Shown piece by piece: positions 1 through 60,112 of a stretch of 60,112 nt of DNA. Position numbers and translations under genes: made by a program. The DNA is from Candidatus Coproplasma excrementigallinarum (GTDB lineage Bacteria; Bacillota; Clostridia; Christensenellales; Borkfalkiaceae), in assembly GCA_018714625.1 (NCBI GenBank), contig DVNE01000011.1, positions 1 through 60,112 of the forward strand, in the 5' to 3' direction. The notes beneath the pieces were generated by a model, which was not told the origin of the DNA, ran no database searches, and was given only the letters and a program-made list of their open reading frames with translations. Positions within the stretch are counted from its first letter, which is position 1, and each line of letters begins with the position of its first letter.

Positions 1-31
1 GGGGCGCGCCAGATGGCGCGCCCCGCTCTTT
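1..31 (+). terminator. Rho-independent terminator of a gene upstream of the window
   Basis: A perfect 10-bp stem (1-10 with 15-24) closes a four-base AGAT loop and is followed by GCTCTTT. It lies just ahead of the ribosome binding site of the next small ORF, so it probably ends a plus-strand transcript that starts outside the window. The T tract is short, which lowers certainty. Confidence 0.55.
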
Positions 32-45
32 AAGGAGAATTTATT

Positions 46-231
46 ATGGCAAACCTTTCCTGCGGGAAGACGGCTCTGCCGCCCACCCCGTACGATTTGT
101 ATGAACAGAATATTTCAGCGCAATTTACGCCCCTTACCACGGGCAACTTACAGCGCCCTAGGCGCACGCTTTACACCTTTAACCTGCAAAATTTTTGCCG
201 CCTGCTGATTAGGCGCTATACGGATTTATAG
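46..231 (+). CDS. Small ORF of unknown function (61 aa)
   Basis: No family is recognised. The ORF encodes 61 residues from an ATG preceded by AAGGAG with an 8-base spacer, which is a near-ideal ribosome binding site and the main reason to call it. The product has no signal peptide, membrane segment or obvious domain. It has two cysteines (residues 6 and about 51) and an arginine-rich end. A strong hairpin at 1-24 sits directly upstream, so it needs a promoter close by or readthrough. It could be the 5' remnant of a longer gene, because the following 150 bases contain nothing recognisable. Moderate to low confidence. Confidence 0.4.
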   Translation: MANLSCGKTALPPTPYDLYEQNISAQFTPLTTGNLQRPRRTLYTFNLQNFCRLLIRRYTDL

Positions 232-384
232 TCCGCGCTCTGCACGCCACAAAAGACGGCGCAACTTTACATTAACTCCGCGCAAATACGCAAGATTTAA
301 CCCTATGTAAAAACCATAGTCCAAAATCACGCGCAACCCGCAAGAGTTTACGCTGCACAAAGCCTATAAATGCTTAACCCGCTG

Positions 385-1041
385 TTACCTTGCCGCACCT
401 TTATTGCCTGAAGGATAGAGCGGAAGCTCGAAGAAATCGGCGCATACCTCCCTCGAATAGTCCTGGGCGGGCGGAATTGCGCAGTAGCCGTAGCAGGGCA
501 CGAGGAGCTGGACATCTATAGACACCTTTAAAATTATGGTAACGCATGCGTTTACCGTAAAAGTGCCGCTATCCGCATTGAAAGTACCCTCCGCGCACAC
601 TGCGCTTGCCTCTGCGGTGATTTTATAGGGCATTATAGAGGGTGCAGGCACAAACAAAAGCACATCCTGCTTTACGCTTATAGTGGCCTGTGCGCTGCCC
701 TCCGTTCCGTTCGCGTCGGTATAGAGTACCTCCACGGGGATATTTACCGTAGCCTGCACCCTTGCGCAGCCGGGCTTATCGGTAAGCCTGTCGACGCTGA
801 GCGCGGTTATAGTCTCCGCCGATGTCGTCGACCTTGCGCTTATGAATGTGAGGGGGTATGTAGGATTTTCCGGCGTGAAGTCGGTGAGGGTGAGCGTGTA
901 ATTTTCGAGCTGTATCTGCTTTATGCAGGCATCGAATATCTTTTGCGCCTGAATGCACACCTTTTCACACAGACCGTTGAGCGGGTTGCCGCTTATAGGC
1001 CCCGGACATTTATCCGACTGGAAATTTGAAAAAAATGACAT
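385..1041 (-). CDS. Conserved clostridial protein of unknown function, cysteine-containing, beta-rich
   Basis: A 218-residue protein. The start at 1041 is chosen because GGAGG lies seven bases upstream; an in-frame start 12 codons earlier lacks such a site. The first 40 residues carry a compact cysteine cluster (motifs CPGPISGNPL, LCEKVC and FDAC). The rest alternates short hydrophobic stretches with Thr/Ser/Val-rich segments, as expected for a beta-sandwich. A second cysteine group, VPCYGYC, lies near the end. No signal peptide is visible. The N-terminal pattern looks like a family I believe occurs in spore-forming Clostridia, but I cannot name a function. A spore coat or coat-associated role is only a guess, helped by the neighbouring LysM and SpoVB genes. 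Confidence 0.75.
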   Translation of the reverse strand: MSFFSNFQSDKCPGPISGNPLNGLCEKVCIQAQKIFDACIKQIQLENYTLTLTDFTPENPTYPLTFISARSTTSAETITALSVDRLTDKPGCARVQATVNIPVEVLYTDANGTEGSAQATISVKQDVLLFVPAPSIMPYKITAEASAVCAEGTFNADSGTFTVNACVTIILKVSIDVQLLVPCYGYCAIPPAQDYSREVCADFFELPLYPSGNKGAAR

Positions 1042-1222
1042 TTTGACCTCCGTTTTATTATGCCGCGCCGCGCACAATTTTTACTCTGCGCCCGCGGAGA
1101 AAACAGACGGCTTTTTATTGCCGCCGCATACCTGCCGAATAAGAAAATCCGCATACAGCGCGCTGTACATTTGCCGCTATGCAGCTGACATTGCGCTGAA
1201 AGGCGGCAAACCATATAAATCA

Positions 1223-1243
1223 GCGCCTTTTTCGGCGCATTTT
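1223..1243. terminator. Short hairpin between LysM and upstream gene
   Basis: GCGCC at 1223-1227 pairs with GGCGC at 1234-1238 around a T-rich loop, and ATTTTT follows on the plus strand. It lies downstream of the minus-strand LysM gene, but on that strand the T tract is weak. It may be a poor terminator or a leader hairpin of the 385-1041 gene. Confidence 0.3.
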
Positions 1244-1271
1244 TGCCGGCACGGTATGGTATTCTACTTTA

Positions 1272-1589
1272 TTATATGAAGGGCGGCTGATTTTGGTTTT
1301 CATCTGAAGATGCACTTATCGGCACAAACAGCCTGCGCGTAGGATACACCGCGCCGCCGTTGAGCTTTTCAAGCTCCTCCGCCTCCGCACCGAATGCGGC
1401 CGCAACGGACGCAAAACTATCGCCCGGTTTTGCCGAATATATTTTAAATCTGCCCGCAGGTACAGCTATAATCTGACCTTCGCGCACATCCTCCGATATC
1501 GGAATACCGAGCCCGCGCGAGATATCCGCGACGCTCTGCCCTTTTTTTACTCTGTAAAACAGACCTTTGGAAATTTTAAGTTCGTACAT
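1272..1589 (-). CDS. Double LysM domain protein
   Basis: A 105-residue protein made almost entirely of two LysM peptidoglycan-binding repeats, at about residues 9-48 (YRVKKGQSVADIS) and 49-95 (IYSAKPGDSFASVA, ending RRLFVPI). LysM domains bind N-acetylglucosamine-containing glycans and in spore formers often target proteins to the cortex or coat. There is no signal peptide, which suits a mother-cell spore protein rather than a secreted enzyme. The ATG at 1589 is used because upstream in-frame starts are only TTG. The Shine-Dalgarno sequence is poor. The gene is divergent from spoVB with about 165 bases between them, so the two may share a sporulation-type control region. I could not identify a specific promoter there. 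Confidence 0.75.
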   Translation of the reverse strand: MYELKISKGLFYRVKKGQSVADISRGLGIPISEDVREGQIIAVPAGRFKIYSAKPGDSFASVAAAFGAEAEELEKLNGGAVYPTRRLFVPISASSDENQNQPPFI

Positions 1590-1754
1590 CTTAAGCCGCC
1601 GCAACAATTTTGTATATAATATGCGCCGCGCGCCGCAAAAGTGCTTTTAAAAAAAATTTTATTTTTAATTATTTTTAACTGCAGCACATAAGCCCAAAAG
1701 TTGAGCCGATAAAGCTGAGTACAATCATATTTGGCGGTCGGAAATTGTAGAATA

Positions 1755-3320
1755 ATGGTGATGAGTACAAGTTTATACAAGACCACCGCGCAGGTGACGT
1801 TTTTTACCACGGTGGAAAAAGGACTGAGTTTTATATACCGCATTATACTTTCGCGCGCGATAGGCGCCGAGGGCATGGGCATTTACCAGATAGCGCTTTC
1901 TGTATTTGCCGTGCTGCTGACGGCGGCTTCCAGCGGAGTGCCCATAACCGTTTCCAGGCTGATAACAAAACAGAACGCGCTGGGCAACACGGCGGGCAAG
2001 AGCGCCGTTGTTACGGCGGGAATTGTGAGCACGCTGATGTTCACCGTGCCCGTGTGCGCAATAATTTTTGCGGGGCAGCGCATTTTCGGGCTTATGTTTT
2101 CTGACGGGAGATGCCTGGACGTATTTCTTATTATCCTTCCAGGACTTATAATAACCTCGGTCTACTCCGTAATGCGCGGAGCGTTCTGGGGCGACAGGCA
2201 GTTTATGCCCTATTCGCTGATAGAACTTGCCGAGGACGCGCTTATGGTGGCGCTTGGCAGCACGCTGGTGATAAGCGCTTCAGGCGCGGCGGACGGGGCG
2301 CGCAGGGCGGCAATAGCCGTATTCGTATCCTATGTGTTCTCGTTTGCAGTATCGCTTATCTGGTACTTCAGAAAGGGCGGAAGAATAGTCAGCCCTGCAA
2401 AGCAGCTAAAACCGCTCATTGCCTCCTCCCTACCCATAACGGCAATGAGAACCTCCACCTCGCTTATAAACTCGCTCGTGGCGGTCATGATGCCCTTCCT
2501 GCTGGTAAAGATGTGCAATCTTTCCGACGGCGAGGCGGTCAGTCTTTACGGCGTGACGGCGGGCATGGCCGTACCCATACTCTTCATACCCTCCTCGCTG
2601 ATAGGCAGCATAGCCGTGGTGCTGGCGCCCGAACTTTCGGAAAACTTTTACAAAAACAAGACCGAACGCCTGAAGGACGACATAGAAAAATCGTTGCGGG
2701 CGGCCTCGCTTATAGCGCTTATGCTGATACCGCTTCTCTTTGCCATGGGCGGAGCCGTGGGCGAGGTGCTCTTCTCTGAAGAGCTGAGCGGCGAAATTGT
2801 ACAGAACTGCTGCTTCATTCTGCTGCCTATGTGCCTTTCCATGATAACCAACACCGTACTCAACTCCATGAACAGAGAGCGCGCCACCCTAATTTATTAC
2901 TTCTTCGGAGCGGCGGCAATGCTGGCGTGCATAGCGGCGCTTACGCCCGTGTGCGGAGTATATTCCTTTATAATAGGACTGGGCGCAAGCTTTGTTATAT
3001 CGGCCGCGCTCAACCTGCGGCTGTTAAAAAAGCTGTGCAAGGGCATAAAATACCGCGCCTATGCCTTAAAGGGTATTTTCGCCTGCGCGCTGTGCTGTCT
3101 GTTCGGCAGGCTGCTGATGGGCATACTCGATAACTATATGCCGCTCATATGGCAGATTGTTGTGTGCGGAATTATACTTGCCGCGTTCACCGCCATGGCG
3201 TTCAGACTGGCTGATATGTACACCTTTGCCCCCGCACTCGGCGCGCTGAAGGCGCGCCTCGGAAAAGCCGGAAGAAAAAAGAGAGCCGCAGGCAAAAAGG
3301 CAAAAAACAGCGCCCTTTAA
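1755..3320 (+). CDS. spoVB: Stage V sporulation protein B-like lipid/oligosaccharide flippase
   Basis: A polytopic membrane protein of 521 residues in the MOP flippase superfamily, polysaccharide transport/SpoVB branch. The N-terminal signature (residues about 8-60: FFTTVEKGLSFIYRIILSRA, then GAEGMGIYQIA and SGVPITVSRL) is typical of SpoVB. SpoVB in Bacillus is needed for spore cortex synthesis and is related to lipid II flippases. About 14 hydrophobic segments run through the sequence, ending in a short lysine-rich cytoplasmic tail. The ATG at 1755 is chosen over an upstream TTG; the ribosome binding site is weak either way. MurJ-type function in vegetative cells cannot be excluded from sequence alone. 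Confidence 0.85.
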   Translation: MVMSTSLYKTTAQVTFFTTVEKGLSFIYRIILSRAIGAEGMGIYQIALSVFAVLLTAASSGVPITVSRLITKQNALGNTAGKSAVVTAGIVSTLMFTVPVCAIIFAGQRIFGLMFSDGRCLDVFLIILPGLIITSVYSVMRGAFWGDRQFMPYSLIELAEDALMVALGSTLVISASGAADGARRAAIAVFVSYVFSFAVSLIWYFRKGGRIVSPAKQLKPLIASSLPITAMRTSTSLINSLVAVMMPFLLVKMCNLSDGEAVSLYGVTAGMAVPILFIPSSLIGSIAVVLAPELSENFYKNKTERLKDDIEKSLRAASLIALMLIPLLFAMGGAVGEVLFSEELSGEIVQNCCFILLPMCLSMITNTVLNSMNRERATLIYYFFGAAAMLACIAALTPVCGVYSFIIGLGASFVISAALNLRLLKKLCKGIKYRAYALKGIFACALCCLFGRLLMGILDNYMPLIWQIVVCGIILAAFTAMAFRLADMYTFAPALGALKARLGKAGRKKRAAGKKAKNSAL

Positions 3321-3482
3321 GCCCCAGTACACCTTAAGCCGTTAAAAAGCTACTTGATATCCTAAACTGCAACGAGCCGCCTGCGCCGCTGAGCTGTTTG
3401 CGCCTATTAAATTTACGCCTTGTTGTAAGCTTTAATTGCGCCCGATTAAACCATTTAAAGCCCATACCTTGCCGTTTTCCGC

Positions 3483-3866
3483 TCAGTCAGATTTTTTGTT
3501 TTTTGCACCGCGGAAGATGGCAAAAGCCTGATTTGCGGCGAGGGAGAGCAGGAATGCGCCGAACAGTCTGCGCAGCACCTCCGAGGGCAGCCAGGCGGCA
3601 AAGAGCGCGCCAAGCACAGACACCGCCACGGCGGGCAATATTGCAGCAAGCACTCCTCCCGTGCGCACAAGCCCGTTGGAGGAGTGTATTTTTAAGCTTA
3701 TCACCGCCATAGGAATGAATGCGGCCAGGTTAGCCGCCTGAGCGACGTGCTGCTCCACTCCCAAAAAAATTGTGAGCGCGGGAATGAGTATAGTGCCTCC
3801 GCCCATGCCCATGCCGCCGAGCAGTCCGGCCGCAAAGGACAGAAGAACGATGTATATAAAGCTCAC
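3483..3866 (-). CDS. TauE/SafE (TSUP) family permease, second half-size subunit
   Basis: A 127-residue membrane protein with about four hydrophobic segments and the TSUP glycine-rich signature near its start (GLLGGMGMGGGTILIPAL). TSUP proteins export or import sulfonates, sulfite or related anions. A standard member has two homologous halves in a single chain of about 250 residues. Here only one half is present. It starts with GTG at 3866, overlapping the TGA stop of the preceding gene as GTGA, so translation should be coupled. Together the two genes would rebuild a full transporter. Substrate unknown. Confidence 0.8.
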   Translation of the reverse strand: MSFIYIVLLSFAAGLLGGMGMGGGTILIPALTIFLGVEQHVAQAANLAAFIPMAVISLKIHSSNGLVRTGGVLAAILPAVAVSVLGALFAAWLPSEVLRRLFGAFLLSLAANQAFAIFRGAKNKKSD

Positions 3867-4228
3867 GGCAACACCATCCTTATGCCTGCGGCGAGCATTG
3901 CCGCCACAAATATTATTTTTACCGCCAACAGCGGCAGACTTTTTAAAAGCACTGCTCCCGCCGCCCCGCCCGCGGACATGCCTATTGCCGCAGGTATGAC
4001 CACCTGCGCGCTGAAATAGCCTGCAATCGCGTAAGTCGCCGCGCTTGCAAGGCATATGGGCGCTATTATGAGTATGGCCGTCGCGTGGGCGACCTTCTCT
4101 TCAAAATTCATTGCTCCCGAAAGAAGCGGCACGGCTATCATGCCGCCTCCGCCGCCGAAAAGTCCATTTGCCGCGCCTACGCACGCGCCCGTGAGCGCGC
4201 CGCGCGCTACCTTTTTTAATGCCTGCAT
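3863..4228 (-). CDS. TauE/SafE (TSUP) family permease, first half-size subunit
   Basis: A 121-residue membrane protein with the same TSUP half-unit architecture as its downstream partner (GAANGLFGGGGGMIAVPLL near residue 20, then three more hydrophobic segments). It ends at a proper TGA inside the GTG start of the next gene. The two products are clearly related but not identical, like the N- and C-halves of a normal TSUP transporter. The break looks like an established gene split rather than a fresh frameshift, because the downstream half has its own start and its own N-terminal signature. Confidence 0.8.
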   Translation of the reverse strand: MQALKKVARGALTGACVGAANGLFGGGGGMIAVPLLSGAMNFEEKVAHATAILIIAPICLASAATYAIAGYFSAQVVIPAAIGMSAGGAAGAVLLKSLPLLAVKIIFVAAMLAAGIRMVLP

Positions 4229-4324
4229 ACCTGTCTTTCGCCCCGGTTTGGGCGCTCCTTGAAAAAAGTTTGCACATTTTAAATAAATTTAACCGTTTTT
4301 TCATTCAAACGCTTTGAAAAATGC

Positions 4325-4353
4325 TTGCTTATAATCACCTTTTATATTAAAAT
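4325..4353 (+). promoter_or_regulatory. Sigma-A-type promoter of the large lipoprotein gene
   Basis: TTGCTT at 4325-4330, a 17-base spacer, and TAAAAT at 4348-4353. This would start transcription about 50 bases ahead of the ATG at 4409. An alternative TATAAT at 4330-4335 lacks a matching -35. Confidence 0.55.
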
Positions 4354-4408
4354 ATCATAGTACGGTTTTAAAGTTTTCAGCTTTACTACAAATATTTACA
4401 GGTGTTAT

Positions 4409-7400
4409 ATGGTCAAGAAAAAATATCACTACACATCAGGAATAAGGAAGCTTTCCGTTGCGCTCTTATCGGGAGTGATGGTTGTATCGCTCGGCCTTGC
4501 CGCAGCGTGCAACACAGACGACGAAGACGAAACCAACGGCGGCAGCACTTCTTCCACCACAGACACTCAGACGATACTCAACGGCAACTTCGAGTTCTTT
4601 GACGACAGCGACGAAAAGACGCACATCATCTACACGCCGGACAGCTGGACGGATTCGGCATCGGGTAAGTCTAACTACTCGATGAACGGCATCATCGATA
4701 CCAGCCCCCGCGGATGGAACGCAATCTCCGCAGACGACCTCGCTACGAGGCTGGAGGACAACTACGACCTCGACAAGGACGACCCCGACTACGACGAGCT
4801 GCACAAAGACTACAACGGCATGCGCGAACGCGACATTCCCTACAAGAGCCCGTATGAGGCGCTTGAAAACGACAACGTTGCCGAGAGGGAGCTTATAGAT
4901 AACCCCCTCACGCACGACATAACGGTTACGGGCGAGGGCGACAGCGCAACCTACTCCTACACGGACGAGCAGGGTCAGTCGCATACCCTTACCAAGGGCG
5001 AGGACGGAATGCTCTACCTCGACGCGGAATGCAAAGAGCTTTACGAGAGCCACGTCCTTATGCTCCACAACTATGTCAACAGCGACTACCGCTACGGCAC
5101 GGCGCAGACATACACCTCCTCTTCTACCGTAACGCTCGAACCCAACACTGCCGCAGAGCTTTCGGTATGGGTGAAGACCTCCGACCTTATGTACAACAGG
5201 GAAGGCGATACACCCACTGAAGAGCACGGCGCATACATCTCCGTTTCGCAGACGGTCGGCGGCAATTCTGTTGACGACTTCGTTATAGAATCCATCAACA
5301 CTGCTGCAATGGCGGACGGCGCTAACAACGGATGGGTAAAATATACCATATTCGTTCAGGGCTGCGACTTTGCCTCCAGCACCATAACCGTAAAGCTCGG
5401 CCTCGGCAGAGCGGACGACAGCGGCGACTTTGCAAACACGCTTGAAGGTTATGTCTTCTTCGACGACTTGCAGTGCACCGTTTATCCCTCGATAAACGAC
5501 GAGGACTGCGGCTTTACAGACGCTGAGCAGTACATCACTGAAGATACCTCCTGCACCCTTACCGACACCGACGACTTCAAGGTGTTCAGCTACGACACGT
5601 TCAAGGACGACGAGGGCAAGGTCGGCGAGTACGGCACATATTTCTATATAGACCTCTCCTCGAGGGGCGAAAGAGTTGATACCGCGCTCAGCTCCTCCAC
5701 CGTTGAGGCAGGACTTACCAAGGACGCCGAAAACTACATCACTTCCGATGCAAATTCTCTTCCCGAGTTTGTCAACGTAGGCACGGCCGACCTCGGCACA
5801 CACTATAACACCTCTTCGCTCAGAATACCCACCGCCAAAGACGTTGTAGGCGTATTCAGCCTGAGCAATCTTGCAAGCGATCTTTCAGCCAACGCCTCCA
5901 AGGGCGGCGTAAGCTATTACTCCACCGTAATAGAGAAGAACATTCTCAACGGCGCGGCAGGCCTGCCCGGCGGTGAAAATAACGACGCGGCGCTCCTCCT
6001 TCTTTCAGCGCAGGGCGCGGCATACACGGCCAACATCACCAACGACCAGGAGTTCACCGTAGGCAGCGAGCAGTACGTTATCGTATCCTTCTGGGTAAAG
6101 ACTTCGGATATGGACGGCTTCACCGCCTCCACCATCAGGATATACGACAAGGCCGACAGCGACATAGCCGCATCGCTCACCGTAGACACGACGGGCGTTG
6201 AGTTCAGCGTGGGCGACGAGGAAGAAAACCAGGATATCTACGAAGGCTGGGTTCAGTGCTTCTTCTTCGTTGAAAATCCTCTCGACGAGGCAAAGACCTT
6301 CGGCATAGACTTCAGTTTCGGCAACTCCACAATAAACGGCACCGCCTATTCGCAGTACAAGGCAGGCTGGGCGGCCATAACCAACCTCCAGACCTTCCCC
6401 GTTGACGAGGACGTGTTCGACCTTGCCGCAACCGGCACCTATGCGACGAGCTTCTCCTTCAGCAAGACGGACAACCGCGAAAACAACTATATGGACGACG
6501 TTTACGGCGCCCTCAGCAACAACATCACCGAAAACATCTCCCGTCCTTCCTCCTACAACGGCGTGAACGGCGCGAGCGCCTCGGTGGTATATAAAGACGC
6601 AGATGCATTCGACCCCGACGGTTACGACCGCAGGAACGCAAATCCCAATGCGGGACTTATAAATGTAGATAACTTCGGCAACTATGTAGAAAGCGCAACG
6701 GCGGATAATCCTTCGTTTGTATGGCTTCAGGACCTCATTAACACCACCGGCGCAGACATAGTTCTCGGCGAAGTTGCCGCAGACGAAGCCCTTTCGGCGG
6801 CCTGGAACGAGATTTTCGGCTCCACCACCGTTCAGCCCCTGCTCATTGTAAACAGCATTAGGCTGTTCAGCGAGAACGTATCTGTAAACTACAACTACGG
6901 CTTTATAGCAAACAGCTCGACCTCGGTTGCAGCTTCAAGCTATCAGGCTGTTTCGGTAAAAGTTAAGGTAAGCAAGGGCGCAGTTGCCTATATCTACCTC
7001 ACCGACCCCGACAACCGCACGGACGTTTCTGTATTCAGTCTTCCCAAGTACAGCTTCTGGTATGACGAAGACGGCAACGTACTCGACGGCGAACCTGACT
7101 ATGACGACACCTCTTACAATGTAGACGACCACATCGTTTACTACTACCGTGATAACGACGGCCTCTATGAAGACGCAGACGGCAAGCTGTTTGCTAACCT
7201 GTACAACTACGGCAGGGAGTACTTCTTCGAGGGCGACACCAACAACTACTACGATGCAGACGGCAACGCCGTAATACCCGAGGATATAGATAACGATAAA
7301 GATTACTATATCTCTGCCGAAGAGGCTGCAAAGGGCGACGAAGGCAAGCTTGCACCCCACTACCTTGTGGCAACCAACTCTGACGGCAGCTCGACAAGGG

Positions 7401-8812
7401 TATTCGAATACAACAGCGACGAGGGCGCTTACTACTACATCGTAACCGAGACGGACGCAGACGGCAACAGCACGCAGAGCCTTGCAGGCCCCGTATCCAA
7501 CTTTGTTATCGGCGAGGGCGGCGTTGAAGTGCGCTACGACAACACCGATACAGACAGACAGCTTGTTGCAGTGATAGACAGAAGGTACGATGCAGACGGA
7601 AATCTGTTCGGCATCCCTGCATCTGAGGCAAACGGCGATTACAGCGCAGTGCTTGACGATGCGTTCAGCGCTGAAAACCTTGGCTACAATGCAGACGGCT
7701 ACGACGCCGGCGACGACTGGATAACCGTAACCTACTACATTCACACCGGCGACGAGAGCGCTTCCTACACGCTTGAGCTCTGGAGCGGCGCAAGGGATAC
7801 TTCCGGCGTGACGGTAGACGGCGACAGCGTAAAGATTAACGAAGATGGCAGCGTGCCCGGCAGCTATGTAATGTTCGATTACAGCAGCACCACGGCAAAT
7901 GAAAGCGGTTATTCAAGCCTTATCTCCGCCTACACCTCTCAGATAATCAACAGCTACAACACGATATTCAACTATTGCGGCGTACTTGAGGAAGGCACGA
8001 TAGACAAGGTCGACAGAAACCTCACTTACTACAAGTCCCTCTATGATGGTTTTGTAGCAGACGGCAGCATAGACCTTGAGGCACTCAGCGCAGTTACAGA
8101 TGCTTCGATTGTAAACAGCCTGAGGACTATAAACAACTACGACGCAGTTTACTACACCTACTCGCTCTATGACGACGAAGGATATGTTCCCTTCAATGCC
8201 GATACGGCAGCCGAGGGCGCAACAGGATATGAGTACAACGCTGAAGATTACAGCGAAACTCTTTCCTTCCTCCGCTATGACGACGACAAGAACGGCGTAA
8301 TCGATATATTCGTTGACTACTCCTCCACCGACGTAAGCGTAACGCTTGGCGAGGGCGAGGAAGGAGATACAGACGAGGAAGAGCCTACCGAGGCTGATAC
8401 CAATGTATGGCTGCTTGCAGCGTCGATAATACTTGCGATTGTGCTTATCTTCACGCTTATCTCTATACTTGTAAGAGATCTCATAAAGAAGCACCGCCGC
8501 ACGACGAGAAAGCACACCGAACGCAATGTTTACTCAGGCAAGCGTAAGCACTATATAAGGAAGCTCGGCCTGACCGAGACCACCGCTGTTGAGGGCGAGG
8601 GTGAAACTTCCGACAGCGCCGATGCGGATAAGGCCGAAACTCCTGCAGAGGAGAGCGAGGCAACTCCTGAAGAGACAGAGGCTGAAGCTCCTGCAACTGA
8701 GGAAACGTCGGTTCCCGCCGAGGAAGTGAGCGAACCTGCCACTGAAGATGCCACTCAGGCTCCTGCGGAAGGCGAAACGACTGAAGGCGACAAGCCCGAA
8801 GAAAACAAATAA
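4409..8812 (+). CDS. Giant surface lipoprotein with C-terminal transmembrane anchor and acidic tail
   Basis: A 1467-residue protein with no full-length family that I recognise. Residues 1-33 are a lipoprotein signal peptide (basic start, hydrophobic core, LAAAC with Cys34 as lipidation site). The extracellular part is rich in Asp, Tyr, Ser, Thr and Asn. It contains several beta-sandwich-like segments that resemble carbohydrate-binding modules: around residues 235-350 and 545-660 (both with a WVKTSD motif), about 840-870, and about 1095-1140. Glycine/aspartate-rich stretches around 890-960 (YYDADG, DGNAV) may bind calcium. Near residue 1334 a transmembrane helix (WLLAASIILAIVLIFTLI) is followed by a basic stop-transfer stretch. 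A tail of about 80 residues of Glu/Ala/Thr/Pro then ends in EENK. A promoter precedes it and a strong terminator follows, so it is monocistronic. A role in glycan binding or cell-surface contact is inferred. Confidence 0.8.
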   Translation: MVKKKYHYTSGIRKLSVALLSGVMVVSLGLAAACNTDDEDETNGGSTSSTTDTQTILNGNFEFFDDSDEKTHIIYTPDSWTDSASGKSNYSMNGIIDTSPRGWNAISADDLATRLEDNYDLDKDDPDYDELHKDYNGMRERDIPYKSPYEALENDNVAERELIDNPLTHDITVTGEGDSATYSYTDEQGQSHTLTKGEDGMLYLDAECKELYESHVLMLHNYVNSDYRYGTAQTYTSSSTVTLEPNTAAELSVWVKTSDLMYNREGDTPTEEHGAYISVSQTVGGNSVDDFVIESINTAAMADGANNGWVKYTIFVQGCDFASSTITVKLGLGRADDSGDFANTLEGYVFFDDLQCTVYPSINDEDCGFTDAEQYITEDTSCTLTDTDDFKVFSYDTFKDDEGKVGEYGTYFYIDLSSRGERVDTALSSSTVEAGLTKDAENYITSDANSLPEFVNVGTADLGTHYNTSSLRIPTAKDVVGVFSLSNLASDLSANASKGGVSYYSTVIEKNILNGAAGLPGGENNDAALLLLSAQGAAYTANITNDQEFTVGSEQYVIVSFWVKTSDMDGFTASTIRIYDKADSDIAASLTVDTTGVEFSVGDEEENQDIYEGWVQCFFFVENPLDEAKTFGIDFSFGNSTINGTAYSQYKAGWAAITNLQTFPVDEDVFDLAATGTYATSFSFSKTDNRENNYMDDVYGALSNNITENISRPSSYNGVNGASASVVYKDADAFDPDGYDRRNANPNAGLINVDNFGNYVESATADNPSFVWLQDLINTTGADIVLGEVAADEALSAAWNEIFGSTTVQPLLIVNSIRLFSENVSVNYNYGFIANSSTSVAASSYQAVSVKVKVSKGAVAYIYLTDPDNRTDVSVFSLPKYSFWYDEDGNVLDGEPDYDDTSYNVDDHIVYYYRDNDGLYEDADGKLFANLYNYGREYFFEGDTNNYYDADGNAVIPEDIDNDKDYYISAEEAAKGDEGKLAPHYLVATNSDGSSTRVFEYNSDEGAYYYIVTETDADGNSTQSLAGPVSNFVIGEGGVEVRYDNTDTDRQLVAVIDRRYDADGNLFGIPASEANGDYSAVLDDAFSAENLGYNADGYDAGDDWITVTYYIHTGDESASYTLELWSGARDTSGVTVDGDSVKINEDGSVPGSYVMFDYSSTTANESGYSSLISAYTSQIINSYNTIFNYCGVLEEGTIDKVDRNLTYYKSLYDGFVADGSIDLEALSAVTDASIVNSLRTINNYDAVYYTYSLYDDEGYVPFNADTAAEGATGYEYNAEDYSETLSFLRYDDDKNGVIDIFVDYSSTDVSVTLGEGEEGDTDEEEPTEADTNVWLLAASIILAIVLIFTLISILVRDLIKKHRRTTRKHTERNVYSGKRKHYIRKLGLTETTAVEGEGETSDSADADKAETPAEESEATPEETEAEAPATEETSVPAEEVSEPATEDATQAPAEGETTEGDKPEENK

Positions 8813-8832
8813 TGACCTTTAAAGGTTAAGAT

Positions 8833-8871
8833 AATGCGCCCGCGCAAATTGCGCGGGCGCATTAATTTTTT
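8833..8871 (+). terminator. Strong Rho-independent terminator of the lipoprotein gene
   Basis: A 15-bp perfect inverted repeat (8833-8847 and 8849-8863) with GC-rich core CGCCCGCGC is followed by AATTTTTTAT. It begins 21 bases after the stop codon of the large lipoprotein. Confidence 0.85.
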
Positions 8872-8892
8872 ATATGGTCTTTTAACGTAAAT

Positions 8893-9120
8893 AAATTACG
8901 GACAGTCGTACAGAAAGCCGCTGCACAGACAACCACCGCACGAACAGCCGCCGTTGTGGTGGTCGCCGCACTGACAGCTGCCTCACAGATAAAAGTCGCG
9001 TGATAAGCACTGCGTGATAAACACCGTGCAAATAGCCGTCGTGTGATAAAAACCGTGTAATATCTGTCGTATGGTGGTCGCCGTGTGGCAGCCGCCGCAC
9101 AGCGCGCTGCCGCGGGTGAA
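8893..9120. repeat. Degenerate 14-15 base tandem repeat island
   Basis: About fifteen imperfect units of 14-15 bases follow each other, each containing a CCG or GTCG core and a CAC/GTG element, for example ACAGCCGCCGTTGTG, GTGGTCGCCGCACTG, ACAGCTGCCTCACAG and ATAAAAACCGTGTA. Short open frames cross it on the minus strand, but none has a ribosome binding site and all simply reflect the repeat. It fills most of the 560-base gap between the lipoprotein gene and the rRNA methyltransferase gene. No RNA gene is recognised in it. Confidence 0.6.
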
Positions 9121-9190
9121 TAGCGGATGAACAAGCGGACTTTTTAAATCGCGCAACTTTCGCCGCAACAGAATGAAGGCACAGTCAGGC

Positions 9191-9225
9191 AACAAAAACG
9201 GCGGCCGAATATCTCCGACCGCCGT
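9191..9225 (-). terminator. Terminator of the exonuclease-methyltransferase operon
   Basis: Read on the minus strand, ACGGCGGTCG (9225-9216) pairs with the complementary arm at 9207-9198 and is followed by TTTTTGTT. It sits about 150 bases past the stop of the minus-strand methyltransferase gene. Confidence 0.65.
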
Positions 9226-9375
9226 AAACATATAATATATTCTAATCTGTATATAATTTTTGTTTAATCCGACGCGCAATAATGCGTATCTTTTAATATC
9301 GGCCTATATAAAGCAGTATTGAGCGCCACGCAAGCCGCACCAAAACTGAATTATGCGCCTTATTTTCAGACTGAA

Positions 9376-10668
9376 TTAAACTGTGCGCAGTCCCTTGGGG
9401 TAATGATTTTTTGCAGTACCTCCGCCCACCTTGCACCAGCCAAGCGGAAAGCCCCTATAGGAAACCACCTTCCAGCCGCTTCCCTCGCAGGGGAATGTAA
9501 GCCCGCGCAAATACTGCGCGGCGACCTCCTCCGTCACTTCCGCAAAGTCTGCCTCGCCCTGCCTTAAACACATTGCAAGCGAGTGCGAGGGCACGAACCT
9601 GCCGCCGACAAACTCACCCAGGCGCACGCCTGCGCGCAGCGTCTGAACGGACGGCACGGGCGCACCGTACGGCAGAGAATACAGCGTTTCACCCACGGCG
9701 TAAAGATTTCCGAACTCAACAGCAAGATTATCGCGCGCAAACGAAGAAAACTGTTTTTGCTGCTCCCTGAACTTTGCCTGCGGTTTTTGGGTACGCACCA
9801 AAAAGTCACTCTCCTCGCCCTCCGTCTTTTCAAGAAGGGCGGCAAAATGCCCCTCTCCGCGCACTTTGTGCGGCCAGAGCTTGTGGCAGGTTATCAGTCT
9901 GAATTCGGGGTGAAGAGCTATAAAATGCTCAATCTGTCCCTCGTCCTCTTCACGCGCAAATGTGCAGGTGGAATAGACGAGTTTTCCGCCCGCTTTTAAA
10001 AGCTTTGCTGCACTTTCAAGAATTTCCGACTGCCTGCGGGCGCACATATCTACATTCTGCGCGCTCCACTCTGAAATGGCCGCCTCCTCTTTTTTGAACA
10101 TACCCTCGCCCGAGCAGGGCGCGTCCACAAGGACGGCGTCGAAGCAGGCGGGATAGTTTTGGGCAAGCTCCGCGGGAGAGGAGACGGTAACTATGGCATT
10201 TCTTACGCCCATTCGCTCGACATTCTGCGACAAAATCTTTGCGCGCGAGAAGTTGATTTCATTCAGAAAGAGTATGCCCTCGCCTTGCATTGCAGAGGCA
10301 AGCTGTGTACCCTTACCGCCAGGCGCAGAGCACAAATCAAGCACGTTTTTGCCGCGCAAATCACCCAGAAGGGGCGCGGCGCACATCGCCGAAGGCTCCT
10401 GAACATAGTAAAGCCCCGCGGCGTGCTCGATATACCGCCCGGGCTTTTCTTCGTCAATATAAAACCCTTCCGCACACCAGGGAACAGGCTCGCCGAGCGG
10501 GAAGGGACATATCTCTTTAAAGCGCTGAACGCTCAATTTCAATGTATTAACTCTGAGAGCGCGCTCGGGCGGCCGTTGGTAGCTTGCGGCAAACGCCGCG
10601 TACTCCTCTTTAAGCTCAGCACGCATTCTGTCTGCAAAATCATTTGGCAGATTGTAATCTACGCTCAT
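9376..10668 (-). CDS. RsmB/NOP2-type rRNA (cytosine-C5) methyltransferase, RsmF-like
   Basis: A 430-residue SAM-dependent RNA methyltransferase of the Nol1/Nop2/Sun family. Motif I is DLCSAPGGKGTQL near residue 111. Motif IV is VDAPCSGEGMFKK near residue 180, and motif VI is YSTCTF near residue 239. The two motif cysteines are the release residue and the catalytic nucleophile. The C-terminal third (about 290-430) matches the extra region of RsmF/YebU-type enzymes, which make m5C in 16S rRNA. The start codon overlaps the stop of the upstream exonuclease gene as ATGA. GAGGAG lies upstream inside that gene, so translation is probably coupled. The exact target base cannot be read from the sequence. 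Confidence 0.88.
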   Translation of the reverse strand: MSVDYNLPNDFADRMRAELKEEYAAFAASYQRPPERALRVNTLKLSVQRFKEICPFPLGEPVPWCAEGFYIDEEKPGRYIEHAAGLYYVQEPSAMCAAPLLGDLRGKNVLDLCSAPGGKGTQLASAMQGEGILFLNEINFSRAKILSQNVERMGVRNAIVTVSSPAELAQNYPACFDAVLVDAPCSGEGMFKKEEAAISEWSAQNVDMCARRQSEILESAAKLLKAGGKLVYSTCTFAREEDEGQIEHFIALHPEFRLITCHKLWPHKVRGEGHFAALLEKTEGEESDFLVRTQKPQAKFREQQKQFSSFARDNLAVEFGNLYAVGETLYSLPYGAPVPSVQTLRAGVRLGEFVGGRFVPSHSLAMCLRQGEADFAEVTEEVAAQYLRGLTFPCEGSGWKVVSYRGFPLGWCKVGGGTAKNHYPKGLRTV

Positions 10669-11615
10669 TTCAAAAGCTCCTCAAGCTCTTCAAGCGAAAT
10701 AATTTTAAGGCCTTCCCTTGTAAGCGCGGCACGCGTGCGCGTGGACGCATCGCCTTCGGGGGCGCAATATATATTGCAGTTTGCAAGCTTTTGCGTGTAC
10801 TCGCCGCCTGCGGCATATATTTTATCGAGTAGCGGCAGTGAAAGAGGCAGGTCGTCCTCTATACAGCGCGCAAAGTTGAATATATTGCCCTTGAGACTGC
10901 CATCGGGGCGGCGCTTTTTGCGGGAGAGCGTGACGTAAAATTCCCTGCGCGCGCGCGAGCGCTCTTCCTTGGCAGCGCGGCGTATGGCGGCGTATTCAGA
11001 GTAACCTATAGAGCGCGGCTTTACCATGCAATAATTTTCTATCTTGCCGCGGGTTATTTTAAGGAGCTTTTCAAGCTCTTCAAAGTTGCAGTTTTTAGAG
11101 CGGCACATTGCCTCAGCCACGCGCATTGTGGCGTACGCATCGTCCGCCGCGCGGTGAGGAATGAACTCTATATTGAGATCCTTGGTTATATATTCCAGTC
11201 CGTACTGGCGAGAAAAGCCACCCGTCAGCGTCATATATATAAGCTGTGTATCGGAAAAACTGAAGTTAAACGAGGGCAGCGAAAAACGACGCGTTTCAAG
11301 ATTGAGATAGTTTACGTCGTTATAGGTGGCGTGCCCCGCCACTATGTTGTTTTTATCCTCTAAAAGCTCCCTGATTTTGGGGTAGACCGTGCGGAAATCG
11401 GGGTACTTTTTAAAATCGCCGTACTTGTATGGCAATACCAACCCCTTTTCGCCCTTGGAATCGGTAAGGTGAAAAGCGCCTTTGGGGTTGATTAAAATAT
11501 CTTCCTTTTTAAGGATATTAAAATTTTCGTCGCACAGAACGTAGCCGAAAGCGCAAATCTTGGCAGTGGTTTTATATACGCTTGCACACTCGATGTCAAA
11601 AAAAATAAGGTTCAT
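10665..11615 (-). CDS. DnaQ-like DEDDh 3'-5' exonuclease with C-terminal BRCT-like domain
   Basis: A 316-residue protein. Residues 1-180 form a DEDD-superfamily exonuclease fold. Motif Exo I is FFDIEC (Asp and Glu at residues 6 and 8), a middle motif is GHATYNDVNYL, and Exo III is HRAADDAYAT, giving the DEDDh His/Asp pair. The last 90 residues (LLDKIYAAGGEYTQKLA through LEELEELL) look like a BRCT domain, as in some DNA polymerase III epsilon-like proteins. The ATG at 11615 is chosen because the exonuclease fold starts there. A consensus-like promoter lies about 30 bases upstream. It is first in a two-gene operon with the rRNA methyltransferase. DNA proofreading, repair or RNA trimming are all possible. 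Confidence 0.8.
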   Translation of the reverse strand: MNLIFFDIECASVYKTTAKICAFGYVLCDENFNILKKEDILINPKGAFHLTDSKGEKGLVLPYKYGDFKKYPDFRTVYPKIRELLEDKNNIVAGHATYNDVNYLNLETRRFSLPSFNFSFSDTQLIYMTLTGGFSRQYGLEYITKDLNIEFIPHRAADDAYATMRVAEAMCRSKNCNFEELEKLLKITRGKIENYCMVKPRSIGYSEYAAIRRAAKEERSRARREFYVTLSRKKRRPDGSLKGNIFNFARCIEDDLPLSLPLLDKIYAAGGEYTQKLANCNIYCAPEGDASTRTRAALTREGLKIISLEELEELLK

Positions 11616-11643
11616 ATATCTCTGCCGCCGTAAATATATTTCG

Positions 11644-11672
11644 ATTATAACACATTGATATAAAAATATCAA
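11644..11672 (-). promoter_or_regulatory. Sigma-A-type promoter of the exonuclease operon
   Basis: On the minus strand, TTGATA (11672-11667), a 17-base spacer and TATAAT (11649-11644). It lies 29 bases upstream of the exonuclease ATG, so the transcript would have a very short leader. Confidence 0.75.
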
Positions 11673-11737
11673 TAATAACGCGGCGATAAATTGATTGCAT
11701 TTTGCCGCGCGAAAAAAGCGGGCAGGGCGAAAAATAC

Positions 11738-11778
11738 TGCAAAAATACAGAATGCCGCGGCGCAAAGCGCCGCGGCAT
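11738..11778 (-). terminator. Terminator of serS
   Basis: A perfect 12-bp stem (11778-11767 with 11763-11752 on the minus strand) has a three-base loop, followed by TCTGTATTTTTG. It is 40 bases past the serS stop codon. Confidence 0.8.
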
Positions 11779-11817
11779 ACAATAAAATGAGTATTAAACA
11801 ACAATATTTCAGCTATA

Positions 11818-13110
11818 TTACTTTACGGGCACGATGCGGTCCTTGCCGCCCATATACTTGCGGAGTACTTCGGGAATGAATACGCTGCCATCGGCCTGAA
11901 GATGGTTTTCCACAAATGCTATAAGCATTCTGGGAGGCGCAACAACGGTGTTGTTGAGGGTATGCGCGTATTCGTTTTTGCCCGTTGTACTGCTCTTGTA
12001 CTTGATGCCAAGCCTGCGCGCCTGAGCGTCGGTGAGGTTGGAGCAGCTGCCTACCTCGAAATACTTTTTCTGACGGGGGCTCCACGCCTCTACGTCAAGA
12101 CTTCTGTACTTGAGGTCGGCAAGGTCGCCCGAGCAGCACACGAGCGTGCGCACGGGTATGCCCATAGATACGAACAGCTCAACCGTGTATGACCACATTT
12201 TTTCGTACCAGGCGTCGCTCTCTTCAGGTTTGCAGACAACTATCATCTCCTGCTTTTCAAACTGGTGTATGCGGTATATACCGCGCTCCTCTATGCCGTG
12301 CGCACCCTTTTCCTTGCGGAAGCAGGGCGAATATGACGTGAGCGTTATGGGAAGCTGCTTTTCGTCGAGCACGGTATTCATAAAGCGGCCTATCATAGAG
12401 TGTTCGGAAGTGCCGATAAGATAGAGGTCTTCTCCCTCAATTTTATACATCATTCCGTCCATCTCTTCAAAGCTCATTACGCCCGAAACGACGTCGCTGC
12501 GTATCATGAAGGGCGGGATTACATAGGTAAAGCCCTTATCTATCATAAAATCGCGTGCGTAGGTGAGTACTGCCGAATGAAGACGGGCAACGTCGCCCAA
12601 CAGATAGTAAAAACCGTTGCCGCTGGTACGTCTTGCGCTGTCTAAATCTATGCCGCCGAGGCGCTCGAGTATGTCGAGGTGATAGGGCACTTCAAAGGGC
12701 TTTTCCTTTGCCTCGAGGTAGGTGTTCCACTGAACGTTCTGGCTGTCGTCCTTGCCGATGGGCACGTCGTCGGCTATGATGTTGGGTATGGACATCATAT
12801 CCTTTTTGAGTTGTGCCTCTATCTCGCTCTGGCGTGCCTCTATGGCGGCGACGCGGTCGTTGTTTTCCTTTACCTCCTGCTTGACCTTTTCGGCCTCTTT
12901 CTTCTTGCCTTCCTTCATAAGGGCGCCGATGCTCTTCGAAAGGGTGTTGCGCTTTGCCCTCCTCTCGTCACCTTCGCGCTGGAGCGCCCTCTTTTCTGTA
13001 TCGAGCGCAAGCACCTCGTCTACGAGCGGAAGCTTTTTATCCTGAAACTTCTTTTTGATGTTTTCCCTTACAAGGTCGGGATTTTCCCTTATGAGGTTAA
13101 TGTCTATCAT
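11818..13110 (-). CDS. serS: Serine--tRNA ligase
   Basis: A 430-residue class II aminoacyl-tRNA synthetase that charges tRNA-Ser with serine. Residues 1-110 form the N-terminal tRNA-binding coiled coil. It starts MIDINLIRENPDLVREN and has a long Lys/Glu-rich stretch around residues 35-100. Class II motif 2 is seen as FRKEKGAHGIEERGIYRIHQ and motif 3 near the C terminus, with the TSEHSMIGR serine-pocket region before them. Length is normal. ATG 13110 has AGGAG ten bases upstream; a longer frame upstream lacks conservation. It is monocistronic, with its own promoter and terminator. No T-box leader is visible upstream. Confidence 0.97.
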   Translation of the reverse strand: MIDINLIRENPDLVRENIKKKFQDKKLPLVDEVLALDTEKRALQREGDERRAKRNTLSKSIGALMKEGKKKEAEKVKQEVKENNDRVAAIEARQSEIEAQLKKDMMSIPNIIADDVPIGKDDSQNVQWNTYLEAKEKPFEVPYHLDILERLGGIDLDSARRTSGNGFYYLLGDVARLHSAVLTYARDFMIDKGFTYVIPPFMIRSDVVSGVMSFEEMDGMMYKIEGEDLYLIGTSEHSMIGRFMNTVLDEKQLPITLTSYSPCFRKEKGAHGIEERGIYRIHQFEKQEMIVVCKPEESDAWYEKMWSYTVELFVSMGIPVRTLVCCSGDLADLKYRSLDVEAWSPRQKKYFEVGSCSNLTDAQARRLGIKYKSSTTGKNEYAHTLNNTVVAPPRMLIAFVENHLQADGSVFIPEVLRKYMGGKDRIVPVK

Positions 13111-13152
13111 AAAACTATACTCCTGAAGCTGACATTTTTTTCGTACGACAAA

Positions 13153-13181
13153 ATTATAAACCAAAAGAGAGGCAAAAGCAA
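13153..13181 (-). promoter_or_regulatory. Sigma-A-type promoter of serS
   Basis: On the minus strand, TTGCTT (13181-13176), 17 bases, TATAAT (13158-13153). It is 43 bases upstream of the serS start. Confidence 0.75.
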
Positions 13182-13209
13182 TTAAAATAGACGAACGTGC
13201 GCTATTATG

Positions 13210-13238
13210 TTGAAAAAAATTGCGCCCTGTGCTATAAT
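13210..13238 (+). promoter_or_regulatory. Sigma-A-type promoter of the P-type ATPase gene
   Basis: TTGAAA (13210-13215), 17 bases, TATAAT (13233-13238). It is divergent from the serS promoter and about 75 bases ahead of the ATPase start. Confidence 0.75.
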
Positions 13239-13312
13239 TTAAATATAGCTTTTTGTCCGATAGAAACTTTCGGGCAGATACTTAAGGGCAAAACAAGACT
13301 TAAGGAAGCAAA

Positions 13313-16171
13313 ATGAGTAAAATTTTTTATAAAAAGGGAACGGCGCGGACGGAAACCGACCGCGAAGCCGCAGAAAAGGCCGCAGAGGAAATTGCCGCCA
13401 CAGACGGTACTGAAATTGTTAAAGACGACCTTACGGGCGGCACCAGCGCAAAGGACGGCGCACAAAGCGTTAAAGACGGCCTTTCCGAAGGCGCAAGCGC
13501 AAAGGACGCCAACCTGGGCGGCGCAGGCGGCAAGGATAGTCTTTCAGAGGGTGCTACGAATGACAAGACCGGTACCGACGGCGAAAAAAGCGGCAAAGCT
13601 GACGGCGCTGAAAACGGCAATGACGGAAAAGCCGGCGAGGAGAGCTACCTTGACGAGGACGACGACTTTGACAAGGACAGATTGGTTAAGTACTTCCGCC
13701 GCCACCCGAAAAACAAGATAAACACACGCGTTGAGAGGTACACTCCCGACCTGAACGAGGGACTTACCGCCGCGCAGGTGCAGACGAGATTTTCGCAGTT
13801 TCTGTTCAACGATACGAACAAGAAATATTCCAAGTCCTACGCGAGCATTTTTATAGGCAATATCTGCACATTTTTTAACCTGCTGTGCCTGCTGGCGTTT
13901 ATCGCGCTGATACTTGCCGGCACCAAGCAGATTTCCAACTACCTTGTAATATTTATAACTACCGCCAACATAGTTATAGGCATCATACAGGAGATACGCT
14001 CCAAACTCTCCATAGACCGACTTTCCATTCTGGCCGCCAACACGGCAAAGGTAATGAGGGGCGGCGAGGTCGTGGATATACCCCTATCAGAGATAGTGTT
14101 AGACGACGTTATTCTGCTTGAGACGGGCAATCAGGTGCCCGCCGACTGTATACTCGCCGAGGGCTCGGTTGAGGTAAATGAGTCGCTTCTGACGGGCGAA
14201 AGCGTATCGGTCAAAAAGAATGTGGGCGACGTGCTGTTTGCAGGCAGCTTTATCTCCAGCGGAAACGGCAAGTTCCGCGTGGAAAAGGTGGGCAAGGAGA
14301 CATACCTGCAGAAGCTGACTTCAAAGGCAAAGAAGTATAAGCGCCCCAACTCCGAGCTTATGAACAGCACGAAGTGGATAATCAAGGTTATCGGCGTGCT
14401 GATAATTCCCGTTGCGATAGGCATATTTTTCAGCACCTACGCGAACTACACGCCTGCGGACGGCGCAGATGTTGAGGGCTGGATTTTTTCGGCGCAGGCC
14501 AACTACGCCATACAGCGCACCTGCACGGTTGTAATAGGAATGATACCTTCGGGCATGCTGCTTTTGACTTCGGTTGCGCTGGCGGTGGGCGTTATAAGGC
14601 TTGCAAAGCACAATACGCTTGTGCAGGACCTGTATTCCCTAGAAATGCTGGCGCGCGTAAACGTGCTGTGCCTGGATAAGACGGGCACCATAACCGACGG
14701 CAGAATGAAGGTAAACGACTGCATAATTCTGAACACCGTGGGCGAGCTATCCCTTAATGACATTATGGGCTCTATGCTGGCCGCTCTGGAGGACAACAAC
14801 CAGACCTCCATTGCCCTTTACAACCACTTCGGCCACAGCGATAAGTTGAGCCCCGTTGCAAAAATACCCTTCTCCTCAAAGAGAAAGCTCTCTGCCGTGA
14901 CCTTTGACGAGGTTGGCACATTTGCCTACGGCGCACCCGAGTTTGTGCTTAAACCGCTGCCCGCAAAAGTGGAGAGAATTATAAAGCAATACGCGCAGAT
15001 GGGCATGAGAGTGCTTGTACTCGCCCATTCAACCGCTGCGATAGCGGGCGATAAGCTGCCAAGCATAATGCGCCCCGTGGCGATAATTTCCATTGCCGAC
15101 AACATACGCGAGGACGCCATATCCACCATAAAATGGTTCAAAGAGAACGATGTGGCCGTAAAAGTTATTTCGGGCGACAATCCCGTTACTGTATCTGAAG
15201 TGGCGCGCAGGGCAGGCATAGACGGCGCAGAAAAGTTTATTTCACTTGAGGGGCTGAACGACAGCGAGGTGGAAAACGTTGCCGACAGCTACACCGTTTT
15301 CGGCAGGGTGACGCCCGAACAGAAGGCTATACTGGTGCGCGCGATAAAGCACGAGGGCAACACCGTTGCCATGACGGGCGACGGCGTAAACGATATACTT
15401 GCCCTGAAAGAGGCAGACTGCGCAATATCTGTTGCGTCGGGCAGCGAGGCGGCCAGAAACGTAAGCCACCTTGTGCTTATGGACAACAACTTCAACTCTA
15501 TGCCGAGAATTGTGGCAGAGGGCAGGCGCGTTATAAACAATATAAAGAACTCGTCCTCGCTCTACCTTATGAAGACGCTGTTCACCACTCTTCTTGCCGC
15601 GCTGGTGCTCATTATACCCAATATGCACTACCCCTTCCTCCCTTCGAATATGCTGCTTCTGGAAGTATGCGTTATAGGCGTGCCCTCCTTCTTCCTTTCG
15701 CTGCAACCTAACAATGCGCGCGTACAGGGAAAGTTTATAACGCACGTTATGAGCCGAGCGGTCGCGGGAGGCGTGCTGATGATTTTGTGCGTTATGTCCA
15801 TGTATATAGCAAACGTGGCAAACAGCGCGGAATTCGGCGACTACTATATACCCATGGCTATGATAGCGCTTACATTCAGCGGTCTTGTGATGCTGTTCCG
15901 CGTCTGCCAGCCGTTCAATGCCTACCGTGTTGTGCTGTTCCTATCTATGTTTGCCATTGCCGTGGTATGCTTTGCCGTTGAGCCGCTGGCGGAGTTTTTG
16001 TATATAGGCTGGGGTCAGCTCACCTGGGACTACGCCAGGATACTCGTCATAGTCGTTGTAATCGAGGCGGCGTTCCCGCTTTCTTCGGCGCTGATAAAGA
16101 TTATGGAGATAATCATGCCCTCCTCTACCGGCAACGTAAAAAAGAAACCGCCGCAGGCAAAGGACAGATAA
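13313..16171 (+). CDS. Cation-translocating P-type ATPase, CtpE-like
   Basis: A 952-residue HAD-type P-ATPase. The actuator loop has LLTGES near residue 292, the phosphorylation site is DKTGT near residue 455, and the hinge is GDGVND near residue 689. Pairs of membrane helices flank these, with six C-terminal hydrophobic segments. The segment before DKTGT reads IPSGMLLLTSVALAVGVIRL, like the CtpE group (calcium-linked in mycobacteria), but with PSGM in place of PEGL. Residues 1-120 are an unusual hydrophilic extension with imperfect Ala-Lys-Asp/Ser-Glu-Gly repeats (SAKDG, LSEGAS), ending in an Asp-rich run. AAGGAAG precedes the ATG. It is monocistronic. The ion transported is not certain. Confidence 0.88.
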   Translation: MSKIFYKKGTARTETDREAAEKAAEEIAATDGTEIVKDDLTGGTSAKDGAQSVKDGLSEGASAKDANLGGAGGKDSLSEGATNDKTGTDGEKSGKADGAENGNDGKAGEESYLDEDDDFDKDRLVKYFRRHPKNKINTRVERYTPDLNEGLTAAQVQTRFSQFLFNDTNKKYSKSYASIFIGNICTFFNLLCLLAFIALILAGTKQISNYLVIFITTANIVIGIIQEIRSKLSIDRLSILAANTAKVMRGGEVVDIPLSEIVLDDVILLETGNQVPADCILAEGSVEVNESLLTGESVSVKKNVGDVLFAGSFISSGNGKFRVEKVGKETYLQKLTSKAKKYKRPNSELMNSTKWIIKVIGVLIIPVAIGIFFSTYANYTPADGADVEGWIFSAQANYAIQRTCTVVIGMIPSGMLLLTSVALAVGVIRLAKHNTLVQDLYSLEMLARVNVLCLDKTGTITDGRMKVNDCIILNTVGELSLNDIMGSMLAALEDNNQTSIALYNHFGHSDKLSPVAKIPFSSKRKLSAVTFDEVGTFAYGAPEFVLKPLPAKVERIIKQYAQMGMRVLVLAHSTAAIAGDKLPSIMRPVAIISIADNIREDAISTIKWFKENDVAVKVISGDNPVTVSEVARRAGIDGAEKFISLEGLNDSEVENVADSYTVFGRVTPEQKAILVRAIKHEGNTVAMTGDGVNDILALKEADCAISVASGSEAARNVSHLVLMDNNFNSMPRIVAEGRRVINNIKNSSSLYLMKTLFTTLLAALVLIIPNMHYPFLPSNMLLLEVCVIGVPSFFLSLQPNNARVQGKFITHVMSRAVAGGVLMILCVMSMYIANVANSAEFGDYYIPMAMIALTFSGLVMLFRVCQPFNAYRVVLFLSMFAIAVVCFAVEPLAEFLYIGWGQLTWDYARILVIVVVIEAAFPLSSALIKIMEIIMPSSTGNVKKKPPQAKDR

Positions 16172-16212
16172 ATAAGTACTGCATTAAAACTTTATAAAAT
16201 GACAGCTTGAAT

Positions 16213-16262
16213 AAACAGCAGCGGCTTGCGGGAAATTCCCGCAAGCCGCTGCTGTTTTATAA
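16213..16262 (+). terminator. Terminator of the P-type ATPase gene
   Basis: A perfect 22-bp inverted repeat (16213-16234 and 16236-16257) with sequence core AGCGGCTTGCGGG ends in TTTTATAATTT. It probably works in both directions between the convergent ATPase and gyrA genes. Confidence 0.85.
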
Positions 16263-16287
16263 TTTGCATATAAAATCTGCAATTGAT

Positions 16288-16316
16288 AAAGCCTGCCGAA
16301 AACGGCAGGCTTTAAA
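16288..16316 (-). terminator. Terminator of the gyrBA operon
   Basis: An 11-bp stem AAAGCCTGCCG (16288-16298) with its complement at 16303-16313 around AAAA. On the minus strand the 3' side ends in TTTATC. It is about 90 bases past the gyrA stop. Confidence 0.6.
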
Positions 16317-16401
16317 CTGCAAAAATTACGGCTTTTTCAGCCAGAAAGTACTCTTCTTTGAGCACTGAAAAGGCGTTAGTTGGGGCATAGTACGGGGTGT
16401 T

Positions 16402-18999
16402 TTACTCGTCCTTGTCCTCTTTTTCTTCGGTGTCGTCGATTACATCGTCTATAGTATCTTCAGCACCTTCGACCTCGCTTTCGGGGAGGTCGGCGGCCGT
16501 CTCTTCGGGTGCTTCGGCCTCAGCATCGTCGTCGCGCTCGGTTATGGCAATTGTTGCAACTGAGCCTTCTTTGAGCCTCATGAGGCGCACGCCGCGCGTT
16601 GCCCTGCCTATGCGGGAAATATCCGAGCAGTGCATCCTTATTATTACGCCCGCATCGGAAATTATCATAACGTCGTCATCTTCTGTGACCTGCTTCATAT
16701 TGACGAGCTTGCCCGTCTGTTCGTTGAATATGCCAGCCTTTATACCCTTGCCTGCGCGGCCCTGAAGTCTGTAATCTTCTACCGAGGTGCGCTTACCGTA
16801 GCCGTTTGTCGTTACGGTGAGTATATCTTTACTTTCGTCGACGACGAGCATATCTACAAGTCTGTCACCCTCGGAGAGCTTCATTGCGCAGACGCCTGCC
16901 GTATCGCGCCCCATAGCGCGCACGCCGCTTTCGTTGAAGCGTATACACTTGCCGTCTGAGGAGGCTATCATAAGTTCGTTGTTGCCGGTCGTGAACTGAA
17001 CGGATATGAGCTCGTCGCCCTCTGCAAGCTTTATGGCTATCTTGCCGTTCTTGTTTATGCGGGCAAACTCCTCCACCCTGGTCTTTTTGATAAGGCCGCC
17101 CTTGGTGGCAAACACAATGTAGCCGTCTGCCCCCTCTTTGACGGGTATCATGGCGCTTATCTTTTCGCCCTGGGATATCTGAACAAGGTTTACAATAGCC
17201 CTGCCACGCGCCGTGCGCGCCGCTTCGGGTATGGTATAACCCTTTATCGAGTACACCTTGCCGAGGCTGGAGAAGAGCAGAATATCGTCGTGCGTGGAGG
17301 AAATGAACATACGCTCCACAAAGTCTTCGTCCTTGGGTTTGTGCGCCGTAACGCCCATTCCGCCGCGGTGCTGTGCCTTGTATTCGGATACGGGAAGGCG
17401 CTTTACATACCCCGAATGAGTGAGCGATATGACCACATTTTCCACTGGTATGAGGTCGGCGTCCTCTATCTCTCCGTAGTCGACGGCTATCTCCGTCTTT
17501 CTCTCAGAAGGGTACCTCTTCTTTATGTCGAGGAGGTCCGCCCTTATAATTTCAAGCACTCTGCTCTCGTTGGCGAGTATGTCTTTGAAGTCGGCTATCT
17601 GCGCCTCGAGCTGCGAAAGTTCGTCGGTGAGCTTGTCCACCTCGAGGTGGGAAAGTCTGTACAGTCTGAGTTCGGCAACGGCGTTGGCCTGCCTGTCGTC
17701 GAGCACGAAATTGGCCATGAGTTTTTCGACGCAGTCCGTCTTGTCCTTGGCCGTCTTGCATATCTCCACCACCTCGTCTATGCTGGCCTGAGCCGTTACG
17801 AGGCCGCGCAGGATATGCGCCCTCTCCTCAGTCTTGCCGAGGTCAAACTTGGTTCTTCTGGTGATTATGTCCTTCTGGTGCTCGAGGTAGTAATAGATGC
17901 ACTCCTTGAGGTTGAGCACCTTGGGCGTGCCGTCTACGAGGGCAAGCATTATTATGCCGTCGGAGACCTGAAGGTTGGTGTGCTTGTACAGCAGGTTGAG
18001 AACGACCTGCGCGTTGGCATCCTTCTTTATCTCTATAACTATGCGCATACCGTCGCGGTCGCTCTCTTCGCGTATGTCAGAGATGCCCTCTATGCGCTTA
18101 TCCTTTACGAGGTCGGCTATCGTCTCTATGAGCTTGGCCTTGTTTACCTGGTAGGGAATTTCTGTAACGATTATGCGGGTGCGCGTCTGGTTGCCGCTCT
18201 GGTAATCTTCAATCTCGCACTTGGAGCGGATTATTATGTTGCCGCGGCCGGTGCGGTAGGCCTTTCTTATGCCGCTGCGACCCATTATCATTGCGCCCGT
18301 GGGGAAGTCGGGCGAGGGAATGTACTGCATAAGCTCGTCGACGTCTATATCAGGGTTATCTATCATTGCGATAACGCCGTCTATTACCTCGCCGAGGTTG
18401 TGGGGCGGTATGTTTGTAGCCATGCCGACGGCAATGCCGTCAGAGCCGTTTACAAGCATGTTGGGGAAGCGCGAGGGAAGGACGGAAGGCTGCATGCCCG
18501 TATCGTCGAACGTCGGGTAGAAATCAACCGTCTCTTTATCGAGGTCGCGCAGCATCTCTGCGGCGAGCTTGGAAAGCCTTGCCTCGGTATACCTCATTGC
18601 CGCAGGGGGGTCGCCGTCCACAGAACCGAAGTTTCCGTGGCCTTCGATAAGCGGGAAGTTGATAGAAAAGTCCTGCGCAAGCCTTACGAGCGCGTCGTAC
18701 ACGGAGCTGTCGCCGTGGGGGTGATATTTACCTAAGCAATCGCCGACGATACGCGCGCACTTACGGAAGGGCTTATCGTTGTAGAGCCCCAACTCGTGCA
18801 TTGAATAAAGTATTCTGCGGTGAACGGGCTTTAAGCCGTCGCGCACGTCGGGAATGGCGCGCGAAACGTTTACCGCCATGGCGTAGGCTATGAACGAACG
18901 CTTTAATTCTTCGTCCACCTCTACGTCGAGCATCTTGGTCATTGAGAGCGTCTTTTTAAATTCTTCGGTAAGCTCGGGGCTGGTCTCTTTTTTAGCCAT
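16402..18999 (-). CDS. gyrA: DNA gyrase subunit A
   Basis: An 865-residue type IIA topoisomerase subunit that cuts and rejoins DNA during negative supercoiling. The catalytic tyrosine is Tyr137 in [11 protein letters not shown]. The quinolone region reads [13 protein letters not shown], with Ser98 and Asp102 at the positions of E. coli Ser83 and Asp87, that is, the susceptible-type residues. The C-terminal domain is a six-bladed wrapping domain. Its GyrA box, near residue 541, is QHRGGMG instead of the canonical QRRGGKG. The last 45 residues are very acidic. AAGGAG lies nine bases before the ATG. gyrB ends 11 bases upstream, so this is a gyrB-gyrA operon. GyrA is preferred over ParC because of the box and the gyrB partner. 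Confidence 0.96.
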
Positions 19000-19010
19000 A
19001 AACTAACTCC

Positions 19011-20939
<1,929 letters not shown>

Positions 20940-21066
20940 TTACCTCCTGCCCATTTAACGAAATTTACGCTTTGCGCAATACTCTGCTGCGCAAGCACAG
21001 CCCGTTTGCGGCATTATTTTTTAATTTAACGCAATTAAAAATTTAAAGCAAAAACTTATCTTCTAT

Positions 21067-21095
21067 ATTATACCATATTATATAATGGGTGTCAA
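21067..21095 (-). promoter_or_regulatory. Perfect consensus sigma-A promoter of gyrBA
   Basis: On the minus strand TTGACA (21095-21090), exactly 17 bases, TATAAT (21072-21067): both hexamers match the consensus fully. It gives a leader of about 120 bases before gyrB. Confidence 0.9.
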
Positions 21096-21178
21096 CCTCT
21101 GCCCGCAATTTTAAGCGCGCCGCGCATAGAAAAAAGAGTTTGCGCACATACTTTTTTAAGCGAAAAAAGGGGAATTTT

Positions 21179-21334
21179 ATGAACAGAAAATCACTCTGCC
21201 CGTTCGGGGGCGAAAGGGACTTTAAAGAGGGCTATGAATGCCCTTACTGCGGCAATCATGTGTGCGAGAGTTGCGCAAAGAGCTGGGGCGGACTTTGCCC
21301 GAACTGCTATTCCGCTCTGTGCCGCATAAGCTGA
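21179..21334 (+). CDS. Small cysteine-rich zinc-binding-type protein (51 aa)
   Basis: A 51-residue ORF with nine cysteines, including three CxxC knuckles (CPYC, CESC and CPNC) and lone cysteines at 7 and 48. This is the spacing of a treble-clef or double zinc ribbon. GGGG lies six bases before the ATG, and a strong terminator follows at 21518. The cysteine spacing is too regular to be a chance frame. No function is known to me. It may be a small zinc-binding regulator or a stand-alone ribbon. The gyrBA promoter starts about 85 bases upstream in the opposite direction. Confidence 0.6.
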   Translation: MNRKSLCPFGGERDFKEGYECPYCGNHVCESCAKSWGGLCPNCYSALCRIS

Positions 21335-21517
21335 CTTTTAAATGGCTTTTTACCGCCATATTTACGGCTGAAAAGCTATAAAACACATCAAAAGGCAAGG
21401 TAAAAGGGCAGCCTGTGCGCACCGTCCAGCCCCATTCAATGCCGCATAAACTGGCAAACAAATCAAACTGGCGCGCAATATCAATAATGTTGCCACCATA
21501 TTAACGGGCAAGCACTT
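21335..21517. other. Gene-free stretch with loose GCCGCATAA/ACTGGC echoes
   Basis: No gene is visible. Short echoes such as GCCGCATAAGCTGAC and GCCGCATAAACTGGC occur, which may be a thinner version of the degenerate repeats seen elsewhere in the window. No RNA structure is recognised. Confidence 0.3.
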
Positions 21518-21566
21518 AAACGGGCGCGCCGCAAATTTTGCGGCGCGCCCGTTTATCGTTTTTATG
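21518..21566 (+). terminator. Terminator after the small zinc protein gene, probably bidirectional
   Basis: An 18-bp perfect inverted repeat (21518-21535 and 21537-21554) with core GGGCGCGCCGC is followed on the plus strand by TATCGTTTTTATG. The M50 protease gene ends about 80 bases away in the opposite direction, so the hairpin may serve both. Confidence 0.75.
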
Positions 21567-21646
21567 TCTGCGGCGTGTGTTCATTGCCGCATATCTGTAT
21601 GGTTACTGGTCTGTGACGGCATATATTGCCGCCCTAGCCTACGCAG

Positions 21647-22390
21647 TTACTGCTCTGTAACGCTCTCGGGCGCATACTCGCGCAAAAGGCCTTCGAGCCG
21701 CTGTTTCCACTCCTGCGCCCTGACCTCCTCTCCCTTTGCCGCGTAGTAGTCGGCACGGAGAGAGACGAGCATAATAAAAGCAGGCTCGTACTCGGCTATC
21801 TGCGGAACGGAATAAAAATAGTTCTCATCTATATCCGCAATGTTTTTGCCCTCGGCAAGCATGCCCTGAATTTTGAGTACACGGCCGAGAACCTGCCATT
21901 CGGCAGTGTTCTTCATTGCCTGGACGGCGAGCAGCATATCGGTATCGCCCGCCGCATAGTTCAACGGCAGCACGTTTATCATAAACAGATAGAACGAAGA
22001 CGGCGCTGCAAGCGAAACCCAGAGCAGACCGCCGCTTGCGAAAAGAAAGCCCATGCCGACGACGGTGAACACAAAGTTCAAAATAAGTCCGCCGAGCGCG
22101 GTGAGAATAAAACGGGTGCGGACAGCCATGCTTCTAAGAGGTCTGACGGCACAGCCTGAGGGGCGGAAAATTGCTGTCTTGCTTATCTTTACGCGCATAC
22201 CGCATACCGCCCCGAACAACATATGTCCCAGCTCGTGCAAGATGGACGCGACGGGGAAAAAGAGAATGCACGCCAAAAGATATACAAGCATCTGCCAAAG
22301 GCCGTACTCTTCATATATGCCTATACTGCCGGCCGCCGCAAGCGCGAGCGCGGGCAGCAGGGACAGAAGCGTTACAAATACTCCCTTCAC
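21647..22390 (-). CDS. M50-like site-2-protease family membrane metalloprotease
   Basis: A 247-residue membrane protein with the zinc motif HELGH (near residue 52) inside a hydrophobic segment. A second conserved region follows, INVLPLNYAAGDTDML, which resembles the NPxxxxxxGD site of M50 proteases. Four to five hydrophobic segments occupy residues 1-165. The C-terminal 80 residues are soluble and helical. It starts with GTG at 22390, overlapping the TGA of the upstream Ppx/GppA gene, so translation is coupled. Family members cut substrates within the membrane, for example SpoIVFB on pro-sigma-K. The substrate here is unknown, and identity with SpoIVFB is not supported. Confidence 0.75.
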   Translation of the reverse strand: MKGVFVTLLSLLPALALAAAGSIGIYEEYGLWQMLVYLLACILFFPVASILHELGHMLFGAVCGMRVKISKTAIFRPSGCAVRPLRSMAVRTRFILTALGGLILNFVFTVVGMGFLFASGGLLWVSLAAPSSFYLFMINVLPLNYAAGDTDMLLAVQAMKNTAEWQVLGRVLKIQGMLAEGKNIADIDENYFYSVPQIAEYEPAFIMLVSLRADYYAAKGEEVRAQEWKQRLEGLLREYAPESVTEQ

Positions 22391-23253
22391 TTTACAAGCC
22401 CCTTTAAAAGTACATAGCCCTCTAAATTGTCGCTCTCGGATACCGTTATGCGGTCTGCACCGAATTTATTTAATATGCTGTAAAGCAGCAGACAGCCGCC
22501 AGCAATGACGTCCGCGCGGCGCACGTCCATGCCCTTTACGCTCTTGCGCTGTTCAGGTGTGAGCAAAAGCAGCTTGTCCGCCTCCTCGCCCAGCCACTTT
22601 GTTGTGAGCACTGTGCCGTCCACCACATTCGGGTCGTACTTTTCAAGACCGAGAAATATAGCCGCAAGACTTGTCGCCGTGCCGCCTACGCCGTACATAT
22701 CTGTACCCGAGAGGTCTAAATTGCCGTAGTCGGGGAGCTTTTGGGCTATCGCTTTGAGAAGCGCCGCCCTGTCCTGACCGCCGAGGTCGAACAGACGGAC
22801 GGTGCCTATGTTTACGCTTTTTGAATATACCGCGTTGCCGCCCTTCTGTACGGTTATTTCCGTACTGGCGCCGCCGAGGTCTACAATTCCGCCGTCGCGG
22901 CGGCCGAGCGCGCCAAGTATGCCGCACTTTGCCTCCTCTTCGCCGCTGATTACGTCCACATCTATGCCCGTAAGCTGCTTTACCCTCTCCACAAACTGCC
23001 TGCCGTTTGACGAAGAGCGGACTGCCGCCGTGGCAAACACCGCGGGTACGCCCGCGCCGTTGAGTTCAGACGCCGCTGCAAACATCTGTACGGCGCGCGC
23101 CGTGCGCTCTATTGCCTGCGGGGTGAGCACGCCGCTGTTTGCAAGACCCTCTGCAAGGCGGGTAGTCTCTATCTGCTTATATAAAGTTTTTCCGTCCGCC
23201 ATTACCATAAGGCGGACGGAATTAGAACCTACATCTATTGCCGAAATCTTCAT
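22387..23253 (-). CDS. Ppx/GppA family phosphatase
   Basis: A 288-residue ASKHA-fold protein, about the size of the catalytic core of exopolyphosphatase / pppGpp phosphohydrolase. The phosphate-1 motif is AIDVGSNSVRLMV at the start, the second is VDLGGASTEI near residue 125, and VGGTATSLAA lies near residue 195. Members hydrolyse polyphosphate or pppGpp, and the short form is common in Clostridia. The ATG at 23253 is used because the family motif begins just after it; an upstream TTG would add eight residues. The Shine-Dalgarno sequence is poor. The stop overlaps the start of the M50-like gene. A full (p)ppGpp synthetase/hydrolase gene is also in this window. Confidence 0.85.
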   Translation of the reverse strand: MKISAIDVGSNSVRLMVMADGKTLYKQIETTRLAEGLANSGVLTPQAIERTARAVQMFAAASELNGAGVPAVFATAAVRSSSNGRQFVERVKQLTGIDVDVISGEEEAKCGILGALGRRDGGIVDLGGASTEITVQKGGNAVYSKSVNIGTVRLFDLGGQDRAALLKAIAQKLPDYGNLDLSGTDMYGVGGTATSLAAIFLGLEKYDPNVVDGTVLTTKWLGEEADKLLLLTPEQRKSVKGMDVRRADVIAGGCLLLYSILNKFGADRITVSESDNLEGYVLLKGLVK

Positions 23254-23308
23254 ACTATTTTGCTTAAAAGACCGCAAAATACCGTGCGGCGCGGGTCAGT
23301 TAAAAAAT

Positions 23309-23572
23309 TCAGCTCTTTATTATCTCGTACTCGACGGCGAGCTGATAGAGCGCGTCGTAATCGTTGTAATACTCAAGCATAGCCTCAAGCCCGTCCTCAT
23401 CGCCGATGGCCTGATAATATTCTTCAATTTTCTGCTGAAGTTCCTGCTTGCGCTTCTCCATCACCGAGATGGTGACGAGCTGATAGACCATGACGGCCGC
23501 AAGCACCACAAGAAGCAGAACTATAGCGATTGTGCCAGCCGCAATAAGGCGGTTGCGCTTTTTTATATCCAT
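23309..23572 (-). CDS. DivIC/FtsL-type septum formation initiator protein
   Basis: An 87-residue bitopic membrane protein. It has a short basic N terminus, one transmembrane helix (residues about 10-31) and an extracytoplasmic coiled coil with heptad leucines (KRKQELQQKIEEYYQAIG). An acidic, tyrosine-rich end follows. This is the architecture of DivIC/FtsL, which bind FtsB-like partners at the division septum. GAGGT precedes the ATG. The position right after yabP and yabQ matches the Bacillus and clostridial order yabP-yabQ-divIC and supports DivIC over FtsL. Confidence 0.75.
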   Translation of the reverse strand: MDIKKRNRLIAAGTIAIVLLLVVLAAVMVYQLVTISVMEKRKQELQQKIEEYYQAIGDEDGLEAMLEYYNDYDALYQLAVEYEIIKS

Positions 23573-23647
23573 AGTTTAACCTCGTTTTTTTGCCTTTGCA
23601 GAAAAATTTTTTGCACTTTGCTTAAAAAATGGCGCAATAAGCCATGT

Positions 23648-23986
23648 TTACTCTGCTTCGGCACCTCTATTATACAATTTATTTACAAAAAATGCAACTA
23701 TTATGTGCAAACTTTTGATATACATAACTGCGCCGAGCAGGCAGGCGAGGAGCATGTACAGCCGAATATCCGGAAAAGAGAAATATACCGAGCAAAATAT
23801 GAACAGCGCCGAAAGACTGAGCGCATACAGAATATCGCACACGGCGGCGACAGAGGTGCGCCACGCCATAGCGCGCGGAAAGGGGCGCGCGCAAAATATG
23901 TGCCTTAGTATGTAAAGCACGTCGTACGCCACGCCGCTGACCACTCCGCAGGCAACGCAGACCACAAATATATAAAACGCACCCAT
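23648..23986 (-). CDS. yabQ: Spore cortex biosynthesis protein YabQ
   Basis: A 112-residue membrane protein with three to four hydrophobic helices. The order of features follows YabQ: an N-terminal helix with GVAYDVLYILRH, a central CDILYALSLSALF helix, then the DIRLYMLLACLLGAVMY stretch near the end. YabQ is an integral membrane protein of the outer forespore membrane needed for spore cortex formation. GGAGTG lies six bases before the ATG. It is downstream of yabP (106-base gap) and upstream of the DivIC-like gene (75-base gap). The family is weakly conserved, so the call leans on synteny. Confidence 0.8.
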   Translation of the reverse strand: MGAFYIFVVCVACGVVSGVAYDVLYILRHIFCARPFPRAMAWRTSVAAVCDILYALSLSALFIFCSVYFSFPDIRLYMLLACLLGAVMYIKSLHIIVAFFVNKLYNRGAEAE

Positions 23987-24092
23987 TTATCACTCCGAAC
24001 TGCTGACCTTTTCACCCCGACCGAAAACAGAACTTTTATGCGACAAAAATTTTTTCTGCCGTCCCGTCCTCTTCGCTGAAAAAAATTTAAGC

Positions 24093-24347
24093 TCACTTGA
24101 AAATTCTGCGGACGAGCTTTACGCCCTTTGCCGCGTACCTTACCCCCGTCACCGTGCCGTCGGCACAGAACGCACCGCTCTGCTTGGAGAACGCCGATAT
24201 CTTAAGGCCGCTGCCCGCAACTATTATTCTGCCGCCCGAATAGCTTAAAACAATCTGCGCGGGCGAGAATGCGTCCACGCTCTCTATGGCCGTGGCCGTT
24301 ATTTTTTTGCAGTTTTCTATGGTGACTGTATGCAGTGTACCCTCCAT
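24093..24347 (-). CDS. yabP: Sporulation protein YabP
   Basis: An 84-residue beta-rich protein of the YabP/YqfC family. Typical features are HTVTIENCKKITATAIESV, then DAFSPAQIVLSYSGGRIIVAG, and the GTVTGVRY close. YabP is made in the mother cell under sigma-E in Bacillus and is recruited to the spore surface. The gene starts with ATG after a G-rich site (GGGGGG). A terminator-like hairpin lies only 37 bases upstream. Placement ahead of yabQ and divIC agrees with the family's usual locus. Confidence 0.82.
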   Translation of the reverse strand: MEGTLHTVTIENCKKITATAIESVDAFSPAQIVLSYSGGRIIVAGSGLKISAFSKQSGAFCADGTVTGVRYAAKGVKLVRRIFK

Positions 24348-24383
24348 AATGCCCCCCGAACAAGTTTTTTGCCGCCGCGAAGT

Positions 24384-24411
24384 AAAAAAATACTGCCGCA
24401 GGGGCAGTATT
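24384..24411 (-). terminator. Terminator between typA and yabP
   Basis: On the minus strand an 8-bp stem ATACTGCC (24410-24403) pairs with GGCAGTAT (24397-24390) and runs into TTTTTTTAC. It probably ends the typA transcript about 180 bases after typA. It stands just 37 bases ahead of yabP, inside what should be that gene's leader. Confidence 0.7.
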
Positions 24412-24448
24412 TATATATGTTATAAAATTTCTGTTTATTACCGCAGAG

Positions 24449-24481
24449 CGGACAATGTTTTGACGCAAAACGTTCTGTCCG
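24449..24481. repeat. Imperfect inverted repeat downstream of typA
   Basis: CGGACAATGTTTTG (24449-24462) is nearly the reverse complement of CAAAACGTTCTGTCCG (24466-24481). It has no clear T tract on either strand. It could be an operator or an RNA hairpin. Confidence 0.4.
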
Positions 24482-24589
24482 ATTTGCAAAAAACAACTTA
24501 AGCCGTAAAGGGGTGCATTATGCAGCAGGCCGCAGAGCAAGACACAATGCCGCGCTTAAAATATACTGTTAAGCCGCGCCGAAAAGGTT

Positions 24590-26422
24590 TTATGAAAGAC
24601 CCTTGCGGACCTTGGCAGCAGCCTTTGCGCGAAGCTCGCTGTCGAGAATGCGCTTGCGTATGCGGATGTTCTTGGGGGTTATCTCGAGGAGTTCGTCGTC
24701 GGCAATAAATTCGAGGCACTCTTCAAGGCTCATGCGCTTGGGGGTTATAAGCCTTAAGGCGTCGTCTGAAGAGGACGAACGCGTGTTGGTGAGGTGCTTC
24801 TGCTTGCAGACGTTTACGTTTATATCCTCTGACTTGGGGCTCTCGCCTATAACCATTCCCTCGTAAACCTGCGTGCCGGGGCCGATAAACAGAGTGCCGC
24901 GTCCCTGAGCGTTGTAGAGGCCGTATGTCACCGCCTCGCCCGTTTCAAACGCGACGAGAGAACCCGTGTTCCTGCGCGAAAGCTCGCCCTTGTAGGGCTG
25001 GTACTCGAAGAATACCGAAGAGAACACGCCCTCGCCCTTGGTAGAGGTCAGAAATTCGCTCTTGTAGCCGAACAGTCCGCGCGCGGGAATTATAAATTCG
25101 AGGCGGGTACGGCTGCCGACGGCGCTCATGTGCACAAGCTCGCCCTTCCTTTCGCCCATGCTCTGGAAGACGGCGCCCGTGTATTCGTCGGGCACGTCAA
25201 CTATCAGCCTCTCCATAGGCTCGCACTTTACGCCGTTTATATCTTTATAGAGCACGCGGGGCGTGGATACCTGGAATTCGTAGCCCTCGCGGCGCATATT
25301 TTCTATGAGTATTGAAAGGTGCATCTCGCCGCGGCCGCAGACGCGGTAACTATCGGCCGACTCCGTCTCCTCCACGCGCAGAGATACGTCCTTTAAAAGC
25401 TCCCTGAACAGTCTTTCGCGCAGGTGACGGGTGGTTACCCACTTGCCCTCTTTGCCTGCAAAGGGCGAATCGTTTACCGAGAAGGTCATTTCGACGGTCG
25501 GCTCTGAAATCTTGACGAATTTGTGCGCCTCTACGCAGTCGGGCGAGCAGACGGTATCGCCTATATTTATCTTTTCAAGGCCGGAGAAGCATACTATGTC
25601 GCCCGCGATTGCCTTTTCGCAGGGAACGCGGTTAAGTCCCTCTATCTGGTAGAGGTTGGCAAGCTTGCCGCTGAGCTTCATCTGCTGATTGTTGTAGTTG
25701 GTGACTACTACCGGCTGCCCCTGCAAAATTTCGCCGCGCTCTATCCTGCCTATGCCTATTCGGCCGACGTAGTCGTTGTAGTCGATAGAGGATACAAGCA
25801 GCTGTGCAGGACCCTTTTCGTCCACCTCCATGGGCTGAATGTGCGAGAGAATGGTATCGAACAGCGGGCTGAGGTCCTTGCCGGGAGTGTTGAGGTCGAG
25901 AGTGGCCGTGCCGTTCCTGCCCGAGCACCATACCACGGGGGACATAAGCTGGTCGTCGGAGGCGTCAAGCTCCATAAGAAGTTCGAGTATCTCGTCCTGC
26001 ACCTCGTTGAGACGGGCGTCGGGACGGTCGATTTTGTTTACGACGATGATGAGGCGGTGACCCATCTCAAGCGCCTTCTGCACGACGAACCTCGTCTGAG
26101 GCATAGGGCCTTCGGCGGCGTCTACAAGTACAAGCACACCGTTTACCATCATCATTACCCTTTCAACCTCGCCGGAAAAGTCGGCGTGTCCCGGGGTATC
26201 GACAATATTTATCTTTACGCCGTTATAATGAACGGACGTGTTTTTGGCAAGTATGGTTATGCCGCGCTCACGCTCTATAGCGTTGGAGTCCATCACCCTC
26301 TCTTCCACAGCCTGGTTTTCCCTGAAGGCGTGGCTCTGCTTTAACATCGCGTCGACAAGCGTTGTCTTGCCGTGGTCGACGTGAGCAATAATTGCAACAT
26401 TCCTTAAATCGTTTCGTATCAT
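24590..26422 (-). CDS. typA: Translational GTPase TypA/BipA
   Basis: A 610-residue ribosome-associated GTPase. G1 is [10 protein letters not shown] (residues 14-23), the effector loop region is [10 protein letters not shown]3 is DTPGHADF, and G4 is NKID. EF-G-like domains II, III and V follow, with the TypA-specific C-terminal region. It ends in a lysine/arginine stretch. TypA helps assemble the large ribosomal subunit under stress and cold. GGGA lies just upstream of the ATG and a promoter stands 47 bases upstream. LepA and EF-G are excluded by length and by the C-terminal domain. Confidence 0.96.
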
Positions 26423-26468
26423 AGCGTCCCTTTATTGTAACAAATTTTTCCCTGATTTTTCAGTATCT

Positions 26469-26497
26469 ATTATAAAGCGGCAAATAAAAATTTGCAA
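26469..26497 (-). promoter_or_regulatory. Sigma-A-type promoter of typA
   Basis: On the minus strand TTGCAA (26497-26492), 17 bases, TATAAT (26474-26469). Confidence 0.7.
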
Positions 26498-26579
26498 CTC
26501 AAAAGGCAGAGCTGCAAATTTTTTCTCTTTTTGTAATGCAATAAAATTTTTTTATAATTGTTTGCAATATCGCGCACGC

Positions 26580-26728
26580 ACGACTTGAAAATGCCGCCCG
26601 ATTGCGGCTGAATGTACGGCTGAATACTGACCGTTGCGGGTGAATGCCGCCACGATTGCAGTTTAATGCCGCACCGTTGTGACCGAGCGTTGCCCTGAAT
26701 GGGGTTTAATGTCGCCGATTGCAGTTCA
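26580..26728. repeat. Degenerate repeat island with AATGCCGC and GATTGCAGTT units
   Basis: Several imperfect copies of a unit near 20-22 bases alternate AATGCCGC with CGATTGCRGTT, for example TGAATGCCGCCACGATTGCA, TTTAATGCCGCACCGTTGT and TTTAATGTCGCCGATTGCAG. Shorter echoes (AATGTACGGCTG) stand between. No ORF with a ribosome binding site crosses it. It fills the 410-base gap between typA and gpsA together with the hairpin beside it. Confidence 0.5.
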
Positions 26729-26767
26729 ATGCCGCCCCGCCGCGGGTTTTCCGCGGCGGGGCGGCAT
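26729..26767 (-). terminator. Very strong hairpin downstream of gpsA
   Basis: A perfect 17-bp stem (26729-26745 and 26751-26767) with GCCGCCCCGCCGCGG core. On the minus strand it is not followed by a T tract, so it may work as a transcript-end stabiliser or as the last, most conserved element of the adjoining repeat island. It is 69 bases past the gpsA stop. Confidence 0.55.
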
Positions 26768-26835
26768 AAGACAAAACAATGCAATCAATATGTATTTAAG
26801 GGCTGCAAAAAAGTTTTTTTCCGCCGCTGTTGATT

Positions 26836-27831
26836 TTAAAACCTGAACTCGCTCTTGGTGCTGCGGTCGAAGAGCTTTAAAATTATGTTCATGCACTCCT
26901 TTGCACCGTCGCCGCTTTCAAACGCGTGCGAAAGGAAGCACGCCTCGTACACGGCTTCGGTTATGGGCAGCTCTACGCCCAGTCTGTCGCCCATCTCCTT
27001 CATTGCCTTGGCAGTCATGACGCCTTCGGCAAGCTTTTCAAACTTTTTGCCCTGCGCCATCATCTCGCCGTAGCGGCGGTTGTGGGAGTATTCGGAAAAG
27101 AGCGTAGTTTCATAGTCGCCGAGGTGAGCAAGGCCGTATGCCGACATAAATTTGCCGCCCATAGCCTGAATTAAAGTGCCTACCTCGTAGGCACCGCGCG
27201 CCATAAGCGGGCCTTTAAGACTTACGTAGCCGCTTCCGTCGAGTACGCCTGCGGCAATGCCCAGAACGTTTTTGGCGGCCGCGCCTATCTCCGTGCCTAT
27301 AAGGTCGTTGCCGTAGTAAAAGCGAATGAGGTTGCTTTTGAAATTATCGGCAAGATAGCGCTTGAGCTCTTCGTTGGCGGAGTCTATGACCATGCAGTTG
27401 GGTATGCCCTTTACAAAGGCCTGGATATGCCCGGGGCCTACCCATACGGCAATTTTTTCGGACGAAATGCCGCTCTCTACAAGTATCTCTGAAAGGCGCT
27501 TGCCTGTGCCCTCCTCTATGCCCTTCATGCAGAGCACAAAAATTTTGTCCTGCACGGGGTACTTTATTATGCGCTGCATAAAGCCGCGCAGCCCCTGCGA
27601 GCTGATTGAAATTATTATTACATCGCTGCTTTTTAAGGCAAACTCAAGGTCGCAGGTCAGAGTTATCCTCTTATCCAGCTCCACATATTCGTTCCTGCCG
27701 GTATTTTTTAAAATCTCGTAGGAATATTCGCCCTCCGGACCCCAACTTATTACTTCGTTTCCCTTTACCGCCGACTGGTACCACGCTATAAACGAACCCC
27801 ATCTGCCGCAGCCGAGTACTGAAATCTTCAT
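26836..27831 (-). CDS. gpsA: NAD(P)H-dependent glycerol-3-phosphate dehydrogenase
   Basis: A 331-residue enzyme that reduces dihydroxyacetone phosphate to sn-glycerol 3-phosphate for phospholipid synthesis. The N-terminal Rossmann motif is VLGCGRWGSF. The catalytic lysine region is GAAAKNVLGIAAGVLDG near residue 190. The C-terminal motif is LAHLGDYETT followed by SHNRRYG. Several family-conserved positions are changed: the nucleotide loop is GCGRWG rather than GNGxWG, the second is GPGHIQAF rather than GPSHAEE, and SRNR reads SHNR. It is thus a divergent member but of full length. AAAGGG precedes the ATG. Downstream is a strong hairpin. Confidence 0.88.
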   Translation of the reverse strand: MKISVLGCGRWGSFIAWYQSAVKGNEVISWGPEGEYSYEILKNTGRNEYVELDKRITLTCDLEFALKSSDVIIISISSQGLRGFMQRIIKYPVQDKIFVLCMKGIEEGTGKRLSEILVESGISSEKIAVWVGPGHIQAFVKGIPNCMVIDSANEELKRYLADNFKSNLIRFYYGNDLIGTEIGAAAKNVLGIAAGVLDGSGYVSLKGPLMARGAYEVGTLIQAMGGKFMSAYGLAHLGDYETTLFSEYSHNRRYGEMMAQGKKFEKLAEGVMTAKAMKEMGDRLGVELPITEAVYEACFLSHAFESGDGAKECMNIILKLFDRSTKSEFRF

Positions 27832-27910
27832 ACATTCAACCCTTTCATTCCTTATTTGGCGACAAGCGCCTTTTTATGGTAAGACCGCCCAGGCGGCCTT
27901 TTATTGCGCT

Positions 27911-27931
27911 GAAAAGGGCGCGACGCGCCCC
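27911..27931 (-). terminator. Terminator of recR
   Basis: A 7-bp palindrome GGGCGCG/CGCGCCC (27916-27930) followed on the minus strand by TTTTC. A second hairpin (GACCGCC/GGCGGCC) lies at about 27883-27898, nearer gpsA. Both lie between recR and gpsA. Confidence 0.6.
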
Positions 27932-28027
27932 GTTATAAAGATACTTTATCTGAAAGATATTGCAATATGCCTTTAATAAAAGGCAGGCAATGTCTGTATA
28001 CGCAAATTTTAAGGCGACAGCCGCTCT

Positions 28028-28621
28028 TTAAATGGACTTTCTTTCTGAAAGTGCGCGGGAGAGCGTGACGTCGTCGGTGTACTCCAGCTCGCTGCCGATA
28101 GGAATGCCGTGCGCAAGCCTTGTGACGTTTATGCCGAGCGGCTTTAAAAGGCGGGCAATGTACATGGCCGTGGCCTCGCCCTCGACATCGGGGTTGGTGG
28201 CCATTATCACCTCTTTTACGCCGCCCTCGTTGACGCGGTTCAAAAGCTCCTTTATGCGTATATCGTTGGGGCCTATGCCCTCCATCGGGCTTATAACGCC
28301 GTGCAGAACATGGTATACGCCCTTATATTCGTGCAGCTTTTCAAGTGCAATGACATCTTTTGGCTCTTTGACCACGCAGATGGTGGACTTGTCGCGCGTG
28401 CGGCAAATATCGCACACGTCGCCCTCGGTGAAGTTGCCGCATATCTTGCAGTACTTTACCTTGCGCTTGGCCTCGGTTACGGCGCTTGCAAACTCCGCCG
28501 CCTCCTCAGGGCTCATGTTTATTATCTTGTATGCATACCTCTGCGCCGTCTTTTTGCCGACGCCGGGGAGCTTTGAAAATTGGTTTATAAGTCTGCCTAT
28601 CGGCTCGATAAATATATCCAT
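28028..28621 (-). CDS. recR: Recombination protein RecR
   Basis: A 197-residue DNA-binding protein of the RecFOR recombination mediator. In order: an N-terminal helix-hairpin-helix ([14 protein letters not shown]), a C4 zinc finger ([17 protein letters not shown], residues about 57-73), the TOPRIM domain ([18 protein letters not shown]) and the C-terminal segment with THLAHGIP-type motif ([15 protein letters not shown]). Length and order are standard. It lies downstream of ybaB and dnaX, as in most Firmicutes. Confidence 0.96.
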
Positions 28622-28776
28622 ATTGCTTTCACGAAAAAGCTCTGCTGAGAAACTAACCCTTATTCAAGCCGCAGAGCAAAGCTTTATTCTGTTTACAGGG
28701 TAAATCCTGACTATGCTTGCAGGGCAAACCTTTTAAGCGGGATTGAGCGCTGCCCTCCCGCACAATTTCAGCCCTG

Positions 28777-28804
28777 ATATAATCTGCCTTATATAATCTG
28801 CCTT
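28777..28804. repeat. Perfect 14-base tandem duplication
   Basis: ATATAATCTGCCTT occurs twice head to tail (28777-28790, 28791-28804) in the 250-base gap between ybaB and recR. Each copy carries a TATAAT. No promoter with a good -35 was found here. Confidence 0.8.
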
Positions 28805-28871
28805 GCGCCGTCATTTAAAGCATCTATGCCTGCGCGCCGCAAGTTAAAACAGGCCATACGCCTGCGCGCAA

Positions 28872-29237
28872 TTAAAACATTCCGGGGATACCGGCGCCGC
28901 CGAATTTGCCCATCTTTTCTTCGTAGAGTTTATCGGCCTTTTTGTAGCCGTCGTTTATCGCCGCGAGAATGAGGTCTTCGAGCATTTCGACGTCGTCTTC
29001 GTCGTTGAGGTCAATCATGCCGCCTATCTTGCTGCCGAACTCCACGCCGTTTATTACCTTTTTGCCGTTCATGTATATGACGACCGTTTCGTCGCCCTCT
29101 TCGCCGCCGCCTGAAAGACCGACTACCTCCATCTCTTCAAGCTCTTTTTCGGCCTCCTGCATCTGTTCCTGTATCTTTTGCGCCTGCTTGACAAGGTTGT
29201 TCATACCTCCGCCCATGCCGCTACGAAATCCTGCCAT
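28872..29237 (-). CDS. YbaB/EbfC family nucleoid-associated protein
   Basis: A 121-residue DNA-binding protein. It starts with the glycine/methionine-rich leader (FRSGMGGGMNNLVKQAQKIQ). A coiled helix of Glu/Lys follows, then the family's central sheet (VVGLSGGGEEGDETVVIYMNG) and the helix LEDLILAAINDGYKKA. The C terminus is FGGAGIPGMF. YbaB homologues bind DNA as dimers and sit next to dnaX and recR, as here. AAGGAG lies eight bases before the ATG. The 70-base gap to dnaX upstream suggests one transcript. Confidence 0.95.
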   Translation of the reverse strand: MAGFRSGMGGGMNNLVKQAQKIQEQMQEAEKELEEMEVVGLSGGGEEGDETVVIYMNGKKVINGVEFGSKIGGMIDLNDEDDVEMLEDLILAAINDGYKKADKLYEEKMGKFGGAGIPGMF

Positions 29238-29307
29238 AAATTATGCTCCTTGAATTTTTTTGCGCCGCGGAACAAGACCGCGGCATGCGCAAGACCTGAC
29301 CTGCGCT

Positions 29308-31083
29308 CTATTTTATATCTATATCCGTTCCGCCGAAATTGCTTTTAAGTACGCCGAGGGCGCGGGCAAGACCGTCATCCTTCTTTTTGAGGCGCACCTC
29401 AAAATCGGTTACACCGTATTCAGCCAGAACGTCTGCAAGTATCCTCTGGTTATCCTGCCGCGTGATGGCGCGGTAGACTGTTTCGTTTTCTGTATAAAAC
29501 ACAAACTTCTGACCTTCCTGGCAACAGGTGAGGTCGGCGCACAGCGTAAACAGTACGGCGTTTTTGTGAGTAGTGCGCAGCGCCTTTAAAAGAGAGGCGT
29601 GCACGCTTTTGGCCGTTGCGCCTGCGGGAGCAGGCTTGGGAACGCTTTGCGCGGGCTTCTGTGAGGAAAATACATCCTCTTCGTTGCTCTCTGAAAGAGC
29701 CGCCCGCCCCGACTTCTGCGCCGCAGGTTGAGCGGCGCGGTAGTTATCGGCGTTGCGGTTGTTCAAAAAATCTGTCTGCACTCCCTGCGCGGATTGTTCG
29801 GCCGCCAGAGAGGGCTTTGCCGCATGTGCAGTTTTTTCCGCCGAATACTGCCCCGGAACTGCCGCGGGCTTTGCCGCGGGAGCTGATTTTGCTGCAGAAG
29901 CTTCAGTCTGCGCAGGTGCGCGGAAGGCAAAATTGCCGTCGGCAAGCTTTTTTTCGAGCGCAGATACGCGCGAAATAAGGCTGTCTATATTGTAATCGTC
30001 CTGCGGGAGAGTGCACCTTAAAATTGCCGTTTCGAGCACGACGCGCGGGTCGGCGGCATAGCGCATATCGCCCTCCGCATTCACAAAAATTTCCGTTGCG
30101 CGGAGAATTTTATGTCCGTCCGCCTCAGCTGCAGCGGCCACCTCGGCAAACATCTCTTCGGGAAGGTTGAGTATCTGTCTGGCGTTTTTGCACATCTTGG
30201 CAACGGCCACGCTGTTGAGGAAGTTTAAAATATCCTTTACGAACACGCCCGCACCCTTGCCGCCTGCAAAAATTTCTTCGGCGCAGGAGAGCGCACCGCC
30301 ACAGTCGTCTGAAAGCAGCATGCGCACCGCCTTGGATATGTTGTAAAAATCGGCGCTGCCGAGTACGGCGTTTACATCTTCATATGTGAGCTTACCCGTG
30401 GAATAGGATACGCACATATCGGCAATGGAGAGCGTATCGCGCGCGCTGCCCGCACCTGCGCGGGCTATTGCGGCGACGGCCTCATCCTCGTACTCCTTGC
30501 CGACCTTGGCAAAAATATTTTTCAGCAGACCTTCGAGGTCGTGCTGGGGAATGAGCTTGAAATCAAAGCGCATGCAGCGCGAAAGAATGGTTGCGGGGAT
30601 TTTCTGCGGCTCGGTTGTGGCAAGAATGAACACGGCGTGCGCGGGAGGTTCTTCCAACGTCTTTAAAACGGCGTTGAACGCCGAGGCCGTGAGCATATGC
30701 ACCTCGTCTATGATATACACTTTGTACTTGCCTGCAACGGGCGGGTACTGCACCTTTTCCCTCAAATCGCGCATCTCGTCTACGCCGTTATTTGACGCGG
30801 CGTCTATTTCTGAAATATCGAGATTGCTGCCCTCGGAAAGAGCGCGGCAGGTTGCACACTTGCCGCACGGCGAACCGTTTACGGGGTGCTCGCAGTTGAT
30901 GGCGCGCGCAAAAATTTTGGCCACGGAAGTCTTGCCCGTGCCGCGCGGTCCGCAGAACAGATAGGCGTGACCTATCTTTCCGCTCTCAATCTGATTTTTT
31001 AAAATTTTTACTATGTGTTCCTGCCGCACGACCTTATCCAGAGTGTCGGGACGGAACATTCTGTAAAACGCGAGATATGCCAT
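29308..31083 (-). CDS. dnaX: DNA polymerase III subunit gamma/tau
   Basis: A 591-residue clamp-loader ATPase. Walker A is GPRGTGKTS (residues 45-53), Walker B is DEVHML, and sensor I is ATTEPQKIPATILSRC. The zinc module is CxxxxxxCGKCATC near residue 73. Domain III follows to residue 365, then a long Ala/Pro/Ser-rich linker (about 385-490), and a C-terminal tau domain of about 100 residues that binds the polymerase. No slippery A-run for a gamma frameshift was seen. It stands 23 bases after sigH with AAGGGAG as ribosome binding site. Confidence 0.96.
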   Translation of the reverse strand: MAYLAFYRMFRPDTLDKVVRQEHIVKILKNQIESGKIGHAYLFCGPRGTGKTSVAKIFARAINCEHPVNGSPCGKCATCRALSEGSNLDISEIDAASNNGVDEMRDLREKVQYPPVAGKYKVYIIDEVHMLTASAFNAVLKTLEEPPAHAVFILATTEPQKIPATILSRCMRFDFKLIPQHDLEGLLKNIFAKVGKEYEDEAVAAIARAGAGSARDTLSIADMCVSYSTGKLTYEDVNAVLGSADFYNISKAVRMLLSDDCGGALSCAEEIFAGGKGAGVFVKDILNFLNSVAVAKMCKNARQILNLPEEMFAEVAAAAEADGHKILRATEIFVNAEGDMRYAADPRVVLETAILRCTLPQDDYNIDSLISRVSALEKKLADGNFAFRAPAQTEASAAKSAPAAKPAAVPGQYSAEKTAHAAKPSLAAEQSAQGVQTDFLNNRNADNYRAAQPAAQKSGRAALSESNEEDVFSSQKPAQSVPKPAPAGATAKSVHASLLKALRTTHKNAVLFTLCADLTCCQEGQKFVFYTENETVYRAITRQDNQRILADVLAEYGVTDFEVRLKKKDDGLARALGVLKSNFGGTDIDIK

Positions 31084-31106
31084 TTTACTCCCTTAAAATA
31101 TAAACT

Positions 31107-31664
31107 TCAGCGCAGCTCGAACATCTTGAAGAGCTTGTGCTTAGAGCGCTGAAGGGCGTTATCTATGCTCTTTACCGGCTTGCCTGCGGCGGAAGATATC
31201 TCCGCCATGGTCAGACCGTCCATATACATTACCGTGACCTTGAACTCGAACGAGGAGAGCGTTTTGCTTATTCTCTGCAGAAATTCGCGCCTGTTTTCGC
31301 GCTTTATGAGCTCGTCTTCTGGGTTCTGCGGCGAGGAATACAGCTCTTCCCCCACCTCGACGATGGGCAGAAAGTTGTTGAGCGCGGAGTGCTTTACGCC
31401 CGTGTTGGCCTTTACGGCGTCTATGATGCGGTTGCGTATGCAGCGCGCCGCATAGAAGGAAAAGGTCGTTTTGCCCTCTTCAAAGCTGCCGATAGCCGAA
31501 TACAGCCCGCACATGCCCTCCTGCACCAGATCCTCCGTTTCGCCGCCCGAAAGAAAAAATCTGCGCGCGACGGAGAGCACCATATTTTTATAGCGTTTTA
31601 AAAGCGCGTCCGTTGCCGCCTTGTCGCCCTGCTGTGACAGAACTACAAGGCGCTCGTCGCTCAT
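31107..31664 (-). CDS. sigH: RNA polymerase sigma-H-like factor
   Basis: A 185-residue sigma-70 family factor. Region 2 includes KRYKNMVLSVARRFFLSG, DLVQEGMCGLYSAIG and SFYAARCIRNRIIDAVK. Region 4 has FEFKVTVMYMDGLTMAEIS and ends in KPVKSIDNALQRSKHKLFK, which is characteristic of SigH (Spo0H). SigH starts sporulation in Bacillus. The order mrnC-rlmB-sigH matches the Bacillus locus (yazC-yacO-yacP-sigH), minus yacP. The start at 31664 is chosen since it overlaps the rlmB stop as ATGA; an ATG five codons earlier (31679) is an alternative. dnaX follows in the same transcript. Confidence 0.88.
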   Translation of the reverse strand: MSDERLVVLSQQGDKAATDALLKRYKNMVLSVARRFFLSGGETEDLVQEGMCGLYSAIGSFEEGKTTFSFYAARCIRNRIIDAVKANTGVKHSALNNFLPIVEVGEELYSSPQNPEDELIKRENRREFLQRISKTLSSFEFKVTVMYMDGLTMAEISSAAGKPVKSIDNALQRSKHKLFKMFELR

Positions 31665-32380
31665 TGTTTCAGTCTGCATCTGACCACTTCGTATGCGGCT
31701 ATGCCGAGGGCAACCGAGGCGTTGAGCGAGTTGACCTTGCCTAGAAGGGGCAGCGACAGTACGCCGTCGCACCGCTCCCTTGTAAGCCGCCTTACGCCGC
31801 TGTCCTCACCGCCTATAACCAGGGCGACGTTGCCCGAAAGGTCGGCCTCGTATATCGACTGCCCGTCGGCCTCGAGGGCATACACCCAGTAGCCGCTGTT
31901 TTTAAGTTTTTCAAGGGCGGCATTGAGCGAGGGCACTTTTGCCACCTTTATATGGTTGGCCGCGCCTGCAGAGATGCGGATTACCGCCTCGGTCACGGCG
32001 GCCGACTTCTGCGCGGGGATTACCACTCCGTCCGCGCCTGCACACTCCGCCACCCTTATTATAGAGCCTAAGTTATGCACGTCCTCTATGCCGTCGCAAA
32101 GTATTACAAAGCCGCCGCTTTGCCCTTTGGCGGCGATTATGTCCTCGATATCGCAGTATTCGTATTCCGCGCCGAAGGCTATGACGCCCTGATGATGACC
32201 GGTTGCGCTCATTCTGTCGAGCGCCTTCATGTCGGCAAACTGTACGCGTATGCCCGCCCTGCGCGCCTCGGCAAAAATGCGCGCCAGGCTGCCCTGCGCG
32301 CCCTTTTCCATTACTATCTTTTCTATCGGTCTGCCGCTCTTTATAAGCTCTGAAACGGCGTTCCTGCCCTCAGTTTTCAT
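31661..32380 (-). CDS. rlmB: 23S rRNA (guanosine-2'-O-)-methyltransferase RlmB
   Basis: A 239-residue SpoU/TrmH-family enzyme that methylates the 2'-O of G2251 (E. coli numbering) in 23S rRNA. An N-terminal substrate-binding domain (EGRNAVSELI) is followed by the knotted SPOUT domain. Motif 1 is HNLGSIIRVAECAGADG, motif 2 is VIGGEDSGVRRL, and motif 3 is LPLLGKVNSLNASVALGIA. The start overlaps mrnC by 11 bases and the end overlaps sigH by 4, so the three are translated in close coupling. Confidence 0.94.
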   Translation of the reverse strand: MKTEGRNAVSELIKSGRPIEKIVMEKGAQGSLARIFAEARRAGIRVQFADMKALDRMSATGHHQGVIAFGAEYEYCDIEDIIAAKGQSGGFVILCDGIEDVHNLGSIIRVAECAGADGVVIPAQKSAAVTEAVIRISAGAANHIKVAKVPSLNAALEKLKNSGYWVYALEADGQSIYEADLSGNVALVIGGEDSGVRRLTRERCDGVLSLPLLGKVNSLNASVALGIAAYEVVRCRLKQ

Positions 32381-32768
32381 CTGTTCCCTTCAATAAAAAA
32401 TCTATGCGCCCGAGCTGACCTGTTAGGTACAGATAGCCGAGAACGGCCTCGAGCCCCGTGGAACGGTTGTATTCGCCCACGCTTGCGTGCTTTGCCCTCG
32501 AGGGCTTTTTGGCGTTGCGGCCTCGGCGAAAAATATCCGCCTCCTCCTCGTTAAAAAGAAGGCAGACGCGCTCTGCAAGGCCGCTCTGTCCGTGCGCAGA
32601 CACGCGCTCGGAGGAGAGTTTCTGTAAATCGCCAGCCCTGTAATCGGCAGCGAGCACCAGCTCTTCGCGCACATACAGCGAAAAGACGGCGTCGCCCACA
32701 AAAGCCAGCGTTACGGGATTGAGTTTTTTTGCCTCTTCAGGCGAAATAAAACCGCTGCTGCTCAACAT
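32370..32768 (-). CDS. mrnC: Mini-ribonuclease III
   Basis: A 132-residue protein with a lone RNase III catalytic domain and no dsRNA-binding domain. Signature segments are LAFVGDAVFSLYVRE, RRGRNAKKPSRAKHAS and STGLEAVLGYLYLTG. In Bacillus it matures the ends of 23S rRNA. AAAGGT stands before the ATG. It is first in the operon mrnC-rlmB-sigH-dnaX and has a consensus-like promoter about 20 bases upstream. Confidence 0.94.
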   Translation of the reverse strand: MLSSSGFISPEEAKKLNPVTLAFVGDAVFSLYVREELVLAADYRAGDLQKLSSERVSAHGQSGLAERVCLLFNEEEADIFRRGRNAKKPSRAKHASVGEYNRSTGLEAVLGYLYLTGQLGRIDFLLKGTDEN

Positions 32769-32782
32769 AATTTACCTTTAAA

Positions 32783-32811
32783 ATTATACCACTTTGTCAT
32801 AAAAAAATCAA
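32783..32811 (-). promoter_or_regulatory. Sigma-A-type promoter of the mrnC-rlmB-sigH-dnaX operon
   Basis: On the minus strand TTGATT (32811-32806), 17 bases, TATAAT (32788-32783). It lies between the divergent mrnC and cwlD genes. Confidence 0.7.
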
Positions 32812-32830
32812 TTATTAAGTAGTATATAGC

Positions 32831-33517
32831 GTGAAATTGTTTACCCTTAAAAAGAGCGCCGTACAGCTGTTTGCGGCGCTGGCAATCTTAAGCGCGGCCC
32901 TGGGCGCGGTATGCGGCGGAGTGGCGCACGCACAGACGGTTACTGCGCCCGTGGTGGTAATAGACGCAGGCCACGGCGGAATAGACGCGGGCGTGTGCGG
33001 GAAGTCGACAGGTGTGAAGGAATGCGACCTCAACCTGGACATAGCAAAAAAACTCAAAGGACTGTTTTCGAGGGCGGGTTTTGCCGCCGTACTCACGCGG
33101 AAGAGCCGCGCGGGTCTTTACGGCCTGCCCACGAGCGGGTTTAAGCTGCGGGATATGAAAAAGCGCCGCGAAATTATCAGGGAAAGCGGCGCCGATATGG
33201 TTATATCCGTACATCAGAATTTTTATTCAGACAGCGCGCGCAGGGGTGCGCAGGTATTTTTTGACAGCTCGAGCGAGGCGGGCAAGGAGCTTGCCGTGAG
33301 CATTCAGAGCTGTCTTAACGCAATGGACAGCGCCACGCGCAAGGTAAACCCGCTTGTAGGCGATTACTATATGCTGGAGTGCACAGACAGCCCTTCGGTT
33401 ATAGTGGAGTGCGGGTTTTTATCCAACGCCGAGGACGAAAAGCTGCTGCTTACCGAAGAGTACCGCGACGAGGTGGCGCACGCCATATTCACGGGCGCGC
33501 TTGAATATTTTGCCTGA
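32831..33517 (+). CDS. cwlD: N-acetylmuramoyl-L-alanine amidase, CwlD-like
   Basis: A 228-residue exported enzyme of the Amidase_3 family that removes the peptide from muramic acid. The signal sequence is residues 1-34 (hydrophobic core, cut near AHA-QT). Zinc ligands and catalytic residues are seen as DAGHGGIDAG, the glutamate in VKECDLNL, the histidine in SVHQN, and the glutamate in VECGFLSN. The short, single-domain form resembles CwlD, which makes muramic delta-lactam in the spore cortex. The start is GTG at 32831 with a weak ribosome binding site. It is monocistronic and ends at a terminator shared with pnp. Confidence 0.85.
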   Translation: MKLFTLKKSAVQLFAALAILSAALGAVCGGVAHAQTVTAPVVVIDAGHGGIDAGVCGKSTGVKECDLNLDIAKKLKGLFSRAGFAAVLTRKSRAGLYGLPTSGFKLRDMKKRREIIRESGADMVISVHQNFYSDSARRGAQVFFDSSSEAGKELAVSIQSCLNAMDSATRKVNPLVGDYYMLECTDSPSVIVECGFLSNAEDEKLLLTEEYRDEVAHAIFTGALEYFA

Positions 33518-33561
33518 AAGTGTAAGTACTGAAATTTTAATGTGCGCAACAACGGATTTTT

Positions 33562-33602
33562 ACAAAAAAATTACGGCTCCCCGCAAAGGGAGCCGTTTTT
33601 AT
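33562..33602 (+). terminator. Bidirectional terminator between cwlD and pnp
   Basis: A 9-bp stem ACGGCTCCC (33573-33581) pairs with GGGAGCCGT (33588-33596) and is followed by TTTTT on the plus strand. On the minus strand the same stem is followed by AATTTTTTTG, so it can end both convergent genes. Confidence 0.88.
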
Positions 33603-33613
33603 GCTGAAATTTT

Positions 33614-35713
33614 TTAGGAAAGCTTTTCGAGCAGCTTTAAGTCGATGCCCTTTTCGCCTATCTTTATTATTTCTACCTTTACAACGTCGCCGATGTTGAC
33701 TACGTCCTCCACCTTTTCAACACGCTTATCGGAAAGCTTGGAGATGTGTATCATGCCGTCCTTGCCGGGCGCAAATTCTACGAACGCGCCAAAGTTGAGG
33801 ATGCGCACTACCGTGCCGACAAACATATCGCCTACTTCGGGATCGTGTGCGATAGACATGATTATAGCCTTTGCCTTTTCGGCATTTTCGATGGGGCCCG
33901 TCGTGGAGATGTAGCCGCGGCCGGAATCGTCGTCGTTGAAGTCGATTTCCGTGCCGGTCTCTTCCATTATCTTCTTTATTACGCAGCCCTGCTTGCCGAT
34001 GACGTCGCCGATCTTTTCGGGGTCAATCTCGAAGCTGAGTATCTTGGGAGCGTAAACGGAGAGCGCGGGAGCAACTTCGGGAACGCACTCGAGCATCTTG
34101 GAAAGAATGAAGGTGCGGCCTTCGTTTGCCTGGTCTATTGCAGCGTGCATTATCTCTTCGGAAATGCCCTTGATTTTTATATCCATCTGGATGGCGGTTA
34201 TGCCCTTTACCGTACCTGCTACCTTGAAGTCCATATCGCCGAGGAAGTCTTCAAGTCCCTGAATATCGGTGAGCACCCTGAATTCGCCCGTTTCCTGGTT
34301 CTTTATAAGACCCATAGCTACGCCTGCAACGGGAGCTTTGATGGGTACGCCCGCATCCATGAGCGCCATGGTAGAGCCGCATACAGAAGCCATCGACGAA
34401 GAGCCGTTGGACGAAAGTATATCGTTTACCACCCTTATTGCATAGGGGAATTCATCTTCGGAGGGAAGAACGGGAACGAGAGCACGCTCGGCAAGTGCGC
34501 CGTGGCCTATCTCTCTTCTGCCGGGGCTGCGCAGAGCCTTTGCTTCGCCCGTGCAGTAGCCGGGGAAGTTGTACTGGTGCATATATCTCTTGTATGTTTC
34601 CTCGTCGAGGCCCTCGAGTTTCTGCACCTCTGAAAGCATTGCAAGCGTGCAGGTCGTGAGCGTCTGCGTCTGACCGCGGGTGAATACGGCGCTGCCGTGT
34701 ACGCGGGGAAGCACGTGCCTTTCGCACCAGATGGGACGAACGTCTTTAAGGCCGCGGCCGTCGGGACGGATACCCTTATCGAATATCTTTGCACGTACCT
34801 TTTCCTTGGTGAGGTAATAGAGGCTGTCCTTTATTTCGCGGGCGTTGTCGGGATAGATGTCGGCAAAGTGCTCAAGAACTTCCTTCTCAGCCTGAGCCTG
34901 GCGCTCTTCCCTCTCCTGCCTGTCGAACGTGTCGATAGCCCAGTCAATCTTCTCGGAGGCGTATTCGCGTACGGCCTTATCGAGCTCTTCGGGAACGTGA
35001 TAAAGCTCCATCTGCCTCTTGGGCTTGCCGACTTCGGGAACGATTACGTCGTCGATAAAGTTGCAGATTTTCTTTATCTCTTCATGGCCGAACATTATTG
35101 CGCCGACCATCTCTTCGTTTGAAACTTCGTTTGCGCCCGCCTCTATCATAAGGATGGCGTCCTTGGTGCCTGCAAGGTTGAGGTGAATGGTGCTCTCCTT
35201 GCGCTGGGCGAGGTCGGGGTTGATTACATACTTGCCGTTGACGAGACCTACCACAACCGAACCCGTGGGGCCTGCCCAGGGAATATCGGAGATGGAGAGC
35301 GCTACCGACGAACCTATCATTGCGAGGGGTTCGGGCGATATGTCGGGCTCTACGGAGAGGGCCTGCGCAACAACGGTAACATCGTTGTAAAGTCCCTTGG
35401 GGAAGAGCGGGCGAAGAGGCCTGTCTATAAGCCTTGCGGTAAGGATAGCCTTGTCGCTTGCCCTGCCTTCACGCTTTTTGAAACCACCGGGTATTTTGCC
35501 GATGGAGTACATCTTTTCATCATAGTCAACCTGAAGAGGGAAGAAATCCATGCCCTCTCTGGGAGCTTCAGACATGCAGACGGTGACGAGTACGGCGGTA
35601 TCGCCGCAGCGAACTACGCACGCGCCGTTGGCCTGCTCTGCATACTTGCCCGTTTCGATAACTACTTCTCTTCCGCCTATCATGGTTTTGAATTGTTTGA
35701 ATTGCTGTTTCAT
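33614..35713 (-). CDS. pnp: Polyribonucleotide nucleotidyltransferase (PNPase)
   Basis: A 699-residue phosphorolytic 3'-5' exoribonuclease. It has two RNase PH domains (residues about 10-140 and 310-540, with PDGRGLKDVRPIWCE and SNGSSSMASVCGSTMALMDAG) separated by the all-alpha domain. A KH domain follows (about 555-610: EIDPEKIGDVIGKQGCVIKK), then an S1 domain to the end. The start at 35713 fits the family N terminus; AAGGAG lies 11 bases upstream. It follows rpsO after a hairpin, the usual rpsO-pnp order, where the intervening hairpin adjusts pnp expression. Confidence 0.96.
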   Translation of the reverse strand: MKQQFKQFKTMIGGREVVIETGKYAEQANGACVVRCGDTAVLVTVCMSEAPREGMDFFPLQVDYDEKMYSIGKIPGGFKKREGRASDKAILTARLIDRPLRPLFPKGLYNDVTVVAQALSVEPDISPEPLAMIGSSVALSISDIPWAGPTGSVVVGLVNGKYVINPDLAQRKESTIHLNLAGTKDAILMIEAGANEVSNEEMVGAIMFGHEEIKKICNFIDDVIVPEVGKPKRQMELYHVPEELDKAVREYASEKIDWAIDTFDRQEREERQAQAEKEVLEHFADIYPDNAREIKDSLYYLTKEKVRAKIFDKGIRPDGRGLKDVRPIWCERHVLPRVHGSAVFTRGQTQTLTTCTLAMLSEVQKLEGLDEETYKRYMHQYNFPGYCTGEAKALRSPGRREIGHGALAERALVPVLPSEDEFPYAIRVVNDILSSNGSSSMASVCGSTMALMDAGVPIKAPVAGVAMGLIKNQETGEFRVLTDIQGLEDFLGDMDFKVAGTVKGITAIQMDIKIKGISEEIMHAAIDQANEGRTFILSKMLECVPEVAPALSVYAPKILSFEIDPEKIGDVIGKQGCVIKKIMEETGTEIDFNDDDSGRGYISTTGPIENAEKAKAIIMSIAHDPEVGDMFVGTVVRILNFGAFVEFAPGKDGMIHISKLSDKRVEKVEDVVNIGDVVKVEIIKIGEKGIDLKLLEKLS

Positions 35714-35776
35714 TAAAATTACTACTCCTTGTTCGTTCTTGCGCCCGATGCCCCGCGGCAACGGACAAATTTATGA

Positions 35777-35811
35777 AAAAAAGAGCGGCATAAAGTAACG
35801 CGCTCTTTTTT
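35777..35811 (-). terminator. Hairpin between rpsO and pnp
   Basis: AAAAAAGAGCG (35777-35787) is complementary to CGCTCTTTTTT (35801-35811). On the minus strand the 3' arm ends in TTTTTTTC. It is 13 bases after the rpsO stop. It either ends rpsO or allows partial readthrough into pnp. Confidence 0.75.
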
Positions 35812-35823
35812 GTACGAAAAAAA

Positions 35824-36078
35824 TTACTTTCTTAAGTTCAAAGCGGCGATAACGGCACGATACCTTTCAATATCCTTGGATTTAAGGTAGTCGAGAAGAC
35901 CGCGGCGACGACCTACCATCTTGAGAAGGCCCCTGCGGGAGTGGTTATCGTGAATGTGCACCTGAAGATGCTCGTTGAGGTGGTTGATGCGCTCGGTAAG
36001 AAGAGCTATCTGCACTTCGGGTGAACCTGTGTCGCCCTCTTTGGTGGCGAATTTAGCAATGATTTCCTGCTTTTCCAT
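35824..36078 (-). CDS. rpsO: 30S ribosomal protein S15
   Basis: An 84-residue ribosomal protein that binds 16S rRNA early in small-subunit assembly. Diagnostic stretches are [33 protein letters not shown] and [14 protein letters not shown]. Slightly shorter than the usual 88-89 residues. AGGAGG lies ten bases before the ATG. It is followed by a hairpin and pnp, and preceded by its own promoter and a structured leader of about 85 bases. Confidence 0.98.
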
Positions 36079-36104
36079 TTTAAATTATCCTCCTGTAATG
36101 GAAA

Positions 36105-36150
36105 TTAATCTGCGGTGAACAAGGTCGGGCGTGGAGTATTCGCACCGCGT
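36105..36150 (-). promoter_or_regulatory. Possible structured leader of rpsO
   Basis: On the minus strand GCGGTG (about 36149-36144) can pair with CACCGC (about 36117-36112), with further short helices inside. S15 represses its own mRNA through leader structures in several bacterial groups. Whether this is one of those cannot be told by eye. Confidence 0.3.
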
Positions 36151-36168
36151 TGTACCCGTAACGAGTTT

Positions 36169-36197
36169 ATTTTAGCATAACGCAAGCTTAAAAGCAA
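36169..36197 (-). promoter_or_regulatory. Extended -10 sigma-A promoter of rpsO
   Basis: On the minus strand TTGCTT (36197-36192), 17 bases ending in TGC, TAAAAT (36174-36169). Confidence 0.7.
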
Positions 36198-36348
36198 CTA
36201 AATTACAGAAGGTTAGATAAAAAACTTTTATGTACAATAGTAATAATGACCGCGCACTGCTGCGGATTGATAAGGCAAACAAAAAAAGGCAGGTTTGCCG
36301 ATAGCGGCAAAATTAAATGCAGCCTACTAATCAGGTATAAATTTTTTC

Positions 36349-36612
36349 TCAGGTATAACATTCTGCGGCAAGTCTGAAAGCGAGTTTAAAACCAATTCTG
36401 AAAAAGGCCTCGGTCTCTTCGTTGGAGACCTCGTCGAAGCATTCGCAGAGTTTTTTGAATTTTTCCCTGTCTTCTCCGTCCAATTTGCCGCAAAAGTAGG
36501 TGTACATATCGTCTATGTTGCCAAGCAGGTCGCTTTCAGCCTTGCTCATTTTAAACAAAGAGCCTTCCTCCCCCGCCCACATACATAATCTGTCAAGTAA
36601 AGAGCTTTCCAT
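36349..36612 (-). CDS. Small helical protein of unknown function (87 aa)
   Basis: An 87-residue acidic protein starting at an ATG that follows GAGGTG at six bases, which strongly supports translation. It is predicted all-helical: residues 20-60 hold heptad-like leucines and charged residues. The end carries FFRIGFKLAFRLAAEC, a pattern seen at the C terminus of small clostridial proteins (the group now called DUF6809, from memory). No membrane segment or catalytic motif is visible. It has four cysteines. It is on the same strand as its neighbours but separated by a repeat-rich gap. Confidence 0.65.
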   Translation of the reverse strand: MESSLLDRLCMWAGEEGSLFKMSKAESDLLGNIDDMYTYFCGKLDGEDREKFKKLCECFDEVSNEETEAFFRIGFKLAFRLAAECYT

Positions 36613-36737
36613 TTTATCACCTCTGATGGTATTGTTCTGTAAACAATATCATATCAAAAAAAGCGATAAAATAATTTTAATAATACAACTGTATTCGAAA
36701 TTTATCGCCTGCCTCGCAGGAATACTTCCATATTTTA

Positions 36738-36928
36738 GGCTCCACTTTTTAAGGGGAGCTGGCGCAGGCGAGGTACACGAGGCCGCGTCTGAAGGGTTTA
36801 CGCTCTTTACCGCAGTAATGACTGAATTAATTAGAATTTTCTACCCTTCCTTCAATTCCTCCCCTAAGCAAGGGGAGGCTTGGCCGCTACTAATTTCTCC
36901 CCTAAACAAGGGGAGGATTTACCGCTAT
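36738..36928. repeat. Inverted-repeat element with GGGGAG/CTCCCC ends, MITE-like remnant
   Basis: Left end AAGGGGAGCTGGC (36751-36763) with GAAGGGT at 36791-36797. The right part has ACCCTTC (36843-36849) and AATTCCTCCCCTAAGCAAGG (36855-36874). A second right-hand copy, AATTTCTCCCCTAAACAAGG, lies at 36892-36911. Each CCCCTAA-CAAGGGG unit also folds on itself. Arms are in opposite orientation, as in a miniature inverted-repeat element. The hemZ stop codon falls inside the last copy. Confidence 0.55.
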
Positions 36929-38301
36929 AAGACAGAGAAAAGCCCGGTGCGCTTTTTTGTTATTTCGTCCGCCTTTGAAAGATATGTAGGTATATCCTTG
37001 GGCGAGGCCAACCTCTCTATTCTGCCGCCCTCGCCGAATACGCGCTTTGAAATGGCGTTTGAACCTACCGCTATGTTGGAGCAGATTTCCTCCATTGTGT
37101 CTATGTTGTAGACGCACGCCTTGCCCGACTTGCACCAGCCTATATTTTCACCTGCGCCCGCCTGATATTTCTGGCGGTACAGATAATACGGCTCGTACCC
37201 TGCCGCGGTGAGCATTTCGCGCGATAGCGCTATCATTCCGTCTATACCGTCGCTTTCAATGCGCGAGGTATGCTCTTTAAGGCGCGAACCCGCTTTGAGA
37301 CAGAGCGAATGGACGGTGATGTCGGCAGGTTGAAGGGATATTGCGCAGGAGAGCGAATTTTTAAAGTCGGCTATCGTTTCGCCCGAGAGGCCTGCTATAA
37401 GGTCGATATTTATATCAAACCCGTACTTCTGCGCCATTTCGTACGCCTTGAACATCTGCGCGGACGTGTGTCTGCGGCCTATCTTTTCAAGAGTGACATC
37501 TGAAAAGGTCTGCGGATTTACGCATATTCTGTTTACACCCGCATCCCTGCACGCGGCAAGCTTTTCTTCGGTAAAAGTATCCGGTCTGCCCGCCTCCACC
37601 GTAAACTCGGCATTGACTGCACCAAGCGCGTTAATTGCGGCATATATGCGGGTCAAATAGTAGTTATCTATGCAAAAAGGCGTGCCGCCGCCTATGTAAA
37701 CGGAGTTGATTTTGCCCGTTATTCCATTTAAGCTCTCTATTTCGGAGACGAGCGTTTCCACATACTGTGGAATGTATTTCTGCACGCACGCGACGGGCGC
37801 GGTTATAAAGGAACAGTATTCGCACTTGGTGGGACAGAACGGCAGGCTGACAAAGACATCGCACCCGCAAAAGCGGTTGGAATTATAAATATCTGACTGC
37901 GCGGCTATTACGCGGCGTATTATTGATATGTTCTGCTCTGAAACGCAGAACTTTTTGAAGAGCGGGGCAAAGTCGCGCCCCTCCTCCAGCTCCATATACG
38001 CCATTTTTGTCGGTCTTATGCCCGTGAGCGCGCCCCACGGAAAGCTTTTGCCCATACTTTCCTGCAAAAAAAGATAAAAAGCCAGCTTTGCCGAACGCTT
38101 GGCACAACGCTTGAAGGCAAGCTCGTCCTCGGCCTGCCACTCATCGCAAAAGACGCGGCTTGTATCGCCGCGCTCTATACAGTTTATGAACTTGTTGCCC
38201 TCGCGCACGAAAGAATGGTTGAACTCACCCTCCTCCTCGCCGAAAAGACGCAGAACGTCCATTATCTCGGGGCGCAGAAATTCGCAGTTTGTGTTTAACA
38301 T
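36925..38301 (-). CDS. hemZ: HemZ-type oxygen-independent coproporphyrinogen dehydrogenase
   Basis: A 458-residue radical SAM protein. An N-terminal domain of about 150 residues, typical of HemZ, precedes the radical SAM core. The cluster motif is CPTKCEYC (near residue 164), followed by VYIGGGTP and VNPQTFSDVTLEKIGRRH. The C-terminal HemN-like region has YYLYRQKYQAGAGENIGW, a known HemZ pattern. HemZ acts in coproporphyrinogen oxidation in anaerobic haem synthesis, although in organisms without full haem pathways its role is uncertain. The start at 38301 has a poor ribosome binding site. It follows the MBL-fold gene, as in other Clostridia. The last codon abuts a repeat element. Confidence 0.88.
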   Translation of the reverse strand: MLNTNCEFLRPEIMDVLRLFGEEEGEFNHSFVREGNKFINCIERGDTSRVFCDEWQAEDELAFKRCAKRSAKLAFYLFLQESMGKSFPWGALTGIRPTKMAYMELEEGRDFAPLFKKFCVSEQNISIIRRVIAAQSDIYNSNRFCGCDVFVSLPFCPTKCEYCSFITAPVACVQKYIPQYVETLVSEIESLNGITGKINSVYIGGGTPFCIDNYYLTRIYAAINALGAVNAEFTVEAGRPDTFTEEKLAACRDAGVNRICVNPQTFSDVTLEKIGRRHTSAQMFKAYEMAQKYGFDINIDLIAGLSGETIADFKNSLSCAISLQPADITVHSLCLKAGSRLKEHTSRIESDGIDGMIALSREMLTAAGYEPYYLYRQKYQAGAGENIGWCKSGKACVYNIDTMEEICSNIAVGSNAISKRVFGEGGRIERLASPKDIPTYLSKADEITKKRTGLFSVL

Positions 38302-38322
38302 AGTACTTTTTATTTTTGAATT

Positions 38323-38441
38323 GGTGCGGGAATATGCCGCAAATAACACATATTTGCCAGCACAGAAATTTAACGCGCAACGCGTGTACAGCTACGCGGC
38401 GATTTGCAGAGCAACGCGGCCAGTCGGTGCGGGAATATGCC
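38323..38441. repeat. 16-base direct repeat flanking the hemZ leader
   Basis: GGTGCGGGAATATGCC occurs at 38323-38338 and again at 38426-38441, in the same orientation 103 bases apart. It frames the gap between the MBL-fold gene and hemZ. Confidence 0.75.
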
Positions 38442-38454
38442 TAAAATATTGTGT

Positions 38455-39060
38455 TCAGTCGGCGCGGACGAACGGGTTATTTGCGCGCTCGTGCGAGAGG
38501 GTGCTGTCCTCCTCGTGGCCGCAGTAAATTTTGTAGTCGCCGGGCAGGGCGTACAGCTTTTTTACACTGGTTACTATCTGGGAATAGCTGCCTGTGGGCA
38601 GGTCGGTGCGGCCTACACTTTCGCAAAAGAGAGTATCACCCGTGAAAAGGCAGTCATCCGCAAGGTAGCATACCCCGCCTGAGGTGTGGCCGGGCGTGGA
38701 AATTACCCTGAAATCTATGCCCGCATAAGTGAGGGTCTGTCCGCCGCGCACGGTGTTTACAGAAAAACTCTGAACGGGGCGCGGACTTATTGAGGCGTAT
38801 TCGGGCGTGAACATATTTTTTGCCTCCTCCTCTGACGCATAGACGGGTACTCCGTTCTGCGTAAAGACGGGACAGCCGCCTATATGGTCGTAGTGGCCGT
38901 GTGTGAGCAGCACCGCCACGGGCTTGAGGCCGAGTTCGGCAACTTTATCCCACACGCGCGGCTGGGCGCAGTCCACCACTACGCACGTTTTGCCGTCCGC
39001 CGTGACTGCATACGAATTTGATGCAAACCCCTGCGGGTAAATTTTGTAGACTTTAAGCAT
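38455..39060 (-). CDS. MBL-fold metallo-hydrolase (glyoxalase II-like)
   Basis: A 201-residue metallo-beta-lactamase fold hydrolase. Metal ligands are seen as THGHYDHIGG (near residue 53), the histidine in TPGHTSGG, the aspartate in FTGDTLF, and a last histidine in YCGHEEDST. The short length and the lack of the C-terminal domain of GloB fit the YcbL/YqgX group. These hydrolyse small thioesters, or lactone or aldehyde adducts. Sits between rel and hemZ. In many Clostridia a dtd gene also stands here, but none is present in this window. Confidence 0.88.
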   Translation of the reverse strand: MLKVYKIYPQGFASNSYAVTADGKTCVVVDCAQPRVWDKVAELGLKPVAVLLTHGHYDHIGGCPVFTQNGVPVYASEEEAKNMFTPEYASISPRPVQSFSVNTVRGGQTLTYAGIDFRVISTPGHTSGGVCYLADDCLFTGDTLFCESVGRTDLPTGSYSQIVTSVKKLYALPGDYKIYCGHEEDSTLSHERANNPFVRAD

Positions 39061-39149
39061 TGCCCGCCTCCCTTACTTAATTGATATGTCTTATTGTCTG
39101 CGGCATTTTGGCCGCGTATTTTTTGCCGTGTTTAATAGAGCGATGTTTA

Positions 39150-39200
39150 TTCGACGCTTATTGCGCGGCATTTATATGCCGCATTTTGCGGCGTTTTTTA
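39150..39200. terminator. Overlapping hairpins between rel and the MBL-fold gene
   Basis: GCGGCAT pairs with ATGCCGC around 39164-39181. A second pairing, GCCGCA with TGCGGC, overlaps it and is followed by GTTTTTT on the plus strand. The two stems exclude each other. Which one acts on the minus-strand transcript is unclear. Confidence 0.4.
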
Positions 39201-39209
39201 CCATTAAAT

Positions 39210-41342
39210 TTAATTAGAGGTACGATATACGTCTATCACCCTCTTATCCTTTTTGAGGTGGTTGATGAGCAGGTCGAGGTCGGAACGCTTGTTGAGGCGG
39301 ACGTTTATATCAACGACTGCCTGTCTGTTTTTATCCAGTCTGCCCACAATCTGCGTGAGCGAAAGGCGCATTGCCGCAAGCTCCTGGGTTACGAATGCAA
39401 CAAGACCGTCGTAGTCGTCGGCAACGACGCGCACTCCGACGATAAATTCAGAGCCTGTGTCCGCCGTCCATTGCGCGGGCTGAATACGGTCGGGCTCGTA
39501 GTCCTTGAGGTTGGGGCAGTCCTTGCGGTGGACTATAACGCCCCTGCCGCGGGAGACAAAGCCGACTATGTCGTCACCCGGAACGGGATTGCAGCAGCGC
39601 GCAAAGCGAACCATAAGTCCGCTCATTCCGCGGATGGTCACGCTGGAAGTCGGAGCATGACCGCTCTTGCCGGGGAAGGCTTCGGGCGCCTTGGGCACTA
39701 CCTTTTTATAGTAGTCTATAAGTTTATAAAGTATCTGGTTTACACCCACCGCGCCATAGCCGACAGAGGCAAACATTTCGTCTTCAGAGGCGAATACCAG
39801 CTTCTGCGAGAGCTTTTCAAATGCGTCGTCGGTGAGAAGGTCGTTGAGAGAATAGCCCTTGCGCTTGGCCTCGGCCTCGAGCATCGCCCTGCCTGTGCGG
39901 GCGTTCTCCTCCTTCATCTCCCTCTTGAAGAACTGCCTTATCTTTGCGCGCGCCGAGCCTGATTTGACATATTTGAGCCAGTCCCACGAAGGGCCCTTGC
40001 TGTTCGGCGAGGTAAGTATTTCAACGACGTCGCCCGTATGCAGAACGGAATTTAAGGGTACTATCTTTGAGTTTACCTTTGCGCCCACGCATTTGTTGCC
40101 CACTTCGGAGTGTATGGCGTAGGCAAAGTCTATGGGCGTGGCCTCGAGCGGGAGCGAAATTACCTTGCCGTGCGGAGTGAATACGAGAAGCTCGTTTGTA
40201 TAGAGGTCGGTCTTGAGGCTCTCCACAAACTCTTTTGCACTGCCCGTGCTCCTCTCCCAGTCCATTACGTCGCGTATCCACGCAAGACGCTGGTCGAAGT
40301 TGTTGTCCTGCCCGCCCTTCTGCTCTTTATAGCGCCAGTGCGCCGCGATACCGTATTCGGCCATGTGGTGCATTTCAAAGGTGCGTATCTGAATTTCAAA
40401 TATCTGCCCGAAGTCGGTTACCACCGTGGTGTGCAGCGACTGGTACATATTGCGCTTGGGCATGGCGATGTAGTCTTTAATTCTGCCGGGCACGGGCTTC
40501 CACTTTTTATGGATTTTGCCGAGCACTTCGTAGCACTCCTCCGTGGTGTTGACTATTACGCGCACGGCAGAGAGGTCGTATATCTGGTCGAGCGTCTTGC
40601 CCGTGTTCTTCATTTTTTTGTATATGGAATAGAAGTGCTTGGGTCTGCCGAACACTTCGCCCTTTATGCCGCTCTCGTCGAGCATCTCCTTGAGGTCTTT
40701 TACGCAGGTCTCTATGAACGAGCGACGCTCTTCCAGTTTCTGGTGTATGTTGGTGACGAGGTATTCGTAGGCCTTGGGGTCGAGATACTTGAGGCAGAGA
40801 TCCTCCAGCTCGCACTTCATCTGCGAAATACCGAGGCGGCCTGCAAGCGGGGTGTAAATTTCCAGCGTCTCCTTGGCGATACGCTGCTGCCTTTCCACCG
40901 AAAGGAAGTTGAGCGAACGCATATTGTGCAGTCTGTCGGCAAGCTTGATTATTATTACGCGCACATCGTTGGCCATTGCCACGAATATCTTGCGGAAGTT
41001 TTCTATATCCTCCTCTTCGTGCGTCTGGTAGTGTATTTTTTCAAGCTTGGTGACGCCGTCCACAAGGGTATACACCTCCTGCCCGAAACGGTTTATTATG
41101 TCGTCCTTTGTGGCGGGCGTATCCTCTATTACGTCGTGAAGAAAGGCCGCGGCAACGGTGGGCGCGTCCAGTCCGAGGTCGACGAGTATCTCCGCAACGG
41201 CGCACGGGTGGGTAAAGTAGGGTTCACCCGAGGCACGCTTCTGGTTGGAGTGCATCTGCTCTGCGTATTTATATGCCGAAAGGAGCATTTCACGCTCGTT
41301 TTCGGGATAGTTTTCGTAAATTTTATCGAGAACGTTTTTCAT
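39210..41342 (-). CDS. Bifunctional (p)ppGpp synthetase/hydrolase (Rel/SpoT family)
   Basis: A 710-residue stringent-response enzyme. In order: an HD hydrolase domain (FTHPCAVAEILVDLG, with FLHDVIEDT around residues 68-76), a synthetase domain (RVIVNTTEECYEVLG, then PGRIKDYIAMPKRNMYQSLH), a TGS domain near residue 390, a zinc/helical middle region, and a C-terminal ACT domain. Intact HD residues imply hydrolase as well as synthetase activity. The ATG at 41342 lies 70 bases after recJ. A separate Ppx/GppA-type gene in this window could act on the same nucleotide pool. Confidence 0.95.
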   Translation of the reverse strand: MKNVLDKIYENYPENEREMLLSAYKYAEQMHSNQKRASGEPYFTHPCAVAEILVDLGLDAPTVAAAFLHDVIEDTPATKDDIINRFGQEVYTLVDGVTKLEKIHYQTHEEEDIENFRKIFVAMANDVRVIIIKLADRLHNMRSLNFLSVERQQRIAKETLEIYTPLAGRLGISQMKCELEDLCLKYLDPKAYEYLVTNIHQKLEERRSFIETCVKDLKEMLDESGIKGEVFGRPKHFYSIYKKMKNTGKTLDQIYDLSAVRVIVNTTEECYEVLGKIHKKWKPVPGRIKDYIAMPKRNMYQSLHTTVVTDFGQIFEIQIRTFEMHHMAEYGIAAHWRYKEQKGGQDNNFDQRLAWIRDVMDWERSTGSAKEFVESLKTDLYTNELLVFTPHGKVISLPLEATPIDFAYAIHSEVGNKCVGAKVNSKIVPLNSVLHTGDVVEILTSPNSKGPSWDWLKYVKSGSARAKIRQFFKREMKEENARTGRAMLEAEAKRKGYSLNDLLTDDAFEKLSQKLVFASEDEMFASVGYGAVGVNQILYKLIDYYKKVVPKAPEAFPGKSGHAPTSSVTIRGMSGLMVRFARCCNPVPGDDIVGFVSRGRGVIVHRKDCPNLKDYEPDRIQPAQWTADTGSEFIVGVRVVADDYDGLVAFVTQELAAMRLSLTQIVGRLDKNRQAVVDINVRLNKRSDLDLLINHLKKDKRVIDVYRTSN

Positions 41343-41411
41343 AATACTCTGCTAAAAATATATCGCAATGGAGTTATACCATATGCGGTTTTATAATTTA
41401 TAAACGCAACT

Positions 41412-43721
41412 TCAGCCTTTTAATCCTGCAACCGCATTATAGAGCGGCGAATTCTTCAGATCGGTTTTTACGCCGCGGTAGATGGTGAGCCTGCCCTCTT
41501 CAAACGAGATGAGCGAAAGCTGTTCGAACACCCTTAGAGCAAACAGCATCTGCGCAACGCCGAACTGCATGCCCGCAGAAAATGCGACTTCCTCCGCCGA
41601 AGCGCCCTCGACCTGGCCTGCGTTGGAGGAGAGCCAGGCAAAGATTTTTAAAAGACCCTGGCGCGAACTGTCCAGCGAGCGCAGCGGGCCAAGCCCTTCG
41701 GTATCCGAGCAGACGACTACCTCCTTCCCCGCCGCAGAGGCAAAGGTGATTTTAAGCGGTCTATCGAGCCAGACAATGCGCCTGTAACCCGAGAGGTCGC
41801 AGTCGGCGCGCGGCGCGATAAGTATGGTATCGGCAAGGCTCTTTGCGGAGAGATTGAATATATCCGCAAAAAATTTACCGCTGTTTGCGTACTTTGAGAG
41901 CGTGGAATAGTCTTCGGCTATATAGAGCGTGCCGTAGCCCGCGCCCTCCGCCATCATTTTATCTATCTCCGCCCGCGTTTTATAGTTGACGGTGCAGGCA
42001 ACTTCCTCGCCGGCGGCACGCAGAACGGCATTTGCCGATATGTAGTCGCCTGCGCATGCGCCGCAGTCCGAACTGTATATGACGTCGCGCACAAAGCCGC
42101 GGATATACTCCCTGCCGCGGAAACGCGAGATATTGTATTCAAATACCAGCTCCTTTTCGCAGTCGCAGGAGAGAACCTCGGCATTTTTTATTCCGCCGAA
42201 GTACATCATTTCCAGACCGCCGCACCTGAAAGTGAGGTGCGGAGAGAGCTGCTTGAGCCTGCGCGGTTTGCAGGCGCGCACTTTGGCGCTGAACAGAGGG
42301 CGCTTGTTGCCTACGCCGTAAGGCTCGAACATCTCGAGCTCGCGCGCAAGTCGGGCGGTATTTTCGCCCTCGGCCATACCGCTCACAAATATCGTCGGAA
42401 CGAAATCCTCGGCGGTGTAGTTCTTTTCCATATATTCGGAGAGCGCCTTTTCAAGGAGGGGGAAATTTTCCTCAGTGACGTTTACGCCCGCCGCCTGCGA
42501 GTGGCCGCCGAATTCGCTTATATATTGGCTGCACGCCTTGAGGGCTTCGAAGATGTTTACCCCCTCTATGCTGCGCGCCGAACCCTTGAGTACGCCGCCG
42601 TTGTTGACAAAAAGTATGACGGGACGGCTGTATTCCTCGGCAAGACGAGCGGCGACTATGCCCACAAAGCCGGAATTCCAGCTTTCGTCCCACAGCATTA
42701 TAATTCTGCCGTAGGCGCCGCTCACCGCAAGTTTTGCCTTGGCCTGGGCGTAGAGTTCGTCACACCTGAGCTGACGCTCCTGATTGTATGAGGTGAGGCG
42801 GGAAGCAAGGTCGAATACGGCCTTTTCGTCCGTTTCGGAAAAGAGCGCAAGCGCGGACGAGGCGTCGCCCATTCTGCCCGCGGCATTGACCTTTGGCGCG
42901 ATTGTAAAGGCGAGCGTGTGCGCGTCTGCCTGCTCCTGCGTCCTTGAAAGAAAGTAAGAAAAACTCTTGCGGGGCGAGGTATTTACAAGCTTAAGGCCTT
43001 CAGCCACTATGTCGCGGTTTTCGCCCATCAGGGGAACGCTGTCCGCAACTGTGGCGAGCGCGGCGAAGTCGAGATACTTATAAGCCTCCCGACCGTTGAG
43101 CGCGCAAGCCGTTTTGAACGCAACGCCCGCGCCGCAGAGGTTATCGTAGGGGTAACTATCGTTAAATTTGGGGTTTATACATATGCAATCTGGCAGTTTT
43201 TCGGGCAGCTCGTGGTGGTCGGTGACTATCACCTCGCACCCGCACTCCTTCAGATATTCGACTTCGGCCGCATTGGATATGCCGCAGTCGACGGTGATTA
43301 CGAGCTGAGGAAAAAAATCTTCAAAAATCTCGTCTATCGCCGTAACCGTCACGCCGTAACCGCTCTTGCGCTCGGGCACGAAGACCTTTGGCTCTATGCC
43401 GAAGTCCCTCAACGCGCCGCCCATTATGGTGGCCGCGCATATGCCGTCGGCATCGTAGTCGCCGTAGACAAGCACGTCCCACCCTTCGTCGCGGGCGCGG
43501 GTTATAAGCTCGCACGCCTCCTTCATTCCCTGCATTTTGAAGGGGGAAATGAAGTGCGACTTTGAGGGATAAATGAACGCCTGGACCTTTTCGGGCGTGT
43601 CTATGCCCCTGCCGTAGAGAATGGACGCCGATGTGCGCGTGAGCGAACAGCTTGCCGCAAGTTTTTCTATCTGATTGAGTTGTTCCGCCGAAAATTCAAA
43701 TTCCGGTAAAATTCTCTTCAT
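41412..43721 (-). CDS. recJ: Single-stranded-DNA-specific exonuclease RecJ
   Basis: A 769-residue 5'-3' exonuclease used in recombination and mismatch repair. The DHH domain shows YGDYDADGICAA, VDCGISN and VTDHHELPEKLP. The DHHA1 domain follows, with NNGGVLKGSARSIEGVNIFE and FGGHSQAAGV. About 180 extra C-terminal residues form the extension found in Firmicutes RecJ. The ATG at 43721 is used; a GTG/ATG frame upstream adds ten residues without conservation. The ribosome binding site is weak. A promoter lies about 60 bases upstream. recJ precedes rel. Confidence 0.95.
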   Translation of the reverse strand: MKRILPEFEFSAEQLNQIEKLAASCSLTRTSASILYGRGIDTPEKVQAFIYPSKSHFISPFKMQGMKEACELITRARDEGWDVLVYGDYDADGICAATIMGGALRDFGIEPKVFVPERKSGYGVTVTAIDEIFEDFFPQLVITVDCGISNAAEVEYLKECGCEVIVTDHHELPEKLPDCICINPKFNDSYPYDNLCGAGVAFKTACALNGREAYKYLDFAALATVADSVPLMGENRDIVAEGLKLVNTSPRKSFSYFLSRTQEQADAHTLAFTIAPKVNAAGRMGDASSALALFSETDEKAVFDLASRLTSYNQERQLRCDELYAQAKAKLAVSGAYGRIIMLWDESWNSGFVGIVAARLAEEYSRPVILFVNNGGVLKGSARSIEGVNIFEALKACSQYISEFGGHSQAAGVNVTEENFPLLEKALSEYMEKNYTAEDFVPTIFVSGMAEGENTARLARELEMFEPYGVGNKRPLFSAKVRACKPRRLKQLSPHLTFRCGGLEMMYFGGIKNAEVLSCDCEKELVFEYNISRFRGREYIRGFVRDVIYSSDCGACAGDYISANAVLRAAGEEVACTVNYKTRAEIDKMMAEGAGYGTLYIAEDYSTLSKYANSGKFFADIFNLSAKSLADTILIAPRADCDLSGYRRIVWLDRPLKITFASAAGKEVVVCSDTEGLGPLRSLDSSRQGLLKIFAWLSSNAGQVEGASAEEVAFSAGMQFGVAQMLFALRVFEQLSLISFEEGRLTIYRGVKTDLKNSPLYNAVAGLKG

Positions 43722-43777
43722 TGCAACGTGCGCGGCGGAAAACCGCCGCATTATGACCTTATAAGTGTATTTTTTAT

Positions 43778-43806
43778 ATTATACCGCAAAACGCCGCAAA
43801 ATACAA
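43778..43806 (-). promoter_or_regulatory. Sigma-A-type promoter of recJ
   Basis: On the minus strand TTGTAT (43806-43801), 17 bases, TATAAT (43783-43778). The -35 box abuts the preceding terminator. Confidence 0.7.
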
Positions 43807-43834
43807 TAAAAGGCGAGGTAAAAACCTCGCCTTT
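43807..43834 (-). terminator. Terminator of the secD-secF operon
   Basis: An 11-bp stem AAAGGCGAGGT (43809-43819) with ACCTCGCCTTT (43824-43834). On the minus strand it runs into TATTGTATTTT, which also carries the recJ -35 box. It is about 240 bases past secF. Confidence 0.8.
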
Positions 43835-44076
43835 GAAATATTTTTGTATTGTTTGTTAGCATTTAAAACTTTTTTATGCAAACTTTGCCTGAATTAAAAA
43901 AGTTATTGCCACTTAAAGCCTTTCAGTTGAAACCGATTTTAAATCGTCGGCCGATTAAGGACAAATCTTTGACAAGCTATGCCGTCAACCGTTTATTCCG
44001 ACTTCAGAGCTTTATACTTGCCCCTATGCCACAGCTTTAATGCCTGCGACTTTTTTTAGTTCAGCGAAAGAGTAAA

Positions 44077-45084
44077 TTATTCAGCCTTTTCAGCTTTTTT
44101 TGCGCCCTGGTACTTTACTGCCTTTGCAGCCGCGTAATTATCTGCGCGAAGCTTGAGGCGGGAATATATCGAGGGAACAAAGAACATTGTGCCATACTCG
44201 CCAACGACAGCAGCTATGAGCGCGGTTGCGCAAATCATGAACAGACTGTAAATGCTGAACGAACCTACCGTAGTGAGTACGAGCATTATGACAGCCGCAA
44301 CGGCAAGTACTCCATAAAAAAGCGTAACGAGCGGGAAGCTTTCACGCGCGGCGGTATCTACCTGGTCGAAGGAAGGCATTGCCTTGAAGTCGTCCTTCTT
44401 GGCGCCCTTGCGCATCTTGTCGAAGAATACTGCGCAGCCTATCATGGTTGCAAGCACAACGAATACCGAAAGCGCAACTACCGACACCGAAACCTGAACC
44501 CTTGTTATGGCAAGCAACGCATAGAAGAGAGCAAGGTTGTGAATATCGCCGATAAACGCAGCTATTGCCATGGTGAGCTTGTACCTTATGAAGAAGTACA
44601 GGAACTGGAACACAACGGCTGCCGCAAGAGCTATGCCTGCATACAGTATATCGTCTGAACCGCCGAGAATTGTTTCGTATTCAGAGTAATAAGCCGAACC
44701 GAGGTAGCCGCTTTCGCCGCCCTCCATGCCTACCTGAGAGTTGATTGCTGAAGCAGCAGTTTTGAGAGCCGCAGTATCTTCGGAGGTTGCAAACCTGTAC
44801 TCGATTTCGTGACCGGCGGAAGAGTTATCTGCCGTTACGAAAGTGTAGTAGTCTACGCCTGCATCGTCGAAGGCTTTGTCGCTTATCTGCTGTACTTCGT
44901 CAAGGCTGAGCTGGATATCGTACTGTACCCTTACGGCCTTGTATGAGGCGTAGTTGCCGCCCCAGTTGAAGAAACCGCCTGCCGTAAACTGGCACACAAG
45001 TCCTACTGCCAGACCGACAGCCACGAGTACGCACGTTATTATTATGAAGAGATGCATTTTAGAGGAGAACCTGAACTTATTCAT
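44077..45084 (-). CDS. secF: Protein translocase subunit SecF
   Basis: A 335-residue membrane protein, second subunit of the SecDF motor that uses the proton gradient to help pull proteins through SecYEG. There is one N-terminal membrane helix (residues 10-35), an extracytoplasmic P4 domain to about residue 140, then five C-terminal helices with FIGDIHNLALFYALLAI in the place of the usual GxxHDxxxxxG region. The family signature is weak: the normal D-H-D pattern is altered. The gene overlaps secD by eight bases and ends in a lysine/glutamate-rich tail. Confidence 0.85.
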   Translation of the reverse strand: MNKFRFSSKMHLFIIITCVLVAVGLAVGLVCQFTAGGFFNWGGNYASYKAVRVQYDIQLSLDEVQQISDKAFDDAGVDYYTFVTADNSSAGHEIEYRFATSEDTAALKTAASAINSQVGMEGGESGYLGSAYYSEYETILGGSDDILYAGIALAAAVVFQFLYFFIRYKLTMAIAAFIGDIHNLALFYALLAITRVQVSVSVVALSVFVVLATMIGCAVFFDKMRKGAKKDDFKAMPSFDQVDTAARESFPLVTLFYGVLAVAAVIMLVLTTVGSFSIYSLFMICATALIAAVVGEYGTMFFVPSIYSRLKLRADNYAAAKAVKYQGAKKAEKAE

Positions 45085-46627
45085 CGTCGTCGAGTACCTC
45101 CCTCTTGAAACCGCAGAATTTATATTTATCGCGCGCGGGCGACATTGTTACATACCACATAAACCTTGTGAACCAGTGGAGCACATAGGATGCGAGAGTG
45201 CCTATCATGAGGATAAGTCCACAGGCGGCAGCCTCGGTAGCGCATACGAGCGCAACTATAACGGAGATAACAACCAGCACTATGTGCAAATCAAGTACTC
45301 CCGCAATCGACTTTTTATAGCCGAGCTTTACGGATGCCTGAACTGTTCTGCCCTCCTTGGTCTCCCTTCTGATGTTTTCGAAAGCCCAGAAGTTGCTGAT
45401 TGCAAACAATGCAAGGCACAGCACACCGACAAACACGCCTGCCGTTGTGAGCGTAAGTCCTACAAGATATACGATGGCCACCATTGCCGATGCGAAGAGC
45501 AGCAGCATAAGCGCAAACGTAAGTCCGAGCTTTTTATAGCGGGCTATCGAATATACCATTGCAGCCACAAGCACCACAAGCGCGCCTATGGCAAGGAACA
45601 TTGCGGAATTTGTACCGGTTGCCGCAGTATCGTATATTACTTCGTCATACGTGTATTCCATCGAAAGGGGATTGCCCGTTGCAACGGAATTGAGTATGGC
45701 CGCATAGTTGCGCGCCGTCTCTTCGTCGTTGACCTGAATATAGAAGGTGCTCTCTGTAATCTGCGCCTCGCAGGTGAGCGAGATGACGTTTACGTCGCCT
45801 ACATAGAAGAGTATGTTGGTATCGTCAGACGCTGCCACGTCGGAAGATACGGAGGAGATTTCCTCCTTGCCCTCTTCGGTGAGGTCTACGCGCACTGCGT
45901 ACGTGCCGCCGATGCCGTAGTACGAAGCACCTTTGAACAAATCGGACACATCAGTTCTTGCGGAAAGCAGGTTGTAAGTTACCGTTGCACCCGAAGAACT
46001 TGCCGAAGACGTTACGAGATCCGTCCTGCCTATGACGGTGTTCCTGAGCGTAAGCCCGCCGCCGAGCGTAAGATAGCTTATTGCCGAGCTTGCATAGGTG
46101 AGGTCTTCGGAAAGAGCGTTGGAATCGTTGCCCGAATATGCCGCATAGGTGAAGTTGGTTGCCACCGCTACCCTTACGGCGCAGCCGTCGGCCACCGATA
46201 CCGAGTATGAGGAAAGACGTCTGCCGGCAAACCTTGCGGATATAATCTCAGCATCGCTCTTCACGTCTTTTGCGAGAAGACTGAAGGCTTCGGTCTGATT
46301 ATCCGAATAGGCTGCAAGCACATCCTTGTCCACATAGTACGCGCCGCTTGCAGAGGCAACGTAGGTATCCTTGTATTCGGCCGCCTGCTCTTCGTTCTCC
46401 GTATCAGATACGGTGAAGTCGTATTCGTCGGCGGTAATTACTCCCTCGGGAAGAAGGGTTGCGTATGCGTCGCCCGAAAGATCGCTGCCGAGATGTATGG
46501 CTGAGAGCATGGAATTATACCTATGCACGCCGTCGGGCAGGGCGCAGGATACCACTCCGAAAAAGAAGAGCACCAGCGTTGCGAGAGCGACTATTGTTGT
46601 TACTATGGCAGATTTGATTTTGCCCAT
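45077..46627 (-). CDS. secD: Protein translocase subunit SecD (divergent)
   Basis: A 516-residue membrane protein, partner of SecF. One N-terminal helix (about 7-30) precedes a periplasmic-type domain of about 320 residues with TLGGGLTLRNTVIG and TYAVRVDLTEEGKEE, which recalls the P1 domain of SecD. Five more helices follow from about residue 340. The conserved helix motif of canonical SecD, LNxxAxLTLPGIAG with D, is not evident; LTLTTAGVFVGVLCL stands in its place. The gene order yajC-SCIFF-secD-secF supports the identity. AAGGAG is seven bases before the ATG and a promoter lies 70 bases upstream. Confidence 0.82.
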   Translation of the reverse strand: MGKIKSAIVTTIVALATLVLFFFGVVSCALPDGVHRYNSMLSAIHLGSDLSGDAYATLLPEGVITADEYDFTVSDTENEEQAAEYKDTYVASASGAYYVDKDVLAAYSDNQTEAFSLLAKDVKSDAEIISARFAGRRLSSYSVSVADGCAVRVAVATNFTYAAYSGNDSNALSEDLTYASSAISYLTLGGGLTLRNTVIGRTDLVTSSASSSGATVTYNLLSARTDVSDLFKGASYYGIGGTYAVRVDLTEEGKEEISSVSSDVAASDDTNILFYVGDVNVISLTCEAQITESTFYIQVNDEETARNYAAILNSVATGNPLSMEYTYDEVIYDTAATGTNSAMFLAIGALVVLVAAMVYSIARYKKLGLTFALMLLLFASAMVAIVYLVGLTLTTAGVFVGVLCLALFAISNFWAFENIRRETKEGRTVQASVKLGYKKSIAGVLDLHIVLVVISVIVALVCATEAAACGLILMIGTLASYVLHWFTRFMWYVTMSPARDKYKFCGFKREVLDDDE

Positions 46628-46697
46628 CTGCGTTCTCCTTATCGTTTAAGGGGCGGTTTTTGCCGCCGATTAAAAATAAACGAAAATTAACTACTTT

Positions 46698-46726
46698 ATT
46701 ATAGTAAAATTTGTGCGTGCCGTCAA
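46698..46726 (-). promoter_or_regulatory. Sigma-A-type promoter of secDF
   Basis: On the minus strand TTGACG (46726-46721), 17 bases, TATAAT (46703-46698). Confidence 0.75.
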
Positions 46727-46865
46727 TCAATTACTTATTTATAAAGGTAAAAATTAAATGAATTTATGCAAATTTCACTTTACAGCGCGCGCTGCGTCCG
46801 CTTTTGGGGGAGAAAGCGCTCTTTTTAAAGAAAAAAAATTTTTTACCTTTAAAGCCGCGGCCAGG

Positions 46866-48191
46866 TTACGCCTTACCGGCAATGCGCTTTTTTTCTGCAA
46901 GAATGTGCATGGCGCACTCTATGCGCTTTTTCATCATTGCGCAGGTTATGGCGTAGGGAAGCTCTATATCGCCGTTGAAGTTGTAGTTATTTGCGCTGCA
47001 CCCGCCGCTGCATATGAACTTGGCAAAGCAGTCTTTGCAGCTCTTGCGGGTGAAGAGGCAGGATTTTGCAAACCTGCCGCGTATGTCCGCGTCCAGCTTG
47101 CCCTCGTACACGTTGCCCATCAGAAATTTGCTGTTGCCCGCAAACTGGTGGCAGGGATACAGGTCGCCGTTGGGCGTAACCGAGAAATATTCGTTGCCCG
47201 CGCCGCATGCCGATACGCGCTTGGAAAGGCAGGGGCCGCCCTCCAGGTCTATATTGAAGTGGAAGAAGTTAAATCCCTTGCCCGCCCTGTACGCCGCAAG
47301 GTACTTTTCGCAGAGCACTTCGTACTCTTCAAGTATGCGGGGCAGGTGCTCCTCCCTTATCTGAAGGTCGGGTATGTCAGTCACTACGGGCTCCATCGAG
47401 ATGGAATCGAAGCCGCTGTCTGCAAGGAACATTACGTCGTTGGAGAAATCAAGGTTCTTCGCCGTGAAAGTGCCGCGGACGTAGTAGCTCTTATTGCCGC
47501 GCGTTGCAACAAAGTTTTTAATGTTCTTGAAGCATATATCAAAGCTGCCCTTGCCGTTGACCGTCTTTCTTATGGCGTCGTGCACCTCCTTCCTGCCGTC
47601 GAGAGAGAGCACTACGTTCTCCATTTCGCGGTTGAAAAAGTCGGTTGCGTCATCGCCTAAAAGCACGCCGTTGGTGGTTGTGGTGAAGAGAAACCTTTTG
47701 CCGTACTTTTCACCCTGTTCGCGCGCATATGCCACTACGTTTTTTATGGTGTTGAGGCACATCAGCGGCTCGCCGCCGAAGAAGTCGGCCTCGAGCACCC
47801 TGCGGTTGCCGCTGTTCTGTATAAGAAAATCTATGGCCTTTTTGGCAGTCTGCTCGCTCATGAACTCGCGCGAGGAGTGATAGGCGCCCTCGTCCGCGAA
47901 ACAATAGCGGCAACGAAGGTTGCAGTCGTGGCAGATATGTATGCACAGCGCCTTTACCTCATTCGATTTGACGGGATAGGCCTCGGGTTCGGGAGCGTTC
48001 AGAAGTCCCTTGCCCTCGAGGGTGTGAATATCGCGCTCAACTGCCTTTATGTCCTCTTCAGACAGAGCGGGTTTTTTGCCCTCCTCTGCAGCCTTGAGGT
48101 AGGCGGCAGTCTTTTCGTCGCATTCGTGCAGGCTTGCGCTGCCCGTATCGTATATATAGTTGTAATTTTTATAACTGAAAACGTGGATCAT
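46866..48191 (-). CDS. scfB: SCIFF radical SAM peptide maturase
   Basis: A 441-residue radical SAM/SPASM enzyme that installs thioether links in the SCIFF peptide (ranthipeptide class; the Clostridium thermocellum CteB is the studied example). The N-terminal 75 residues form a RiPP recognition-type domain. The radical SAM motif is CNLRCRYC (Cys90, 94, 97), with the GGEP motif soon after (FFGGEPLM). The SPASM region carries the auxiliary cluster cysteines, starting NGDLYPCHQFAG and ending CKDCFAKFICSGGC and CAMMKKR. ATG 48191 is chosen by the family start; the ribosome binding site is weak. The substrate gene is 128 bases upstream. Confidence 0.95.
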   Translation of the reverse strand: MIHVFSYKNYNYIYDTGSASLHECDEKTAAYLKAAEEGKKPALSEEDIKAVERDIHTLEGKGLLNAPEPEAYPVKSNEVKALCIHICHDCNLRCRYCFADEGAYHSSREFMSEQTAKKAIDFLIQNSGNRRVLEADFFGGEPLMCLNTIKNVVAYAREQGEKYGKRFLFTTTTNGVLLGDDATDFFNREMENVVLSLDGRKEVHDAIRKTVNGKGSFDICFKNIKNFVATRGNKSYYVRGTFTAKNLDFSNDVMFLADSGFDSISMEPVVTDIPDLQIREEHLPRILEEYEVLCEKYLAAYRAGKGFNFFHFNIDLEGGPCLSKRVSACGAGNEYFSVTPNGDLYPCHQFAGNSKFLMGNVYEGKLDADIRGRFAKSCLFTRKSCKDCFAKFICSGGCSANNYNFNGDIELPYAITCAMMKKRIECAMHILAEKKRIAGKA

Positions 48192-48203
48192 ACTTAAATT
48201 TTT

Positions 48204-48307
48204 CTGACCCGCACGCGCAGAGCGCGCTGCGGGCATATAAAATTCCGCGCCCTGTACGCGCGGAATTTTTGGCAAATTTTAAGGAGCAGAGAAACTTTCT
48301 GCTCCTT
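48204..48307 (-). promoter_or_regulatory. Three successive hairpins between scfA and scfB
   Basis: Read on the minus strand in order: AAGGAGCAGA/TCTGCTCCTT (48307-48298 with 48290-48281), GCGGAATTTT/AAAATTCCGC (48269-48258 with 48250-48239), and the GC-rich CCCGCAGCGCGC/GCGCGTGCGGG (about 48234-48210). The first two have partial T runs. They fill the space between precursor and maturase. They likely cut down maturase expression, stabilise the peptide mRNA, or both. Confidence 0.6.
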
Positions 48308-48319
48308 TCTGATGAAGAT

Positions 48320-48478
48320 TTACTTAGTTTCTTTATCGGGTCTTTCTTCTCTTGTAATTCTTTCGCAGCTCTGGTTACCCACGGTGCAGCTTGTTTTGCA
48401 GGCCGACTGGCAGGTGCTTCTGCATTCGCCGCAGCCGCTTATCTTTCTTTCTGAAGGTTTGGCAATTGTTTTTATCAT
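48320..48478 (-). CDS. scfA: SCIFF ranthipeptide precursor (six cysteines in forty-five residues)
   Basis: A 52-residue precursor peptide, short enough to be missed by gene callers. Cysteines are at residues 16, 19, 23, 27, 31 and 38, with the family core CQSACKTSCTVGNQSCE at 23-39. The residues before are the leader (MIKTIAKPSERKISG). AAGGAG lies twelve bases before the ATG and a consensus-like promoter stands upstream. The maturase gene follows. In the known system the enzyme forms a Cys-to-Thr alpha-carbon thioether in this core. The 13-residue extension RITREERPDKETK after the last conserved Glu is longer than in most SCIFF peptides I remember. The natural role of SCIFF is unknown. Confidence 0.97.
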   Translation of the reverse strand: MIKTIAKPSERKISGCGECRSTCQSACKTSCTVGNQSCERITREERPDKETK

Positions 48479-48515
48479 AACAAAGTACGCTCCTTAATTA
48501 GATTGCTTTTTATAT

Positions 48516-48544
48516 ATTATAAAATATGGTAGAAGAAAAATCAA
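48516..48544 (-). promoter_or_regulatory. Sigma-A-type promoter of scfA
   Basis: On the minus strand TTGATT (48544-48539), 17 bases, TATAAT (48521-48516), 38 bases before the scfA ATG. Confidence 0.75.
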
Positions 48545-48691
48545 GCGATTTTACTGTATTTCCGCATAATGCGGGCAGTTTTAAGCGCGACTGCGCATTT
48601 TGCGCACGGCAAACGACAAACCGCCTTTATGCGCGGCAAATGCTGCATTTGAACACAGAGCGCAACCGCATACGACAAAAACAATCCGCGC

Positions 48692-49060
48692 CTAACCCTT
48701 GCGCTTTATGTTTACGCCTATCGCGCCGCCTATCGCACCCGCGAGAGCGCCAAGGGCTATCTCTGCGGCGAAGAGCGCGCTTACAGCAAACGAGCCTGAT
48801 ATTGCCGAAAAAAGCAGATAGGTTGCAACTACCGAAAGAACGCCCGCGATTGCGCCCTTTATAAGCCCGCGGCCTCCCCTTACGAAGAGAAGACAGCCTG
48901 CGGCTATGCACAGCGTTTTGATTGCCTGGTTTACAGGCTTAACCGCGGCAGAAGAGAGAGAAAACAACTGTATTATCAAAGAGAACACCAGTACGCAGGC
49001 AAGGCAGAATATGACCGCGGCCAGCACCGCCCTGAGTACCTGAAAAATATTATCGCGCAT
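48692..49060 (-). CDS. TIGR04086-type small membrane protein
   Basis: A 122-residue protein with four hydrophobic helices and Gly/Ala-rich helix faces (GGRGLIKGAIAGVLSVVATYL, then a second helix near GALAGAIGGAIG). It ends in basic residues. The family TIGR04086 (YrzE-like), as I recall, is repeatedly found next to yajC and SCIFF genes in Clostridia; the role is unknown. GGAGG stands seven bases before the ATG but lies in the 3' arm of a hairpin, so initiation may need unfolding. Confidence 0.82.
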   Translation of the reverse strand: MRDNIFQVLRAVLAAVIFCLACVLVFSLIIQLFSLSSAAVKPVNQAIKTLCIAAGCLLFVRGGRGLIKGAIAGVLSVVATYLLFSAISGSFAVSALFAAEIALGALAGAIGGAIGVNIKRKG

Positions 49061-49066
49061 AACAAA

Positions 49067-49095
49067 ACCTCCGCACAGTTAACCTATGCGGAGGT
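49067..49095 (-). terminator. Hairpin that both ends yajC and hides a ribosome binding site
   Basis: ACCTCCGCA (49095-49087 on the minus strand) pairs with TGCGGAGGT (49075-49067) and is followed by TTTGTT. It looks like a terminator, but the GGAGG of its 3' arm is the Shine-Dalgarno of the next gene, whose ATG is at 49060. Confidence 0.7.
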
Positions 49096-49170
49096 ATGAT
49101 TTTTTATGATAGTATATGCGCCGACAATTTGACATTGCCGCACTTGCCCGAAAGTTACGCCAAAGAAAAA

Positions 49171-49665
49171 TTACTTATTCTCTTCAGTCTTTTCCTTTGC
49201 GTCCTCTGCCTTTTCCTCGGTCTTTTCATCGGAGGAGGCAGTCTCTTCAAAGGGTTCAGCCGCGGGAGCTTCCTCTTTGGTTTCGGTTGCTTCTGCCTTT
49301 TCGGGCTCTTCCTTCTTGTCTACTACTGCGTCGGTCTGGTAGATGGCCTGCTTATCGAACTTCATGTAGCACTTGCCGGTAGTTTCGGAACCGGTTTCAA
49401 GCACGAAAGTGTTTTCTTCAGGGTCAACCTCTACAACTATGCCGCACACGCCGCCTATCGTCTTGACCTTGTTGCCGGGCTTTACTGCGTTCATGAGCTC
49501 CTCGGCTTCCTGCTGCTTCTTTTTGTTCCTGCGGGAAGAAAATACGAAGAACACAACGATTATGACGACAAATACCGCCAACAGAATTATCATGGGGAGC
49601 TGGTCGAGCAGAGAACCGCCATTGCTTCCGCTCTCGCTGCTGCTTGAAAGTAACATTGCCAACAT
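49171..49665 (-). CDS. yajC: Preprotein translocase subunit YajC
   Basis: A 164-residue bitopic membrane protein associated with SecDF. Residues 24-43 form the single helix (MIILLAVFVVIIVVFFVFSS), followed by the family motif RRNKKKQQEAEELMNAVKPG and GNKVKTIGGVCGIV. The family normally ends near residue 105; here about 55 further residues are nearly all Glu, Ala, Lys and Thr. This acidic, low-complexity extension is unusual for the family. AAGGAG lies 12 bases before the ATG. Confidence 0.93.
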   Translation of the reverse strand: MLAMLLSSSSESGSNGGSLLDQLPMIILLAVFVVIIVVFFVFSSRRNKKKQQEAEELMNAVKPGNKVKTIGGVCGIVVEVDPEENTFVLETGSETTGKCYMKFDKQAIYQTDAVVDKKEEPEKAEATETKEEAPAAEPFEETASSDEKTEEKAEDAKEKTEENK

Positions 49666-49720
49666 GACTTACTTTTACTCCTTGAATTAGCTTGCTTTGT
49701 AAAATTTAGTTTACTACAAT

Positions 49721-49749
49721 ACTATAACCTTTTTTAAAAGATAATGCAA
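49721..49749 (-). promoter_or_regulatory. Sigma-A-type promoter of yajC
   Basis: On the minus strand TTGCAT (49749-49744), 17 bases, TATAGT (49726-49721). The remaining bases up to the tgt stop (49750-49951) hold nothing recognisable. Confidence 0.65.
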
Positions 49750-49951
49750 GCATTTTTTAACTTTAATATATGCCGCTTAAAAACTTTCACCCCGTTTTCA
49801 AATAAAATCGCGCATTTTCGCCATTTTATTACAGGAAGTGCAGCCTTACCGTGCATAAAGTTTCCCTTTGAAACGCGCCGCGCCGAGGTGCAAAGTTTTT
49901 CTGCATTGCTCTTTAAAAAACGGCATAAATTAAATTTTTATTTGTGCATTA

Positions 49952-51094
<1,143 letters not shown>

Positions 51095-51239
51095 TTATTC
51101 AGTATAAAAAAGTGGCTGACCCCTTTTCGCGCCGACAAAAAGACACTCGGCGCGGACATTCTGTTGACGGGCAGGTTTTAAGTTGCGCAACAATAAAACG
51201 CTTAAAGCGGAAATTCCAGACCAAAATAAAAACAAGTTT

Positions 51240-52301
51240 TCAGAGAATGAGCATTGCGTCGCCGAAAGAGAAGAACCTGTACTTCTCCTCCACTGCAATG
51301 TTGTACAGCTCAAGAATTTTTTCTCTGCCGACCATGGCTGCAACAAGCATTATGAGCGTGCTTTCGGGCAGGTGGAAATTGGTTATGAGGCAATCGACGC
51401 ACTTGAACTTATAGGGCGGATATATAAATATTGAGGTGTTGCCGCGGCAGGGGCTGAGAGTTCCGTCTTCGGCGGCGGCGCTTTCAAGCGTGCGCACCGA
51501 GGTAGTGCCTACGGCTATGACCCTGCGCCCTTCACGCTTGGCGCGGTTGATTATGTCGGCCGCGCTCTGGCTCACCTCGAAATATTCGCTGTGCATCTTG
51601 TGGTCGGTGACCGCGTCCTCCTTTACGGGACGGAACGTACCCAGGCCGACGTGCAGCAGTACTTCCGCCACTTCCACGCCCATGTCCTTTATCTCCTGCA
51701 AAAGCTGGGGCGTAAAGTGCAGACCGGCTGTGGGCGCTGCCGCAGAGCCGTCCGTCTTGGCGTACACCGTCTGATAGCGGTTTTTATCCTTGAGCTTTTC
51801 ATGAATGTACGGAGGGAGCGGCATAGAACCTACGCGCTCGAGAGCCTCTTCAAACACGCCCTCGCACTCGAAATCGACTATCCTTTCGCCGCTCTCGGTC
51901 ACGGAACTGACGGTGAGCGAAAGTCCTTCGTCCACCACAAGGTGTGTGCCCGGCCTGCATTTTTTGCCGGGCTTTACTAGTACCTCCCACCTGAGTGCGG
52001 ATATGCGCTTTAACAGCAGAACCTCTACCCTTCCGCCGTGCTCCGTGTGTGCATAGATGCGCGCGGGAAGTACCTTGGTGTTGTTGACGACAAGCACGTC
52101 GCCCTTTTTGAGGTAGTCCTTTATGTCGTGGAAAATTCTGTGTTCCACCCTGTCTGTCGCCCTGTTGTACACCAGCAGACGGGAGCTGTCGCGCGGCTCT
52201 GCGGGCGTCTGGGCAATGAGCTCTTCGGGGAGATTATAAAAGAAGTCGCTTTTTTTTAAGTCTGTGGGCGCGCCGTGCGCCTCTACTGTTATTTCCTGCA
52301 T
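51240..52301 (-). CDS. queA: tRNA preQ1(34) S-adenosylmethionine ribosyltransferase-isomerase
   Basis: A 353-residue enzyme that transfers the ribosyl part of SAM to preQ1 in tRNA, giving epoxyqueuosine. Signature segments: FFYNLPEELIAQTPAEPRD, NNTKVLPARIYA, AAPTAGLHFTPQLL and HVGLGTFRPVK. The N terminus has an extension of about 15 residues before the family start. An ATG closer to the family start (SDFF) is absent, so the upstream ATG at 52301 is kept. It pairs with tgt for queuosine; no preQ1 synthesis genes are in the window, so preQ1 may be salvaged. Confidence 0.96.
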   Translation of the reverse strand: MQEITVEAHGAPTDLKKSDFFYNLPEELIAQTPAEPRDSSRLLVYNRATDRVEHRIFHDIKDYLKKGDVLVVNNTKVLPARIYAHTEHGGRVEVLLLKRISALRWEVLVKPGKKCRPGTHLVVDEGLSLTVSSVTESGERIVDFECEGVFEEALERVGSMPLPPYIHEKLKDKNRYQTVYAKTDGSAAAPTAGLHFTPQLLQEIKDMGVEVAEVLLHVGLGTFRPVKEDAVTDHKMHSEYFEVSQSAADIINRAKREGRRVIAVGTTSVRTLESAAAEDGTLSPCRGNTSIFIYPPYKFKCVDCLITNFHLPESTLIMLVAAMVGREKILELYNIAVEEKYRFFSFGDAMLIL

Positions 52302-52392
52302 ATGTTTATTTCCGTAGGCGCAATGCGCCCTTCGATATTTATATCCTTATAATGCGCGGGACAAAATGCCTGATGCAAATTTGCCTCTCTGC

Positions 52393-53469
52393 TTACTCAT
52401 CCTCTTTGTTGAACATAGAGAGCTGCGCCGCCTGCCTTTCTGAAATTTTATAGCCGAGATGTTCATAACCGCCGCGGAGTATTACCCTGCCGCGCGGAGT
52501 ACGCGCTATAAAGCCGAGCTGAAGAAGGTAGGGTTCGTAGACGTCCTCTATGGTGTTTGCATCCTCGTTTACCGTGGCGGCAAGCGTCTCCAGCCCGACA
52601 GGTCTGCCGTCGAACTTTTCTATCATGGAACGCAGAATGGCACGGTCGGTTTCGTCAAGGCCGAGCTTATCCACCTCCATGCGCTCGAGGGCAAAGCGGG
52701 CGTCCTCTAAAGTTACCCTTTCGCCTCCGCGTATCTGCGAAAAGTCCCTTACGCGCTTTAAAAATCTGTTGGCAATACGGGGTGTACCGCGCGAGCGGGT
52801 GGAAATTTCCGCCGCCGCGGCGTCGTCTATATCTATTCCGAGCTTTTTGGCGCTCTTCAAGACTATTTCCTTTAGCTCCGCAGGGGTGTACATCTCCAGC
52901 CTGCAGATAATGCCGAACCTGTTTCTGAGGGGCGTAGCTATCATGCCCGCCTTTGTGGTTGCGCCTATTAAAGTGAACTTTTTGAGCGAAAAGCGTATGT
53001 TGCGTGCGCTGGGGCCCTTGCCTACGATTATATCCAGGGCGTAGTCCTCCATTGCAGAGTAGAGTATCTCCTCCACGCTGTGGCTGAGGCGGTGAATTTC
53101 GTCTATGAACAGCACGTCGCCGTCGTTGAGGTTGGTGAGAATTGCCGCAAGGTCGCCGCTGCGCTCTATCGCCGGGGCGGAAGTCAGCTTGAGCTGGCCG
53201 CCCATTTCGTTGGCTATGATGTGCGCAAGCGTAGTCTTGCCGAGGCCGGGCGCGCCGTAAAGAAGGACGTGCTCGAGCGCCTCGCCCCTCTGCTTGGCTG
53301 CCGCCATATATACGTTGAGGTTTTGCTTCACCTTGACCTGGCCGACGTAGTCCGCAAGCGTTTTTGGGCGGAGGACGTTCTCTTCGACGTCGTATTCACC
53401 CTTTGTACTCTTTACCAGCCTTTCGTCTTCGCCGTAATTTTCGCTGTAATCTTCGTCGTCGAAAAACAT
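52393..53469 (-). CDS. ruvB: Holliday junction branch migration helicase RuvB
   Basis: A 358-residue AAA+ motor that drives branch migration with RuvA. Walker A is [19 protein letters not shown], Walker B is FIDEIHRLS, sensor I is [10 protein letters not shown], and the arginine-finger region is ATPLRNRFG. The C-terminal winged-helix domain has [21 protein letters not shown] and ends [17 protein letters not shown]. An acidic, Tyr-rich N-terminal segment of about 25 residues precedes the core. AAGGTGG is before the ATG. It lies between ruvA (89-base gap) and queA. Confidence 0.97.
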
Positions 53470-53558
53470 TCAATCACCACCTTCGCCCGCAGGAAAACAG
53501 AACCTGCAATCTGTACCGACAGAGCGGATAAATCTGCTCTGCCGCAAAATAATCTGAC

Positions 53559-54152
53559 TTACATACTTCTCAACGCGGCGCGTATGACGTCTTCCAGAGT
53601 GGAAGCGCCCTCTGAATGAGCCCTCTCCACCGCCTTTACGCTCTCCGCGCGGGTAAAGCCCAGGCTCATAAGCGCAACAACCGCGTCCTCGTCGCCGTCG
53701 CTTGCGGGAAGAGCGGAAACTGTACCCTTTGCCGCGGGCGCTGACGCTGCCTCGCCCGAGACCTTTTCGCGCAGTTCGAGTATTATGCGCTCCGCCGTCT
53801 TTTTGCCTAGCCCCTTTACCGTGCTGAGCTTTTTCACGTCGGAGGAGGCTATCGCCACGGCGAGGGAGTTTATATCCATGCCCGAAAGCACGGCAATGCC
53901 CATCTTGGGGCCGACGCCGGATACGGACACAAGCTTTAAAAACATATTCTTTTCCGCAGGGGAGGCAAAGCCGAACAGCGTTATACCGTCCTCGCGCACC
54001 TGAAGATAGGTGTAGACCTCGCCCTCCGACTTGCCGCCGAGAGCTTCGAGTGCGGAGGCCGAACAGAGAACCTCATAGCCGACGCCGCCTGTCTCTATGA
54101 GCGCCGTATCGGCGGTGAGCGATAAAATTTTACCTTTTAAGTAACCAATCAT
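53559..54152 (-). CDS. ruvA: Holliday junction DNA helicase subunit RuvA
   Basis: A 197-residue protein that binds four-way junctions and loads RuvB. Residues 1-62 form the OB fold (MIGYLKGKI, ETGGVGYEV). Two helix-hairpin-helix motifs follow (VSGVGPKMGIAVLSG and VKGLGKKTAERIILELRE). The C-terminal domain III begins near residue 150 (DAVVALMSLGFTRAESVKAV). The ATG at 54152 fits the family start. AGAGG precedes it. It lies between ruvC and ruvB. Confidence 0.96.
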   Translation of the reverse strand: MIGYLKGKILSLTADTALIETGGVGYEVLCSASALEALGGKSEGEVYTYLQVREDGITLFGFASPAEKNMFLKLVSVSGVGPKMGIAVLSGMDINSLAVAIASSDVKKLSTVKGLGKKTAERIILELREKVSGEAASAPAAKGTVSALPASDGDEDAVVALMSLGFTRAESVKAVERAHSEGASTLEDVIRAALRSM

Positions 54153-54189
54153 TGTAACCTCTTGCAAGCCCGCACGCTAAAAAAGCACA

Positions 54190-54320
54190 GGCCGCAGCGC
54201 GATAAAATCTATAATAATTTATGAAGAAAGCCGCCGCCGAAAGTTGCAGCGGGCTGCACCGCAGACGGACAGCAGGTTGCCGCAAGGTAATAGCGGGCTG
54301 CGCCGCAAAAAACCACCTTA
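54190..54320. repeat. Degenerate GC-rich direct repeats between ruvC and ruvA
   Basis: AGCGGGCTGCACCGCAG and AGCGGGCTGCGCCGCAA are near-copies about 43 bases apart, with GTTGCCGCAAGGTAAT between and TTGCAG before. The style resembles the other repeat islands in the window. No gene or RNA is recognised. Confidence 0.4.
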
Positions 54321-54386
54321 TAAAACGGCAAAAACTGACGGTCTGGCGCACACAGGTTGCGCAATTTACAAACCTGACAGCAGAAC

Positions 54387-54884
54387 TTATTTAATGCCGA
54401 ACAGCTTGCCGAAGCGCGAGGTGTGCGCGTGGCAGAGTGCCACCGCAAGGGCGTCGGCCGCGTCGTCGGGGCGGGGTATCTTTGAAAAATGAAGAAGAGA
54501 TGTGACGACGTGCATCATCTGCACCTTGTCCGCCCTGCCATAACCTGTAAGCGCCTGCTTTATCTGCATGGGCGTGTATTCGTACAGCCTGCCGCAGTAC
54601 TTTATGCAGGCGAGCAAAATAACTCCGCGGGCGTGAGCCACGGGAATGCCCGTAGTTATGTTCTTTGAAAAGAACAGCTCCTCCACCGCTATCTCCTGCG
54701 GCTTGAATTTGTTTAGTATTTTATTTACGCCCTCTTCGAGCATCGCAAGGCGCACGGGCAGACTTTCGCCCTTGGGGGTGAGCACCACGCCGTAGTCCAC
54801 AGCGACGGCGTCGCCGTTATCTTTTTTTTCCAAAATGCCATAGCCCATTGTGGCAAGCCCGGGGTCTATGCCCAGAATTATCAT
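54387..54884 (-). CDS. ruvC: Crossover junction endodeoxyribonuclease RuvC
   Basis: A 165-residue Holliday junction resolvase with an RNase H-like fold. Acidic catalytic residues appear in ILGIDPGLATMGYG, AVEELFFSKN and RPDDAADALAVALCHAH. GRADKVQM marks the DNA-binding loop. The ATG at 54884 starts the core; a longer frame upstream lacks any conservation. AAGGTG precedes it. It is first of ruvC-ruvA-ruvB. A 234-base gap with degenerate repeats separates it from ruvA. Confidence 0.96.
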   Translation of the reverse strand: MIILGIDPGLATMGYGILEKKDNGDAVAVDYGVVLTPKGESLPVRLAMLEEGVNKILNKFKPQEIAVEELFFSKNITTGIPVAHARGVILLACIKYCGRLYEYTPMQIKQALTGYGRADKVQMMHVVTSLLHFSKIPRPDDAADALAVALCHAHTSRFGKLFGIK

Positions 54885-54935
54885 ACAATAACACCTTTTT
54901 AATAGGGGTAAATACGGCGCAATCTGAAAATACGC

Positions 54936-54964
54936 TTGCTTAATTGCAAATTTTTTATTATAAT
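54936..54964 (+). promoter_or_regulatory. Sigma-A-type promoter of argH
   Basis: TTGCTT (54936-54941), 17 bases, TATAAT (54959-54964). It is divergent from ruvC. No ARG box-like operator was clearly seen. Confidence 0.75.
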
Positions 54965-55054
54965 TAGTATAAACGCAGCGCGGCGCATCTACCGTACTGT
55001 TATATTTTAGTGGAAAATGCAAGATAAGTCAATTTAAATAAGAGGGCAAAACAA

Positions 55055-56434
55055 ATGAAACTTTGGCAGGGAAGGTTTGACGAACCTACGGCGGCCGACG
55101 CCGACCTTTACAACGATTCGCTCCCGTTCGACAAAAAGCTCTGGAGAGAGGACATTACGGCATCAGTTGCGCACGCGCGCATGCTCGGAAAGTGCGGAGT
55201 TATCTCTGAAGCGGAGTGCGACGAGATATGCGGCGGGCTTGAGGCCATTTATGCCGACATAGAGAGCGGCACGCTTGAAATTACGGGCGCGGAGGACATA
55301 CACTCCTTTGTGGAGAACGAGCTTGTGGCGCGCATCGGCGACAGCGGTAAAAAACTGCACACGGCGCGCTCGCGCAATGACCAGGTTGCCACCGACTTCA
55401 GACTTTATGTGAGGACGGCAAACGACGACGCGATAAAGGCGCTCTGCGCGCTCACCGAAAGCCTTGCAGACAAGGCGGAGTCCGGACTTAAATATGTAAT
55501 GCCCGGCTATACCCACCTAAGGAAGGCTCAGCCGATGTGCTGCGGACACTTCTTCAACGCATACGCCGAAATGTTCCTGCGCGATGCGGACAGGTTCTTT
55601 GCCGCGCGCAAGAGAATGAACGTTATGCCCCTAGGCAGCGGCGCGCTTGCGGGTACTTCCTACCCCATAGACAGAAACATGACCTCGACGCTGCTGGAAT
55701 TCGATAAGCCGTGCGAAAATTCTCTGGACGGCGTTTCCGACCGCGATTTTGTGGCAGAGTACCTCTTCAACGCCTCAATGACGATGATGCACCTTTCAAG
55801 GCTGTGCGAGGACCTTATCCTCTATACCTCTTCAGAATTCGGTTACTTTGAAATACCCGACGCCTACTCCACCGGCTCTTCAATAATGCCGCAGAAAAAG
55901 AACCCAGACATACCCGAACTTATGCGCGGCAAGACGGGCAGAATATACGGACACCTGATGGCCATACTCACCACCCTGAAGGGCATACCCCTTGCCTACG
56001 ACAAGGATCTGCAGGAGGACAAAGAAGGGCTGTTCGACGCGGAAAAGCAGCTTGTTTCCAGCCTTAAGATAATGGCCGAACTTACAGACAATCTGCTGTT
56101 GTGCGGAACGAGAATGAAGAAGGCAGCCGAAGGCGACTTTGCCTGCGCTACCGACGTTGCCGACTACCTGGCAAAAAAGGGCGTACCCTTCCGCACGGCG
56201 CACGGCGTTACGGGAAAGATTGTGCGCTGGTGCTTAGAGGAAAACAGAACGCTGCAGAATATGACCATAGAGGAATACAAGAGCTTTGACGAGCATTTCG
56301 ACGTGGACATATGCGAGACTGTAAGGGCAAAAAATTGTGCCGAGGCGCGCACCTCTTACGGCGGCGCTTCGCCCAGGAGCGTAAAGGAAAACATACGCTC
56401 GATTAAAAAGCGGCTTGCAAAGTACGAGGGCTGA
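55055..56434 (+). CDS. argH: Argininosuccinate lyase
   Basis: A 459-residue enzyme of the fumarase/aspartase superfamily that splits argininosuccinate into arginine and fumarate. Conserved parts: HTARSRNDQVATDFRLYVR near residue 105, GYTHLRKAQPM near residue 150, and the signature GSSIMPQKKNPDIPELMRG near residue 275. Length is normal. GAGGG stands before the ATG. argG is not beside it, so it is a stand-alone arginine gene here. Its own promoter and two tandem terminators frame it. Confidence 0.97.
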   Translation: MKLWQGRFDEPTAADADLYNDSLPFDKKLWREDITASVAHARMLGKCGVISEAECDEICGGLEAIYADIESGTLEITGAEDIHSFVENELVARIGDSGKKLHTARSRNDQVATDFRLYVRTANDDAIKALCALTESLADKAESGLKYVMPGYTHLRKAQPMCCGHFFNAYAEMFLRDADRFFAARKRMNVMPLGSGALAGTSYPIDRNMTSTLLEFDKPCENSLDGVSDRDFVAEYLFNASMTMMHLSRLCEDLILYTSSEFGYFEIPDAYSTGSSIMPQKKNPDIPELMRGKTGRIYGHLMAILTTLKGIPLAYDKDLQEDKEGLFDAEKQLVSSLKIMAELTDNLLLCGTRMKKAAEGDFACATDVADYLAKKGVPFRTAHGVTGKIVRWCLEENRTLQNMTIEEYKSFDEHFDVDICETVRAKNCAEARTSYGGASPRSVKENIRSIKKRLAKYEG

Positions 56435-56502
56435 AACCTCTGCCCTTATGTTCTTTTAAGGCAAATCGAGCATGTTGTAGTACAACTTACTTTTTAGTTT
56501 TT

Positions 56503-56529
56503 AAAACGGCGCGGACGCGCCGTTTTTTT
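56503..56529 (+). terminator. First terminator of argH
   Basis: AAAACGGCGCG pairs with CGCGCCGTTTT (56503-56526) and runs into TTTTTTTG. Confidence 0.85.
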
Positions 56530-56551
56530 GTTACGATTTTATGTTGTCTTT

Positions 56552-56577
56552 GCGCGCCGACAGGGCGCGCTTTTTTT
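56552..56577 (+). terminator. Second tandem terminator of argH
   Basis: GCGCGCC (56552-56558) pairs with GGCGCGC (56564-56570) and is followed by TTTTTTT. The remaining bases to 56820 hold no recognisable gene. Confidence 0.85.
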
Positions 56578-56820
56578 CATAATGCTGTAAACAGAGAAAG
56601 CAACCCTGACAATTAAATTTTTGAAATATGCAATTTTGTGCCACAGGAATAAAAACAGGCAAACATAAAAAAATCCCCGCGCCGGAGACTTTTTCAGCCC
56701 GCAGTACAAGGGATTTTTTGTGGAATTATTCAGTTGTTTTTTGGCCCGCTTTTGTGGTTAATTACGGAATATATGCCGCCCTTTTGAGGACGGCAATCAC
56801 TTCAGGGGTTGCGGCGAAAG

Positions 56821-57024
56821 TCAGTAGCCGTCGAAACCTAAAAGATAGTCGCATGAACAGCCGAGAGCTTCTGCAAGCCGCACTATCGCGGACGCTGTGG
56901 GCTCGCATACCTCCTTTTCCCACAGCACAATCATCGGCTGACTGCACCCCACCATCTTCGCAAGCTGCGCCTGCGTGAGGTGATTTTCCATTCTTAACTC
57001 GCGTATCCTCTGTGCAATAATCAT
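56821..57024 (-). CDS. XRE-family transcriptional regulator (67 aa)
   Basis: A 67-residue protein that is essentially one helix-turn-helix domain. It starts IIAQRIRELRMENHLTQ, has QAQLAKMVGCSQPMIVLWEK as the recognition helix region, and ends YLLGFDGY, as in many phage-type and stand-alone XRE repressors. No sensor domain is present. AAGGT lies nine bases before the ATG. It is divergent from the zinc-ribbon/DUF898 gene with a 195-base AT-rich space between, so it may control that gene, itself or both. Confidence 0.85.
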   Translation of the reverse strand: MIIAQRIRELRMENHLTQAQLAKMVGCSQPMIVLWEKEVCEPTASAIVRLAEALGCSCDYLLGFDGY

Positions 57025-57121
57025 TTGCGTTTACCTTATCACATTACAACAAGTTATTTTTGAAAAAATTAGAAAACTCATCAAAAATTAAAAATGCTTA
57101 TACATAAATACAAAATACTTA

Positions 57122-57150
57122 TTGACATTATTATTATACTTATGATAAAC
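57122..57150 (+). promoter_or_regulatory. Probable promoter of the zinc-ribbon/DUF898 gene
   Basis: TTGACA (57122-57127) is a perfect -35. The -10 is less clear: ATAAAC lies at 17 bases, GATAAA at 16. The region is AT-rich. Confidence 0.5.
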
Positions 57151-57219
57151 TAATAAGTGGTAATGTTGAAAATAGTTGTTTTTTATTTGATAAACAAATA
57201 AATTTTTAGGAGGTTTTTT

Positions 57220-58428
57220 ATGGACAATGTAACCGCGGGCAATAAATTTTGCCCCAACTGCGGCGCGCCCAACGCCGCAAACGCTCGCTTTTGCGTAAGC
57301 TGCGGAACACAGTTCGATGCCGCAACGGCAGGACCCGCTCCTCAGCCCGCTCAACCTGCACCCGCCTACACGGCAGCCGCTCCTGCACCTGCGCCCGTAT
57401 ATCCGCAGGCCGTACAGGACGCTCCCTCCCGCTTTACAGGCGGCGCGTTTGCAAACTTCTTTATAGGCCTTATAAGCCTTATTGTAACGGTTTGCTCGCT
57501 CTTCCTTCTGTACCCCGTTATGAAGTGCTGGAAGATGCGCTGGGAGGTAAAACACACCTACATAAACGGCAGGCATATGGTGTTCGACGGCCATGCAGTA
57601 CAGCTCTACGGCAAGTACCTGCTGTGGCTTGTTTTAAGCCTTATTACCCTGGGCATCTACTACCTTCTGTGCATGCGCATAAACCTTAAAAAATGGCAGA
57701 CCAAACACACCCATATAGAGGGCGTTGAGGGCGGCGAATCCAAGTTCACGGGCAGCAGTTTAGGCTATCTGGGTCACTCCATTCTCACTGCCTTTGTCAC
57801 AATAATTACGCTTACGTTCGGATTTTACTGGGCAAGATGCCATATGCATCGCTGGTGCGCAAAGCACACCATTATAGACGGCTACCGCGAGCAGTTCGAC
57901 GGCAAAGCCATTCAGCTCTTCGGCAAAATTGTGGTCTGGGTATTGCTCACAATTATAACCATCTGCATTTACTCGTTCTGGCTTATTGTTAAATATAAGA
58001 AGTGGATTACAAAGCACACCGTGTTTGCTCCCGGCCAGGCTCTTCCTCCCGTTTCGGAGAAATTCGCCAAAGCTGCGCCCGCAATGCCCAACCAGGCAAC
58101 TTACCAGCAGACACCCGTAAACGGTCAGCCCGCAGGCGCGCCTTACGGCTACAATCCCCAGCCCTACTATGCCCCCGTTCAGCAGAAACGCTCTAACGGC
58201 ATGGCAATAGCCGGATTTATCCTTTCGCTCCTTGCAGTACTTGGCTTCTTTGCAACCTTCATTATTCCACTTTTAGGCGTTATATTCAGCAGCGTGGGAA
58301 TAGCAAAGTCGAAAAAGTTAAACAACGGAAAGGGCCTTGCCATAGCCGGTCTTATACTTGGCATATTTGCAATTATAATGTTTGCATGCTATATCTTCTT
58401 CCTGATTGTAGTATTGCCTACGTTGTGA
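57220..58428 (+). CDS. Zinc-ribbon, duplicated DUF898-like, DUF4190-like membrane protein
   Basis: A 402-residue membrane protein with three joined parts. Residues 11-28 hold a zinc ribbon (Cys11, 14, 25, 28 in FCPNC and FCVSC). A Pro/Ala linker follows to about 65. Residues 68-270 contain two copies of a module of about 95 residues with pattern FTG, KHT.I.G, FDGxAxQLxGK, then a W/Y-rich membrane helix, as in DUF898 (YjgN-like). After a Pro/Tyr/Gln linker, residues 325-402 look like DUF4190: AGFILSLLAVLGF and GKGLAIAGLILGIF. AGGAGG stands six bases before the ATG. Function unknown. Confidence 0.8.
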   Translation: MDNVTAGNKFCPNCGAPNAANARFCVSCGTQFDAATAGPAPQPAQPAPAYTAAAPAPAPVYPQAVQDAPSRFTGGAFANFFIGLISLIVTVCSLFLLYPVMKCWKMRWEVKHTYINGRHMVFDGHAVQLYGKYLLWLVLSLITLGIYYLLCMRINLKKWQTKHTHIEGVEGGESKFTGSSLGYLGHSILTAFVTIITLTFGFYWARCHMHRWCAKHTIIDGYREQFDGKAIQLFGKIVVWVLLTIITICIYSFWLIVKYKKWITKHTVFAPGQALPPVSEKFAKAAPAMPNQATYQQTPVNGQPAGAPYGYNPQPYYAPVQQKRSNGMAIAGFILSLLAVLGFFATFIIPLLGVIFSSVGIAKSKKLNNGKGLAIAGLILGIFAIIMFACYIFFLIVVLPTL

Positions 58429-58507
58429 GAAAAGCGGCACAGAACAGACTTTATATTGGTTTAAATATCTTTTAAAATAATATTGAACATCTTTTCAAAT
58501 ATTAAAC

Positions 58508-58549
58508 AACTGCGGAGTGCATTTTGTTGCTCTCCGCAGTTATTTTTTT
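58508..58549 (+). terminator. Terminator of the zinc-ribbon/DUF898 gene
   Basis: AACTGCGGAG (58508-58517) pairs with CTCCGCAGTT (58532-58541), followed by ATTTTTTT. Confidence 0.85.
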
Positions 58550-58808
58550 GTACATTGACATAAAATTTGTGCGGCTTGCCGAAGCTTTTTGCGCAGTAAA
58601 TAAAAAAGCCGAACCCTGATGTCTGCGCCGCTGAAAGACAAGCCGAACGCGGAGCAATAACATTATAAAATTTGTCGGCGCGTGGGCGCTGCCTGCACGG
58701 ATAGGTCGCCTTAAAAAAACAGAGGTTGCTCAGAGCCTCGCTCTGAATGTGGACTTATAATCGGCCTTGCATGCAATAAACCGCCTTTAAGCAGTTGACC
58801 AAACAAGC
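58550..58808. other. Gene-free stretch
   Basis: No ORF with a ribosome binding site, no RNA gene and no strong repeat was recognised. Short GC-rich patches (GAGGTTGCTCAGAGCCTCGC) could fold. It lies between a plus-strand terminator and the palindrome below. Confidence 0.4.
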
Positions 58809-58828
58809 GTGTTCAATCGATTGAACAC
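58809..58828. repeat. Perfect 20-bp palindrome GTGTTCAATCGATTGAACAC
   Basis: A symmetrical 20-base palindrome with no loop and no T tract, 24 bases beyond the end of the minus-strand aminotransferase gene. It looks more like a dimer-binding operator than a terminator, but no gene starts nearby. Confidence 0.6.
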
Positions 58829-58852
58829 AATCGCAAAAAAACTTGCGGCGCA

Positions 58853-60040
58853 TTACTTGCCGTAACTTTGGGCGAGCGCTTTGAATGCGGGCAGAGAACG
58901 CTCTATCATGTCTGGGCTGACGCAGTAGGCTATGCGCACATACCCGTGCGCGCCGAAGTCGTCGCCGGGGACGAGCAGAAGCTCAAACTTTTTCGCCCTC
59001 TCCACAAATGCCGCGTCGTCCTCTTCGAGCGCCCTTACAAAAAGATAAAATGCGCCCTGCGGCTTTACCACGCTGTAGCCGTACTCCTCGAGCGCGGCGC
59101 ACAATCTGTCGCGGTTGCGCTTATACACCGAGATATCGGAGGTTTCGCCTATGAGACGTGCCGCCACCTGCTGCAAAAGCGAGGGCGCGCAGACATACCC
59201 GAGCGACCTGCCCGCGCCGCACACCGCGGCGTAGACTTCGTCCGCACCCTCCATTGCGCCGTTTACGGCTATATAGCCTATGCGCTCGCCTGGTACGGAG
59301 AGCGATTTTGAGAACGAGTAGCAGACTATGCTGTCCGCGTAGTAATTCATTACATACGGCACCGTTTCGCCGCCGTAGACGAGTTCGCGGTAGGGTTCGT
59401 CAGAGATAAGATAGACGGGCGAGCCTGTCTTTTTTGAGTGCTCTTCAAGCAGTTTGCAGAGCGCCTTTATGCTCTCTTCGGAATATATTACCCCCGAGGG
59501 ATTGTTGGGCGAATTTATAATTACCGCCTTGGTTGCGGGGGTGAGCGCACCTTCAAGCGCGGCAAGGTCTATTTTAAAAGAGCTCTCCTCCGTCTTTACG
59601 GGTATAAGCGTTGCTCCCGCCTGCGAAGCGAACACCGAATATTCGGGAAAGAAGGGGACAAAGGTTACGACTTCGTCCCCTGGATTGCAGAGTGCGCACA
59701 GCGTTATACACAGCGCAGCAGCCGCGCCGCAGGTCATATAAATATTTTCGGGTGTTACGTGGTTGCCGAAGTTGGAATTTATGTAGTCCGCCACAGCCTT
59801 GCGCACATTGTATGCGCCAGGCGCGGAAGTGTAGCCGTGCAGAGCGACGGGGTCGGAATTTGCGATGAGGTCGGAGAGCACCTCGTTGAACCTTGCGGGC
59901 GGGGGTACGTTGGGGTTGCCGAGAGAAAAGTCGAACACCTTGTCTGCCCCTATCTGCGCCTTACGCACATTGCCGTACTCAAACAGCTCCCTTATTACCG
60001 ACCGAACTCTGCCCAGTTTTACAAATTTCTGGTTGACCAT
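58853..60040 (-). CDS. PLP-dependent class I/II aminotransferase, aspartate-aminotransferase-like
   Basis: A 395-residue fold-type I enzyme. NSPNNPSGVIY (near residue 175), SDEPYRELVYGG and the pyridoxal lysine region SYSFSK-type (CYSFSKSLSVPGERIGYIAV, near residue 245) are seen; the C-terminal arginine is in VRIAYCVS. It starts with a family extension (VNQKFVKLGRVRSVIRELFEY) that is common in clostridial enzymes. AGAGGTG lies before the ATG. A promoter lies at the window edge. The amino acid used cannot be told from sequence. Confidence 0.9.
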   Translation of the reverse strand: MVNQKFVKLGRVRSVIRELFEYGNVRKAQIGADKVFDFSLGNPNVPPPARFNEVLSDLIANSDPVALHGYTSAPGAYNVRKAVADYINSNFGNHVTPENIYMTCGAAAALCITLCALCNPGDEVVTFVPFFPEYSVFASQAGATLIPVKTEESSFKIDLAALEGALTPATKAVIINSPNNPSGVIYSEESIKALCKLLEEHSKKTGSPVYLISDEPYRELVYGGETVPYVMNYYADSIVCYSFSKSLSVPGERIGYIAVNGAMEGADEVYAAVCGAGRSLGYVCAPSLLQQVAARLIGETSDISVYKRNRDRLCAALEEYGYSVVKPQGAFYLFVRALEEDDAAFVERAKKFELLLVPGDDFGAHGYVRIAYCVSPDMIERSLPAFKALAQSYGK

Positions 60041-60082
60041 ATAAGCACCTCTGAATATTTATAACTTTTATTTTCAACACCC

Positions 60083-60111
60083 ATTATAGCACAAAAGCGG
60101 CGGCGGTGCAA
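60083..60111 (-). promoter_or_regulatory. Sigma-A-type promoter of the aminotransferase gene
   Basis: On the minus strand TTGCAC (60111-60106), 17 bases, TATAAT (60088-60083). It is cut short by the window edge. Confidence 0.75.
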
Positions 60112-60112
60112 G

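Follow-up and report, generated by a model that had tools for sequence, protein, structure and literature searches.

The SCIFF precursor gene scfA and the maturase gene scfB are treated in the literature as a tight pair (PMC5300114). Early in-vitro work on the precursors CteA and Tte1186a reported a link from Cys32 to Thr37, whereas in CteA obtained by co-expression Cys32 is reported to be linked to Thr34, via the gamma carbon (PMC8326336; PMC8172795). In Clostridium beijerinckii, lower expression of sporulation genes and higher expression of the agr locus are described for mutants whose precursor and maturase genes were disrupted (Chen et al. 2020, as cited in PMC8102284 and PMC8326336), and altered quorum-sensing genes are likewise reported for SCIFF mutants (PMC8102284; PMC8326336). 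The view of an earlier note on this DNA that the cellular function of SCIFFs is unknown is too strong in the light of these sporulation and agr effects. A peptide arginase has been reported with SCIFFs as well (PMC12703449); the corresponding family PF12640 has no match in the genome analyzed here, and control genomes were equally without a match.

SCIFFs are common in the class, with model matches in 207 of 245 sampled genomes, in 114 of 151 genomes of the order and in 54 of the 61 genomes nearest to the one studied (sets that overlap and include it), and little is understood of their role so far. The window, i.e., the whole analyzed stretch of 60,112 nucleotides from Candidatus Coproplasma excrementigallinarum, a genus placed by NCBI in the Clostridia, Eubacteriales, carries one further pair. 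Simple tests are offered by a conserved class of tails, by an invariant acceptor threonine at the point where the two published results differ, and by a predicted promoter with a stem-loop. A 15-residue leader, a conserved hairpin before scfB and a shortened N-terminal region of ScfB go beyond what the earlier note had described.

Two collections of sequences were compared with the window, and they overlap in part. The first comprises the best 80 of 437 named ScfB relatives, a list from which the closest records may be missing. Within it, the nearest relatives are uncultured Clostridia bins with up to 90% identity, ScfB of Candidatus Coproplasma reaches 89%, and Candidatus Gallimonas, the next named genus in the list, follows at 72%. 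The second consists of sampled genomes, from which the DNA of 238 loci was read and a cysteine pattern gave a peptide in 235 (the others being L055 and L178, with weak or cut matches, and L198). The 89 peptides of the class outside the order stem from the best-scoring 30, 10 hand-picked genomes and 49 of 52 weak-end genomes (of the other three, two contributed no sequence and one had no match to the cysteine pattern). The middle of the ranking is thinly sampled, and relatives of the window are over-represented by design.

The scfA-scfB pair

The genes and peptide parts are as follows.

48320..48478, minus strand: scfA, SCIFF precursor, 52 residues and stop (translation and family models)
48434..48478, minus strand: leader, residues 1-15, MIKTIAKPSERKISG (translation; the strand IKTI presumably binds the RRE, by the reported homology to CteA)
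48365..48433, minus strand: core, residues 16-38, with six cysteines (translation; a Cys27-Thr29 thioether is expected by homology to CteA)
48323..48364, minus strand: C-terminal tail, residues 39-52, ERITREERPDKETK (translation, conservation and selection)
46866..48191, minus strand: scfB, SCIFF maturase, 441 residues (TIGR03974, alignment with CteB and cysteine patterns)
48692..49060, minus strand: TIGR04086/DUF3792 membrane protein gene (models; a similar gene in the stretches of 73 of the best 80 of 437 relatives)
49171..49665, minus strand: yajC (models; similar in 70 of these 80 stretches)
45077..46627, minus strand: secD-like gene (69.5 bits, below the cut-off of 244; similar in 77 of these 80 stretches)
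44077..45084, minus strand: secF-like gene (59 bits, below the cut-off of 160; SecD_SecF_C above cut-off)

A recJ gene among the neighbors was named by its model, and genes read from the list of open reading frames farther upstream are presumably tgt, queA, ruvB, and ruvA.

Translation of 48320-48478 on the minus strand yields, from an ATG start, MIKTIAKPSERKISGCGECRSTCQSACKTSCTVGNQSCERITREERPDKETK followed by a stop codon, with cysteines at 16, 19, 23, 27, 31, and 38, exactly as the earlier note had read them. Profile searches scored the peptide at 56.9 bits against TIGR03973 (cut-off 50, E 1.5e-15) and at 58 bits against PF13165 (cut-off 27). As the TIGR03973 match lies above a curated cut-off, the reading frame is not a random one, and its passing both curated models confirms the proposed identity as a SCIFF precursor. 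In keeping with that family, it has six cysteines (16-38) in about 45 residues with a QSACKTSC core, and a maturase is encoded next to it in the same genome. ScfA is the sole SCIFF match in this genome, which is rated 75.7% complete.

The adjacent scfB-type maturase that had been proposed is equally well supported, with 559 bits against TIGR03974 (cut-off 425). The gene begins 128 bases downstream of scfA, and its product is the only match above the maturase cut-off in the window's genome. Both Pfam models, Radical_SAM and SPASM, score above cut-off; the radical SAM motif CxxxCxxC is present (C90/C94/C97) and the SPASM cysteines are kept (C329-x12-G342-x4-C347, C385-x2-C388-x5-C394-x3-C398, and C417). 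ScfB and CteB (5wgg) can be aligned across residues 1-433 with a score of 464 bits, and CteA/CteB is the closest studied pair. The alignment starts at residue 1, and the region ahead of the radical SAM cysteines, which would hold a putative leader-binding RRE, is 12 residues shorter than in CteB. The pair is an ordinary SCIFF ranthipeptide pair, one more in an uncultured gut genus. In two other genomes of the sample (G154 and G289, rated 99 and 98% complete), a SCIFF is present and no ScfB reaches the cut-off.

With 15 residues, the leader in the window is as long as that of every one of the best 80 of 437 named relatives, and the core is identical in all 80. A leader of 19 or 20 residues is found in 89 of the 104 SCIFFs from the order's other families and in 83 of 89 from the rest of the class. 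Across the window and the same 80 relatives, the IKTI strand is near-constant (I2 to F in 2, K3 to R in 3, and I5 to V in 11 of 81), and pN/pS is 0.04 for the core and 0.18 for the leader. By homology, the N-terminal domain of ScfB would be the docking site of the leader strand MIKTI, and this radical SAM/SPASM enzyme would link Cys27 to Thr29 by a thioether. Cys27, Thr29, and Thr32 are the equivalents of Cys32, Thr34, and Thr37 of CteA. QSACKTSC and Thr29 are kept in all 153 genus-by-core combinations, Thr32 in 122 (Gly in 30, Ala in 1), the peptides having been collected with the family model, itself weighted towards the family consensus, and with a cysteine pattern that requires no threonine. 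Since Thr29 is invariant and Thr32 can be replaced by Gly or Ala, this comparison favors Thr29 as the probable acceptor, which fits Thr34 of CteA.

Over 74 genus-level rows, the length of the ScfB N-terminal region shows a raw rank correlation of 0.48 with leader length (p 1e-5) and of -0.41 with tail length (p 3e-4), 125 of 207 ScfB rows having matched the start-and-motif pattern. Under phylogenetic contrasts (67 tips), the values are 0.23 for the leader (p 0.06) and -0.05 for the tail (p 0.71), and leader against tail gives -0.23 (p 0.07). No claim is made for co-evolution of leader or tail with the ScfB N-terminus.

The reported change of quorum-sensing genes in SCIFF mutants (PMC8326336; PMC8102284) would agree with export of ScfA as a secreted signal by a double-glycine peptidase-transporter, and GG does precede the first cysteine in 83 of the 153 genus-by-core combinations, mainly short-tailed ones. 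However, the window has SG at this place and its relatives mostly TG or TA (best 80 of 437), and a search for C39 peptidases gave no match in the genome of the window (75.7% complete). Of the genus, including this genome, 40 of 41 genomes are likewise without a match, as are all 26 of best quality. As the C39 peptidase was not found and GG is not kept, a dedicated double-glycine export route is unlikely, and the reading of ScfA as an exported signal appears quite improbable.

Promoter and stem-loops

The elements around scfA, all on the minus strand, are the following.

48516..48544, minus strand: scfA promoter, TTGATT-17-TATAAT (10 of 12 matches, kept in relatives)
48490..48495, minus strand: ribosome-binding site AAGGAG (11 bases before the ATG)
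48281..48307, minus strand: hairpin 1 in the scfA-scfB gap, 10-pair stem of the GGAGCAG/CTGCTCC type (RNA fold; in most of the relatives inspected)
48239..48269, minus strand: hairpin 2, stem of 12 pairs with AATTTT at the end of the 3' arm, without a separate T-run (RNA fold)
48207..48234, minus strand: hairpin 3, upstream of the scfB start (RNA fold)

Both the ribosome-binding site and the promoter of the earlier note were recovered, at 48495-48490 and 48544-48516, respectively. A single promoter-like site proves nothing, as a 4-kb scan gave four such sites against a shuffle mean of 3.7. The scfA promoter is accepted as real because it is shared: 67 of 79 upstream stretches carry a site that matches at 10 or more of 12 positions, where mononucleotide shuffles give a mean of 3.5, and the distance from the end of the -10 box to the ATG is 26-44 bases in 65 of these 67. 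The 79 stretches are those of the window and of 78 relatives from the best 80 of 437, two of 81 having been dropped for fewer than 100 upstream bases. The gene has a predicted promoter of its own, which is conserved.

The RNA of the scfA-scfB gap folds into three hairpins in the window (z -6.4 against dinucleotide shuffles), and at least one hairpin occurs in the minimum-energy fold of each of the 80 spacers of 42-1245 bases from the best 80 of 437 relatives, with a median z of -4.6 (mononucleotide control) and one value, -58.6 for L301, that looks artefactual. A stem matched by at most 1 of 40 dinucleotide shuffles (p<=0.025) was found in 41 of 42 rows of the family, the window included, in 34 of 69 of the order and in 41 of 62 of the class, with 34 loci left out that have fewer than 20 bases between the genes by the start rule used. 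Such a hairpin is followed by a T-rich stretch (at least four T in the next 10 bases) in 27, 25, and 31 rows, respectively. The stem is frequently GGAGCAG/CTGCTCC, and some relatives have GGGCGGA/TCCGCCC or GGCGCG/CGCGCC with the pairing kept, judged by eye and not by a covariation count. The predicted scfA-scfB stem-loop is conserved.

Other RiPP operons are known to have such stem-loops 3' of the precursor gene. The simplest reading is a partial terminator or 3' stabilizer, which would probably leave the cell with more ScfA than ScfB. In this model, scfA would be transcribed from its own promoter, the stem-loop just after it would stop or trim many of the transcripts, and ScfA would be made in excess while ScfB would arise from read-through. 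Terminator activity is uncertain, since 5 of 19 further co-directional gaps in the window also have such a stem (judged by mononucleotide shuffles on approximate gene calls, in which a wrong-strand reading frame was chosen over yajC) and a T-rich stretch follows in only 27 of 42 family rows. No known RNA family scored above its gathering threshold in 44000-51500, and no description of a stem-loop after scfA or of SCIFF tail classes was found among the open-access papers searched. A separate 12-pair hairpin at 49067-49095 on the minus strand stops six bases short of the TIGR04086 start and has GGAGG in its 3' arm; it may be a yajC terminator or mask the ribosome site.

The C-terminal tail

The tail has 14 residues after the last cysteine and 13 after the conserved Cys-Glu, and it is in the latter count that the 13-residue extension of the earlier note is found again. 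All of the best 80 of 437 named relatives have tails of 12-14 residues (12 in 18, 13 in 18, and 14 in 44), as do the six SCIFFs from other genera of the family, and the 35 SCIFFs of the genus have 13 or 14. In other families of the order, 50 of 104 tails have 3-7 residues and 54 have 12-21, most of the latter 13-15 (48 of 54). In the rest of the class, 81 of 89 have 2-9 and eight have 17-19, seven of these eight belonging to one family (f46). The tail had been presented as a novel variant. It is indeed longer than in most SCIFFs of the rest of the class, but it is common to the 80 listed relatives and to about half of the SCIFFs elsewhere in the order (54 of 104), and because many SCIFFs carry equally long tails, the novelty falls by the earlier note's own standard, a comparison of tail lengths within the family. 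The tail is real, conserved and widespread in the order, and not peculiar to this genome.

A quick ScfB tree (109 rows with ScfB of 380 residues or more, one or a few for each genus; SH-aLRT as the only measure of support, midpoint root) places the window in a group of 37 rows on a branch with SH-aLRT 99, all 37 of which are long-tailed. Over the whole tree, the tail state changes six times, against a mean of 34 with shuffled labels, and at least four changes are forced by the starred branches. These data suggest that the tail is tied to a group of ScfB maturases common to many families of the order, a pattern that may also arise merely through the joint inheritance of neighboring genes. Not on the tree are 28 loci without an adjoining ScfB, some of them at the end of a stretch or contig. 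Among these are all seven of f46 (L065, L195, L202, L203, L205, L208, and L213), which have tails of 17-18 residues and no scfB in the stretch read; ScfB above cut-off lies elsewhere in six of the seven genomes, and in the seventh two overlapping pieces stay under the cut-off.

Six families (f3, f4, f10, f16, f17, and f23) contain both tail types, and some of their short-tail ScfBs cluster with those of other orders in a group of 22 rows (SH-aLRT 100), which suggests that the scfA-scfB pair may have been replaced horizontally in these families.

Across the window and the best 80 of 437 relatives, pN/pS is 0.16 for residues 39-45 (0.04-0.26 by codon bootstrap, 800 sampled pairs), while from residue 46 to the end it is 0.44 among the 45 peptides of 52 residues, 0.19 among the 18 of 51 and 0.22 among the 18 of 50; these values are rough because silent sites are close to saturation. 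The proximal ERITRE is near-invariant, with E39, R40, and E44 in 81 of 81 peptides, R43 in 79 and T42 in 78. The protein sequence of the tail is plainly constrained, most strongly in its first half, where purifying selection is about as strong as on the leader. A random extension after a lost stop codon, kept by drift, would be in line with the repeated switching of the tail state, in which gains and losses are indistinguishable. Yet the selection on the tail, together with its retention in all 37 rows of one ScfB group and in all 80 listed relatives, disfavors such neutral read-on, which we regard as extremely improbable.

Given its conservation, the tail presumably has some task. The weaker constraint on residues 46-52 makes trimming of this distal part possible, and a protease might even remove the whole tail and leave leader and core, or the core only, as the mature product. 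For such removal speak the distal residues, the least constrained part measured (pN/pS 0.44 in the 52-residue peptides), the variable length of 12-14 residues among the best 80 of 437 relatives and the tails of 2-9 residues that are enough for 81 of 89 SCIFFs in the rest of the class. It has to be weighed against the almost unchanged ERITRE and the clustering of the order's long tails at 13-15 residues; moreover, the seven neighboring proteins (41412-49665) gave no match to a peptidase family, C39 being the only one sought beyond them. On balance, removal of the tail is rather unlikely. We infer, with about even confidence, that the tail is instead retained and has a role in recognition or stability; it would remain on the peptide and probably assist either recognition by the maturase or the product's fate.

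A more far-reaching and doubtful version, to which we give about as little credence as to removal, divides SCIFFs into a short-tailed and a long-tailed class and takes the tail as a follower element under selection, which arose in concert with its particular ScfB group and a shortened leader. If this were true, the ScfBs of long-tailed SCIFFs would read their substrate from both ends.

Two genomes (L231 in G064 and L233 in G222) encode two SCIFF units in one frame, 88-89 residues in total, with the second leader directly after the first core; for these the tail of the last unit was counted. They call to mind an origin of the tail as remnant or mimic of a second leader, perhaps by tandem duplication, whose C-terminal strand would dock on ScfB. 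Tails such as EKINTVKK do resemble leaders such as HINTIVK, 27 of the 48 genus-level long tails contain the motif [KR][IV][NHT] (500 shuffles gave 4.4 on average and 10 at most), and the 48 leader-profile p-values are shifted low as a set (KS p 0.005, for related rows). Individually, however, only 1 of the 48 tails fits the leader profile better than its shuffled versions at p<0.05 (median p 0.39, window p 0.27), and the idea is weak despite the enriched motif; a second leader is very unlikely.

Comparison with described systems

Taken together, the locus is with good probability a SCIFF operon in which scfA would have its own promoter, the stem-loop would limit ScfB, ScfB would make the Cys27-Thr29 thioether and the tail would be retained. 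Tails of 12-21 residues are a trait shared with the long-tailed SCIFFs from the order's other families and from f46, but there the tail sequences differ, often with (K/R)(I/V)(N/H/T) near tail positions 5-7, and the leaders mostly have 17-20 residues; in f46, unlike in the window, scfB does not adjoin scfA. PapA/PapB (freyrasin) is likewise reported as a ranthipeptide system with a radical SAM maturase. In contrast to ScfA, however, PapA is described with six Cys-Asp links, and ScfB stays below the cut-off of the PapB-type model NF047865 (269.9 of 340 bits).

Tte1186a/Tte1186 of Caldanaerobacter subterraneus belongs to the same SCIFF family, with a thioether reported from the fourth cysteine. 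Its acceptor is given as Thr37, in contrast to Thr34 for CteA in co-expression, and in the SCIFFs sampled here the equivalent of Thr34 is invariant while that of Thr37 is not. The closest counterpart is CteA/CteB of Clostridium thermocellum (CteB structures 5wgg and 5why), which also pairs a precursor with a six-cysteine core with an adjoining radical SAM/SPASM maturase, matched by ScfB over nearly its full length. It differs in the longer N-terminal region of CteB and in a leader expected to have 20 residues, if the reported fourth cysteine, Cys32, and a constant cysteine spacing are taken as the basis, against the 15 of ScfA; next to this pair, with the tail of CteA itself outside the comparison, ScfA is set apart by a short leader, a shortened maturase N-terminus and a 14-residue tail.
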